From the IMG/VR virus record IMGVR_UViG_3300045242_000144, positions 1 to 36,980 of that record: a DNA stretch of 36,980 nt, one strand, 5' to 3'. The position numbers and the translations under genes are program-made. This stretch comes from a virus. The notes under the pieces are model-generated. The model worked only from the letters and a program-made list of their open reading frames with translations, was not told where the DNA came from and ran no database searches. Below are positions 1 through 36,980 of this stretch, piece by piece; position 1 is the first letter of the stretch, and the number at the start of each line of letters is the position of its first letter.

Positions 1-2
1 GC

Positions 3-122
3 TACAAGGTGGCTAAACTGGCTGCCAAGGTGCTTATGCGTAGCGCTGGAAAAGATGAACGGGATTTTTTTCTCGGGAATTTTTTGGGAATTATATACTT
101 AACTTCCCTGCGTGAACTATGA
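3..122 (+). pseudogene. 3' end of a phage gene cut by cassette A (partial at left edge)
   Basis: An open frame enters from the left edge (YKVAKLAAKVLMRSAGKDER...) and runs into the insertion that starts at 86. If 86-819 and one copy of the 8-bp duplication are removed, the frame ends FFLGNFFGG with a TAA at 835-837, overlapping the start of the next phage gene. With the insertion in place the frame continues as LGIIYLTSLREL and stops at TGA 120-122, which overlaps the methyltransferase ATG at 119. Only a few C-terminal residues were exchanged, so the protein may still work. The fragment is too short for a function call. Confidence 0.6.
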
Positions 123-819
123 AGCCTTACTACCAAGAAAATGGGATCACGATCTACCACGCGGATTGTCGTGACGTTTTGCATTTGATAGGGCGTCCTG
201 AGTGCCTACTGACCGATCCGGTTTGGGGCATTGACGGCGGTTCGGGTCACGATGCGAGGGTCTACAAGAAAGGTATCTACACCTGCGATGGGTGGAGCGA
301 TACGCAAGAGTATGTCCGCGCAGTCGTCGTGCCAGTTATCGAGGCGGCACTCTTGGTCATCAAACGGGGTGCTGTGACACCCGGCATACGTTGCCTAATG
401 GACTACCCAAGGCCCGCTGATATGGGCTGTTTCTATAGCCCTGCCGCTTCTAAGCACGGGCCTTGGGGCTTTACGACGTTCTCACCAATTCTCTATTACG
501 GGAAAGACTATCGAGCCGGTAAGGGCGCAATCGCATCCAGCCGGACGGTTACGGAAGCGGCCGAACCAAATGGACACCCTTGTCCGAAACCGTTGGGAGC
601 TTGGAAGTGGCTGCTCTCAAAAATCAGTCAATCAGGCGAGACGGTTGTTGATCCATTTATGGGTAGCGGAACGACCCTTCGAGCTGCGAAGGACCTTGGC
701 GTCAGCGCAATCGGAATTGAAATCGAGGAACAATATTGCGAGATCGCTGCTCGCCGTATGTCGCAAAGCGTGCTGAATTTTGCCGAAATGGAGGCAGGGA
801 AGTTAAGTATATAATTCCC
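86..819 (+). mobile_element. Cassette A: transposase-less element carrying a DNA methyltransferase
   Basis: This 734-bp element is bounded by a perfect 26-bp inverted repeat (86-111 and 794-819) that starts GGGAATTATATACTTAA. It is flanked by the direct duplication AATTTTTT at 78-85 and 820-827. The 8-bp duplication and the restored phage frame show that it arrived by transposition-like insertion. Nearly all of it is one gene; no transposase is present, so it must be moved by an enzyme supplied in trans if it is still mobile. Families known to make 8-bp duplications and to carry passenger genes include IS1595, but the ends were not matched to any known family. Confidence 0.85.
119..814 (+). 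CDS. DNA N4-cytosine/N6-adenine methyltransferase, cassette A cargo
   Basis: The 231-aa protein has a catalytic motif-IV-like TDPVWG (D33-W36, a variant of DPPY) before the AdoMet-binding motif VVDPFMGSGTT (176-186). This is the order of the beta class of amino-methyltransferases. It is short for the family and has no visible target-recognition domain insert, so its target cannot be predicted. It probably methylates phage or host DNA, for example to protect the phage from restriction. No clear Shine-Dalgarno site precedes the ATG. Its ATG overlaps the TGA of the interrupted phage frame (ATGA at 119-122), which suggests translational coupling. The last residues (GKLSI) and the stop are encoded by the right terminal repeat. 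The unusual DPVW leaves a small chance that it is inactive. Confidence 0.85.
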   Translation: MKPYYQENGITIYHADCRDVLHLIGRPECLLTDPVWGIDGGSGHDARVYKKGIYTCDGWSDTQEYVRAVVVPVIEAALLVIKRGAVTPGIRCLMDYPRPADMGCFYSPAASKHGPWGFTTFSPILYYGKDYRAGKGAIASSRTVTEAAEPNGHPCPKPLGAWKWLLSKISQSGETVVDPFMGSGTTLRAAKDLGVSAIGIEIEEQYCEIAARRMSQSVLNFAEMEAGKLSI

Positions 820-826
820 AATTTTT

Positions 827-1096
827 TTGGCGGATAAGTTACAAAGCAAGAATCCCGACGCGGTCGCGCTAGCGAAGCGCCGAGTCGCGAAGGACTCAAG
901 CACCGACGTATCAGCGGAGGCGGCCGCGCTCGGTTCGTTAGGCGGCAAAGCGCGAGCAGCCAAGCTTACCGACGAAGAGCGTTCCGAAGCGTGCAGCAAA
1001 GCGGCGAAGGCGAGGAAGTATGGGCGAGGTTTCCAGCGAGGGTTCAGGCGCTTCAAACGAAGCTCTGTTTCCCGGAGCTCCAAAGAAGAAAACTAA
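827..1096 (+). CDS. Small basic Lys/Ala-rich protein
   Basis: The 89-aa protein starts with TTG at 827 (MADKLQSKN...). In the pre-insertion sequence this TTG overlapped the end of the previous phage gene by 11 nt. Residues 35-65 contain GGKARAAKLTDEERSEACSK followed by AAKAR, an Ala/Lys-rich helix pattern seen in many small phage and histone-H1-like proteins. The C terminus is strongly basic (GRGFQRGFRRFKRSS) and overlaps the terminase small subunit start by about 77 nt in another frame. A DNA-binding role is plausible but inferred from charge only. The non-ATG start is uncertain. Confidence 0.55.
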   Translation: MADKLQSKNPDAVALAKRRVAKDSSTDVSAEAAALGSLGGKARAAKLTDEERSEACSKAAKARKYGRGFQRGFRRFKRSSVSRSSKEEN

Positions 1097-1655
1097 GCGT
1101 TCGACTTACAAGGTCGAAGAGATAGCGCTTGCTCTCAAACGCTTTCGAGGTCGGGTCACCGCCGCCGCTAATTGGCTCGGCTGTTCTCACACGACCATCG
1201 ACACTTACCTGGCAGAATCCGAAGACCTGCGAAACCTGCGGGCTTCCTTTCGCCGCCGCCGAATCGATTCCGCTACAACCAACATCGAGCGAGCGATCGA
1301 CGATACTTGCTGGGAGTGCAACGGCTCCAAGGAAGTTCCCGTCAAGCCGAAGCACGTTGGCGATCCCGACAAAGCTGCGTGCCCGGTTTGCGACGGCACC
1401 GGTTTCTACGGAGGCAAAGAAGAAAAGATCGATCCGGCCGAGCGCCGTCACTATTCGCTCAAGGTGCTCGAGCGCCAGGCCCGCGACGAAGGTTGGGGCG
1501 AGACTCTTCAGGTGATGGCCCTCCCCGCGGATTTCTTCGACAACCTCACCGAAGATCAAGCCGACGCTCTCGAAGCGCTTCTTAAAAACAAGGTCCCTCT
1601 CCGCGAAGCTTATGCGATGATCGTAGGCGGCCAGGCGAACTCGGGCGGAGGCTGA
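1020..1655 (+). CDS. Terminase small subunit-like protein with zinc-binding insert
   Basis: The 211-aa protein lies directly before the large terminase. Residues 31-72 (KVEEIALALKRFRGRVTAAA, then NWLGCSHTTIDTYL) look like the helix-turn-helix of phage small terminase subunits, which bind the packaging site on phage DNA. The middle holds two CxxC pairs (C97/C100 and C121/C124, the second in CPVCDGTG), similar to a DnaJ-type zinc finger. That insert is unusual for a small terminase subunit. The C terminus has LTEDQADALEALLKNKVPL, probably helical. The start overlaps the upstream gene; a GGCGAGG-like stretch precedes the ATG. The assignment rests on position and the HTH. Confidence 0.7.
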   Translation: MGEVSSEGSGASNEALFPGAPKKKTKRSTYKVEEIALALKRFRGRVTAAANWLGCSHTTIDTYLAESEDLRNLRASFRRRRIDSATTNIERAIDDTCWECNGSKEVPVKPKHVGDPDKAACPVCDGTGFYGGKEEKIDPAERRHYSLKVLERQARDEGWGETLQVMALPADFFDNLTEDQADALEALLKNKVPLREAYAMIVGGQANSGGG

Positions 1656-1658
1656 TGC

Positions 1659-3215
1659 TTGGCGCTCGAGGTAGATTATACCGCCGACACTGCTCTCGCG
1701 ATGTTGCGTCTTCGCCGACGTCGACGCGCGTTGCAGAAGCAGCGCCAGTTTCGCGAGGCTGATTACTTTCATCAGCCCGGCCGGTTCATTCGCGAATGTT
1801 TTGAGTGGCCCGACGGTCAATCGGCTTTTCCCTATCAGTGCAAAGCGGCGGAAACTCTCGAGCGCGAGCATCGCCTCGCCATAAGAGGCCCTCGAGGCGC
1901 GACCAAGACCGCGATCGCGGCGATGGTCTTTCTTTGGTTCGCGATCACCAGGGAAGCCGCCGGCATCGATTGGCAGATCGGCACCACCGCCGGCAGCAAC
2001 CGCCAGTTGATTCAATTCCTCTGGCCCGAAATCAAGAAATGGTCCAAGCGTCTCCGTTGGGATATCATCGGCCGCGCGCCTTTCACCAAAGACGAGCTCA
2101 CAACCAAGCAGCTTACTCTCGAGCACGGTCACGCCTGGGGTGGCGCCTCCAAAGATGCGAATCTTATGGAGGGCCTGCACGCCTCCGAAGTGCTGATGAT
2201 CTTCGACGAAGCCAAGGCGATCGCAAGGGCAATCTTCGAAGCCTGCGAAGGCGCGTTTCAAACCGGCAACGCCTATGTGCTGGCGCTCTCGACGCCCGGC
2301 GACCCGACGGGCTTTTTCTACGATATCCACGCGCGAAGGCGCGAGCTGCGCCATTGGTTCGCGATGCACATCACACTGCGCGACGTTATGGCCGTCGGGC
2401 AGATCAAGCTGAAGGAGGTCAAGCAGCGGCTCGGCACCTGGGGCCGCGCCTCTCGGCTTTTCCAGGGCCAGGTCCTCGGCGAGTTTGTAACCAACGATCC
2501 GCACGCGTTGATTCCGCTCGCCTGGATCGAAGCGGCAAACGAACGTTGGGAAGACTGGCGAGAATCGGGCGACGTGCTTGGATTGATGAACGCCCTGGGT
2601 TCAGACGTGGCGGTGGGCGGCCGGGACAGCGCCTTGATCGCTCCGCGTCACGGAAACCTGATTCCGGAGATCCTGATAGCCAGCTCCGATCCGATGCAAC
2701 TGACCGGTCAGATAGTCGCGATGATCAAGGCCAATCCCGGAGCGACCGCGATCGTAGACACTCAGACGGTGGGCGCCGGCGTCGGCAGTCGGCTGAAAGA
2801 GCTCGATATGAATTACATCGGGTTCAATGGGGGCCGGTCGACGAAGTTCCGGGATCTCCACGAACAGTTTGAATTCGCGGACACGCGATCGGCCGCCTAC
2901 TGGAATGTGCGAGACCTGTTGGATCCGGCGAATGGTTTCGACCTGGCGTTGCCCGTCTTCGAGCCGGACCGAACGTTATCGCTCGCCGGCGACCTGGCTG
3001 CGCCGCGCTGGTGGTATACGAGTGGCGGGAAGATCAAGGTCGAGTCGAAGAATTCCGGCTCAGAAGAAATGGGCGGCGGACTGAGAAAGCGATTGCATCG
3101 CTCGACCGATGCGGGCGATTCGGTTGTTTTGGCGTTCTGGCCTGGCGAGCCCGATGCGCCGCCGGATGAATGGTTCGCCGGCGTCGGAGATGAAATGGTC
3201 AGTGGCCAGGCGTAG
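1659..3215 (+). CDS. terL: Terminase large subunit (ATPase/nuclease)
   Basis: The 518-aa protein is the DNA packaging motor. Walker A is GPRGATKT (77-84), Walker B is LMIFDE (179-184, catalytic E184) and the coupling motif is LSTPG (210-214). The C-terminal RNase H-like nuclease shows the acidic residues D316 (GSDVAVGGRD), D367 (AIVDTQ) and D487 (DAGDS), so both activities look intact. Translation most likely starts at TTG 1659, with GGAGG at 1646-1650 and only 3 nt after the small subunit stop. The TAG stop is the TAG inside a REP-like repeat. The separate placement of terminase and portal by about 5 kb is unusual. Confidence 0.95.
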   Translation: MALEVDYTADTALAMLRLRRRRRALQKQRQFREADYFHQPGRFIRECFEWPDGQSAFPYQCKAAETLEREHRLAIRGPRGATKTAIAAMVFLWFAITREAAGIDWQIGTTAGSNRQLIQFLWPEIKKWSKRLRWDIIGRAPFTKDELTTKQLTLEHGHAWGGASKDANLMEGLHASEVLMIFDEAKAIARAIFEACEGAFQTGNAYVLALSTPGDPTGFFYDIHARRRELRHWFAMHITLRDVMAVGQIKLKEVKQRLGTWGRASRLFQGQVLGEFVTNDPHALIPLAWIEAANERWEDWRESGDVLGLMNALGSDVAVGGRDSALIAPRHGNLIPEILIASSDPMQLTGQIVAMIKANPGATAIVDTQTVGAGVGSRLKELDMNYIGFNGGRSTKFRDLHEQFEFADTRSAAYWNVRDLLDPANGFDLALPVFEPDRTLSLAGDLAAPRWWYTSGGKIKVESKNSGSEEMGGGLRKRLHRSTDAGDSVVLAFWPGEPDAPPDEWFAGVGDEMVSGQA

Positions 3216-3261
3216 GGGCAGCCCTTGTGGCTGCCCCGGCTTGGAGTACAGACGCCTGTAC
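3212..3261 (+). repeat. REP-like palindromic pair 1
   Basis: Type-1 repeat at 3212-3237 (starts GTAGGGGCAGCCCTTGTGG, then CTGCCCC; GC-rich stem with a short loop) is followed by type-2 palindrome GTACAGACGCCTGTAC at 3246-3261. The TAG at 3213-3215 is the stop codon of the terminase gene. A transcript could fold into two adjacent hairpins. Confidence 0.85.
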
Positions 3262-3276
3262 CTCGCAAAAAGCAAC

Positions 3277-3304
3277 TTGACAGGAGGTACGCGATTCGCG
3301 TACC
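3277..3304 (+). promoter_or_regulatory. TTGACA box and 19-bp operator-like palindrome
   Basis: TTGACA at 3277-3282 is followed by GGTACGCGATTCGCGTACC (3286-3304), a palindrome with 9-bp arms around a single T. The arrangement resembles the self-regulated promoter of HigB/HigA-type toxin-antitoxin operons. The bases just after it (3312-3345) resemble the first codons of a higB toxin with frame breaks, so this may be a relic. It could still bind a repressor or drive transcription of the radical-SAM gene. Confidence 0.5.
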
Positions 3305-3404
3305 CTCTCAGATTATGAAATCAAACAGCGAGGCTAAACGATTTTGAGTCGACAGCGAATAGCACCAACGCCGCCGGCGTTGAGTCAGATGCCGCGCGGA
3401 CCGA

Positions 3405-3485
3405 ACGGTCGGCGCGTTTGGTTTTGTCTTTGTGGCAGGGAACACAGAGAGTTTGGTAAGGTTGAACGTCGTGATCGTGCGCGCG
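3405..3485 (-). pseudogene. Relic of an HNH endonuclease
   Basis: On the - strand the translation RAHDHDVQPYQTLCVPCHKD followed by KTKRADR is the C-terminal core pattern of McrA-type HNH nucleases (Asn/Gln-Leu-Gln-x-Leu-Cys-x-x-Cys-His-x-x-Lys-Thr). The rest of the domain is not visible in this or a nearby frame, so only a fragment remains. HNH genes often sit beside terminase genes in phages. The fragment underlies the region just before the radical-SAM start, which argues against starting that gene further upstream. Confidence 0.45.
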
Positions 3486-3502
3486 GCCTTCTGGAGATCG
3501 AA

Positions 3503-4279
3503 TTGAAACTGGACGTAATCTATCAACCGAAAGGCGAAGCCGGCGAATATGCGCCCTGGGCAACCAATCACTACGACGGCTGCGGTCACGGCTGTGTTTA
3601 CTGCTACGTGCCCGGCGTCCGGCATATCACTCGAGAAAGCTTCGACGCCGGCGCGGATGAACGAAAGCTCTATCTCGAACGTCTCGACAAGGACCTCGCC
3701 AAGCTTCGAGCGGCGGGCTTCGCCGAACAGGTTATGCTCAGCTTCACGACCGATCCCTACAATCCGGACGATGTTGAAATCGGGCTCACTCGGAAAGTGC
3801 TCAAGCGCCTCGGCCGCGCCGGGCTCGGGTTCTGCACGCTCACAAAAGGCGGCCGCCGAGCTTATCGGGACATCGATCTCTTCCGCCGCGATCGCGACGC
3901 CTTCGCTTCCAGCCTCACGCTTCTCGACCCGGATGCTTCGCTGAAATGGGAGCGCAAGGCCGCGACTCCGGACGAGCGGATCAAGACGCTCCGAACCTTT
4001 CACGACGCCGGCATATTCACCTGGGTTTCTCTCGAGCCGGTAATCGATCCCGGTACTACTCTTGAAATAATTCGGCGGACGGCGCCGTTTGTCGATCTCT
4101 ACAAGGTCGGGCAAATCAATTATTCCAAACTGACGAAGCTGATCAACTGGCGGGAGTTTACCCTTCGATCGATCGATCTGCTTAACGGGCTCGGCAAGGC
4201 TCATTACATCAAGGCGGACTTGCAGCAATATCTTCCGCCCGGCTATCCGAACCCATTGAGGGTTCCACAGCACCATTGA
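3503..4279 (+). CDS. Radical SAM protein, SplB/photolyase-like group
   Basis: From TTG 3503 the protein is 258 aa. It has the radical-SAM cluster motif CGHGCVYC (C27, C31, C34), which ligates a 4Fe-4S cluster that cleaves S-adenosylmethionine. The surrounding pattern (NHYDGCGHGCVYCYVPG, later LSFTTDPYNPDD and WVSLEPVIDP) resembles proteins annotated as DNA repair photolyase or spore photoproduct lyase (COG1533). The true substrate is unknown. I chose TTG 3503 because GGAG lies 6 nt before it and because sequence further upstream is HNH and toxin relic. An in-frame start at 3344 would add 53 residues of relic-derived sequence. The gene sits between terminase and ParB, an unusual place for an enzyme. 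Confidence 0.75.
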   Translation: MKLDVIYQPKGEAGEYAPWATNHYDGCGHGCVYCYVPGVRHITRESFDAGADERKLYLERLDKDLAKLRAAGFAEQVMLSFTTDPYNPDDVEIGLTRKVLKRLGRAGLGFCTLTKGGRRAYRDIDLFRRDRDAFASSLTLLDPDASLKWERKAATPDERIKTLRTFHDAGIFTWVSLEPVIDPGTTLEIIRRTAPFVDLYKVGQINYSKLTKLINWREFTLRSIDLLNGLGKAHYIKADLQQYLPPGYPNPLRVPQHH

Positions 4280-4286
4280 AGGGAAA

Positions 4287-4535
4287 ATGCTCAAAGAACA
4301 GATCATTGTGCTTCACGAGTACCTTGTTGATTTGATTTCCCTATCGGATTTGACGGAGGCGGCGGAGAGCGAAGCCCTTGAAGTTCTGGGGCTCTGCGAA
4401 ATGCTGCTGTTCTACGGCAATTGGCCCCTTGCCTTGGGCAAACCGCAGGTAGTCTTGCCAGGGAAGGCAGGAACCGCCCGCATATCTCGGGCTCGCGCCG
4501 CGAGCTCCAACGAAAGGAGCGGAAATGATTTTTGA
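4287..4535 (+). CDS. Small hypothetical protein
   Basis: The 82-aa protein (MLKEQIIVLHEYLVDLISLS...) starts 7 nt after the radical-SAM stop with AAGGGA before the ATG. The first 50 residues are acidic, probably helical (EAAESEALEVLGLCEMLLFY). The C-terminal 30 residues are basic and look different in composition. Codons for GKPQVVL are part of a 23-bp DNA repeat shared in the same frame with the ParB-like gene. It overlaps the start of the next small gene by 11 nt. No family is recognised. Confidence 0.6.
   Translation: MLKEQIIVLHEYLVDLISLSDLTEAAESEALEVLGLCEMLLFYGNWPLALGKPQVVLPGKAGTARISRARAASSNERSGNDF
4436..4458 (+). repeat. 23-bp direct repeat (second copy 5429-5451)
   Basis: The identical 23-bp stretch starting GGGCAAACCGCAGGTAG lies here and at 5429-5451. 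Both copies encode GKPQVVL in the same reading frame of two different genes. A match this long is unlikely by chance in the window and suggests copying or past recombination. Confidence 0.8.
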
Positions 4536-4641
4536 TCGCATCAAAAAGCTGATCGGGAACTATCAGGCTCGGACCGGTGAGCCCCCTGGCTGCCTATATT
4601 TGGGAATTATATACTTTAGTGCTCCGAAGGAGGACCAATGA
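4525..4641 (+). pseudogene. 5' part of a phage gene split by cassette B
   Basis: A strong AAAGGAG site precedes ATG 4525. The frame reads MIFDRIKKLIGNYQARTGEP, PGCLYL, then enters the insertion at 4602 (GIIYFSAPKEDQ) and stops at TGA 4639-4641. Joining 4525-4601 to 4981-5173 restores a single 89-aa gene (...GCLYLGELEMEEVVREF...). Its role is not recognised. The N-terminal part ends at a TGA overlapping the cargo ATG (ATGA). Confidence 0.8.
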
Positions 4642-4972
4642 TGACGGAAGCGGAGTTTCTAGCACTGGGAATTAAACGATTTGGCCCCGATCCCATGAAG
4701 TTTAAGTTTGTGTGCCCTTCATGCGGCCACGTCGCGAGCGCCGAAGACTACAAGGCCGCAGGTGCTCCAGCAACCGCCGTTGGTTTCTCTTGTATTGGGC
4801 GATGGTTGCCCGGTAACTGGAGCGTCAATACGTTCCAGAAGGTCGGTGGTCCTTGCGACTACGCGGGTGGCGGCTTAATCAGGTTGAATCCGGTAGTCCT
4901 CTCCGACCGGAAACAGGCTTATTTTGCTTTTGCAGAGGCGGCTCCTTCGGAGCACTAAAGTATATGATTCCC
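4602..4972 (+). mobile_element. Cassette B: transposase-less element carrying a VVA0879-type gene
   Basis: This 371-bp element has 31-bp inverted ends (4602-4632 and 4942-4972) with one mismatch and the direct duplication CTATATTT at 4594-4601 and 4973-4980. The outer core GGGAATTATATACTT equals that of cassette A, but the inner half (TAGTGCTCCGAAGGAG) is different and specific to this copy. The mismatch lies at position 7 of the right end: it changes ATA to ATG and creates a start codon at 4964 in frame with the second half of the split phage gene. It contains only one gene. Confidence 0.9.
4638..4958 (+). CDS. VVA0879 family phage protein, cassette B cargo
   Basis: The 106-aa protein has FVCPSCGHVAS near residue 25, then AAGAPATAVGFSCIGRWLPG and PCDYAGGGLIRLNPV. 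These are hallmarks of the VVA0879 family, a zinc-binding family of unknown function common in phages. Two cysteines of CPSC and those of SCIG and PCDY probably bind metal. The AAGGAGG site before ATG 4638 lies at the inner edge of the left terminal repeat. The ATG overlaps the TGA of the broken phage frame, and the TAA stop lies in the right terminal repeat. Confidence 0.8.
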   Translation: MMTEAEFLALGIKRFGPDPMKFKFVCPSCGHVASAEDYKAAGAPATAVGFSCIGRWLPGNWSVNTFQKVGGPCDYAGGGLIRLNPVVLSDRKQAYFAFAEAAPSEH

Positions 4973-5173
4973 CTATATTTAGGGGAACTCGAAATGGAAG
5001 AGGTGGTTCGCGAGTTCTCACTTTCGCGGGCGGCGTTGGCTGAGTTGGCTGAGACATCAGGAGGCGAGGGCCACAATAAAATCTTCGGGGTCAGGTTCTA
5101 TGAGGTTAAGTCCGAAAGCCATCTGAACCTATCGCCCTTCAGTGCGGAAGTCGTGCGGAAACGGTTCCCCTGA
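4964..5173 (+). pseudogene. 3' part of the phage gene split by cassette B
   Basis: The frame from ATG 4964 reads MIPLYLGELEMEEVVREFSL and continues to a TGA at 5171-5173 (69 aa). The ATG is inside the right terminal repeat of the cassette, 5 nt after the cargo stop, and a GGAG lies 11 nt upstream. It could therefore be translated as a separate C-terminal polypeptide. The motif IFGVRFYEVKSESHL is preserved, so the reading frame has not decayed. The function is unknown. Confidence 0.6.
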
Positions 5174-5216
5174 GCGATGCGGTACTTCACGAGATGGGCT
5201 TGAAGGGGGAGCAAAA

Positions 5217-7169
5217 ATGAAACCACAAAAAGCAATTGTCCGGTCTCAGGCTCTCGCCGAAATGATCGCGCTGGACCAGATCGAGCCCGTTTCAATCGGC
5301 CAGCCAAGAACCGTTTTCAACGAGGCCAAGCTCCAGGAGCTCGCCGACTCGATCAAACAACGCGGCGTGATCGAGCCGATAATCTTGAGGCCTCGGGTCT
5401 CCGCTTTCGGCGTGATGCAAAACACGAAGGGCAAACCGCAGGTAGTCTTGCTATCGAACGAAGCCGATAACCTCGTCACCTGGACCGGTCCGGTCTGCAA
5501 GACTCCCGCCGAGGCCGAGAAGATCGTCGCCGACAAGAACGCCGCGCTTTCTCCCTACGAGCTGGTGGCCGGCGAGCGGCGCTGGCGAGCTGCGAAGATT
5601 GCCGACCTGAAAGAAATTCCCTCGATGGTCCGCAGTCTCGACAACAAAGCGGTGCTCGAAATGCAGTTGATCGAGAACCTCCAGCGCGAGGACCTGTCGC
5701 CGCTCGAGGAAGCGCGTCACTTCAAGCGGCTGATTGCCGAGCACAATCACACGGCCGAGAGCCTGGCGGCGAAACTGGGCAAGTCGCGTTCGCACGTCTA
5801 TGGAATGCTCAAGCTGTGCGAGCTGCCTCCTATCGCGGCCGAAGCGCTGTCGAAGGGCGTTATCTCCAAGTCCCACGCCGAGCTGATAGCCGGGGTTCCC
5901 AATGAAAAAATGCGGGACCTGTTCGCGAGGGATATTCTCGACGAACTTGAGGAAGACGAGACGCTCGAGGATTTTGAGAAAAACGAATGGGCAGAAGTAA
6001 TGTCGCTGCGGTCGGCGAAACGGCATCGCGAATCGACTTTTATGGTGCAGCTCAAGGGTGCTTCGTTCTCGAAGACGGACGCTACATTGGTCCCGGCGGC
6101 CGGGGCGTGCACAGTTTGTCCGAAGATGACGGGCAACGATCGAGACCTGTTCCCGGACGGCCGCGCCGATATGTGCACCGATCCCGAGTGCTTCAGTGCA
6201 AAGAAGACTGCCAATGCGGAGCGCATTGCTTCCTTGGCCCAGGGGCAAGGCCTTAAGGTACTCGGTGCGAAGGAAAGCGCCGCGCTGTTTCCCTACGGCG
6301 AAAGGCTGAAGCACGGGAGCGCCTATGTGGATCTGGCAGAGAACTGTGTCGACGACAAAAAACACCGCTCGTTCAAACAGCTTCTCGGGGATAAGGTCAA
6401 ACCGGTGATTGCCTTCGATCGCGAGGGAAAGCCGCACAGGATAGTCAGGAAGGAGGATGCGGCGCCGGTCCTGAAAGAGAAGGGAATCGTCGATCGCAAC
6501 GTCAGTCCAAACCGCGCCCACGATACTTATGCGGAGCAGGAAAAACGCCGACGATTGAATGAGCGAATCAGGCTGCTGGCAATCGAGAAGGCACTCAAGC
6601 TTTTGGCAAAAAAGAAATGGGAAAAGGTCGATCTCGTATTTCTCGTACCGGCGCTTGCCGGAGCCCCAAGGGACCTCCGCCAGCTCTTCGAAGTCCGCGG
6701 TGTCAAACACGTCTATGATGCGGATATCACCAGGCTGTCGGCGGGCATCAAGACCGACGAAGAGGCCATAACGCTGGCGATGCAGGTTATTGTAGGCTCC
6801 GGGCTGGGTCAATGGGCGCGTGGTTATTCGCACTCGCTCTCGGCCAAGAAGAACTCCGAGAAGGTGCTCAAGCTCGCAAAGATCACTCTTCCCTCACTTG
6901 TCCTCCAGGCGAAGCGCGAGCTGGCGAAGCCTAAAAAGGTTCCCGTCTCAAAGAAGAAAACCGAGTCTCCGAAGGTTGATCTCCATCAAGCCGATTGTGT
7001 AAGGTTTCTGACGGCGATTCCGGTAGGCGACCCGAACTTCAAAAAGCACCTCGAACACGCATCCATCGAGGCGTTGAAAGTCGCGGTTCGCGTGAAGACT
7101 GTCACAAAGACGAACAAGGCCCGTCTCGAGAGTCGCCTCCGAGCGCTCCAAAAGGAGTCCACGAAGTGA
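5217..7169 (+). CDS. Long ParB/Spo0J-like protein
   Basis: The 650-aa protein starts at ATG 5217 behind AAGGGGGAG. Residues 18-140 form a ParB N domain, with GERRWR (119-124) and ENLQRE (153-158). An insertion of about 45 residues separates the VIEPIILRP strand from YELVAGERRW. A helix-turn-helix follows at about 178-200 (ESLAAKLGKSRSHVYGML). A later cysteine cluster (CTVCPKMTGN, MCTDPECF) is typical of long ParB-like proteins of phages and plasmids. The C-terminal 300 residues are Lys-rich with no recognised fold. ParB N domains bind and hydrolyse CTP, or act as nucleases in some relatives; the function here (partition, transcription or DNA processing) is open. No parA is seen. Its stop overlaps the next start (GTGA). 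Confidence 0.8.
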   Translation: MKPQKAIVRSQALAEMIALDQIEPVSIGQPRTVFNEAKLQELADSIKQRGVIEPIILRPRVSAFGVMQNTKGKPQVVLLSNEADNLVTWTGPVCKTPAEAEKIVADKNAALSPYELVAGERRWRAAKIADLKEIPSMVRSLDNKAVLEMQLIENLQREDLSPLEEARHFKRLIAEHNHTAESLAAKLGKSRSHVYGMLKLCELPPIAAEALSKGVISKSHAELIAGVPNEKMRDLFARDILDELEEDETLEDFEKNEWAEVMSLRSAKRHRESTFMVQLKGASFSKTDATLVPAAGACTVCPKMTGNDRDLFPDGRADMCTDPECFSAKKTANAERIASLAQGQGLKVLGAKESAALFPYGERLKHGSAYVDLAENCVDDKKHRSFKQLLGDKVKPVIAFDREGKPHRIVRKEDAAPVLKEKGIVDRNVSPNRAHDTYAEQEKRRRLNERIRLLAIEKALKLLAKKKWEKVDLVFLVPALAGAPRDLRQLFEVRGVKHVYDADITRLSAGIKTDEEAITLAMQVIVGSGLGQWARGYSHSLSAKKNSEKVLKLAKITLPSLVLQAKRELAKPKKVPVSKKKTESPKVDLHQADCVRFLTAIPVGDPNFKKHLEHASIEALKVAVRVKTVTKTNKARLESRLRALQKESTK

Positions 7170-7336
7170 TCACGATCTATGGTGGCATCTTGTTGTTGGC
7201 GGGTTCCGCTATTGCTTATGCTGGCTTCTCTGCCCTCTATTACGGACGGCACAGACTCTCCCCGCACGTCGGTTTTGGCTATATCGTGATTTCTTGTTTG
7301 ACCGTCTGGCATGGATTCCACCTTATTCTAAAATAA
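7166..7336 (+). CDS. Small membrane protein
   Basis: GTG 7166 overlaps the ParB-like stop and follows AAAAGGAG by a good distance. The 56-aa product has two hydrophobic stretches: ITIYGGILLLAGSAIAYAGF and VGFGYIVISCLTVWHGF. It is probably an inner-membrane protein with two helices. Its TAA stop lies directly before the terminal repeat of cassette C, so the original C terminus may have been different. No family is recognised. Confidence 0.6.
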   Translation: MITIYGGILLLAGSAIAYAGFSALYYGRHRLSPHVGFGYIVISCLTVWHGFHLILK

Positions 7337-8226
7337 GGGAATTATATATTTAACTGCCCCGGTACAAATTTATCGCATGAAAAGCAAAGTGGCAACTGGC
7401 GGTCATCGGGTTTTCGCCCAGAGCATCTGGGCGGACGTTCGCCCCATCCCCAATCATGTCCCGCATCGCGCACTTCGCATTCAAGTGCCTTTATGTGTTC
7501 GTACGCCGGGCGAGTCTGCGGCCAGAGCTTTAGTTCTTCTAGCTCGCCGGGCTTGGCGAATGCTCCGCATAGGCATTCGCCGCTCTTGTGGATTAGATCA
7601 ACGACTATGTTTCGCTTCATTCCGGTGTGAACGATGAGGTCAGTTGTATCGAGCTTCGACCAATCATGAATCGGATTAATCCAGATAAAGCGGCCCTGAA
7701 CCTCAATCGGCTTCACGTTGCCCATTCGCCGCGTGGATTCCTGCGACCGACACCCCGCGACAAGCATAATTCGCTGTTTAGATTTGCCCCGCGCCGAGGC
7801 TCCGAACATTCGAGCGAGACGGGCCAGAGCTCGCTCTTTCAGATTTATGTACATATAGACGTGGCCCGCCGGTCCGGGAAACCCATTCTGCAAAACAAGT
7901 TCCCGGTAGACTTTTGGATCAAGTTCGCCTTTGGAGTTGATGTTCTCAGCGGCTTTAAGCTCCAAAAGATCAACGTTCTGTTCAACGCAGGTGTTGTAGA
8001 CGTGTTCGCGGGTAGCTTCTACCCCGATGCCGGTATGAATATGCACGCCTCTTGTCATCAAGCCTGTTTCTTTAGTCACGAACAGCGCAGATTGACTGTC
8101 GTGTCCGCCAGAAAACAGCCCGAAGACGGCAATAGGCTGGAACTCCTGCACGGCGGCAATGATGCGGTCTCTAGCCGTCTCGATTCTTTCTTTAACGTTT
8201 ATTGGAGTCATCTTTGATCTTCACTA
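7337..8226 (-). mobile_element. Cassette C: probable third member, one end missing
   Basis: GGGAATTATATATTTAACTG at 7337-7356 matches the cassette A end over its first 12 bases and nearly all of the core. As in A and B, the cargo stop (TAA, - strand) lies inside this end. No inverted partner and no copy of the adjacent TAAAATAA was found between 8211 and 8480, so the 5' end has been lost or changed. The right boundary given here is only the last base before an unrelated-looking short segment. Confidence 0.55.
7342..8211 (-). CDS. PAPS reductase/DndC-like PP-loop protein, cassette C cargo
   Basis: The 289-aa protein has the PP-loop SGGHDS (34-39) of the adenine nucleotide alpha-hydrolase family that includes phosphoadenosine phosphosulfate reductase and DndC. 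Further family-like traits are the HTGIGVEATREHV segment and the Cys-containing AGCRSQES and SGECLCGAF. The C terminus holds more cysteines (RCSGRK, LCFSCDKF) that could bind metal. Phage members of this family are common; they may act in sulfur metabolism or DNA modification, which the sequence does not decide. It is transcribed against its neighbours. Its last residues (GQLNI) are encoded by the cassette end. Confidence 0.75.
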   Translation of the reverse strand: MTPINVKERIETARDRIIAAVQEFQPIAVFGLFSGGHDSQSALFVTKETGLMTRGVHIHTGIGVEATREHVYNTCVEQNVDLLELKAAENINSKGELDPKVYRELVLQNGFPGPAGHVYMYINLKERALARLARMFGASARGKSKQRIMLVAGCRSQESTRRMGNVKPIEVQGRFIWINPIHDWSKLDTTDLIVHTGMKRNIVVDLIHKSGECLCGAFAKPGELEELKLWPQTRPAYEHIKALECEVRDAGHDWGWGERPPRCSGRKPDDRQLPLCFSCDKFVPGQLNI

Positions 8227-8325
8227 TGGCAAACATTCTGAGCAAAGACAAGACGGGTCGGCGACTTTATCTAGAAAACTTAAACTTTTCTTTCGATGGC
8301 CGCTAAATCCCTGAATTAGCGGCCA
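8227..8325 (+). other. Possible insertion-sequence remnant with 10-bp inverted repeat
   Basis: ATG 8227 opens a 26-codon frame starting MANILSKDK, similar to the N terminus of some transposase proteins (IS1 InsA or IS21 IstA types), then loses similarity. Just after it lies the inverted repeat TGGCCGCTAA (8297-8306) / TTAGCGGCCA (8316-8325) with a 9-nt loop and no T run. It may be a deleted insertion sequence whose arrival removed the end of cassette C. This is a weak inference. Confidence 0.25.
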
Positions 8326-8388
8326 CTTACGCCGCTCTATGCGTAGCGCTCGACAAGCCCCCGACACAACCCCTTGTATATTTTTTTG

Positions 8389-8419
8389 TTGACAGCACTA
8401 TCCGGTTTCGTGGTATAAG
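8389..8419 (+). promoter_or_regulatory. Probable sigma70-type promoter of the head genes
   Basis: TTGACA (8389-8394) is followed by TATAAG (8414-8419) with a 19-bp spacer, or by GGTATA with a 17-bp spacer. An AT-rich stretch (TTGTATATTTTTTTG) precedes it. It lies about 65 bp before the portal gene, after a - strand gene and a remnant, where a new promoter is needed. The spacing of the best -10 is longer than ideal. Confidence 0.5.
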
Positions 8420-8440
8420 CTGAGTTGCATCTCGTAATTT

Positions 8441-8460
8441 GGCTCCCGAACCGGGGAGCC
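8441..8460 (+). promoter_or_regulatory. Hairpin in the portal leader
   Basis: GGCTCCC and GGGAGCC form a 7-bp stem around CGAACC in the untranslated leader, 22 nt before the portal ATG. No U run follows, so it is not a terminator. The ATG has no clear Shine-Dalgarno site, so this stem may influence translation or RNA stability. Confidence 0.35.
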
Positions 8461-8482
8461 GGGCCGTCCGTAAAACCGAAAA

Positions 8483-9925
8483 ATGAACGACTCCCACGAC
8501 GGATACCTCTACAACGGCGAGCAAGGGCTGATCGGCCGCGGCGTTTCGCGTGCCTTCGAAGCCGCCGCCCGGACCGGCTTCGGTCAAAGGGTCCTGGTCC
8601 GAGCTGCTCAGACCGCCTCCAAGATCCCGTTCTTTGCCAGCCGCGTTTCAAGCTGGCTTGCGAGGCTGGGGTTTGCGGCCTACGGCGGAATTCCGGGGAT
8701 GGATTCCGACTACAGCCGCTGGGCGATATCGCTTGGCGATGTTCGGATGAGCTCGATTTTTCAGGCCGGGTTGCGCTGGGGTTCGCTCGGTCTGCAGTCG
8801 GCGCGACTGATGCTGGTCAAGCTCGATCTGCAGAATCAGCAAACCGAAGTCGCTCAAAGCGATGCGCTCGATCTGCTGGCTCGGCCGAATCCCTATTGCA
8901 CCTGGACGCAGTTTATGGCCGCGTTCACTTTCAATTGGCTCGCGAAAAGCGCGGTTTATATTCGCAAAGTCCGCGACGAAGCCAGTGACGATCGCCGGGT
9001 TATCGAGCTGTGGCCGGAGCCCTACTGGAAAGCGCGGCCGGTGGTGAAGCAGGGGCCGGGCGGCGTCTGGGATTCCTATATCAGCTACTACGAAGTCGAG
9101 CGCAACGGCAAGTGGTATCGGGTCGACGTTCAGGATATGATCGTTTTCCGCGACGGCTTTGATCCCGAGACCCGCGAGGGCAACAACTGGCTTGCGGCGC
9201 TGGCGCCCGAGCTGTTCACCGATCGCGCGGTCGGCAAGCACTGCGCCAAGATGGTCGACAACGGTTTCCTGCCCGCGGTGGTCCTGGGTCTGGGCGACAA
9301 GAAGAATCCCGTCTCGCCCCAGCAGGTCGCGGCGCTGCAGAACCTGTTCGATAGCAAATCTCGCAAGGGCGATTCAAACGTGTGGGTCACCAGCGGCAAC
9401 GTTTCGAAAGCGGTCTTGAACTCGGATTACTCGATCGACGCGCTGGTGAAGCTCCGACAGACGCCCGAGCAGCGTTTCGCCGCCGGGATGGGCGTCTCGG
9501 TTATATCGCTGCTGTTTGGGGCGGGCGTGGAAGTCAGCACTTATTCAAACGTCGAGCAGTATATGCGCCGCGATTACCGGAGCTGGGTCGTTCCGATCCA
9601 TACGATCATCGCCGAGACTCTTACCCTCGAGTTGCTTCCCGAGTTTCAACAGGTGAAGCAGGCGAACGGCAAGCGATTCCAGTTCGCGTTTGATTACAGC
9701 CAGGTGCCGGAAATGCAGCGCGACAAGCAGACGGACTCCGAATGGGTTGCGGCGCTATGGAACGACGATCTTCTGACTCAGGCCGAGGCGCGGGAGCAGA
9801 TGGGTTATCCGGGAGGCGAGCAGAAGTACAAGTCCGAGATTGTAGGTTCGAAAGCGGCGGAGCCTTCGCCGATAGGAATGCCGGGAGTGCCGGTGCCCGC
9901 GACCGAGCCGGAGACCATTCAATGA
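8483..9925 (+). CDS. Portal protein, HK97 family
   Basis: The 480-aa protein fits the HK97/SPP1-type phage portal family in length and pattern: LDLLARPNPYCTWTQFMAA, the segment DMIVFRDGFDPETREGNN, WVTSGNVSKAVLNSDYSIDA, and the C-terminal helix region with LTQAEAREQMGYP. Twelve copies form the ring at the capsid vertex through which DNA enters and leaves. The first 60 residues are not clearly part of the conserved domain. The last 25 are Pro/Glu-rich. No strong ribosome site precedes ATG 8483. Its stop overlaps the next gene start (ATGA). Confidence 0.9.
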   Translation: MNDSHDGYLYNGEQGLIGRGVSRAFEAAARTGFGQRVLVRAAQTASKIPFFASRVSSWLARLGFAAYGGIPGMDSDYSRWAISLGDVRMSSIFQAGLRWGSLGLQSARLMLVKLDLQNQQTEVAQSDALDLLARPNPYCTWTQFMAAFTFNWLAKSAVYIRKVRDEASDDRRVIELWPEPYWKARPVVKQGPGGVWDSYISYYEVERNGKWYRVDVQDMIVFRDGFDPETREGNNWLAALAPELFTDRAVGKHCAKMVDNGFLPAVVLGLGDKKNPVSPQQVAALQNLFDSKSRKGDSNVWVTSGNVSKAVLNSDYSIDALVKLRQTPEQRFAAGMGVSVISLLFGAGVEVSTYSNVEQYMRRDYRSWVVPIHTIIAETLTLELLPEFQQVKQANGKRFQFAFDYSQVPEMQRDKQTDSEWVAALWNDDLLTQAEAREQMGYPGGEQKYKSEIVGSKAAEPSPIGMPGVPVPATEPETIQ

Positions 9926-10224
9926 CCGAAAGCGGTCAGGGGTTGATCGAGACGGTGAGACGAATGCGTTCAAGCAATGGAAATTACAGAGCCGGGGAAA
10001 CCCCGGAGATCGTGTTACATAATATCTATTACACGATTCTTCCGGTGAGTTATATTCCTCGCTCTCTTCCCCGGGTCAATGAGCTGGCCGCGCAGACCGA
10101 AGGCCACGCCGTCGATTGTCATTGCGACGATTGCAATTTTTTCTTCGAGATGGTCGACGAGCTTATCGGCTCGGGATTCTTCGAGCCGAATGTACTCCCC
10201 GCACAAATGGAGAATGGCAAATGA
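9922..10224 (+). CDS. Small protein with Cys-rich motif, between portal and protease
   Basis: ATG 9922 overlaps the portal stop and GGAG lies 8 nt before it. The 100-aa product has DCHCDDCNFFFEMVDELIG in its C-terminal half; the three cysteines with a nearby histidine (GHAVDCHC) may bind a metal. The middle (EIVLHNIYYTILPVSYIPRS) is hydrophobic. The gene is coupled at both ends by ATGA overlaps, so it is probably made with the portal and protease. No family is recognised. Confidence 0.6.
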   Translation: MTESGQGLIETVRRMRSSNGNYRAGETPEIVLHNIYYTILPVSYIPRSLPRVNELAAQTEGHAVDCHCDDCNFFFEMVDELIGSGFFEPNVLPAQMENGK

Positions 10225-11426
10225 GATATTTTTTTGGTGGACAGGTCAGAGAAGTGAACACGGCGGACAGCGTCGCCACCGTCGAAGGCCTAAGCGTTCC
10301 CTTCACTCAGCCGGAGCCCGATGGGGCGCCGCTTCAGGGTGTCGATTTATACCTGACCTACTTCAACCGGGAGACCAATTATTACATCAGCGATCTATTC
10401 AACCAGTCGCGAGCCTTCTATCGCCATATGGCCGACGCCGTGATCAGCGATCGCCTGCTAGGCGCCGCAAAGCTGACCGTCCGCGAAGCCAACGGGACGG
10501 ACCCCGCGGGATTGTGGGGCGAAGCTCAGATCCAGATCAAAGACGAGTACGACGCGATGATGATGGATCTCGTCAAGAAAGGCGCGCTCGGAATCTCAAC
10601 TGGCGCCTCGGAGACGATGTATGAAGTTCGCCCGATGAAGATCGGCCAACGCGAGCTGGGCTACGTCAGCAAGTGGGGAGTCATTGACTGGACGTTGACG
10701 CCGCAGCCGGCGAGCTTTGGCACCGAAGCAAGCGGCCGCGAGCTGAGGCGGCCGTTGACCCAACGCGAGTATATGGACGTGCTCCAGGGTAAGAGCAAAA
10801 CGCGCGTGCGTCCGACTCTCCGGAGAAGGCGCGACGTGCTGGGCGCTCCCGACGTTCCCGCCGAAGATCCGCTCGATTTCGAAGCCGAGATCGCCGAGCT
10901 CACGCCTTCGCGATGGGAGATCGAAGACACGCTTTCCAAGATGGCCGCCAATATCGCCGGGCTGGCGAAGATGGCTGTGGCGCTCGGGCAGCCGTTCGAC
11001 CTGGCCGCCGCGATCGAGAAGGTGATGGCCGGCTATCACAGGGTGATGGGCGCGCATATCTTCCAGCAGATCGAAGAGTGGCTGGAAGGCGACGACGATG
11101 ATTATTACTACGACGGGCAATTTTACTTGAGGTCATTGGCGATCGAGGACACCAATCTCGACGCGCATTCGAAGGCCGCGGTGAACGCGGTCGGTTCAGC
11201 CTTGAATCGGTTTCGCGGTCGACGCGAGCGCCGAAGCGGAAATCGCGGGCTATCCAACAGCGATGCCGGAAGACTCACCGAGCTGCGCGCTGCCTTGCAG
11301 CGCCAGTACGAGGACGCGGGAAAGATTCTGGGCGCGGGCGCGGCGGACGCGCCGGCAGCTTCGGAGTATGTCACCGCCGAAGAGTCGGCCGCGCTGCGCA
11401 GGGATAGTCGAAGACGGGTTTTCTAA
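10221..11426 (+). CDS. Head maturation (prohead) protease
   Basis: The 401-aa protein starts at ATG 10221, overlapping the previous stop. Its N-terminal 180 residues match the herpes/HK97-type assembly protease pattern: YRHMAD (H69), GLWGEAQI (97-104), a Tyr-containing helix, and GALGISTGAS (S126 the likely nucleophile), followed by WGVIDWTLTPQPA. The enzyme cleaves the capsid precursor during head maturation. The C-terminal half is charged and helical with an acidic cluster (EGDDDDYYYDG). It may act as a scaffold fused to the protease, as seen in related phages. The capsid gene follows directly. Confidence 0.85.
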   Translation: MRYFFGGQVREVNTADSVATVEGLSVPFTQPEPDGAPLQGVDLYLTYFNRETNYYISDLFNQSRAFYRHMADAVISDRLLGAAKLTVREANGTDPAGLWGEAQIQIKDEYDAMMMDLVKKGALGISTGASETMYEVRPMKIGQRELGYVSKWGVIDWTLTPQPASFGTEASGRELRRPLTQREYMDVLQGKSKTRVRPTLRRRRDVLGAPDVPAEDPLDFEAEIAELTPSRWEIEDTLSKMAANIAGLAKMAVALGQPFDLAAAIEKVMAGYHRVMGAHIFQQIEEWLEGDDDDYYYDGQFYLRSLAIEDTNLDAHSKAAVNAVGSALNRFRGRRERRSGNRGLSNSDAGRLTELRAALQRQYEDAGKILGAGAADAPAASEYVTAEESAALRRDSRRRVF

Positions 11427-11446
11427 AAGACTTTTCCGGGAGGTGA

Positions 11447-12934
11447 ATGATCGTGAAACCATTACTTGGCTACCTGTTCGATATCGGCGGATCGCGAAAC
11501 TTCCGTCTGCTTTTCCTAACCACCGTGCTTGTGCTTATGGCCGCGCTGTTTCTGCTTGACGGCAAGGCTCACCGGTCTGTCGGTCCGCTGCTTGGCGTGG
11601 CCGCGATAGGCGGTTCGATCGAGGATCGCAAGAAGAGAGTGCTCGAGCTGAAAGGGATGATCCGCTCGAACGAAGACAAGATCCAGGAGATTTTCCGTAA
11701 CACCGAGCGAGAGTTCAACGAGAAGAAACGGCCGGCGCTTGTCGAGACCGTCGAAGAAACCAAACGCGCGGCCGAGCTTCGCCGCGAGCAGGACGGCTGG
11801 ATCGAAGAGCACGACAACCTCGAGCTTATGATGCGCGAGCGTTCGGAACGTTCCGGCGGCGTACCCGGTCACAATCCGGCCGGCGAAGCGGCTGGACGCG
11901 GTTCGTTCCTTTCCGATCCGCTTATGCGCGAGTGGCTCAAGTCGCCGAAGATCTCGGACGATCAGCCCTGGAGCTCGCCGGTAGTGAATCTCGAGAGATC
12001 GTTGCTTCCAACTCGCCGCGATCTGGTCTCGGTCGGTTCGCTGCCTGTTGCCTCCGGGGACCTCGCGAGCGCCGGCGCGTTGATTCAGCCGCGGTTCGAA
12101 CCGGGCGTCGACATTCTCTTCGGGCGGCCGCTCAACGTGCTCGATCTCATTTCGCGAGGTCAAACGGGCTCGCCGCTGGTCCGCTTCTATCGTGGAACTT
12201 TCAGTTCCGGGGCCGGTATGACCGGGGAAGCGAGCGGTGTTGCCGACGGCAGCGGCGCGGCCGGGCAATCTTCGATCAGTCTTGAGCCGGTCGATGCGCG
12301 GGTCAAGAACTGCACGAGCTGGATTCCGCTCACAAACGATTCGCTGGAAGACGTGCCTTTCCTGCAAGGCGAGCTGGAAGGGGATCTTGATCTTGCAATC
12401 CTGATGAAGGCGGAGGACCAGATCATTGGCGGCGACGGCGTCGGCAATAACTTCCTCGGCATTCTCAATCACACCGGCGGCGAAACGATCGATCAGATCA
12501 GTCTTCAGGCTTTCGATACGGACATCCTTTCCACCGCGCGAAAGGCCATAACGAAGGTCCAGGTGAACGGCTTGACTTCGCCCACGGCTTATGTGGTGTC
12601 GCCTACTATCTCCGAAGCGATCGACCTGGAGAAAAACAACCAGGGCAACTTCTATTCGGCGGCCGTCGGAGCTCCCTGGAATGGCGGTCCGAAAACGCTC
12701 TGGGGTTATCCGATCGTCACCAGCCTGAGCCCGGCCGTCGCGACATACGGCATTGTCGCCGACTGGCGCCGAGCGAAGCTGTGGGACCGGATGGGCCAGT
12801 CTTCGAGCGTCTACTTCGCGAATCAGCACGCCGATTTCGCGATCCGATTTATGACGGCGATGATCGGCGTCTATCGCGGGGCCTTCGGCGTGAAGCGCCC
12901 GCCGGCGTTCTGTCGAATCGCGTGGAGCAGCTAG
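11447..12934 (+). CDS. Major capsid protein precursor, HK97 fold
   Basis: The 495-aa protein starts at ATG 11447 behind GGGAGGTG. Residues 58-140 form a charged helical delta (scaffold) domain (EDRKKRVLELKGMIRSNEDK...), and the following part has the HK97 capsid pattern: LVSVGSLPVASGDLASAGAL, VDARVKNCTSWIPLTNDSLED, AEDQIIGGDGVGNNFLGI, TLWGYPIVTS and the C-terminal QHADFAIRFMTAMIGVYRGA. An odd feature is a hydrophobic segment at 19-37 (FRLLFLTTVLVLMAALFLLD), long enough to cross a membrane, before the delta domain. This part is probably removed by the protease, but it could tether early assembly to the membrane. Confidence 0.9.
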   Translation: MIVKPLLGYLFDIGGSRNFRLLFLTTVLVLMAALFLLDGKAHRSVGPLLGVAAIGGSIEDRKKRVLELKGMIRSNEDKIQEIFRNTEREFNEKKRPALVETVEETKRAAELRREQDGWIEEHDNLELMMRERSERSGGVPGHNPAGEAAGRGSFLSDPLMREWLKSPKISDDQPWSSPVVNLERSLLPTRRDLVSVGSLPVASGDLASAGALIQPRFEPGVDILFGRPLNVLDLISRGQTGSPLVRFYRGTFSSGAGMTGEASGVADGSGAAGQSSISLEPVDARVKNCTSWIPLTNDSLEDVPFLQGELEGDLDLAILMKAEDQIIGGDGVGNNFLGILNHTGGETIDQISLQAFDTDILSTARKAITKVQVNGLTSPTAYVVSPTISEAIDLEKNNQGNFYSAAVGAPWNGGPKTLWGYPIVTSLSPAVATYGIVADWRRAKLWDRMGQSSSVYFANQHADFAIRFMTAMIGVYRGAFGVKRPPAFCRIAWSS

Positions 12935-12945
12935 CTTTCGCAGTT

Positions 12946-12965
12946 GCCTCTCCGTGAGGTTTTTT
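12946..12965 (+). terminator. Weak intrinsic terminator after the capsid gene
   Basis: CCTC-TCCGT-GAGG followed by six T residues lies 12 nt after the capsid stop. The stem is only 4 bp (5 with a G-T pair), so partial termination is the likely effect, which would set capsid transcripts above those downstream. Confidence 0.4.
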
Positions 12966-13034
12966 GGGAAGGCGGGCGGTTGAAGTGATAGTGAGAACGC
13001 CGACCCCCATTTTTTGAAAAAAGGAGAAACCGAG

Positions 13035-13403
13035 ATGGGTGCTAACGATCAATCTCTTGCGGGGCGTCAGGTCAATTCGGTGACGCCTCATATCGAGGAC
13101 TTCGCTCTGGCGGCGGCGGACAACGGGACGCGGCACACGAACACCGGGGCGGCCGGCGCGGTGAAGTGCAGTCTGCCCGCGGCCGTGCCGGGGTTGCACT
13201 TCGGCTTTTCCGTCGGCGCGGCTCAGCAGCTCCAGCTCGATCCGAACGGGACCGAAACGATTTCTCAGCCGTCGAACGGAGTGCCCGGAGCCGCCGGCAA
13301 ATACCTGTGGGCGGACGCGGTCGGCGAGACGGTCTACCTCGAGTGCTTCGTTGCCGGCAACTGGTGCGCGATCGGAACGGGCGCCTGGACGGCCGAAGCG
13401 TAG
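13035..13403 (+). CDS. Probable capsid decoration or beta-rich structural protein
   Basis: ATG 13035 follows AAGGAG with good spacing. The 122-aa product is beta-rich with the pattern NTGAAGAVKCSLPAAVPGLH, LQLDPNGTETISQPSNGVPG, GKYLWADAVGETVYLECFVA, GNWCAIGTGAWTA. Similar small domains occur in phage structural proteins placed after the capsid gene. Position and composition suggest a head decoration protein. This is inferred, not from a specific motif. Confidence 0.55.
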   Translation: MGANDQSLAGRQVNSVTPHIEDFALAAADNGTRHTNTGAAGAVKCSLPAAVPGLHFGFSVGAAQQLQLDPNGTETISQPSNGVPGAAGKYLWADAVGETVYLECFVAGNWCAIGTGAWTAEA

Positions 13404-13553
13404 GTGTTGGGCTTCGGCCCGACTAAGCGCGACCGCGTGAGGTCTTTGGAAGTGCCGCTTCTTTCTTCCTTGCGCGGCGCGCGGAACGCAGTGGAACCGA
13501 CGCGGCGACACGGAGACGGGGCGACGCGGCGAGCCTTTTGGAGGGAAACGACG
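13404..13553 (+). other. Gene-free spacer with UUCG hairpin and simple GC repeat
   Basis: TTGGGC-TTCG-GCCCGA (13407-13422) forms a stable UUCG hairpin right after the previous stop but has no T run. The stretch 13500-13533 is a simple repeat of CGGCGACACGG / CGACGCGGCGA type. No gene is convincing here. Confidence 0.5.
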
Positions 13554-14408
13554 ATGAGAAGTGACGCGAATGGCGACGTGAGAACCGACCGGGGGAGGCC
13601 GCCCGCCTTCCCAAAAAACGTTACGGAGAAGCAGCGGGTTCCGACGATCCTGCCGATGCTTGGCTTGATGGGCATCCTGGTAGCCGCTGCGATCTTCGTT
13701 CTCAGCTTTGCCGCCGGCGACCCGGTCGCGGCGCAAGGCCAGGGCACGGCTGCGAATCTGTACGTTTACGCCGGAGTGCCGACTAACGGAACGTCGGGCA
13801 CCCTGGCGAAGGTCGCGAAAACCGGCTCTCTGCTGGCGGACATCATAAATGGAGTCCTCTATCAGAACACCGGGACAAAAGCTTCGCCGATCTGGACCAA
13901 TCCGATAGGAATAGCCGCGGGCGCGATCACTACAACCAAGATCGCCGATGCCAACGTAACCACCGCCAAGCTGGCGGCGGGAGCGGTAACCTCGGCTACG
14001 TTGGCTGACGACATCGCGCACACCGTCCAGGTGTCGCTTTCAAGCTCGGACATATTGGGGCTGAACGCGACTCCGAAGACGCTGATCGCGGCTCCGGGCT
14101 CGGGCAAGGTCATAGTGGTCGAATCGATCCTGCTCAAGATGGTCCGGACTTCGACTGCTTACGTGAATGGGGGCGCGCTCGAATTTCGCTACACCAACGC
14201 TTCGGGCGCAAAGGTGTCGGCCGATATCGCCGCGACAGTGGTGACTACCGGGGGCGCGGGCACCGAATACAACAGCGTTGCCGGCGTGACCGCTTCGTTG
14301 ACTCCGGTGGCCAACGCGGCGGTGGTGATGGACAACGCGACGGCGGCATTCATTACCGGTACCGGAACGGCGGTGGTGTCGATCAAGTACCGGATCGTGA
14401 CTCCGTAA
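13554..14408 (+). CDS. Membrane-anchored or exported beta-rich protein with tail-fibre-like repeats
   Basis: ATG 13554 follows GGAGG. The 284-aa product has about 30 polar residues, then a hydrophobic stretch (ILPMLGLMGILVAAAIFVLS, about residues 31-50) that ends in DPVAAQ. It could be a signal peptide with an AxA-type cleavage site or an anchor. The rest is Ala/Thr/Gly-rich, with short repeats (GAITTTKIADANVTTAKLAA, GAVTSATLADD) common in fibre and surface proteins. Its location after the capsid genes suggests a virion or host-surface role. No specific family is recognised. Confidence 0.55.
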   Translation: MRSDANGDVRTDRGRPPAFPKNVTEKQRVPTILPMLGLMGILVAAAIFVLSFAAGDPVAAQGQGTAANLYVYAGVPTNGTSGTLAKVAKTGSLLADIINGVLYQNTGTKASPIWTNPIGIAAGAITTTKIADANVTTAKLAAGAVTSATLADDIAHTVQVSLSSSDILGLNATPKTLIAAPGSGKVIVVESILLKMVRTSTAYVNGGALEFRYTNASGAKVSADIAATVVTTGGAGTEYNSVAGVTASLTPVANAAVVMDNATAAFITGTGTAVVSIKYRIVTP

Positions 14409-14419
14409 CGGGTTGAAAG

Positions 14420-14785
14420 ATGAACTGTCCGATCTGTGGCGCTGCCGGAGGCCGTTGCAGTTTTCTGCACAAGCTGGAGCGCGAAATGGCAAGCCAATCA
14501 GGAGGGAAAATGGCTGAGAAAAAATGGGGACCTTCGCCGAAGGAATACGGACTCGACAAAGACGGCAACCTCTGTGAAACGGATGATCCGAAAGTTAAGA
14601 GCTTGCTTGTTGCGAAAGACGGCTACCTGCCTGTTTCCGTGGCTGCCAAACACGGGCTGATCGAAACGCCCGCGCCGCCTCCGCCGCCCGAATCGGGCGG
14701 GACGACCGATAACGTGAAGCGGGCCGCGAAGCCGCTCGATCTCCGGAAGCAGGGCGGCAAAGCAAAAGTGAAGTCAAAGAGGTAG
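14420..14785 (+). CDS. Small Lys-rich protein, two possible starts
   Basis: From ATG 14420 the product is 121 aa and begins with a zinc-like MNCPICGAAGGRCSF. An in-frame ATG at 14510 has a much stronger site (AGGAGGG) and would give 91 aa. Both forms may be made. The shared part has LDKDGNLCETDDPKVKSLLV, then AKDGYLPVSVAAKHGLIE, a Pro-rich linker and a basic tail. Small proteins of this kind often lie near capsid genes. The TAG stop belongs to a REP-like repeat. The function is unknown. Confidence 0.6.
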   Translation: MNCPICGAAGGRCSFLHKLEREMASQSGGKMAEKKWGPSPKEYGLDKDGNLCETDDPKVKSLLVAKDGYLPVSVAAKHGLIETPAPPPPPESGGTTDNVKRAAKPLDLRKQGGKAKVKSKR

Positions 14786-14800
14786 GGGCAGCCCTTGTGG
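14782..14800 (+). repeat. Half REP-like repeat 2
   Basis: GTAGGGGCAGCCCTTGTGG is the left half of the type-1 repeat; the right half is replaced by unrelated sequence. The TAG is the stop codon of the gene before it. Confidence 0.8.
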
Positions 14801-14891
14801 GATCGGCCCGCCGCGCGTCTTCTCCTGGTTAATCGTGGCTGGTTATTAGCGGTCGGGCGTGGCGGGCTGTCATTCAAAGAGACGAGAAAAT

Positions 14892-15272
14892 ATGCGCGTC
14901 GATCAAAGAGAGTTCACCGACAAGAGCTATGTGATTATGGTCGCCGACCAGGGCGCGGAAGAGAATGCGCTCGAAAACCTCGGCGGGCCGGGATCGCTGG
15001 TGACCGGAGAGATTCTCTCCGGCGGCAACGGTGAAGTCTATCTGCAGATCCCGTATGCCGCTACTCCGCAGGAATGGTTTGTCGACGTGTTTGTAGGCGA
15101 CCCGGCGAAGATGCGGGTTCACCATAAGAACGTAAATCGTGCGGCTTGTGAATACTCGAAGATCGAAAGCCCGGTCGTGTTCGATTCGCTTATGAGAGCG
15201 CGACTGCAGAGTTTCGATCTTTGTCCGGACTGTTTCGAGAAAGTCCCTGAAAAAAAGGAGCGGCGAATATGA
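14892..15272 (+). CDS. Hypothetical protein
   Basis: ATG 14892 (MRVDQREFTDKSYVIMVADQ...) gives 126 aa; a longer in-frame start at 14859 has no better site. The sequence has alternating beta-like segments (LVTGEILSGGNGEVYLQIPY, WFVDVFVGDPAKMRVHHK) and a late CPDCFEKVPEKK. The end overlaps the next gene by 4 nt (ATGA). Its place among head-tail genes suggests a minor structural role. No family is recognised. Confidence 0.55.
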   Translation: MRVDQREFTDKSYVIMVADQGAEENALENLGGPGSLVTGEILSGGNGEVYLQIPYAATPQEWFVDVFVGDPAKMRVHHKNVNRAACEYSKIESPVVFDSLMRARLQSFDLCPDCFEKVPEKKERRI

Positions 15273-16072
15273 AAAGCAAGTTTCGGTTTCTGGTTCTGTT
15301 GTGTCTGGCTTTGATTCCTGTCACGACTCAGGCGCAGCAATCGTGCGTCCAGGATGACAAGAACCTAAAGACTTTTTTCCGGTTCGATGTCGGGACCGGG
15401 CATTGGGACCTGGTCTTTGACGGAGCGATCTATCGCAGCGGGGTCGGATTCCCGGCGACGATACAAACGCCGGGCGGAAGCGATGCGATGATCGACGCCT
15501 TCTTTGGTGATAACGAATACTTTGCGTTTGTATCGAACGCGCACCGCCACGGTTTCCTGAGGGTCTACGGGCAAGCCAGGCTAACCGCTGAAATCAACGA
15601 CTCGCTGACTCTCGACGATGATTGCCGGCTGGCCTCCGAGTTCCCGGCTCCGGTGGCCGGAACTATCTGTTTCAATCCCGGAGGCGATTCCGTTCCGCTC
15701 CAGTTCTCGCAACTGGTGCTCAATCCGGCGACCGGCGTATGGGTCTTTTCAATGCTGGTGAACGGGCAGTCGGCCCGTATCGAAGGCTTCTACACGACGG
15801 CGGCGCCCGGACCTTTCAACGTTCCGGGTCCCGACCTGAACGGAGTCCCGACGGCTCGATACCAGAACCGGGATGCGAACGCTTACTCGGTGTTTTGGAA
15901 CGGAGTGGCACGGGACGATATCACCGCGACGTTCGTGGCTCAGGTGTACTCGGACAATCAGGCGAGAGCTGAGATCAAGGTGCTCCTTCCGCCTACTTCC
16001 GGCTGGCCGCTTGTGTCGATTCTCAAGTTCGAGATCTCCGACGGAGACTTCGCCGCGGGAAGGTGTCTGTGA
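15269..16072 (+). CDS. Exported protein with Sec signal peptide
   Basis: ATG 15269 follows AAAAAAAGGAG. Residues 1-22 (KSKFRFLVLLCLALIPVTTQ, then AQQ) form a typical Sec signal peptide with cleavage near TQA-QQ. The mature part of about 245 aa is beta-rich, with an imperfect internal duplication: FFRFDVGTGHWDLVFDGAIY resembles FSQLVLNPATGVWVFSMLVN. Two cysteine pairs could form disulfides in the periplasm. It may act at the cell envelope during infection or be a host-derived gene. No enzyme motif is seen. Confidence 0.65.
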   Translation: MKSKFRFLVLLCLALIPVTTQAQQSCVQDDKNLKTFFRFDVGTGHWDLVFDGAIYRSGVGFPATIQTPGGSDAMIDAFFGDNEYFAFVSNAHRHGFLRVYGQARLTAEINDSLTLDDDCRLASEFPAPVAGTICFNPGGDSVPLQFSQLVLNPATGVWVFSMLVNGQSARIEGFYTTAAPGPFNVPGPDLNGVPTARYQNRDANAYSVFWNGVARDDITATFVAQVYSDNQARAEIKVLLPPTSGWPLVSILKFEISDGDFAAGRCL

Positions 16073-16230
16073 TCTGTGACCAATTCGAGAATCTTCCGCT
16101 GGCGGCGGATGAAGACGTGCTGATCTGCGGAGAGCACGAGCTGATCGAGCATTTCCAGGCGGGCACGCTCTGGCGAGAGGTTTACGCGGCAATGGACAAG
16201 CACAAGCAGGAGGCGCACGGTGGACTCTAA
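16069..16230 (+). CDS. Small acidic protein
   Basis: GTG 16069 overlaps the previous stop (GTGA), with GGGAAGG before it. The 53-aa product (ICDQFENLPLAADEDVLICG, EHELIEHFQAGTLWREVY...) is acidic and helical. It overlaps the next start by 11 nt and carries that gene's ribosome site. It was judged real because the overlaps and coding pattern fit. The function is unknown. Confidence 0.5.
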   Translation: MICDQFENLPLAADEDVLICGEHELIEHFQAGTLWREVYAAMDKHKQEAHGGL

Positions 16231-16975
16231 GATCAAGAATTTCTGCGTTGCGATTCTCGCCTTGACGCTCGCGGTCTGCGCGGCTGTTTTGACGCCGACT
16301 CTTCACAGGACGCTCAAAGAGGTCCAGGACACCGCGATCATCGGACACGCGACCGCCGACAAAGTAGGCGCCTACGTGGACGATCAGATCGATATCGTGC
16401 GTTCGCCGGCTTATCAGAACAATTTCCGCCACGCCTCGGAGCTGGGCAAGGTGGCTACCGAAAGCGTGGTGCATCTCGACCGTCAGATCACCTGGTTTGC
16501 AACGAAGATCGCGCCCCGAGTCGAGCAGAATATGGACGATCTGCATTCGACGCAGGGGACGATGAAGAGCCGGATCGACGACCTCGGGGACTTCATTCGA
16601 GCGGGTAATAAATCGCTCAATGAAGACATCGTGCCTAAAGTCGTGGCGGTGATAGGAAGCCTGGGCGACAGCGTCGACGACGTTCAGGAGCTTGTGAACA
16701 ACGGAAGCGTGACGATCGGCGATCTCGACAAGATAGTCAAGAACGAGAACGTCCCAAGGATCGTTACCAGCCTGGCCAGCACCGCCGATCACGTCGACAA
16801 GACCTCGGCGCACCTCGAAGGCATCACGGCCAGCGCCGACACCGGAATGCAGAAGTTTCCGGACCTGATGGACAACTTTCAGAAGTACGCGAAGGCTTCG
16901 ACCGTGTGGCAGAAGAGATTGTACCTCGCAAAGATCATCCGCGAGTTGGCGGCTATACCTCTCCGATTACCCTGA
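16220..16975 (+). CDS. Membrane-anchored helical protein
   Basis: GTG 16220 follows AGGAGG by 7 nt. The 251-aa product has an N-terminal transmembrane helix (FCVAILALTLAVCAAVLTPT) and a long periplasmic part of predicted helices (VGAYVDDQIDIVRSPAYQNN, DDLHSTQGTMKSRIDDLGDF, LGDSVDDVQELVNNGSVTIG). The look is that of MCE-tail or methyl-accepting-like coiled coils, but no specific motif was found. A role at the cell envelope is inferred from its topology and from the two exported neighbours. Confidence 0.6.
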   Translation: MDSKIKNFCVAILALTLAVCAAVLTPTLHRTLKEVQDTAIIGHATADKVGAYVDDQIDIVRSPAYQNNFRHASELGKVATESVVHLDRQITWFATKIAPRVEQNMDDLHSTQGTMKSRIDDLGDFIRAGNKSLNEDIVPKVVAVIGSLGDSVDDVQELVNNGSVTIGDLDKIVKNENVPRIVTSLASTADHVDKTSAHLEGITASADTGMQKFPDLMDNFQKYAKASTVWQKRLYLAKIIRELAAIPLRLP

Positions 16976-16990
16976 AGGGAGAGAATTTTT

Positions 16991-17527
16991 ATGATTTTCT
17001 TTTTGTTATTGCTGCTGGCGTCCGACCCGACGATGCCCGACCGGGCGAAGCACCCCGGCGCTGTGAATCCGAAGATCTCCGCGGCGAACAAGGGCCGCAA
17101 CGTTTGCGCCGGCAGGAAGTGGTCTACCGGATCGATCAGGCCGCCCGAGAGCTACACGAACAAGCTCAAGCGCCAGGAAATGCAGGCGCTAGGCTACACG
17201 CTTCCGGATCCAAAGGCGAAGTGTATGGACGGGTCGGGCAATCCCGAGTGCTACGAGCTGGACCACCTGATCAGCCTCGAGATAGGCGGCGCGCCGGCGG
17301 ATCCGAAAAACCTCTGGGTGGAACCGTGGCACCGCAACGTCGGCGGTGAAGATCACGGAGCCAAGACCAAGGACGGTCTGGAAGACAGGTTACACGCTCT
17401 GGTTTGCGCGGGCTCTCTTTCGCTGGAGCAGGCGCAACGCGAAATAAGCGTCGATTGGAAGGCGGCCTATCGCAAATACGTCGGGCCGTTCCCGAAGTTC
17501 GACCCCGCAGCGAAGATGACGAATTAA
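16991..17527 (+). CDS. Exported HNH-type nuclease
   Basis: ATG 16991 follows AAGGGAG at a rather long distance. The 178-aa product starts with a short hydrophobic leader (MIFFLLLLLASDP). The core CYELDHLISLEIGGAPADPK, NLWVEPW (residues 87-113) is an HNH/beta-beta-alpha-metal nuclease pattern with D91, H92 and N107. A second His is in WHRNVGGEDHGAK. This type is found in secreted or periplasmic nucleases. It might attack DNA of competing phages, act at DNA entry, or be a moron gene. The cysteines (C39, C78, C87) could form a disulfide outside the cytoplasm. Confidence 0.7.
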   Translation: MIFFLLLLLASDPTMPDRAKHPGAVNPKISAANKGRNVCAGRKWSTGSIRPPESYTNKLKRQEMQALGYTLPDPKAKCMDGSGNPECYELDHLISLEIGGAPADPKNLWVEPWHRNVGGEDHGAKTKDGLEDRLHALVCAGSLSLEQAQREISVDWKAAYRKYVGPFPKFDPAAKMTN

Positions 17528-17568
17528 CCGGCGGCCTCTCCCCGGCTGCCTCTCCAGGAGAAGAAGAA

Positions 17569-17940
17569 ATGGGCACAAAAGCAGGAAGCATCGGAACGAT
17601 TTTTCACAAGGTGATTGACGGAGTCCATCACCTTTTTGTGGTGGGCAAGCAGGACGTCGAGCAGGTGAAGATCTTCGTCGACGCGCGGCCGGGCCTCAAG
17701 GAGGACCTCGACAAGCTGCTCGGTCCGATCAAGGACGCTGTAGCGAGCGCGTTTACCACGAAGTTCGCCGAGCTGAAGGCCTCGTCTCCGGACCAGGCGC
17801 CGGCGTTGTTCAAGGCTGCGATCCCCGAATTGCTCAATACGGTGAAGGAGTCTTTTGTCGACCAGGCCAAGCACGCCGGCAACGTCGACTTGATGGTGAG
17901 TCTCGGGGCTCAGGTGGGCGAAGCGCTCCTGGGGCTGTGA
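17569..17940 (+). CDS. Hypothetical helical protein
   Basis: ATG 17569 follows CAGGAGAAGAAGAA. The 123-aa product is mostly helical and has FHKVIDGVHHLFVVGKQDVE, then LLGPIKDAVASAFTTKFAEL. Amphipathic helices and no membrane segment are seen. It follows the nuclease gene by 41 nt. No family is recognised; a virion or cytoplasmic role cannot be told apart. Confidence 0.6.
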   Translation: MGTKAGSIGTIFHKVIDGVHHLFVVGKQDVEQVKIFVDARPGLKEDLDKLLGPIKDAVASAFTTKFAELKASSPDQAPALFKAAIPELLNTVKESFVDQAKHAGNVDLMVSLGAQVGEALLGL

Positions 17941-17941
17941 T

Positions 17942-18030
17942 GTAGGGGCAGCCCTTGTGGCTGCCTTTGAGTACAGTACAGACGCCTGTACTTCCGGGAA
18001 AAACCGGGCAGCCACAAGGGCTGCCCCTAC
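17942..18030 (+). repeat. REP-like repeats in inverted pair 3
   Basis: A type-1 repeat (17942-17965), a type-2 palindrome GTACAGACGCCTGTAC (17976-17991) and a second, inverted type-1 repeat (18006-18030) fill the spacer. The two type-1 copies can pair over about 24 bp, giving one large hairpin. The pair may terminate or stabilise transcripts. Confidence 0.85.
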
Positions 18031-18049
18031 GTGTGGGTGAGAAACAAAA

Positions 18050-18841
18050 ATGCCGACGTTGACCGACAGAAACGTAGCCGCCGATCGGGTCGCTCGAGCG
18101 ACCGGCGCGTCGAATTATCCCGCGGTCGGGATAGATGAGATCGCCGGCGGCGACGGGCACCTTACCGGCGTCGCAATCGCAAGCGCCGGCGCCGGCTACG
18201 CCCACAACGACCATTTGATCGTCGGCAACGCCTTGATCAACGTCGACGCGGTTGGCGGAGGCGGGGCCATCACGGCCGTCTCGATCGTCAACGCCGGGAC
18301 CGGGCTGATCAGCCAGGACGGGGCAATCCTGGCCACAAACGGAGCGGGGCACGGCGCCACTTTCAACATCGTCGCTACGGAGATCGCGCCCGGACTGCTC
18401 GACCAGGCTGTGCTTCCGATCGGCGCAGTCGCTTCGGTGTGGGAAACGGCCGTTTCCTTCGAAATCGGTGAGGTGGTGATTCCGACCGCGGAAAATGCCA
18501 ACGGCCGGATGTATCGCTGCGTTCGAGCCGGGCTGTCGGGAGCCGCCGAGCCGACCTGGGTCTTTGGCGTTTTCGGAGGCCTGGCGATTGGATCTCCGAC
18601 GATCAACGGGCTCGGCCGCCTGGTTCAGGACGGGGACGTTGTCTGGGAAGAGGCGGGGCCGGCTCCGGAGGCGCTCTGGGATCTGCGATTGGCCGAGCAC
18701 CTGGTATGGAGACGGAAGCAGGCGCTTGCCGCTTCGCTTTACGACGTGGGGCTCGATGCCAGGGACCAGCTCAAGCGGTCTCAGGTATTCGACCACATCG
18801 AACGAATGGTGGAACAGACCGCGCCGTTTTGTGTGGCGTGA
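18050..18841 (+). CDS. Probable head-tail connector with N-terminal beta domain
   Basis: The 263-aa protein has a Gly-rich beta N-terminal part with two similar segments (LTGVAIASAGAGYAHNDHLI and ITAVSIVNAGTGLIS). This pattern is like Ig-like or adhesion modules on virion proteins. The C-terminal part (AEHLVWRRKQALAASLYDVG, LDARDQLKRSQVFDHIERM) is helical. Position after the capsid genes and before head-closure and tail-completion genes suggests a connector or neck protein. The call is by position. No strong ribosome site is visible before ATG 18050. Confidence 0.5.
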   Translation: MPTLTDRNVAADRVARATGASNYPAVGIDEIAGGDGHLTGVAIASAGAGYAHNDHLIVGNALINVDAVGGGGAITAVSIVNAGTGLISQDGAILATNGAGHGATFNIVATEIAPGLLDQAVLPIGAVASVWETAVSFEIGEVVIPTAENANGRMYRCVRAGLSGAAEPTWVFGVFGGLAIGSPTINGLGRLVQDGDVVWEEAGPAPEALWDLRLAEHLVWRRKQALAASLYDVGLDARDQLKRSQVFDHIERMVEQTAPFCVA

Positions 18842-18875
18842 AGGGAAGGACGCGGGGAACGCGGCGATTGACTGA

Positions 18876-19232
18876 ATGACTCCGATCGATCAGCTCGAAG
18901 TGGATTCGATACGAGAGCACCTCGACAGCACGCTCAATGAATTGTGCACGATCAAAAAGCGGACTGCGACAAACGCCGGGACGGGGCCGGTGCTCTCGGA
19001 AAGCGATCGAGCTGAGAACGTGCCCTGCCGGCGAGCTTCTCAGTACCGGCCCGATGAGAAGCCGATCGCGGGCGCCTCGCGATCGCAGGAGGATGTCATC
19101 TTGACGCTCGAGATCGGCCAGGCTATCGAGGTCACGGATCGGGTTGTGTTTTCGGATGCCAGCTACGAGGTAGTGGCGGCGCTGGCCACGTCTCAGCCGT
19201 TTTGTAAGCGGGTTCTTTGCCGAAAGATGTAG
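18876..19232 (+). CDS. Head-closure/connector-like protein
   Basis: The 118-aa protein lies directly before a gp10-like tail completion protein. The order and size are those of phage head-closure (Phage_H_T_join-like) proteins. The C-terminal beta part (VILTLEIGQAIEVTDRVVFS, DASYEVVAALATSQPFCKRV) fits the small beta barrel of that group, which seals the portal ring. The TAG stop is provided by a REP-like repeat. The family match is by pattern and position only. Confidence 0.5.
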   Translation: MTPIDQLEVDSIREHLDSTLNELCTIKKRTATNAGTGPVLSESDRAENVPCRRASQYRPDEKPIAGASRSQEDVILTLEIGQAIEVTDRVVFSDASYEVVAALATSQPFCKRVLCRKM

Positions 19233-19254
19233 GGGCGGTCCCTTGTGGCCGCCC
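19229..19254 (+). repeat. REP-like repeat 4
   Basis: Type-1 repeat with an extra T (GTAGGGGCGGTCCCTTGTGG, then CCGCCC). Its TAG at 19230-19232 is the stop codon of the preceding gene. Confidence 0.8.
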
Positions 19255-19276
19255 GTCCGGAGTCGAAGGAACGTAA

Positions 19277-19579
19277 ATGATCGAAGTCGTCTCAGGCCAG
19301 GACAATAGCTCGACGATCGTCGCGGAAATGAAAGGCAGTCTCGAGCGCGCGCTTGCCGAGTCGGCCCAGGCGGTGGCCGACACCGCAAAACAGACCGTTC
19401 ATCGGCGAAGCGGGGAGACCGCCGCTTCGGTCCAGGCCCACGAAGACGGCTCGGTCACGGTTGACGGAGCGGCGTTGTTTCTGGAGTTCGGCACGGTGCA
19501 TATGCCGGGGTTCCCGTTCCTGGGGCCGGCCTTCGATCAGGAAGAAGAGCACTTCGTTGAGAAGTGCAAAGAGGCGTGA
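19277..19579 (+). CDS. Tail completion protein, HK97 gp10-like
   Basis: The 100-aa protein shows the gp10 pattern: an N-terminal helix (LERALAESAQAVADTAKQTV), then RRSGETAASV, a beta hairpin, ALFLEFGTVHMPGFPFLGPA, and FDQEEEHF. The FLEFGT...PxxPFLGPA signature is typical of HK97 gp10 proteins, which join the tail tube to the head. AAGGAA before ATG 19277 gives a fair ribosome site. Confidence 0.8.
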   Translation: MIEVVSGQDNSSTIVAEMKGSLERALAESAQAVADTAKQTVHRRSGETAASVQAHEDGSVTVDGAALFLEFGTVHMPGFPFLGPAFDQEEEHFVEKCKEA

Positions 19580-19581
19580 AA

Positions 19582-20001
19582 ATGCGAAGCGACTTCACAA
19601 AGTTATTGCCGGTTGTTCTGACGCAGGAAGAATTCGATTCCCGCGCGGCAGAGCTCGCGGCCACGCTTCAGGAGATCGACTCGCTTATCCTCGATCGCAA
19701 GGCCGCGGCTTCGGCCTTCAAGGAAAGAATCGAATCGGCTCAGGCAAACGCCGATCGCCTGGTCACGATAGTTGCCAAGCGGCAGGAGATGCGCGAGGTC
19801 AACTGCACTGAGCGCCTTCATACCGATGCTCGCATCGTTGAAATCATCCGAACCGATACGTACGAGATCGTGGGCACGCGCGGCCCAACCGCCGACGATA
19901 TCCAGGAATCGCTCCTTCCCTTGAGCGAAATCGAGCCCGTAGACGACGAACGGCCGGAACCCTCCGAAAGCGATGCCGGAGATGCCGGGGAGGGTCAATG
20001 A
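19582..20001 (+). CDS. Hypothetical helical protein in head-tail module
   Basis: ATG 19582 follows GAGG; the previous stop is only 2 nt away. The 139-aa product begins with a helical segment of coiled-coil type (FDSRAAELAATLQEIDSLIL, DRKAAASAFKERIESAQANA), followed by a beta segment (EIIRTDTYEIVGTRGPT) and an acidic tail. No specific family is recognised. Its overlap with the next gene (ATGA) shows it belongs to the same operon. Confidence 0.6.
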   Translation: MRSDFTKLLPVVLTQEEFDSRAAELAATLQEIDSLILDRKAAASAFKERIESAQANADRLVTIVAKRQEMREVNCTERLHTDARIVEIIRTDTYEIVGTRGPTADDIQESLLPLSEIEPVDDERPEPSESDAGDAGEGQ

Positions 20002-20276
20002 GATACGCGCTCGAGATCCTTCAAAGCGCCGGGTCGACCGAGCCGTCTTCGTTCAACGAGCTGCTTCAGGCGATGGGGCCGGATGCTCCCGAGCGCGACA
20101 ACAAGGGCGACTGGCGCGATTTCTTTCTTGCCGTGGATCGGCTCAAGCATTTGAAGCTGATCGAAGTCGGGCGGATTGCCGGCAAGATCGACAGCGTGAT
20201 GGTGACGCCCGAAGGCGTGGCTATGATTCCGCGATTGAAGAAAATGCAGCCCGGACAAGGGCAATTGCAAATGTAG
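19998..20276 (+). CDS. Small winged-helix-like protein
   Basis: ATG 19998 overlaps the previous stop (ATGA). The 92-aa product has FNELLQAMGPDAPERDNKGD, WRDFFLAVDRLKHLKLIEVG and a following beta-like RIAGKIDSVMVTPEGVAM, in the order of a winged helix. It could bind DNA or be a small adaptor in the head-tail region. The TAG stop belongs to a REP-like repeat. Confidence 0.55.
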   Translation: MRYALEILQSAGSTEPSSFNELLQAMGPDAPERDNKGDWRDFFLAVDRLKHLKLIEVGRIAGKIDSVMVTPEGVAMIPRLKKMQPGQGQLQM

Positions 20277-20298
20277 GGGGCGGCCCTCGTGGCCGCCC
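20273..20298 (+). repeat. REP-like repeat 5
   Basis: Type-1 repeat with one extra G (GTAGGGGGCGGCCCTCGTGG, then CCGCCC). Its TAG at 20274-20276 is the stop codon of the gene before. Confidence 0.8.
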
Positions 20299-20307
20299 GG
20301 AGCAAGA

Positions 20308-20541
20308 ATGGAAACGGCAAAACGCAAAATGCAGGCGGCGGCGAAGGCGGGCTACCGGCGCGCGCTCTCGGGCGAGCGGCCCGATACGGAGGGCTCGATT
20401 TGCCGGGGGAACAGGTTCGCGTACACGCGCGGCTACGCGATCGGGCGAATCGAGTACCTCAACAACCGGCGCACCGAGCTTCCAGCCGAATGGTGGCAGT
20501 GGACGGAGGCGGCCGACGACGCCAAACGAGCGGCCGTATGA
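20308..20541 (+). CDS. Small basic protein
   Basis: The 77-aa product (METAKRKMQAAAKAGYRRAL...) has AYTRGYAIGRIEYLNNRRTE and WWQWTEAADD. It lies between the REP-like repeat and the next gene, whose ATG overlaps its stop. GAGCAAG before the ATG is a weak ribosome site. Coding in the same tightly packed operon supports it. No family is recognised. Confidence 0.55.
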   Translation: METAKRKMQAAAKAGYRRALSGERPDTEGSICRGNRFAYTRGYAIGRIEYLNNRRTELPAEWWQWTEAADDAKRAAV

Positions 20542-20975
20542 AGGCTATCGATGATGCGCTTTTCGCACTCTTCAGCGCCGACAACGAAGCCGAGGTCGGG
20601 CTTGCAAGCCTGGTCGGAGCGGAGATCTACCGCGAAGGCTCGGTCCCGGACGGCGCCGCTTTTCCGCGGATTCAATTCGGGCCGATGCCCGGCGTGGACG
20701 CTTACACGCTCAAGGTGCGCACTCATACGAAGACTACCTTCGCGATCAAGGCAGTTGACGGCGATCGCGAAGGCAATCCGAAAGGGTTCTCGACCGAGGC
20801 GGTCAACGCGATCGCAAAGCGGGTTGATTACCTGCTCACCGACAAGCCGCTCGCGCTCGAGGAAGGGACTTGCATTTATCTCAGGCGCATCGGGCCTATC
20901 GAGTACACGGAAATGGACGGCGATGAACGTTACCAACACGTTGGAGGCAATTTCCAGGTGATGGTCACGCCGTGA
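20538..20975 (+). CDS. Tail terminator-like protein
   Basis: The 145-aa protein starts at ATG 20538 overlapping the previous stop. The pattern IDDALFALFSADNEAEVGLA, SLVGAEIYREGSVPDGAAFP, then RIQFG and the late IGPIEYTEMDGDERYQHVGG, NFQVMVTP resembles DUF3168 / gp17-type tail completion proteins, which cap the tail tube. Size and position, between gp10-like and tail tube genes, fit. A longer upstream start is excluded by the overlap. Confidence 0.65.
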   Translation: MKAIDDALFALFSADNEAEVGLASLVGAEIYREGSVPDGAAFPRIQFGPMPGVDAYTLKVRTHTKTTFAIKAVDGDREGNPKGFSTEAVNAIAKRVDYLLTDKPLALEEGTCIYLRRIGPIEYTEMDGDERYQHVGGNFQVMVTP

Positions 20976-20985
20976 TGGGGGAAAA

Positions 20986-21906
20986 ATGATCGACAAGAAC
21001 AAGCCGACGATCTCGATTCTCAATCAATCGACTCTGGTCACCGACGATCAGCTCAAAGCGATGCTGCCGGCGTTTCAAACCCAGATCACGCGGGACTTCT
21101 CGCCGGCGTGGGGATTGGACGCGACGCTGGTCTTTGCCGATCGCCATCAGCTCCGCGGCCAGGCGGACAACTCTATGCAGGTGATCATCAAGGACGTGTC
21201 CGACGAAGCGGGGGATCTGGGCTATCACTTCGACGAAAACGGGCTGCCGATCACCTATGTGTTCGCGAAGGATTCGATGGCGGACAACGCCGGCATCGCC
21301 GGGCTTTCAACCACGATCTCGCACGAGCTGCTCGAGATGCTGGCGGATCCCGGAGTGAACTTGTACGCGCTGGGCTGGTACAAGGCGAAAGGATCGAGGC
21401 GATCGGCCTATATCTCCTACGAGGTATGCGATCCGGTCGAAGCGGGCGCTTACAAGATCGGGGAGACGGCGGTGTCGAACTTTGTGTTCCCGGAATGGTT
21501 CGAAGGCGACCGCAAGAGAGGCTCCGTTCAGTTCGATTACCAGAACGCGATCGCCGGGCCGTTCGAGTTGGCGGCCGGCGGCTACATCGAGGCATACATC
21601 GGAACCAGGTCGCATACGGTTTACGGCGCGGCTGCTCGAACGAAGGCGGTCAGGCATCGCAAGACCGCGAGAGAAACAAGGCCTCGCGCCGCATTCGTCT
21701 GTCCGAACTGCAATCAGGTCAAGCTGGGGAAAGAGGGAGTCTGGCCCTGCGAGCTGTGTCACGAGCCGGTCAAGTGGAGCGACGGGTCCCAGCTCAACTG
21801 GGATGGAACCGCGGCCGAAGTCGCCGAGCATCAACGGGTCCACGACGCCGGCCTGGTTTGCGTTATCTGTGCGGGGGAGCCGGACACCAGGATCATTCGA
21901 GAGTAG
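20986..21906 (+). CDS. Protein with metallopeptidase-like HELLE motif and zinc ribbon
   Basis: The 306-aa protein follows GGGGGAA at the start. Residues 108-123 (LSTTISHELLEMLADPG) have H113-E114-x-x-E117, which looks like a degenerate zinc-peptidase helix: the second His of HExxH is replaced by Glu. A D/E-rich, structured middle follows (ISYEVCDPVEAGAYKIGETA). The C-terminal part has two CxxC pairs (FVCPNCNQVKLG, WPCELCHEPVKW) and a last CVIC, a zinc-ribbon type. It lies in the tail gene cluster, so it may act on virion or host wall proteins. A REP-like repeat gives its TAG stop. Confidence 0.6.
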   Translation: MIDKNKPTISILNQSTLVTDDQLKAMLPAFQTQITRDFSPAWGLDATLVFADRHQLRGQADNSMQVIIKDVSDEAGDLGYHFDENGLPITYVFAKDSMADNAGIAGLSTTISHELLEMLADPGVNLYALGWYKAKGSRRSAYISYEVCDPVEAGAYKIGETAVSNFVFPEWFEGDRKRGSVQFDYQNAIAGPFELAAGGYIEAYIGTRSHTVYGAAARTKAVRHRKTARETRPRAAFVCPNCNQVKLGKEGVWPCELCHEPVKWSDGSQLNWDGTAAEVAEHQRVHDAGLVCVICAGEPDTRIIRE

Positions 21907-22000
21907 GGGCGGCCCTTGTGGCCTCCCAGGGGTACAGACGCCTGTACTTCTGAACGAAATGAAACGGCGGGCAGAGTAGGGGCGGCCCTTGTGGCCGCCC
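21903..22000 (+). repeat. Two REP-like repeats and a type-2 palindrome (6 and 7)
   Basis: Type-1 repeats at 21903-21927 and 21976-22000 flank the palindrome GTACAGACGCCTGTAC (21932-21947). The TAG of the first is the stop codon of the preceding gene. No gene lies between. Confidence 0.85.
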
Positions 22001-22018
22001 GCGCGGAGGGAAAACCTG

Positions 22019-22246
22019 ATGGGTAAATCTTATGACGTGCTCGAGCGGGGGCTTGATTGGACTAACGCGGACGGCAAGCCGCGGCGTGAAGAGCCGGGCG
22101 CAACCGGCGTGACCGATCTGCTCGAGAGCGATATTCCGGAGCTGCTCGAATCGGGCTTGATCAGAGAGACGCCGGCGGACGGCGGCGCGACGCAGGCGAA
22201 GGTTGCCGGGCGGCGAGCACCCCGAAAGAAGGCGACGAAGAAATGA
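22019..22246 (+). CDS. Small protein with basic tail
   Basis: ATG 22019 follows GGAGGG. The 75-aa product (MGKSYDVLERGLDWTNADGK...) has a middle segment with GVTDLLESDIPELLESGLIR and a Lys/Arg-rich C terminus. It overlaps the next gene by 4 nt. Small proteins like this lie before tail tube genes in some phages. No function is known. Confidence 0.6.
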   Translation: MGKSYDVLERGLDWTNADGKPRREEPGATGVTDLLESDIPELLESGLIRETPADGGATQAKVAGRRAPRKKATKK

Positions 22247-22422
22247 GACCTGCGATCGCGGCAATGAGACGGGACGTGAAGGCGCGCAGGGCTATCGACG
22301 CTCGGGCGGCGATTATTGCCAGGGCCGAGTCGTTGAAAGCCGAGGTCGAGCAGGTTTTCCGCGACGCCGAGCACTGGAATGGATCGGTGCGCAAGCCCGG
22401 CGAAGCGGAGATCGACCTAGCC

Positions 22423-23289
22423 GGTAGTGTCCTAATTTCAAATTGCCTCATTGCCCTGTTCGCAGGGGCTTACTTTGCCTTGGGCTTGGGATTGCACGAA
22501 GCAAAAGTCTGTAAAGCGACCCTCGTTGAAAATGTTCTCATAAGTAATGCGACCCCAGCAGTACAAGTTGACGCGGCTACGATCTTCGCTCGCGTTGAAC
22601 AAGATTCCTGGCGTATTGATGATGTGATGCCCCCCGTTAGGCGCTATGACTCCAAGTCTCTCGGTCTCGGTAAAACTCTTGTCGTTATAAGGTGGATTTT
22701 CCAACAGTTGAGAGGAATAACAAACGCAAACGTCATTGGCTGGGGTATTGCCGGAGTTTTCAATCCGCAATTTGAATTGGTGCATTACCACGTCGTTGAC
22801 GAACCAACCGTCATTCTTGATATTGGCTGTAACGTAAGCTCGATCGGCATATATGGCTGTTCTCTCTGCGATATCGACGCCGCGCTTAGCAACCTTGATC
22901 TGGCGTCGGGTTTCTTTAAGGCTATTACGCATCAATCTCACTTGCTGTCGGGTTTCTCTAAGGCTGTCCTGCATTGCCTCCCACTGCCTGCTATAGATAT
23001 AAGCCTGAACGACGATCACGTCGAGGAGCAGAACGCTAAGCGCGTTGGTGGTAAAGAACTTAGTATGCTCAGTCATATTGGGCAGGACGATGGCGACGAA
23101 CCCAATAACCAGAACGCCGACAACGCCAACCGCGACTATTGTCCATACTGCTCTTGGCGAGGTGCGCTGATTATTCTTGGTGCTGTTACTGGAATTGCTA
23201 CCGGCCTTGTCGTTCTCCTGCATGGGCTCAACCTCTATTTCGGCGTTAAGTTCAAAAGTAAGCGATGAAATTCAAACTAGGACACTACC
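22423..23289 (-). mobile_element. Element D: transposase-less element carrying a membrane protein
   Basis: This 867-bp element starts GGTAGTGTCCTA and ends TAGGACACTACC; the inverted ends match over about 20 bp with a few mismatches. The direct duplication ACCTAGCC lies at 22415-22422 and 23290-23297. The interrupted phage gene proves insertion. Its single gene lies on the - strand. The terminal sequence and the 8-bp duplication resemble IS1- or IS1595-type elements, but no transposase is inside. Confidence 0.9.
22438..23223 (-). CDS. Two-helix membrane protein with conserved extracytoplasmic or cytosolic domain, element D cargo
   Basis: The 261-aa protein has two transmembrane helices (AVWTIVAVGVVGVLVIGFVA and, less hydrophobic, NALSVLLLDVIVVQAYIYSR), then a coiled coil (RETRQQVRLMRNSLKETRRQ). 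A beta-rich domain follows, with RAYVTANI, LRIENSGNTPANDV and YCWGRITYENIF. This arrangement is seen in many environmental bacterial proteins of unknown function. The stop (TGA) is 12 nt from the element end. It is likely a host-derived cargo gene. The base composition is less GC-rich than the phage genes around it. Confidence 0.75.
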   Translation of the reverse strand: MQENDKAGSNSSNSTKNNQRTSPRAVWTIVAVGVVGVLVIGFVAIVLPNMTEHTKFFTTNALSVLLLDVIVVQAYIYSRQWEAMQDSLRETRQQVRLMRNSLKETRRQIKVAKRGVDIAERTAIYADRAYVTANIKNDGWFVNDVVMHQFKLRIENSGNTPANDVCVCYSSQLLENPPYNDKSFTETERLGVIAPNGGHHIINTPGILFNASEDRSRVNLYCWGRITYENIFNEGRFTDFCFVQSQAQGKVSPCEQGNEAI

Positions 23290-23320
23290 ACCTAGCCCAG
23301 TCGTTTCGAGGGGAGGCGTG

Positions 23321-23479
23321 ATGGATAACGATGCTTTTCTGTACGCGGCTACGTTGTGGGTTTCGGGATTCGTCGCCGGCATAGCGCTGCTGTGTCTCGC
23401 GATGGTGGTCGGGATCAGACGCGGCTGGATATATATTCGGGAGGTGCAAAGCGATGGCGATTCCAACTGCGGGCAGTAG
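23321..23479 (+). CDS. Small single-pass membrane protein
   Basis: ATG 23321 follows GGGGAGG and overlaps the stop of the restored upstream gene. The 52-aa product has one long transmembrane helix (LWVSGFVAGIALLCLAMVVG) and a basic juxtamembrane part (IRRGWIYIR). It overlaps the next gene by 26 nt, whose ribosome site (GGGAGG) lies inside it. No family is recognised. Confidence 0.6.
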   Translation: MDNDAFLYAATLWVSGFVAGIALLCLAMVVGIRRGWIYIREVQSDGDSNCGQ

Positions 23480-24164
23480 TACTCGAGTATATGCGGCCGG
23501 CTACGATCTGTCGGCCTTCTTTCGAAACATCAAGCTCACTCAGGGCGCGAAAACCGTCCCGACCGAAACCTTCGGCGCCTCGAACGACGCGCCTTTCGGC
23601 ACGCTCAAAAATGGCGTGGCCTCCGGAGACGGGCTCTACAGCGGAGGCGTCGGCGAAGTGGACGAACGCCTGGCCGCGGCCCTGGGCGCTCAAAACGTGC
23701 TGATCACCGTCGCGCTGGGAGACGTGCTGGGCAACGTGGCCAAGGGCATTCAGGCGGTTGGCACCTCTCACGACACAACGATTCCGGTTGACGGAGTCGT
23801 AGCGATCGCCGCCGCTTTCGCCTCGAACGTCCAGATCGAGCGAATGCTGGTCCTTCATCCGAAGGCGGCCGAGGTCGCCGCCGGCAGCGGGGGCGTGATC
23901 GATAACGCCGTTCAGACGGTAAACGGGGGAGTCGGCTACTCTCACGTGTTTGCGATCGCCGGGGGCAACTGCACGGTCAAGGTGCAGGACTCCGCCAACA
24001 ACAGCACCTGGGCGGACCTGCTCAGCTTCACGCTGGTGGCGGGAGCTCCGGCGTCGGAGCGCAAGGAGCTGGCCGCCGGGAGCACCGTCCGCCGATACAT
24101 TCGCTGGACGATCAGCGGAACTTTCACCAGCGTCACTTTTCAACTGTCGTTCGGTCGCAGGTAA
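23454..24164 (+). CDS. Tail tube protein, long form with extra C-terminal domain
   Basis: ATG 23454 follows GGGAGG. Residues 1-90 share the pattern FRNIKLTQGAKTVPTETFGA and NDAPFGTLKNGVASGDG with the next gene. This is typical of major tail proteins of siphophages, which stack into the tail tube. The C-terminal part (about 150-236; VIDNAVQTVNGGVGYSHVFA, CTVKVQDSANNSTWADLLSF) looks like a beta-sandwich decoration domain. Two similar tube proteins in a row suggest a duplicated gene with one copy carrying an extra domain. Confidence 0.7.
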   Translation: MAIPTAGSSTRVYAAGYDLSAFFRNIKLTQGAKTVPTETFGASNDAPFGTLKNGVASGDGLYSGGVGEVDERLAAALGAQNVLITVALGDVLGNVAKGIQAVGTSHDTTIPVDGVVAIAAAFASNVQIERMLVLHPKAAEVAAGSGGVIDNAVQTVNGGVGYSHVFAIAGGNCTVKVQDSANNSTWADLLSFTLVAGAPASERKELAAGSTVRRYIRWTISGTFTSVTFQLSFGRR

Positions 24165-24211
24165 ACAAGCGGCGTCGTCCGTCAATTTTCAGCTAGAGGG
24201 AGAAAAACGAA

Positions 24212-24619
24212 ATGGCAGCAAGTTCAGGAACAAGCGCGAAGCTATCGATCGATAACGGCGGCGGGGCTCTGACCGACATATCGGCGGCCCTGCGCAATAT
24301 CAAATTCACCCGCGGGGCCAAGACCGTTGACGTGGCGACGCTGGGCGCTTCAAACGACGCGCCTTTCGGCACGCTCAAGAACGGCACGATCAGCGGCGAC
24401 GGAGTCTGGGACGCGGCGACGGACGCGATCTTCGACGCGGGGCTTGGCTTCAACACCCGGAGCTTTCAGCTCGATCCGGCCGGAACGGGCGCGGGCCTGG
24501 TGCGCTACACGGGCGAGCTGGTGATCACGTCTTACGACGCGAGTCCTCCGATCGACGGCGTGACGATGTTTACCTTCTCGGCTCTGGTGACCGGCGGCGC
24601 TACTCGAGCGGTGCAGTAG
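24212..24619 (+). CDS. Tail tube protein, short form
   Basis: The 135-aa protein starts at ATG 24212 (GAGGGAG before it). Residues 25-75 resemble the preceding gene (ALRNIKFTRGAKTVDVATLG, NDAPFGTLKNGTISGDG), and a 26-bp stretch of DNA is identical in both (23583-23608 and 24353-24378). The C-terminal part (VRYTGELVITSYDASPPIDG) is like tube proteins. It may be the major tube subunit while the long form is a minor one, or the reverse. Confidence 0.7.
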   Translation: MAASSGTSAKLSIDNGGGALTDISAALRNIKFTRGAKTVDVATLGASNDAPFGTLKNGTISGDGVWDAATDAIFDAGLGFNTRSFQLDPAGTGAGLVRYTGELVITSYDASPPIDGVTMFTFSALVTGGATRAVQ

Positions 24620-24635
24620 ATACGCAGGGCGGGCC

Positions 24636-24817
24636 GTAGGGGCAGCCCCTTATGGCTGCCCGAATCAGACTGCCCCTACGCCGTTGCGGCGCGGGCCTCT
24701 CTCTCGGGCGAGCCCTCTCTTGAGGGCCTGTGGTGAAATCGCCAGGTTCTCGAGCCGAGGGGCTTCCGTCGCAATTTCCTGTCCAGCCCGGTTTGATCCC
24801 CAGTCGCCGGGCTGGAC
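24636..24817 (+). repeat. REP-like repeat 8 and hairpins in a 277-bp gap
   Basis: The gap 24620-24896 has a type-1 repeat (24636-24661) with a partial inverted copy (24670-24679), the hairpin GCCCTC-TCTT-GAGGGC (24712-24727) and an 11-bp inverted repeat GTCCAGCCCGG/CCGGGCTGGAC (24781-24791 and 24807-24817). None has a T run. A gene was not found in the gap. The structures may limit transcription between tube and chaperone genes. Confidence 0.65.
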
Positions 24818-24896
24818 GTGGTTTAACCAATGCGGCGGAAGCTCCTTTTTCCGGGGCCGACGCCGCCCTAACAAAAGAAAAGAAGAGGACACGAAA

Positions 24897-25376
24897 ATGC
24901 CTGAATTGATCAAACAAGATGCTGCAAAGACAAGGGTGCTCGAAGCGCCCTACGGCCCTAACCCTGAAGACGCGCTGCATATGACGGTGCTCACAACGCT
25001 GCCTCTGTTCAAGATGATGCAGAAGCCGGGACTGATCAACCGGATGAGCAACGTCAAGACGGCGGCGGGCGAAATGGATCTCGGCGAGATCCTCGAGCTG
25101 AGCTCCGAAATTCTGATCGGAATCGCGGCCGTCGATTGGGACCTGACCGACGCCGGCGCCAAGGTAGCGTTGAACGCGGATAGCTGGAGCAAGATCGCCA
25201 ATGATGCGCCGGCGACCGCCTTCGCGATCCTCACTCAGTTCTCTCAAATGCTTCCCGAGATGATGCAGGGGTTCGCCGCGGCTACCGCGGCGCTGGGCAA
25301 AAGCGGAGGCGGAAATATACGTCTTGCGCACGGGCGGAAGACTCGGACTTCCAAACGGAGAAACGCGAAGCGCTGA
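24897..25376 (+). CDS. Tail assembly chaperone, first frame
   Basis: ATG 24897 follows GAAGAGG. The 159-aa protein precedes the tape measure by one overlapped ORF, the place of gpG-type tail chaperones. It is helical (NPEDALHMTVLTTLPLFKMM; AAGEMDLGEILELSSEILIG; AILTQFSQMLPEMMQGFAAA) with a basic tail. The next frame overlaps its end, which suggests a gpG/gpGT-type pair. Assignment is by position and frame arrangement. Confidence 0.65.
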   Translation: MPELIKQDAAKTRVLEAPYGPNPEDALHMTVLTTLPLFKMMQKPGLINRMSNVKTAAGEMDLGEILELSSEILIGIAAVDWDLTDAGAKVALNADSWSKIANDAPATAFAILTQFSQMLPEMMQGFAAATAALGKSGGGNIRLAHGRKTRTSKRRNAKR

Positions 25377-25596
25377 GCCTCCCGAATGGTATTTCTTGTT
25401 CGCGGGCGCGCGGCTGCTCGGCTGGTCGCGCGCCCCGTGGGAGCTGGCGACGCCGGGATCCGGATTGCTGAGCGAGCCAGGAGATCACTGGGTCGTGTGG
25501 GCGACGATCGCGACTTCGGCCGAGAACAAAGCGGAACGCGATAATGCCAGGAAGGGGAACGTTGAAGCGGAGGCCAGGCAAAAGGCGGGGATATGA
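25324..25596 (+). CDS. Tail assembly chaperone second frame (T domain)
   Basis: This frame overlaps the end of the previous gene by 53 nt in the +1 frame and runs to 25596. It contains PPEWYFLFAGARLLGWSRAP and HWVVWATIATSAENKAERDN, similar to C-terminal T domains of tail chaperones. It may be made by a +1 frameshift near the end of the first gene, or from TTG 25324. The upstream GGAGG (25306-25310) is farther away than usual. Its stop overlaps the next start (ATGA). Confidence 0.5.
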   Translation: MRTGGRLGLPNGETRSAEPPEWYFLFAGARLLGWSRAPWELATPGSGLLSEPGDHWVVWATIATSAENKAERDNARKGNVEAEARQKAGI

Positions 25597-25844
25597 GTGG
25601 ACAGGTTCCGGGTTCCGAGTTTCGGGTTTCTGGTTCGGCCGGCGTTTCGTCTGGCCTGGTGATTCGCCGGTGTAGCTGTTGTGGAGAGGAATACGACCTG
25701 GACAATTGCCGCTGCGGGTTCAAATGCGTGAGGGGTTGCGGGCGCTGCGAGCGGCATTGCACCGGGCACGTTGACTCGGATCTGCTTCTCGATATCGAGC
25801 GCGACCGCCGCGACGATCCCGACGAGCTGGAGTTTCGATTATGA
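25593..25844 (+). CDS. Small zinc-ribbon-like protein
   Basis: ATG 25593 overlaps the previous stop. The 83-aa product has eight or more cysteines in RRCSCCGEEYDLDNCRCGFK, CVRGCGRCERHC; they probably bind zinc. Its N-terminal 25 codons are encoded by a simple repeat (GGTTCCGGGTTCCGAGTTTC) that also occurs at 29415 and 30057. The acidic end leads directly to the tape measure gene. Its role in the tail region is unknown. Confidence 0.6.
   Translation: MSGQVPGSEFRVSGSAGVSSGLVIRRCSCCGEEYDLDNCRCGFKCVRGCGRCERHCTGHVDSDLLLDIERDRRDDPDELEFRL
25602..25636 (+). repeat. Type-3 repeat, copy 1
   Basis: GGTTCCGGGTTCCGAGTTTC and following CGGGTTTCTGG; near-identical copies are at 29415-29446 and 30057-30088. 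Here it lies inside a coding frame. Confidence 0.75.
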
Positions 25845-25864
25845 AATCCAGTCAACAGGTATGA
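25841..25864 (+). CDS. 7-codon minigene before the tape measure
   Basis: ATG 25841 overlaps the stop of the zinc-ribbon gene. It encodes MKSSQQV and its TGA (25862-25864) overlaps the tape measure ATG at 25861. A ribosome could pass through three genes by two ATGA overlaps. Too short to be sure; it may only be a translation link. Confidence 0.25.
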   Translation: MKSSQQV

Positions 25865-28800
25865 GCGAAAGCGTCATAAGAGAGCTTGTAGTCCGCTTCA
25901 AGGGCGATACCGTTGAGTTCGAACGCGCGATGGAAAGCGCGCTCGGGGGGCTCAAAGGTTTCGCCAGCGAAGCCGTGGCGGCTGGCGGGGCTATCGGTGC
26001 CGGTCTTGCCGCGGGCGCGGCCGCGATCGCTGGGATCGGCATAGCTGCTATCGCCGCCGGGCAGGATGTAAACCAGGCATGGCGCGAGATCGAAGTTAGG
26101 ACTGGTGCGACCGGAGACGTTCTGAAAGGGTTGCAGGCGGATTTCGCCGCCGTCTTTGCGAACGTTCCGGAATCGGCGAAGGGCGTCGGGGACACGATAG
26201 CGCAATTGAGTCAACGGCTCGGGCTCGCCGGCGAAGCTCTGCGCGAATTGTCCGAGAAGGAAATCGAGCTGGCGCATATAACCGGCGCGCAACTCGGGCC
26301 GCAGGTTCAGGCTACGAGCAAGCTGTTCGAACAGTGGAAGAGTTCGATCAAGGACCCAAGCGATGCGCTCGAATTTCTGTTTGCCGTCTCGCAGAAAACC
26401 GGTATCACCGTAACGCAGCTCTCCGACGAATTAGCCAGGGCCGGTCCGGTGATGCGCGATTTCGGCATCAGCTTCGAGCAGGGCGCGGCTATGCTGGCCC
26501 AGCTAGACAAGGAAGGCCTCGATTCCGGCAAGGTCATAGCCGGGATGTCGATAGCCTTCCGCGCCCTGGTCAAGCAGACCGGCGGTGATGTGCTCGGCGC
26601 CTTCGATCAGCTTATTGATCGGATGAAGAATGCCGGAAGCGCCGCGGACGCCAATACGCTGGCGATTCAATATTTCGGCAAGGGCGCCGCTACGATGGGC
26701 GAAGCGGTGCGCTCGGGCAAGCTGGACGTTGACGGGCTTCTAAAGTCGCTCGAGACCAGCGGTCCCGGAATCAAGAAGACTGCCGAAGACGTTAGGACGG
26801 TAGGCGAATCCTTCGAACAACTGAAAAACAAAGTCGAGGGGTTGCTTGCTCCGCTCGGCCAGGACCTGATCGCAGCAATGGACGGCGCGGTCCAAGGTCT
26901 CAGCAAGTTTGTCGACGCCTATGAGAGCGATTGGGGCGGGCTGAAGACTGCGATAGACGCCGACATTAAGGATATCGCCTCTTTCTATCACGACCACAAG
27001 GCTGAGATCGACGCGCTGGCGCAGGCGGTCGGTGTCGCGCTCGGTGTGGCTGTGAAGTTTTGGGCCGAGGGCGCGAAGGAGATTCTCGATTCGATATCAG
27101 CGATCACGTTGGCTATGCGCGTGGCCACGGGGGATTGGAGCGCGGCCTGGCAACAGATCAATGATATCTCAGCTCGCGAACAGGAAAAGAATAAAGCGGC
27201 CGCCGCTGCTTTCGTGCAGTGGAACCTCGACAAGTTTGGAAGCTACGGCCGGGAAGTGAGCGCCGTTCTGTCGGCGTCGTGGGATGCGATCTCCCGGCTC
27301 TTTACTGCTGCCTGGGACTCCCTTAAGACTCAAACCGAGAACGCCTGGCAGGCGATCAAGCAAGCGATCATCGAGCCGATCCAGGAGACCCTCGATTGGC
27401 TGCAAAGCAAGGTCCGCGACTTCCAGGCGGCTTTCAGTGCCATCACCGAAGCCGCCAGGGCCGGGCTTATCGTGCATTCGCCGCCGGCGGCGGCGGTCTG
27501 GCTCGCTCAGATCGGAGAAAGCGCCGGCGCGGCCGCCGAGGCTGCCAAGAAAGCAGCTCCGCAGTTCGACGCCGGGTTCAGCGCGGTGAGCAGCTCGGCC
27601 GCTAAGAATATTCCGGCCGTCACAGGTCAATTTCAGGGGCTGGGGGCAAGCATCGTCAAGGTGCTCGAGGATCTGGGCGTCAAGGTGCCGAAGATCTTCG
27701 ACGATATCTTCGGGTCGATCAGCAAGAGCCGTGGGGCCGGGTCGGCTAAGGCCTCGGCGGCGAAGACGGGCACCGAGCTTGGAGACGAGCTCGTAGACGC
27801 CTTCGGGGCGGCTCTGAAGGGCGTCCAGGGAGTTGCGGCCGCCGCGAAGCAGGGCGGAGTCTTCGGTGGGATTGAAGGCGCCCTCAGCGGCGCGATGGCG
27901 GGCGCGGAGATCGGCTCGCTGTTTCCAGGAATCGGCACCGCCGTCGGCGCAGTGGTCGGCGGAGCGCTCGGGTTAATCGGCGGTCTGTTCGGAAAATCTG
28001 CTCTGCAGAAGGCGCAGGAAGCGGCGGCGCTCCAGCAGGCACTGGACGCAGTCAAAGAATCGCAGCAACAGGTACTGCAGGCCGTCGAGCAGACCAAGCA
28101 GTCGTGGATCAAGACTCTCGACGATGCGCGGGCGTTGCTCGAATCGATTCAGTTCTACACTAAAGTTCCGAAGATCTCCTTCCAGCAATTCTTTGCCGAT
28201 GTCAACAAGCTCTTCGCTCAGGTGGTCGATCTGGCTAAGGCCTGGAAGCTCGATGCGACGGCCGATATCAAAGCGGCGGCCGACAACCTGCTCGCCGGCG
28301 TTCAGCTCGTAGCGGCGTTGCCCGCGGCGCTCGACGGGATCTCGAAATACCTCGGCACTCCCGATGAGAGCTTCGCGCAGTTCTTCGCCGCGGCCAATAA
28401 CTTCTTTACGAAGCTGGACGATTGGTTTGCCACCATTCAAAAGAGCACCGCCCGGATGGTGTCGAAGTGGTCGGGGCTGCTTTCGCCAGGCGCCGACCTG
28501 GTCAAGTCGCTGATCGAAGGCCTGACCGGGATGACCGCGATCAAGGACCTGCCTACCGACGATCAATTCGCGTTGATCGGCCGCGCGATCGACATAATCA
28601 TCAGCTCGATAGGAGCGATAGCCGACAAGGTCGATAAGTCGCTGTTGAAGGCGGTGGCTTTCTTTGCCGACAAGGCGCAATCGGCTCTGACGTTGTGGAA
28701 AGACGCCACGGACGCGATTCGCGCGACGGTGGACGTGCCTACGGTGTCGAAGTCGGACGCCGACAACGTGGTCACTTCGATTCGGACCTTCCTGGATGCG

Positions 28801-29409
28801 TTGATAGCCGGGCTCCAGGATATGGCCACCGATCAGCTCGTCAGGGTGACCGCTATTGCCGAGTCGATCACGCCGATCGCGGCGGCGCTGAAGGCTTGGG
28901 CGGATGCGACGGCGGCGATTCGAGGCTATACGGCTATCGCGGCCGAGACCTGGCAACTGGTGCTCGACGACTTCAAGAAGGGCTTGCAGTTGCTGAGCGT
29001 GTTGCTCGAGCAGGCTACGGAGTTCGACGATCTGGCGGGCAAGGTTGACGACAAGCTCGAGAGCGGAGCGGCGAAGCTGGCGAAGGGCGTGGCCGCGATG
29101 GCGGGCGCCGTCAAGTCGACCGCGGACGTGTTACAGGCGGCTTTCGGGCAGATCCAGGGGGGCGCGACTCCGGGAACGGTGGTGGGGGGTCAGAGCTTCG
29201 ATTACGGGTCGGCTTTGGTCGGGAGCTTCGGCGGCTCGGGAGCCGGCAGCTTTGGGCCGCGACCTGGAGGGGCGCCGGGCGGGGGAGGTATTTATTTCGC
29301 TCCGGGGTCGATCGTGGTGCAGGGGAGCTTGATACACCAGTCGACGCTTCAGGATGCGGTAGTGGCGGCGCTGGTGGACGCGCAACGGAGAGGGAGATTG
29401 GCGGCGTAG
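25861..29409 (+). CDS. Tape measure protein
   Basis: The 1182-aa protein is the largest in the window and sits after the chaperone pair. Its N-terminal part (SESVIRELVVRFKGDTVEFE, then RAMESALGGLKGFASEAVAA) and the segment QLSDELARAGPVMRDFGISF plus LVKQTGGDVLGAFDQLIDRM match the TP901-type tape measure core. Hydrophobic stretches (GGAIGAGLAAGAAAIAGIGI; GSLFPGIGTAVGAVVGGALG) are typical. It sets tail length and guides DNA injection. Long helical regions fill the middle. I chose ATG 25861 (MSESV...) since upstream codons read through another gene. The TAG stop is followed by a GGGG like a REP start. Confidence 0.9.
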   Translation: MSESVIRELVVRFKGDTVEFERAMESALGGLKGFASEAVAAGGAIGAGLAAGAAAIAGIGIAAIAAGQDVNQAWREIEVRTGATGDVLKGLQADFAAVFANVPESAKGVGDTIAQLSQRLGLAGEALRELSEKEIELAHITGAQLGPQVQATSKLFEQWKSSIKDPSDALEFLFAVSQKTGITVTQLSDELARAGPVMRDFGISFEQGAAMLAQLDKEGLDSGKVIAGMSIAFRALVKQTGGDVLGAFDQLIDRMKNAGSAADANTLAIQYFGKGAATMGEAVRSGKLDVDGLLKSLETSGPGIKKTAEDVRTVGESFEQLKNKVEGLLAPLGQDLIAAMDGAVQGLSKFVDAYESDWGGLKTAIDADIKDIASFYHDHKAEIDALAQAVGVALGVAVKFWAEGAKEILDSISAITLAMRVATGDWSAAWQQINDISAREQEKNKAAAAAFVQWNLDKFGSYGREVSAVLSASWDAISRLFTAAWDSLKTQTENAWQAIKQAIIEPIQETLDWLQSKVRDFQAAFSAITEAARAGLIVHSPPAAAVWLAQIGESAGAAAEAAKKAAPQFDAGFSAVSSSAAKNIPAVTGQFQGLGASIVKVLEDLGVKVPKIFDDIFGSISKSRGAGSAKASAAKTGTELGDELVDAFGAALKGVQGVAAAAKQGGVFGGIEGALSGAMAGAEIGSLFPGIGTAVGAVVGGALGLIGGLFGKSALQKAQEAAALQQALDAVKESQQQVLQAVEQTKQSWIKTLDDARALLESIQFYTKVPKISFQQFFADVNKLFAQVVDLAKAWKLDATADIKAAADNLLAGVQLVAALPAALDGISKYLGTPDESFAQFFAAANNFFTKLDDWFATIQKSTARMVSKWSGLLSPGADLVKSLIEGLTGMTAIKDLPTDDQFALIGRAIDIIISSIGAIADKVDKSLLKAVAFFADKAQSALTLWKDATDAIRATVDVPTVSKSDADNVVTSIRTFLDALIAGLQDMATDQLVRVTAIAESITPIAAALKAWADATAAIRGYTAIAAETWQLVLDDFKKGLQLLSVLLEQATEFDDLAGKVDDKLESGAAKLAKGVAAMAGAVKSTADVLQAAFGQIQGGATPGTVVGGQSFDYGSALVGSFGGSGAGSFGPRPGGAPGGGGIYFAPGSIVVQGSLIHQSTLQDAVVAALVDAQRRGRLAA

Positions 29410-29412
29410 GGG

Positions 29413-29446
29413 TTGGTTTCGGGTTCCGAGTTCCGGGTTTCTGGTT
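29413..29446 (+). repeat. Type-3 repeat, copy 2
   Basis: GGTTTCGGGTTCCGAGTTCC and following GGGTTTCTGGTT fill the gap between the tape measure stop and the next ATG. The gene after it starts at the edge of the repeat (GGTT-ATGAGA). The same edge is GGTT-GTGAGA in copy 3. Confidence 0.75.
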
Positions 29447-30007
29447 ATGAGAACTTACATTCATTATTCGCTGACTAAGTTGCCGGTTTGTTATCGCGGG
29501 AACAAGGTGATGGGGAAGAGCCGGACCGTTCGCACGACCGGCGATCGGTCCCTGGTGACCTGTCCGAAATGCCAGGCTCTCGCCGGCATCGCCGACGAAA
29601 AACGGGATGCGATTCTCGATCGGCGATTCGGGGACCTGGTCGCCAAGAGGGTGATGCCCGACGGGTCCGTCTTCTGCATTTGCGAGCCGGAAGACGGGCG
29701 CGAATGCGGACGCGGGCGCACCTGTACCCGCAATCAACTGACGTCGCACAGCGTCCAGCGTTGCTGGACCTGCGCGAAGGCTCGGCAGCGCGGGGCTAAC
29801 GGCCGTCGCAATCGAGAGATGGACTGGCAGCCGAGAGCGGAGACGCCGGCGGCTCCGAAGTGCATTTGCCTGAAGCGAACGATCGAGGGGCGGAGTTTCG
29901 TTGTAAGAAACGAGGCGTGTCCGGTCGCGGGGCACGGCTGGCTTGTGAGGGAGTGGAGGCGGGGCGGCTCGGAGATCGATTCTCCGGCCGCGGGGCAGAT
30001 GTTGTAG
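29447..30007 (+). CDS. Cys-rich hypothetical protein in tail module
   Basis: From ATG 29447 the product is 186 aa; ATG 29510 is an alternative with a GGGAACAAGG before it. It has many CxxC-type motifs (VTCPKCQAL, FCICEPEDG, CWTCAK, KCICLKR) and probably binds zinc. The first start lies at the end of a simple repeat without a Shine-Dalgarno site, so the second may be preferred. It lies where distal tail or baseplate proteins are expected. A REP-like repeat gives its TAG stop. Confidence 0.55.
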   Translation: MRTYIHYSLTKLPVCYRGNKVMGKSRTVRTTGDRSLVTCPKCQALAGIADEKRDAILDRRFGDLVAKRVMPDGSVFCICEPEDGRECGRGRTCTRNQLTSHSVQRCWTCAKARQRGANGRRNREMDWQPRAETPAAPKCICLKRTIEGRSFVVRNEACPVAGHGWLVREWRRGGSEIDSPAAGQML

Positions 30008-30088
30008 GGGCGGCCCTTGTGGCTGCCCGGTTTCCCCGAGTACAGGCGTCTGTACCGGTTTCGGGTTCCGAGTTTCGGGTTTCCGGTT
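30004..30088 (+). repeat. REP-like repeat 9, type-2 palindrome and type-3 repeat copy 3
   Basis: Type-1 repeat at 30004-30028 (its TAG is the stop of the gene before), palindrome GTACAGGCGTCTGTAC at 30040-30055, and the type-3 repeat at 30057-30088. The three repeat kinds lie side by side here. Confidence 0.85.
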
Positions 30089-30493
30089 GTGAGAGAAGAG
30101 TTGGCGAAGGCCGTCGGGTATCGCACGGTGTTCTTTGGAACGGTTTCGCGATTCGGGAGCAAGAAAGGTTTCAAGGGACGGCCGGCGATTGAAACGCTCT
30201 GCCTGGTCGATGTGAGGGATCGCTCGGGGCGCATAAGCTGCGATCACCTCTGGTTCGTCTTTACCGCGGGGTTCAAACGCGCCGCACCGGAGCTGGGCGA
30301 CAGGGTGCAGTTCGACGCTCGAGTGAGGCCTTACTTGAAGGGTTATCGCGGAGGGCGGAACGATCCGGAGTGCGGGGGCGTGACCACGGATTACAAGCTG
30401 AGCAACCCGACGGGCATTCGGGTGATAGCCAGGCGGGGAAGCCGGCCGGATCGCGCGGCGAATTCATTTCAGGCTGCTACTTTGTTCGATTGA
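30089..30493 (+). CDS. OB-fold-like small protein
   Basis: From GTG 30089 the product is 134 aa. Its middle (FGTVSRFGSKKGFKGRPAIE, TLCLVDVRDRSGRISCDHLW, LGDRVQFDARVRPYLKGYRG) follows a five-strand OB-fold order seen in small phage nucleic-acid-binding proteins. The start codon lies at the edge of the type-3 repeat, without a clear ribosome site; an in-frame TTG near 30101 is an alternative. It is unusual among tail genes. Function: probably nucleic-acid binding, not proven. Confidence 0.55.
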   Translation: MREELAKAVGYRTVFFGTVSRFGSKKGFKGRPAIETLCLVDVRDRSGRISCDHLWFVFTAGFKRAAPELGDRVQFDARVRPYLKGYRGGRNDPECGGVTTDYKLSNPTGIRVIARRGSRPDRAANSFQAATLFD

Positions 30494-30513
30494 ACTGGCG
30501 AGGACGAAATGAG

Positions 30514-30560
30514 GTACAGGCGTCTGTACCTGCGCGGGCGGCCACAAGGGCCGCCCCTAC
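30514..30560 (-). repeat. REP-like pair 10, inverted
   Basis: Palindrome GTACAGGCGTCTGTAC (30514-30529) followed by a type-1 repeat on the - strand (30536-30560). It ends 12 nt before the next ATG, which has only weak upstream purines. Confidence 0.85.
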
Positions 30561-30572
30561 TCAGTAGAAAAA

Positions 30573-32321
30573 ATGTCCGCTTTTGTGCCAAAAGTTACGA
30601 TCTCCTTTGACGGGGTCAGCGATGTCGACGTGACCGGCGACGTGCGCATTGCCGACGGCGTGCGATGCCGGCGCGGCCGGGATCAGATTCGCATTCTGTC
30701 TCCGGCGATGGCTGGAGATTTTAGCTGCGTGCTCGACAATCGAAGCCGGAACTATAGCACCGATAACGGAGCTTCGCCTTACGCGGGATCTCTGATTCCA
30801 GGGCGCACGGTGAAGCTCTCGGCGATCGGCGACCCTGCCTTTGCGATATTTGCCGGATTGGTCGACAACTTCCAGAACCTCCCGAGTAAGAGCCAGCTCT
30901 CGGTTGGTGTGCCGGCGCTGGGGATGCCGTCGCGGCTGGTCGGCAAGAAGGTGTCGACGGGGCTCTATCCCGATATCACGGTCGATGTTGCAATCGGGAT
31001 CATACTCGACTCGGTAGGATGGCCCGCGGATCAAAGGCAATTGGCGGCGGCCGACACCACGCTTCAGTGGTTTTGGCTCGACGACGAAGACGCTTTCAGC
31101 GCGATTCAAACGCTTCTGTTGACGGAGGGACCGGGCTCGGCGTTCTACGAAGCGGGCGATGGCACGCTGGTATTCGAGAACCGCAATTATCGCACGACGA
31201 CGGCGCGAAGCAAGGCTCCGGTCGAGACCTTTACCGACGACGATATCTGGGACTTCAAGCCGGACCTTCAGTACAAGGACGTTATCAACGTCTGCAGCGT
31301 GCAGACTAAGGAGCGCCAGCTTGCGGACTCGCGTTCGATCGTGTGGAGCCTTCCCGAAGCGTTGGTGTTGGCGCCTAACGAGCTGCGGAAGGTAATCGCG
31401 CGCGGGAGCGATCCGTTTACGAGCGGGCTATTTGATGGAGCCGCCGGCATAAACGAAGTGCAGTTATTGACGAGCAATCTGATCGGCACAATCTATTTCA
31501 CTCTTACCGGTCCGAACGGCATCGCGACGGGCATCATCGACCGCACGGAATTCGACGCCGCGCACATACAGGCGGCGCTCGACGGCTCCCTGGGGTTTGG
31601 AAACTGCAACTGCACCGACGTATCGGCGGGGCACGTTCAGGTTCAGTTCGTGAACGACTATGGCTCGCAGCCGATCGCGCTTATGACTGTGATCGTCACT
31701 CCGTATGGCGACCCGCCGGGCACGGGTAATGTAGTGGTCGCGGAAACCACGCCGGGCCAGCTTCCCAGCCTGGTGGTATCGGCAGGGTTTTTGGATAGCG
31801 TCACCTGGGACCGTAACAGCGGGGCCTATATGGAATTGCGTTTCCAGGCGGGTCCGGAAGGGGCCACGGTCACGAGGGCGGACCTCTACGGGACGCCGCT
31901 CGCCGTCATTCGCACGCGGGAGATAAAGAGCACGCTGGACACGTCGGGCTCACAACGCGACTTCGGCGCTATTCCATTCGTGCTCGGCTGCCGGCCTGAA
32001 ATCGACGCCGATACGGCGCTGACGCTGGTCAACGCGGTGGCGGGTTACTACGAGCGTCCCCGGGGCACGGCCGAAGTCGTCATTTGGGGCTTGCCCGGTA
32101 TGCTGGCTCGGCTGGCCGATCGGGAGATCTCCGATTGCATTCAAATCGTCAATTATCAGTCCGCGATCAATGCAAATTACTGGATCGAGCAGATCACGGT
32201 CGAAATAATCGACGGATTGCTGCGAATGACCCTCGGTTGCGAAAGGCAGCACGTGTCAATCGTGTCGAGTGAGGATGATCAGGAGGTTACGACCGAGGAT
32301 GGGCAACTGATAAGGGCATAA
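30573..32321 (+). CDS. Minor tail / tail-tip protein
   Basis: The 582-aa protein follows the tape measure region, where distal tail and baseplate hub proteins are found. The N-terminal 250 residues contain GRDQIRILSPAMAGDFSCVL, DNRSRNYSTDNGASPYAGSL, PGRTVKL and FAGLVDNFQ, a pattern found in phage tail proteins that build the hub ring. The segment from 430 on (SVTWDRNSGAYMELRFQAGP; YYERPRGTAEVVIWGLPGML) looks like another beta domain. The assignment is supported by position and pattern. No enzyme motif is seen. Confidence 0.7.
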   Translation: MSAFVPKVTISFDGVSDVDVTGDVRIADGVRCRRGRDQIRILSPAMAGDFSCVLDNRSRNYSTDNGASPYAGSLIPGRTVKLSAIGDPAFAIFAGLVDNFQNLPSKSQLSVGVPALGMPSRLVGKKVSTGLYPDITVDVAIGIILDSVGWPADQRQLAAADTTLQWFWLDDEDAFSAIQTLLLTEGPGSAFYEAGDGTLVFENRNYRTTTARSKAPVETFTDDDIWDFKPDLQYKDVINVCSVQTKERQLADSRSIVWSLPEALVLAPNELRKVIARGSDPFTSGLFDGAAGINEVQLLTSNLIGTIYFTLTGPNGIATGIIDRTEFDAAHIQAALDGSLGFGNCNCTDVSAGHVQVQFVNDYGSQPIALMTVIVTPYGDPPGTGNVVVAETTPGQLPSLVVSAGFLDSVTWDRNSGAYMELRFQAGPEGATVTRADLYGTPLAVIRTREIKSTLDTSGSQRDFGAIPFVLGCRPEIDADTALTLVNAVAGYYERPRGTAEVVIWGLPGMLARLADREISDCIQIVNYQSAINANYWIEQITVEIIDGLLRMTLGCERQHVSIVSSEDDQEVTTEDGQLIRA

Positions 32322-32333
32322 CAGGAGGAAAAG

Positions 32334-32561
32334 ATGGCATTTCTTGAAGGCGGCATTACCTTTGTCGATTTTATGCTGGGGCTCACCATCACAATTTTGC
32401 GAGAGGCTATTCCGGTCGGACTCGCAATGTATCTTGGCGTTCGATTGGCGTTTCGCTCGGTTGGCAGGGTGCAGGGCGGTGAGAAGATTCGGACAGAAGA
32501 GATTCGAAAGGCCCTGCTGGAGTTGACGCGGACGGGGCGCGTCCCGGAGGACTCAAAGTGA
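32334..32561 (+). CDS. Small membrane protein
   Basis: ATG 32334 follows AGGAGG. The 75-aa product has a long hydrophobic stretch (VDFMLGLTITILREAIPVGL, AMYLGVRLAF) and an amphipathic C terminus (EKIRTEEIRKALLELTRTGR). It could be a holin-type protein or a small envelope protein. It overlaps the next gene by 4 nt if that gene starts at 32558. Confidence 0.6.
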   Translation: MAFLEGGITFVDFMLGLTITILREAIPVGLAMYLGVRLAFRSVGRVQGGEKIRTEEIRKALLELTRTGRVPEDSK

Positions 32562-32606
32562 CACTGAAGCAGGCGCGTCGAGCAAACGTTGGAGGACTCA
32601 AAGTGA
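32546..32606 (+). repeat. Duplicated ribosome-site/start block
   Basis: GGAGGACTCAAAGTGA occurs at 32546-32561 and again at 32591-32606, 45 bp (15 codons) apart in the same frame. Each copy offers a GTG start at the proper distance, so the tail fibre has two equally good starts. Confidence 0.8.
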
Positions 32607-34906
32607 AAAAGCGCATAGCTCTATCGATCATCTACCTGGCGGCGTTGTGTTCGTTGCCCTTTTTCGTGACCGAGGCGCAAATCAAGATAAGCGCCTTGCC
32701 GGCGGCGAGCAGCGCGACCGGAAGCGATGTCACCATCATAGTGCAGTCGGGAGTCACGAAGAAAATATCCATCGCCAACCTTTTGACCGGCCAGGCGCTT
32801 GGAGGCACGACAACCCTGAACGGGCCGCTCTCTCGAGCCTACGGAGGGGCCGATCCGACGACTATCGACGATCAGGTCGGGCCGTTCTCGCTCCAGGGAA
32901 TACGGGTGGCCGGCAACTACGCTCTCGACTCGCCCGCGATCGGCAATATTTTTCCGGTCTTTTCCTCCGCTCGGAACAGCGGGTCGGCGCCGGTGACCGG
33001 GATCGCCGGCTTTGGGTTTTCCTCGGGGGCGACTTCGAACTCGTTTGGCGGCAACTTCGTCGCCTATAACGAGATCAGCGGAGGCCACGCCAATGCCGTC
33101 GAGCTGGATGGCGGCAACCTGGTCACGAATTCCGGCGGCGAGGCTCACCTGTTGGTGGCCGTTTTCTACGGCGGGCACGGCGGGAGCAACTATATTCAGA
33201 TGAGCTCCGGCTCGACGTCTTCCGAGCCGGACGACGGCATCAGCTTTGAGGGCACGACACGGACGCCGGTCAAGTCTACCGGCAAGGCAATTAAAACCGT
33301 TGGGTCCTGGACGGTCGCGGATTTTATCGACGCTTCGAGCATTACTTGTACTGATGCGGCTTTCAAGAGCGTCGGCGCGATCATCGACGGCTCGGGCAAC
33401 TTCAACGGGCAGGCCTATGGCGGGGTCTACTTCGACGCCTCGAGCGGGTTTCGCGTCGGCGGCGCGGCGGCTTCCGGGAAGGTACTTAGAGGCAACGGAA
33501 GCTATTTCCTCAGCGCCACTTTGGCCTTTTCCGATCTTTCGGGTTCTCTCACTTCGGGGCAGGACTACACGAGCGGGATAAGCGCCGGGACTTATCGCAG
33601 CGTGACCGTGAACACAACGGGCCGTGCGACTGGAGGCACGAATCCGACTACCTTTGCCGGCTATGGGCTCTCGGATACCAGCGCGAACCTTGCGGCTTCG
33701 CTGACTGATGAGACGGGAAGCGGGCCGGCTGTGTTTGCGACCGGCCCGGCAATCAGCGGAGGCTCGCACGTCGCCCTTACCTCCTTCGGGATACGTTCGA
33801 CGGGCGCTGCTTTCGATTTGACGATTGCAAGCACGGAGGTGTTTACGGCCGGGCGCACTCTTACGATCAAGGTGAACGATGCGGCGCGCACGATCGATAT
33901 TGCCGGCAATCTCACGCTTGCGGCGGCTTTCAGCACTTCGGGCGCGAACGCGCTGACTCTGACCACTACCGGAAGCACGAATGTAACGCTGCCGACTTCG
34001 GGGACGCTCGTTAATTCGTCAGTGGCTACTCTTTCGTCGCTCGCCTCGATCGGAACGATTACGACGGGAACGTGGAACGCGACTGTTATTGGTTCGCAGT
34101 ATGGCGGAACGGGGCAGAACTGGTCAGCCTCGAGCGGATTGCCCAGCGTGAATTCGGGCGCCTGGAGCTTGAATACCGTCACCCAGAACGGCGTAGCGTT
34201 CGGCGGCGCTTCGAGCGCGGTGAGCTTCACGTCGGCGGCGGCGAACTCGATACTCCAAACCAACGGCTCGAACGTTCCCAGCCTCAGCCAGACGTTGCCG
34301 GCGGCGGTCCAGGGGAACATCACGGCGCTTGGTACGATCGCGTCTGGAACGGTGCCTCAGGCTAACGTCAGCAACCTGGGATACGTTATCGTCTCGACTC
34401 AGGCGGCCAGCTCATCGGCGACTATCGATTTCACGTCGCTTGATAACACCTATGACAGCTACATCCTGGAGGTGAGCGGCGCTCACCCGGCTACTAACGA
34501 CGTGGCGGCGTGGATCCGGATACAGACGGGCGGATCGACCTGGCAAACGTCAGGCTATCGCTACGGGATAAGCGAAACGGGATCGAGCGGCGCAACCTCG
34601 CTCGATCAGAGTACCTCAGACGCTAAACTTCAGATGAGCAAGGGGGTCGGCGCGCTGGTCGCCGTCGGGAACACGTCCGGATACAACTGGAGCGGGGAAA
34701 TCAAGTTTCAGCTTCCGGCGAGCTCGAACTTCCTCGAGGCGAGAATCGACGGGCAGTATTCGATCGCGGCGGGCACGGACTCGGTTCGAATCGTTGGAGG
34801 CGGCCGCTACGACACGGTTGGCGCTATCACGGGGATTCGGTTCTTGTTTTCGTCGGGCAACGTTTCCAGCGGACAGTTTACGCTCTACGGGAGAAGGAAG
34901 AGCTAG
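32558..34906 (+). CDS. Tail fibre/receptor-binding protein with signal-like N terminus
   Basis: The 782-aa protein starts at GTG 32558, or at GTG 32603 (767 aa). From the second start the N terminus is a Sec-type signal peptide (KKRIALSIIYLAALCSLPFF, VTEAQ), rare for a tail fibre. The body is Gly/Ser/Thr/Ala-rich with fibre repeats: TFAGYGLSDTSANLAASLTD, TGTWNATVIGSQYGGTGQNW, LASIGTITTG. The C-terminal 150 residues (VIVSTQAASSSATIDFTSLD, NTYDSYILEVSG) form a head-like beta domain found in phage fibres. It is probably the protein that contacts the host. A real export role cannot be excluded. Confidence 0.75.
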   Translation: MTLKQARRANVGGLKVKKRIALSIIYLAALCSLPFFVTEAQIKISALPAASSATGSDVTIIVQSGVTKKISIANLLTGQALGGTTTLNGPLSRAYGGADPTTIDDQVGPFSLQGIRVAGNYALDSPAIGNIFPVFSSARNSGSAPVTGIAGFGFSSGATSNSFGGNFVAYNEISGGHANAVELDGGNLVTNSGGEAHLLVAVFYGGHGGSNYIQMSSGSTSSEPDDGISFEGTTRTPVKSTGKAIKTVGSWTVADFIDASSITCTDAAFKSVGAIIDGSGNFNGQAYGGVYFDASSGFRVGGAAASGKVLRGNGSYFLSATLAFSDLSGSLTSGQDYTSGISAGTYRSVTVNTTGRATGGTNPTTFAGYGLSDTSANLAASLTDETGSGPAVFATGPAISGGSHVALTSFGIRSTGAAFDLTIASTEVFTAGRTLTIKVNDAARTIDIAGNLTLAAAFSTSGANALTLTTTGSTNVTLPTSGTLVNSSVATLSSLASIGTITTGTWNATVIGSQYGGTGQNWSASSGLPSVNSGAWSLNTVTQNGVAFGGASSAVSFTSAAANSILQTNGSNVPSLSQTLPAAVQGNITALGTIASGTVPQANVSNLGYVIVSTQAASSSATIDFTSLDNTYDSYILEVSGAHPATNDVAAWIRIQTGGSTWQTSGYRYGISETGSSGATSLDQSTSDAKLQMSKGVGALVAVGNTSGYNWSGEIKFQLPASSNFLEARIDGQYSIAAGTDSVRIVGGGRYDTVGAITGIRFLFSSGNVSSGQFTLYGRRKS

Positions 34907-34911
34907 CCTGA

Positions 34912-35499
34912 ATGAATGACAACTTCCAACGATGCTCCAAAGCCGAGCCGTGCATCCTGCTAGTGGTCGAAGACGACGGCGACCAGGCGGAGATGCTCAA
35001 GAGGTTGCTCGAGGATTACGACGGGCGCTTCAGCGTCACGCTTGCGCGATCGGTGGCGGAAGCCGCGGCCGTGCTGTCGACTCGGCCGATCGATCTGATT
35101 CTTCTCGATTTGAACCTCGACGAAAACAGCCGCGGGCTCGAGACGCTGGATCAGATCAAGCCGCTTGCGCAGGATTTACCGATCGTGATCGTGACCGCGC
35201 AGGACGATCGGGAGACGGCGATGGCGGCGCTGGACCACGGCGCGCGGCAGTATTTTATCAAGCCGATCAACATAGAGAACCTTGTCATCAGTATTCCGTA
35301 TATCATCACCAATCACCGTAACTATCGGGAACTACAGGAGATATGCGCACAGTTGAACGCGCGCGTGGACTCGATCACTATAATGCGGCAGAGCCTTGAG
35401 AGTGTCGCATCGGGCACGGATGAGCTTACGGGTGAGATCAGGGCGATAGTGGACAGGCTGGAGCGGCAGACTCGGCGGCGAATGAAGATGGGGGTTTGA
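34912..35499 (+). CDS. Response regulator receiver domain protein
   Basis: The 195-aa protein has a complete receiver domain at about 13-130: acidic pair D21/D22 (VVEDDGDQ), phospho-acceptor D66 (LILLDLNL), T95 (IVIVTAQDD) and K117 (YFIKPIN). All residues needed for phosphorylation are present. The C-terminal 60 residues are helical (coiled-coil type), with no DNA-binding or enzymatic output domain. It might act as a stand-alone phospho-relay or sense a host kinase. It starts 5 nt after the fibre gene stop, far from any regulatory gene. Such proteins are rare in phage structural clusters. Confidence 0.85.
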   Translation: MNDNFQRCSKAEPCILLVVEDDGDQAEMLKRLLEDYDGRFSVTLARSVAEAAAVLSTRPIDLILLDLNLDENSRGLETLDQIKPLAQDLPIVIVTAQDDRETAMAALDHGARQYFIKPINIENLVISIPYIITNHRNYRELQEICAQLNARVDSITIMRQSLESVASGTDELTGEIRAIVDRLERQTRRRMKMGV

Positions 35500-35512
35500 T
35501 TGTCGCGGAACG

Positions 35513-35905
35513 ATGGACTTAGCTCGCATACTCCCTTATGTGACCACGATCGCAATGGGCGCGTGGGCCGTGTATTTGCAATTACAGAAGAGGGGCGAGG
35601 CGAAGCGGGACGATATCGCGCAGGTGGAAGTGGCCCGGCTGAAGGCGATGAGCGAGCGAGAGGCTCGGCTCTTCCAGCATCAGGAGGATATGGCTCAGGC
35701 CACGCTTGCGGAGATCGCCAGGCTGCGGGCTCTGGCGCTGCAGATCGAGGAACGGGACATCTCGCAAAGGGTGTTGGTCGAGGACCTGTCGAAGCGGCTT
35801 ATGGTCGCTGAGCACGAGAATGAGCGGCTCAAGATGGAACGATCGGCGATCTTTCAGGAGGTTGCGACCTTGCGGATGGAGTTAAAGAATGGACTCGACG
35901 AATGA
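35513..35905 (+). CDS. Membrane-anchored coiled-coil protein
   Basis: The 130-aa protein has an N-terminal hydrophobic segment (LARILPYVTTIAMGAWAVYL) and a long coiled coil (KAMSEREARLFQHQEDMAQA ... LVEDLSKRLMVAEHENERLK). This topology fits an i-spanin or a holin accessory protein. It overlaps the next gene by 17 nt. No lysis enzyme is close, so the role is unproven. Confidence 0.6.
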   Translation: MDLARILPYVTTIAMGAWAVYLQLQKRGEAKRDDIAQVEVARLKAMSEREARLFQHQEDMAQATLAEIARLRALALQIEERDISQRVLVEDLSKRLMVAEHENERLKMERSAIFQEVATLRMELKNGLDE

Positions 35906-36143
35906 GCATCGAGGATCGGTGGCCGGGCGGCGAATGGTGCCCGACAAGTATCTGGCGCTGTTCGCGTGGATGCTGCTGTTGACGATCTACGTCGGGTTTA
36001 CGATCTTCGGCAGGGAGTCGAAGGTGATAGAAGGTATGCTTGCAACCTCTTTCGGCTCACTAATTATGGCTTTGCAGGCAGGAATCAAACGAATGGAGGG
36101 AGCGCCTTACAGGGGCAAGGAACGAAGGGAAGAGAACCTCTAG
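35889..36143 (+). CDS. Holin candidate
   Basis: The 84-aa protein from ATG 35889 (or GTG/ATG near 35934) has two transmembrane segments (LALFAWMLLLTIYVGFTIFG and GMLATSFGSLIMALQAGIKR) and a basic tail. The size, two helices and neighbouring coiled-coil membrane protein agree with class II holins. No endolysin was found in the window, so it is only a candidate. Confidence 0.5.
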   Translation: MDSTNEHRGSVAGRRMVPDKYLALFAWMLLLTIYVGFTIFGRESKVIEGMLATSFGSLIMALQAGIKRMEGAPYRGKERREENL

Positions 36144-36158
36144 TACAGGCGCGTGTAC
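36143..36158 (+). repeat. Type-2 palindrome, imperfect copy
   Basis: GTACAGGCGCGTGTAC lies 5 nt before the next ATG and starts right at the stop codon of the gene before. One pair of the palindrome is mismatched. Confidence 0.7.
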
Positions 36159-36163
36159 TTGTA

Positions 36164-36980
36164 ATGACGACCGATAAGAGCGATAAGATCGACGATCGCG
36201 ACAGCTCGCGACGGTATTTCTCCCAGGTGCCGAATATTGTTCACGACTTGGGATTGTCGCCGGTGGAGTTCCGTCTCTATGGCGCGTTGAAGCGTGCGGC
36301 CTGGGGCGAGGGTTCGACTTGCGAGCGATCGACAAGGGAGATTGCGGCTGAGACCGGGTTGAGTGTAGGCGCGGTGAGTGCGGCTAAGGCGCGGCTCCAG
36401 GAGCCACGGCCGGGTTCCTGCCAAGGGCCGGCGCCCTGTGGGCTCGAGGGGAAGGCTCTTATCGAAATCGCCTCGGAGGCGGGCGCCGGGAGTCCTCGGC
36501 ACCTGATCACGCTTGTGGATATCTGGCCGGAAAACGTGGCTCGCTATTCGGAACCTCAGCGTTCACGTGGTGAACCTCAGCGTTCACGTGGTGAACCTCA
36601 GCGTTCACGTGGTGAACCTCAGCGTTCACGTGGTGAACCTCAGCGTTCACGTGGTGAACCTCCTTCTTATAAGGAAGAAGAAAGAATACAAGACGGGAAA
36701 GATGGGAAAGACACACGCAATACCGCGCGTGTGCGCGAGCCCGATGCTCAGTCCCGATTCGATCTGCAGACTTGTATCGCGTTCGCCGAGACGCTTCCTA
36801 CAATCGATAAGCCGGGCGGCTACGGCACGGTCATCCATCGTTCCGGGGCTCAAGATGTTTTGATAGAGGACTGGCTTGAGCAAACACGGCGCCGCGCTTC
36901 GGAGAATCCGGGGCCGATGCCTGGCACTCGCGATGCGGAGATGCTTGAGAGGTTTCTGACGGCTGCAGCTTCGAGGGTCA
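36164..36980 (+). CDS. Replication initiator-like protein with internal origin repeats (partial)
   Basis: ATG 36164 opens a frame that is still open at the right edge (272 codons). Residues 18-80 (RYFSQVPNIVHDLGLSPVEF, RLYGALKRAAWGEGSTCERS, TREIAAETGLSVGAVSAAKA) form a winged helix of the type found in phage replication and replisome-organizer proteins. Residues 130-164 are five exact copies of EPQRSRG, encoded by five exact 21-bp repeats. The C-terminal part (RFDLQTCIAFAETLPTIDKP; TRDAEMLERFLTAAASRV) is a helical domain that could bind a helicase loader. The layout equals that of lambda O. No clear ribosome site lies before the ATG. This gene may begin a replication module after the late genes. 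Confidence 0.7.
   Translation, partial: MTTDKSDKIDDRDSSRRYFSQVPNIVHDLGLSPVEFRLYGALKRAAWGEGSTCERSTREIAAETGLSVGAVSAAKARLQEPRPGSCQGPAPCGLEGKALIEIASEAGAGSPRHLITLVDIWPENVARYSEPQRSRGEPQRSRGEPQRSRGEPQRSRGEPQRSRGEPPSYKEEERIQDGKDGKDTRNTARVREPDAQSRFDLQTCIAFAETLPTIDKPGGYGTVIHRSGAQDVLIEDWLEQTRRRASENPGPMPGTRDAEMLERFLTAAASRV
36551..36661 (+). repeat. Five 21-bp tandem repeats, probable replication origin iterons
   Basis: Units begin at 36551, 36572, 36593, 36614 and 36635 and are identical (GAACCTCAGCG then TTCACGTGGT), followed by a partial sixth (GAACCT). Each unit with the next forms the palindrome GTTCACGTGGTGAAC, so there are five. A purine-rich, less GC-rich stretch follows (36662-36712). Iterons with dyad symmetry inside the initiator gene, next to a weaker-melting stretch, are the structure of lambdoid origins. 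Confidence 0.7.

Follow-up and report, generated by a model that had tools for sequence, protein, structure and literature searches.

Single-gene cassettes with IS1595-family ends in an environmental phage genome and their transposase-less relatives

The window analysed here, the whole 36,980-base stretch of a virus record, contains two short insertions, cassette A (86-819) and cassette B (4602-4972), which are very probably mobile insertion cassettes: elements that hold a single gene but no transposase between IS1595-family ends, that would be moved by an IS1595 transposase acting in trans and that would be expressed by read-through, with a likely use against restriction. Cassettes of this type form a widespread and apparently undescribed family in environmental phages. 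How phages gain single accessory genes without homologous recombination is an open question, for which this family offers a traceable route with footprints; its simple signature of ends and duplications makes the capture of cargo readable in sequence data, and the family ties transposition to likely counter-restriction genes.

Ends, duplications and genes in the window

Cassettes A and B share an inverted outer core, GGGAATTATATACTT, which matches exactly at 86-100 (+), 805-819 (-) and 4602-4616 (+) and with one mismatch each at 4958-4972 (-) and 7337-7351 (+). At up to three mismatches there are five matches in the window, compared with a mean of 0.23 and a largest value of 2 in 100 shuffles. 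The inverted repeats of both cassettes extend beyond the common core, and each cassette is surrounded by a perfect 8-bp direct duplication, AATTTTTT for A and CTATATTT for B (Table 1). Both the common core and the duplications had been described in an earlier note on this DNA, and both descriptions were confirmed. An 8-bp duplication and a GG start are defining for the IS1595 family, and the inverted ends of A and B start with GG and are accompanied by an 8-bp target duplication. As the note had also stated, neither cassette carries a transposase; none of the IS1595 type was found in the whole record.

Table 1. Features at cassettes A and B and at the third end (positions in the window)
Feature	Position	Strand	Basis
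Upstream phage frame, 3' part	3..122	+	translation; enters left end of A
Left duplication copy of A, AATTTTTT	78..85		perfect 8 bp, sequence
Left end of A	86..111	+	26-bp inverted repeat, first 15 bp = common core
A cargo, N6/N4 DNA methyltransferase, 231 aa	119..814	+	PF01555 E 1.6e-18; phrog_67 E 3.4e-38
Right end of A	794..819	-	
Right duplication copy of A, AATTTTTT	820..827		perfect 8 bp
Small phage gene split by B, 5' part	4525..4601	+	continues at 4981-5173
Left duplication copy of B, CTATATTT	4594..4601		perfect 8 bp, sequence
Left end of B	4602..4632	+	31-bp inverted repeat, 1 mismatch
B cargo, VVA0879 family CxxC protein, 106 aa, no assigned function	4638..4958	+	NF041591 E 7.3e-23
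Right end of B	4942..4972	-	
Right duplication copy of B, CTATATTT	4973..4980		perfect 8 bp
Small phage gene split by B, 3' part	4981..5173	+	joined-flank frame
Lone end of third element, 3' of its gene	7337..7358	+	core match, 1 mismatch in 7337-7351
PAPS-reductase-like gene, 289 aa	7342..8211	-	phrog_424 E 3.5e-16; under Pfam cut-off

The cargoes are unrelated, as had been claimed: a PF01555 methylase in A and a VVA0879 protein (NF041591) in B. The methyltransferase ends in ...AGKLSI, and the TAA that terminates it lies within the right end of A. The further claim that deletion of each cassette restores a phage gene holds for B, the joined flanks of which form a single 89-aa frame (MIFDRIKKLIG...RKRFP), and fails for A. 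When the flanks of A are joined, a plausible upstream frame (YKVAKLAAKVLMRSAGKDERDFFLGNFF; coding frame judged by eye) stops two residues beyond the junction, and the gene downstream of A is in a different frame, so that A lies at the extreme 3' end of a gene. As they stand, both upstream frames end at a TGA that overlaps the start codon of the cargo: TGA 120-122 and ATG 119-121 for the frame upstream of A, TGA 4639-4641 and ATG 4638-4640 for the frame interrupted by B. Translational coupling of this kind was considered as a special trait of the cassettes and rejected, since it was not above the control: among 50 viral cassettes tested, the upstream frame stopped within -12 to +4 of the cargo start in 8/21 best frames versus 15/42 other frames.

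Among 29 terminase-related loci (25-45% identity) and the remaining loci collected at that stage, there was neither a homologue of the joined A and B frames at E 0.01 nor an unoccupied insertion site of either cassette. GenBank phages gave no near DNA match to positions 1-8400 of the window, viral contigs no exact copy of the 26-bp end of A, and the nine loci with relatives of the A methylase protein (33-57% identity) no paired ends at up to four mismatches. Relatives of the VVA0879 protein occur in 27 GenBank phage records, each at less than 60% identity.

The third end, which the note had placed at 7337 beside a PAPS-reductase-like gene, was found there (one mismatch; phrog_424). Since no matching second end was found as its partner and the stop codon of the ORF, the C-terminus of which reads ...QLNI, is located within the lone end, it looks like an element that has lost its other end. 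Around the start of the gene, the sequence ATGACTCC is similar to the inner portion of an end. Comparison of the gene with the passengers and cargoes of the set described below yielded a single match, a weak one to L264 (25% over 75 aa, E 0.013); phmmer yielded none.

Elements with and without a transposase

The search that the note had proposed, for inverted end pairs with 8-bp duplications, was run as fixed-pattern scans and gave, among the matches listed, 153 elements in which these ends are flanked by an 8-bp duplication. The duplication is exact in 148 and has one mismatch in five; 126 of the elements come from viral contigs and 27 from genome contigs, with elements identical in sequence counted once. 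When, for the end pairs of the loci collected at that stage, the duplication test was shifted outward by 20, 30 and 40 bp, no duplications were matched, compared with 101 elements at the true position. In viral contigs at least 120 stretches matched a pattern with 20 specified bases of the end, and in genome contigs 87; these are raw counts and not densities. The transposase gene that had been suggested as a second target was also found with the same ends: in longer elements, 5/5 tested ORFs match NF033547 (IS1595) with E 3e-56 to 2e-63, and autonomous copies carrying transposase and passenger genes are present in the same contig collection.

The 126 viral elements comprise 52 with an IS1595 transposase, two with a remnant and 72 without a transposase match. 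The last are 170-1477 bp in length, mostly with a single gene fitted between the ends, and by a mechanical criterion 71 of the 72 contain an ORF of at least 35 aa; 45 of these cassettes form the first set and 26 the later set, and L297 (170 bp) has no such ORF. The transposase-less share was 35/74 for viral and 6/27 for genome-contig elements (p 0.038), a comparison of unlike samples that is not like for like because the viral set came from three scans and the genome set from one; the later viral figure of 126 adds virus-only end variants. The view of a modular inserter of accessory genes thus stands as regards a transposase-less, mostly one-gene family with unrelated cargo, whereas the ends are those of the known IS1595 family. 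One outcome named beforehand as contrary to that view was ordinary ends of a known IS with a decayed transposase and no repeated capture; the known ends were indeed found, whereas 72/126 elements gave no transposase match, only two held remnants and capture was repeated.

Homologous transposase-less cassettes were found in four pairs (91, 91, 80 and 78% nucleotide identity), the members of each pair being located at different sites with different duplications, and their 300-bp flanks showed no blastn similarity; such own duplications and unrelated flanks are a mark of transposition. In 16 cassette pairs, leader positions 23-42 are 85-95% identical and the cargoes have no blastp match at 1e-3, with a null maximum for leader identity of 0.75 in 2450 comparisons; a second leader, found via a short pattern, occurs in 12 cassettes. 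These leaders support the view that a shell of ends and leader is combined with unrelated genes. Cassettes L069 and L276 differ in their methylase cores, but the 5' and 3' stretches on either side are near-identical.

Phages are mosaic, and spread by homologous recombination between phages, without any transposition, might be proposed instead; the arrangement of L069 and L276 does look like recombination within a cassette. However, every element is flanked by an 8-bp duplication of its own, and the flanks of homologous cassettes show no similarity, which makes spread by recombination alone highly improbable, although recombination may be a route of cargo exchange inside a shell.

A PF12762 transposase was found in 5/36 and 3/26 of the virus records searched, namely 61 records with a transposase-less cassette and the remnant-bearing L068, with the L297 record left out; 54/62 have no IS1595 transposase, which is weak evidence for action in trans because virus records may be fragments. 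In the phage of L068, an autonomous element at 409-1968 is accompanied by a shorter one at 5049-5784 that retains a remnant of the transposase; the latter is simply a transposase element with an internal deletion. This pair could suggest that the short elements are in general dead internal deletions of passenger-bearing IS1595 elements, immobile and with accidental cargo, as could the methylases among the passengers of autonomous elements (5/37 scanned; the scan covered 37/38 viral passengers of at least 90 aa, with the L286 passenger omitted because it is near-identical to that of L083 and 21 genome-contig passengers outside the scan). However, a remnant is present in only 2/74 viral elements lacking a full transposase, homologous transposase-less cassettes occupy unrelated sites with their own duplications, the majority of cargo frames are fitted to the ends and cassettes with unrelated genes have leaders in common, a pattern that deletions in a single parent would not produce. 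Dead deletions are therefore an unlikely explanation.

In the mechanism that we favour, the host, a prophage or a phage infecting the same cell would supply an IS1595-type transposase. The enzyme would recognise the ends of about 22 bp and place the cassette in an AT-rich target of 8 bp, which would thereby be duplicated. The cassette gene would then be expressed by phage transcription running through. The cargo is exchangeable, unrelated genes being found within nearly the same leader and ends.

Gene fit, orientation and cargo

In most cassettes the start of the cargo gene is 33-63 bp away from one end (12/45 first-set cassettes are outside this range) and the gene terminates no more than 35 bp from the other, the stop codon sometimes being supplied from within the end; in some cassettes (L067 and L312) the frame looks broken. 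A promoter-like pair, defined as a -35 within the end and a -10 with at least 4 of 6 bases, was present at the transposase-side end of 38/60 transposase-bearing elements, at 1/60 opposite ends and in 1/45 cassettes of the first set, so that the transposase-side promoter is missing in 44/45 cassettes tested. As the cassettes are largely without the promoter of the autonomous elements and the gene is fitted close to the ends, we infer expression by read-through, which would also account for the co-direction of cassettes with neighbouring phage genes. Over 2.5 kb, 36/45 cassettes of the first set were co-directional versus 22/40 transposase-bearing elements, and in the later loci 22/26 versus 5/12 (pooled 58/71 versus 27/52, p 0.0007). 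By the nearest gene alone 25/40 cassettes were co-directional (p 0.15), and over 1 kb 35/45 (p 2.5e-4); the contrast with transposase-bearing elements has p 0.18 over 1 kb and 0.0018 over 2.5 kb.

DNA-modification genes make up 19/45 cargoes of the first set versus 3/127 flanking ORFs (p 2.5e-10), and comprise methylases of five Pfam families and a Mom-type modifier (in L069), six families in all. Cassettes L256 and L260 are of the same type, and without the duplicate the count is 18/44 (p 8e-10); the cargoes of L314, L320, L323 and L325, which are included in the 45, have no family match. The flank control consisted of 127 of 285 candidate ORFs, at most the three longest per element, which were called mechanically, so that some may not be genes, and which included the PAPS-like gene of the third element. 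For this control 25 of 43 families were among the matches listed, and if the other 18 were all methylases the first-set p would be 0.0016. In the later set the count was 4/26 (p 0.016 versus the flanks), below that of the first set (p 0.034), and the bias thus fell short of full strength on replication in later loci. Among loci fetched by the ATAGTT end variant, 0/15 scanned ORFs were for DNA modification; at the start of one such locus, L402, there is a DPPYG-type methylase-like frame, which is broken. The over-representation of DNA methyltransferases and the Mom-type modifier points to protection of phage DNA from restriction as one likely use.

A large number of cargoes are short proteins that match no family, and these, with the lower count of the later set, would suit selfish MITE-like elements that capture host or phage genes at random without benefit to the phage. 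We regard this as rather unlikely in view of the first-set excess with its six different modification families, of the gene fitted to the ends and of a co-direction that is seen for cassettes and absent for transposase-bearing elements. A methylase cargo might alternatively serve the element itself, with transposition being tuned through methylation of the ends, in the manner of Dam methylation in IS10 and IS50. The consensus end has GACTC at positions 16-20, a sequence that matches GANTC, which CcrM-type methylases recognise; however, G at position 16 is found in only 63% and C at position 20 in only 68% of ends, GANTC is absent from the ends of A, and five Pfam methylase families and a Mom-type modifier are unlikely to have one common site, all of which makes self-methylation very unlikely.

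Relation to known systems

The IS1595 family was reportedly defined in a 2009 paper. The elements described here have its ends, its 8-bp duplication and, in the longer elements, its transposase (NF033547), whereas A, B and 70 further viral elements have none; lacking a DDE transposase, A and B are not autonomous IS1595 elements, and the first-set cassettes are mostly much shorter and are without the transposase-side promoter. Transporter IS (tIS) are likewise IS with passenger genes, but keep the transposase. An excerpt of PMC11891212 names a regulator carried by ISNha5 as a passenger in the IS1595 family, and reports methyltransferase passengers in IS220, IS1380 family. Tested elements are almost absent from cultivated phages, and the family may therefore have been overlooked: the autonomous element L082 and the cassette L256 had no DNA match in 50,697 GenBank phage records, leader-1 had no match in GenBank phages, and the L072 transposase matched two unannotated records there at 37-38% identity (E limit 1e-30).

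Mobile insertion cassettes (MICs) carry a passenger gene, and De Palmenaer is said to have described modular IS231-MIC231 elements in 2004. Cassettes A and B have the same features, namely the ends of a known IS, a passenger without a transposase and a target duplication as a sign of their own insertion, but the ends are of IS1595 here and of IS231 there, and the present cassettes are phage-borne, apparently promoterless and co-directional with phage genes, with nearly the same leader placed before unrelated cargoes and, in the first set, a bias to DNA modification. MICs such as MIC231 are presented in an excerpt of PMC3129680 as IS-derived elements without a transposase of their own that can be activated by the cognate transposase. 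Elements of the MIC type are already known, and the phage-borne modular variant appears to be new; a literature search over the titles and abstract beginnings of open-licence papers found no description of such cassettes in phages. Nor are they MITEs, which are short and have no coding capacity, as ORFs are present in 71/72 and the cargoes of A and B have family-level matches.

Integron gene cassettes are compact promoterless one-gene units relying on outside transcription, and the present cassettes, likewise compact one-gene units, would work alike; their inverted ends and 8-bp duplications point to transposition, as opposed to the attC/integrase recombination of integrons, and on these features they are not integron cassettes. 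It is possible, if somewhat short of an even chance, that environmental phages have a standard cassette pool, the phage counterpart of integron cassettes, in which an end, a leader with ribosome-binding site and start codon, a swappable gene and a stop-supplying end would be moved in trans by a borrowed IS1595-type transposase and expressed by phage read-through, largely swapping anti-restriction DNA-modification genes. Classical phage morons, which are likewise additional single genes among phage genes, have their own promoter and terminator and no transposon ends, whereas the present cassettes have such ends; a promoter of the type found in transposase-bearing elements was present in one of 45 cassettes.

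IS1595-type ends in the phage record and beyond

The window, which is a whole virus record, encodes a portal protein (phrog_2662, E 1.1e-20) and the large subunit of a terminase (phrog_2, E 4.7e-25). The shared inverted core GGGAATTATATACTT and the perfect 8-bp duplications proposed in an earlier note for cassettes A and B, its two one-gene elements, were both confirmed in the sequence, as was the unrelated nature of their cargo. The further proposal that deletion of each cassette restores a phage gene held for B, where the joined flanks form an 89-aa frame, but not for A (3' end of the upstream frame), where a gene was not clearly restored. The IS1595 transposase (PF12762) was absent in a search of the whole 36,980-base record.

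Features of the phage genome in the window
Feature	Position	Ends and duplications	Cargo or protein
Cassette A	86-819	inverted ends with GGGAATTATATACTT, flanked by perfect 8-bp duplications	N6/N4 DNA methylase
Cassette B	4602-4972	inverted ends with GGGAATTATATACTT, flanked by perfect 8-bp duplications	VVA0879 protein, family of no assigned function
Third end	7337	partner end missing	closes PAPS-reductase-like gene on minus strand
ParB-like protein	5142-7169		PF02195, E 4.5e-25; long C-terminal part
Repeated PQRSRGE stretch	36500-36720		in ORF 35966-36979; reverse-strand counterpart EVHHVNA

A scan of viral contigs with the 15-base core gave at least 119 stretches, many of which have a second, inverted copy and an 8-bp duplication, and the proteins of all five longer elements tested matched the IS1595 family transposase (NF033547, E 3e-56 to 2e-63). 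For 115 elements (230 ends), the end consensus reads GGGAATTATATACTTGACTCCC, with conservation dropping beyond position 22. Because the two ends of one element agree at positions 16-22 beyond shuffled pairs (0.876 versus 0.755; maximum of 2000 shuffles 0.785), the inner part of the end co-varies, which would fit recognition by transposase subtypes. The excess of within-element agreement is small at positions 23-30 (0.338 versus 0.280 shuffled, maximum 0.325), and agreement is not above that of shuffled pairs at positions 1-15 and 31-45. In the genome-contig set, a pattern of 20 specified end bases was found in 87 stretches, and an Acidobacteria bin and Sphingopyxis indica account for 28 of the 80 listed among these. 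In many contigs of WH2.bin123 and Sphingopyxis indica (L163-L241), an IS1595-type end lies about 70-125 bp from where the contig stops; a repeated element is the probable cause of these assembly breaks.

The census, drawn from eight scans of viral contigs, a single scan of genome contigs and 16 fetched regions, counted elements of different sequence and scored a transposase as present at a match of 100 bits or more. It comprises 153 elements, 148 with an exact and five with a one-mismatch 8-bp duplication: 126 are viral (52 with transposase, two with remnants and 72 with none) and 27 are from genome contigs (20, one and six, respectively). When the duplication test was shifted outward by 20, 30 or 40 bp, no matches were obtained for the end pairs in the set at that stage, which gave 101 elements at the true position. 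Among 88 viral elements at an earlier stage of the census, transposase-less elements spanned 170-1477 bp versus 1308-3232 bp for transposase-bearing elements, and the A+T content of the duplications was 83% versus 44% in the flanks.

Cassette mobility and architecture

By their ends, absent transposase, passenger gene and duplications, these cassettes are, as defined by sequence, mobile insertion cassettes (MICs), a known kind described for IS231 in an excerpt of PMC3129680. Like IS231-type MICs, the phage cassettes have IS ends and no transposase, the ends here being those of IS1595. An excerpt of PMC11891212 includes an IS1595 member with a regulator among the transporter IS, which are IS with passenger genes, and reports a methyltransferase passenger in an IS of another family. 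Searches of an open-licence library, at the level of titles and abstract openings, gave no account of phage cassettes with IS1595 ends; their occurrence in phages, a promoterless layout that fits phage transcription, the reuse of leaders with unrelated genes and the DNA-modification bias appear to be new.

The cassettes are probably moved in trans by an IS1595-type transposase. Among cassettes without a transposase, four pairs show homology over 70% or more of their length (L256/L260 and L314/L395, 91% nt; L330/L377, 80%; L373/L407, 78%), and in all four the duplications differ and the 300-bp flanks have no blastn similarity. L097 and L357, each with TnpB (68% aa), make up a fifth pair in which the duplications differ. 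At these loci (L097:2157-3334 and L357:2001-3178), TnpB, which is the RNA-guided nuclease found in IS200/IS605 elements, is alone between IS1595-type ends that are flanked by 8-bp duplications. The L257 cassette interrupts a gene that continues across the junction without an insert in the relatives L096 and L118, with 67-69% DNA identity extending 27-33 bp past the junction and 51 and 64% at the protein level over a longer stretch. This cassette (L257:2249-2959) carries a C5 methylase, and the interrupted gene itself resembles a C5 methylase (motif ENVRG, judged by eye). The transposase (PF12762) was present in 5/36 and 3/26 of the 62 virus records searched (61 with a transposase-less cassette and L068 with a remnant-bearing one), which may be fragments. 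A nested insertion was observed in L027:7107-8583, where a cassette at 7127-7602 (duplication CTTGAATA) lies inside the end of the cassette spanning 7107-8583.

The ORF starts 33-63 bp from one end in 33 of the 45 first-set viral cassettes that have an ORF and in 17 of the 26 later-set cassettes, and stops at most 35 bp from the other end in 36/45 and 19/26, respectively; ten of the 45 have their stop codon 5 bp from the end, and eight of these ten have the C-terminus LSI, SSI or LTI. A promoter-like pair with the -35 within the end was found in 38/60 transposase-bearing elements, 1/60 of their other ends and 1/45 cassettes. Over 2.5 kb, cargo is co-directional with the bulk of flanking coding in 36/45 of the first set (p 6.6e-5) and 22/26 at later loci (p 5e-4), versus 22/40 and 5/12 for transposase-bearing elements; over 1 kb, the cargo values are 35/45 and 20/26. 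The first-set orientation contrast between the two kinds of element has p 0.0018 over 2.5 kb and p 0.18 over 1 kb, and by the nearest gene alone 25/40 cassettes are co-directional (p 0.15). Since the cassettes mostly lack this promoter-like pair and are mostly co-directional with phage coding, they appear to be selected for being read by phage transcription. An ORF of ~46-66 aa, rich in lysine and with ..LDAIADVVLAYRPKPK..KKRKK.. in several cases, lies directly 3' of the IS1595 transposase in L048, L082, L247, L300 and others.

Cargo exchange and DNA-modification bias

A 41-bp stretch before the start codon is nearly identical in L256 and L260 (D12 methylase) and in L069, L276 and L307 (N6/N4 methylases, a further one in L307). 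On the L069 contig, a second cassette (L069:11961-12588) has a related leader, the stretch between cassette end and start codon, and a Mom-type DNA-modification gene (PF25680, E 2.4e-18). A short pattern match found a second leader in 12 cassettes, the genes of which are mostly unrelated; the text ahead of the start codon resembles AAAGGAGAT. Text like this leader is common to the end of a transposase-bearing element and the cassettes of a single phage contig (L311:1678-10446 and L315), which holds at least two cassettes and a further end pair without a matching duplication. In 16 cassette pairs, leader positions 23-42 are identical at 85-95% and the cargo has no blastp similarity (null maximum 0.75, 2450 comparisons); conversely, members of one gene family occur behind different leaders (C5 methylase in L257 and L310, D12 in L256 and L310). 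L069 and L276 are 96% identical over the outer 92 bp on one side and 100% over the outer 78 bp on the other, but their cargo shares only 37% aa identity, which points to recombination within the shared shell of ends and leader.

DNA-modification families account for 19/45 first-set proteins (N6_N4, nine; Dam PF05869, three; D12, three; C5, two; MT-A70, one; Mom, one), versus at most 3/127 flanking ORFs among 25 of 43 families listed (Fisher 2.5e-10); in the worst case, 18/44 with all of the other 18 families taken as methylases, the Fisher value is 0.0016. The later set has 4/26 (p 0.016 versus flanks), below the first set (p 0.034), with N6_N4 in L335 and Dam in L339, L343 and L351, L339 being just below Pfam's cut-off. 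All four fall in the 11 cassettes of one scan's loci, and no DNA-modification match was found in the 15 later cassettes of loci found with ATAGTT ends. Both sets therefore show the bias, the second less strongly, and it is perhaps tied to end subtype. From sequence, an anti-restriction role of the cargo may be proposed. In autonomous viral elements, methylases make up 5/37 passengers scanned, with one PAPS-reductase match. At an ATAGTT-end locus, the transposase-less element L402:10460-11885 has a first frame, MKPYSIHHGK...DPPYG..., that resembles the opening part of a DNA methylase and is disrupted farther downstream, and a second frame of 341 aa that extends to the far end.

Follow-up and report, generated by a model that had tools for sequence, protein, structure and literature searches.

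Among the closest described systems are the origins of lambda and Stx phages, which lie within the central part of the initiator gene O and in which 19-bp imperfect inverted repeats, O dimers, and an AT-rich tract all have a part; extra iterons add amino acids and thereby lengthen O (PMC7466680). Four iterons are annotated in O of the lambda record, at spacings of 20, 24, and 23. Their cores fit a 5-N5-5 pattern, best in CCCTC-AAAAC-GAGGG and imperfectly in the others, and the next 60 nt are 68% AT, versus 52% in the gene. Among plasmids, the origin of pSK41 lies inside its rep gene (PMC5703833), and RepA_N plasmids have semi-palindromic iterons (PMC7145576). The locus described here, at one end of a viral contig, is very probably a lambda-O-like phage replication initiator gene with its own origin inside the gene.

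The window, that is, the whole stretch of DNA that was analyzed, is the complete IMG/VR record IMGVR_UViG_3300045242_000144 (36,980 bases, classed as linear), and its genes for a terminase, portal, major head protein, major tail protein, and tape measure identify a tailed phage. From ATG 36164, a frame stays open up to the contig end (Table 1). TRF detected just one tandem array anywhere in the window, with period 21 and 100% matches, and the 15-bp dyad GTTCACGTGGTGAAC (GTTCAC-GTG-GTGAAC) was located five times within it, bearing out the first-pass annotation of five exact 21-bp repeats, each with a dyad, in one gene. The frame from ATG 36164 likewise confirmed that these repeats also encode (EPQRSRG)x5, and chance is excluded as their source. 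Past the last dyad, the next 60 nt are 58% AT, 45% A, and 70% purine (against 40%, 19%, and 55% elsewhere in the gene), matching the purine-rich, less GC-rich stretch that had been described there.

Table 1. Features of the initiator locus (positions in the window)
Feature	Position	Strand	Basis or remark
Initiator gene	36164..36980	+	Open frame, 272 codons visible, truncated by contig end; phrog_270 match
N-terminal winged-helix domain, predicted DNA binding	36164..36550	+	AlphaFold2 model; winged-helix structure matches; weak HTH_36 match
Array, 5.3 exact 21-bp units, predicted initiator-binding sites	36551..36662	+	TRF; GC3 0.14 vs 0.72
Dyad 1, GTTCACGTGGTGAAC	36561..36575	.	Exact copy
Dyad 2	36582..36596	.	
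Dyad 3	36603..36617	.	
Dyad 4	36624..36638	.	
Dyad 5	36645..36659	.	
A-rich, purine-rich tract, putative DNA unwinding element	36660..36719	+	Base composition
C-terminal part, beginning only (incomplete), presumed helicase/loader contact	36764..36980	+	Model helices; role inferred from lambda O

Since the contig stops inside the gene, most of the C-terminal part is out of view, as would be any helicase or loader gene that follows. Joining the contig end to the contig start gave a stop after ~40 codons and hence no sign of circular continuation. Cumulative GC skew kept rising over almost the entire contig and did not turn near the array, a reading limited by the position of the gene at the contig end. 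Elsewhere in the window, one more perfect GTTCA-N5-TGAAC dyad occurs at 31641-31655, in a tail fiber-like gene (~0.04 expected by chance per window).

When compared with PHROGs, the window protein matched phrog_270 (replication initiation protein) over residues 12-80 (E 2.8e-5), and it showed a weak match to HTH_36 that fell under Pfam's cut-off. The PF04492 profile (Phage_rep_O, lambda O) left it unmatched at E up to 1: the protein probably works as lambda O does but is no PF04492 member by HMM. Solved structures gave no sequence match. An AlphaFold2 model placed a winged helix ahead of the array (residues 20-130, mostly pLDDT >85), a low-confidence linker across the repeats, and helices at 201-209, 228-247, and 255-271 of the C-terminal part, these at low to moderate confidence. 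The model thus upheld the proposed placement of the repeats between a winged-helix N-terminal domain and a C-terminal part, the latter only partial here, and the window combines two features of the working principle: in-gene dyads between the DNA-binding and C-terminal parts and an AT-rich tract after the last site. Structure comparison of the winged helix returned the RepA_N initiator domains 4pql (Z 9.0), 4pt7 (Z 8.8), and 5kbj (Z 8.3) at an rmsd of 5-6 Å, with other winged helices scoring equally; because many winged helices match, the fold alone is unspecific. Together, the phrog_270 match, the winged helix, and dyads followed by an A-rich tract as in lambda O support the original reading of a lambda-O-like initiator with an in-gene repeat origin.

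For the window phage, we infer binding, dimers, unwinding, and origin activity. A dimer of the winged-helix domain would bind each 15-bp GTTCA-N5-TGAAC dyad, and the five dyads, which their 21-bp steps place on one helix face, would bring the dimers together in an O-some-like complex. Under the stress of such a complex, the adjoining A-rich tract could open; the C-terminal part, by analogy with lambda O, may recruit the replicative helicase or its loader. The EPQRSRG repeat would then be a tolerated by-product, a flexible linker that merely stays in frame.

Paired GTTCA-N5-TGAAC dyads were found in at least 119 stretches of phage contigs, against 5 in a complete control scan with a scrambled dyad of the same build. 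An O-like winged-helix initiator gene lay over the array in 82 of 121 GTTCA loci, as counted with an HMM grown from the same GTTCA set, and in 0 of 5 controls. Independently, PHROGs placed 52 of 108 motif-selected ORFs in phrog_270, with many in O-like families; only 6 of the 108 matched PF04492. The 13-row alignment A1, in which row L133 is short by a few residues, served only as search profile and HMM seed. Single exact dyad copies in viral contigs (39 loci) were at about chance level and were left unused, and the CTTCA variant occurred in 44 contigs, only 5 times over O-like genes.

Statistics were computed over 74 non-redundant initiator genes (<70% identity) with 322 sites, a median of 4 per gene. 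Spacings between sites clustered at about two or three helical turns (132 of 247 at 21-24 and 48 at 30-33, with 13 at 25-29 and 9 at 34-41); 43% were no multiple of 3, and more than one reading frame was used in 49 of the 74 genes, which argues that the helix rather than the codon mainly sets the spacing. In 68 of 73 genes, AT content was higher in the 60 nt past the last site than in the remainder of the gene (0.635 versus 0.502, p 2.5e-12), a rise that comes mainly from A on the coding strand. Because the selection pattern demanded exact half-sites and, in one pair or more, gaps of 3-25, the half-site logo is partly built in, which applies neither to the spacing troughs nor to the A-rich tract. 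Immediately after the initiator, 12 of 56 relatives had a gene for a DnaB-like helicase, at least 7 one for a DnaC-like loader, and 2 one for a P-like loader.

A search for related loci with the window protein alone found none. Two relatives (L270 and L271) were picked up by protein profile only, and both carry in-gene arrays: CTTCACC...GTGAAG-type dyads, three at 21 bp, in the first and (A/G)TTCACC...TGAAC, five times, in the second. The change of the outer pair in L270 is symmetric (CTTCA...TGAAG), as recognition of the dyad by a dimer would predict. Among more distant phrog_270 genes, of Bacillota and Pseudomonadota, chosen blind to the motif, albeit by a crude choice of the central ORF, GTTCA arrays were absent almost throughout; the motif therefore marks only part of phrog_270, and the notion that all phrog_270 initiators use GTTCA was rejected. 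By tblastn against annotated phages, the window ORF matched just the Salmonella phages Sasha and Sergei, in an unrelated repeat protein with PPVARAE units; this low-complexity match was discarded. The Sasha locus itself (L041, KX987158) has a different in-gene tandem array, its 21-bp units coding PPVARAE within a hypothetical protein gene.

In contigs of bacterial genomes, 90 stretches had three successive dyads; their record titles name Actinomycetota, Bacteroidota, Pseudomonadota, Campylobacterota, Chloroflexota, Bacillota, Cyanobacteriota, and Fusobacteriota, among others. Many lay within initiator-like genes and others elsewhere; as intergenic arrays and ParB-like genes also bear it, the dyad is not exclusive to initiators. 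ParB_N-like genes of Streptomyces and relatives (L167, L177, L202, and L208, the last at L208:3275-4054:+) had three in-gene GTTCA-N5-TGAAC dyads at 24-bp steps, just 5' of a helix-turn-helix-like stretch, with centers that vary between genes. Intergenic triplets of L182, L200 (L200:2280-2341), L243, and other Alphaproteobacteria adjoined MarR-like HTH_24 and NusG-like genes, and one adjoined a heparinase-like gene; these are perhaps operators of a surface-polysaccharide locus. Bacteroides and Prevotella (L205, L195, L214, and L240) had intergenic triplets with steps of ~19 and 34 bp; close to the L205 triplet is an RteC-like gene, suggestive of a conjugative element. HNH-endonuclease-like genes of Anaeromyxobacter (L175, L222, and L224) had dyads at 39-bp steps (GSTVEL peptide) ahead of the HNH domain and are probably unrelated to replication initiators.

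Could the repeat be a matter of the protein, with (EPQRSRG)n, a flexible linker, under selection or drifting and recent slippage the sole reason for the identical DNA? All five units are identical, spacer included, and copy number differs among near-identical genes (3, 4, and 7 sites in genes with 95 to 100% identical N-terminal domains), which together point to recent tandem expansion; Salmonella phage Sasha, moreover, is an example of unrelated in-gene repeats with another peptide. Codon spelling, however, is extreme for the window phage: given the peptide and the phage's own codon usage, the half-site codons have a chance of ~2e-4 per unit, and peptide selection does not account for an array whose GC3 is 0.14 when that of the window's genes is 0.72. 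Relatives, too, retain the dyad despite changes of peptide and reading frame. The dyad can be read in two of three frames, as V[HQ]xxN and [RCSG]SxxE, the third being barred by a TGA. Paired GTTCACNNNGTGAAC occurred in five viral contigs, every dyad set in-gene and 3' of a DNA-binding N-terminal part, and the peptides over the dyads differed (e.g., VHHVN, SLGEQ, and SPGEP). What is conserved in relatives is GTTCA-N5-TGAAC, around a variable center. A protein-level repeat is on this evidence highly unlikely. Of the two sources first offered for the exact identity, selection on DNA and recent expansion, each holds in part, the dyad being kept as DNA and the identical spacer pointing to expansion. 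Relatives with the linker and without the DNA repeats had been named as contrary evidence; the opposite was seen, as linker peptides diverge while the DNA dyad persists, and both close relatives found by protein only bear dyad arrays.

That the dyads are operators, bound by the winged-helix protein to control transcription of its own gene only and not replication, is improbable. Winged helices of such kind are common in transcription regulators, and the setting of the Alphaproteobacteria triplets is operator-like; the window array, however, lies deep in the gene, away from the promoter, and is followed by an A-rich tract, and the relatives match replication-initiation families, often with helicase or loader genes next. 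A different role for the dyads is suggested by CACGTG, which forms the center of parS: they could be a partition or centromere site read by the phage's own ParB-like protein. The window does encode such a protein, of 675 aa, between the terminase and portal genes (5142-7166; phrog_4715, E 8.7e-35), and some Streptomyces ParB-like genes bear the same dyads in-gene. Yet no TGTTTCACGTGAAACA-like 16-mer within 3 mismatches was found anywhere in the window, the array travels with winged-helix initiator genes, and the variable dyad center of the relatives makes CACGTG incidental, so that we consider a parS-like site exceedingly unlikely. The hexamer had been highlighted in the first-pass annotation; it proved not significant, just the window phage's version of a variable center, and was rejected as an E-box or parS center.

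The working principle of a lambda-O-like initiator with an in-gene origin is textbook lambda, and the window gene alone is of an already known kind. The broader proposal, on which our confidence is evenly balanced, is that GTTCA-N5-TGAAC is one lineage-crossing origin address, read by a large, diverse class of winged-helix phage initiators across many host phyla and kept as DNA whatever the peptide, while sister lineages keep the 5-N5-5 build and switch the half-site. A GTTCA address common to many phyla appears unreported within the literature searched, which was largely without subscription papers: the motif string had no match there, and other wording led mainly to lambda/Stx, plasmid, and unrelated work. 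Were the proposal true, the origins of many uncultured phages could be located by sequence alone, and phages with a common address might compete for one another's initiators or interfere with them. The breadth seen (one dyad, two reading frames, very different proteins, and many phyla) offers an easy way of testing sequences for phage origins and for initiators, many of which are annotated just as hypothetical or HTH proteins, and makes the GTTCA initiators a natural choice for studying how initiator specificity is retained or switched.

The winged-helix N-terminal domain of the window protein may be related in fold to that of the RepA_N plasmid initiators (pSK41 and pTZ2162), but these are a plasmid family, with middling Z, an rmsd of 5-6 Å, and no sequence match found. 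Alcaligenes phage Piluca gp25 resembles the window protein as a winged-helix initiator with GTTCAGTTAGTGAAC three times in-gene at 22/23 bp, and the next genes are annotated as DnaA-like and DnaB-like; gp25 belongs to a different subfamily, however, and is annotated as a hypothetical protein only. As in lambda O and ori-lambda, the origin of the window phage would lie mid-initiator gene, with 15-bp 5-N5-5 dyads and an AT-rich tract directly after them, whereas the half-site is another one, PF04492 is unmatched, the units are exact tandem copies at 21 bp, and a P-type neighbor would lie beyond the contig end. PF04492 O proteins of Acinetobacter and Pasteurella phages carry in-gene repeats at the same place as the window gene, in 22/23-bp steps, and in several of these phages a helicase or P gene comes next. 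Their half-sites differ from that of the window (GTCGG-AAAAT-CCGAC, and GTTAA- and GTCAA-like forms), and the Acba_1 repeat set is only weakly palindromic; a Moraxella-type PF04492 member does carry GTTCA. With place and step retained in these PF04492 proteins under other half-sites, the geometry of the dyad is more widely common than the half-site itself.
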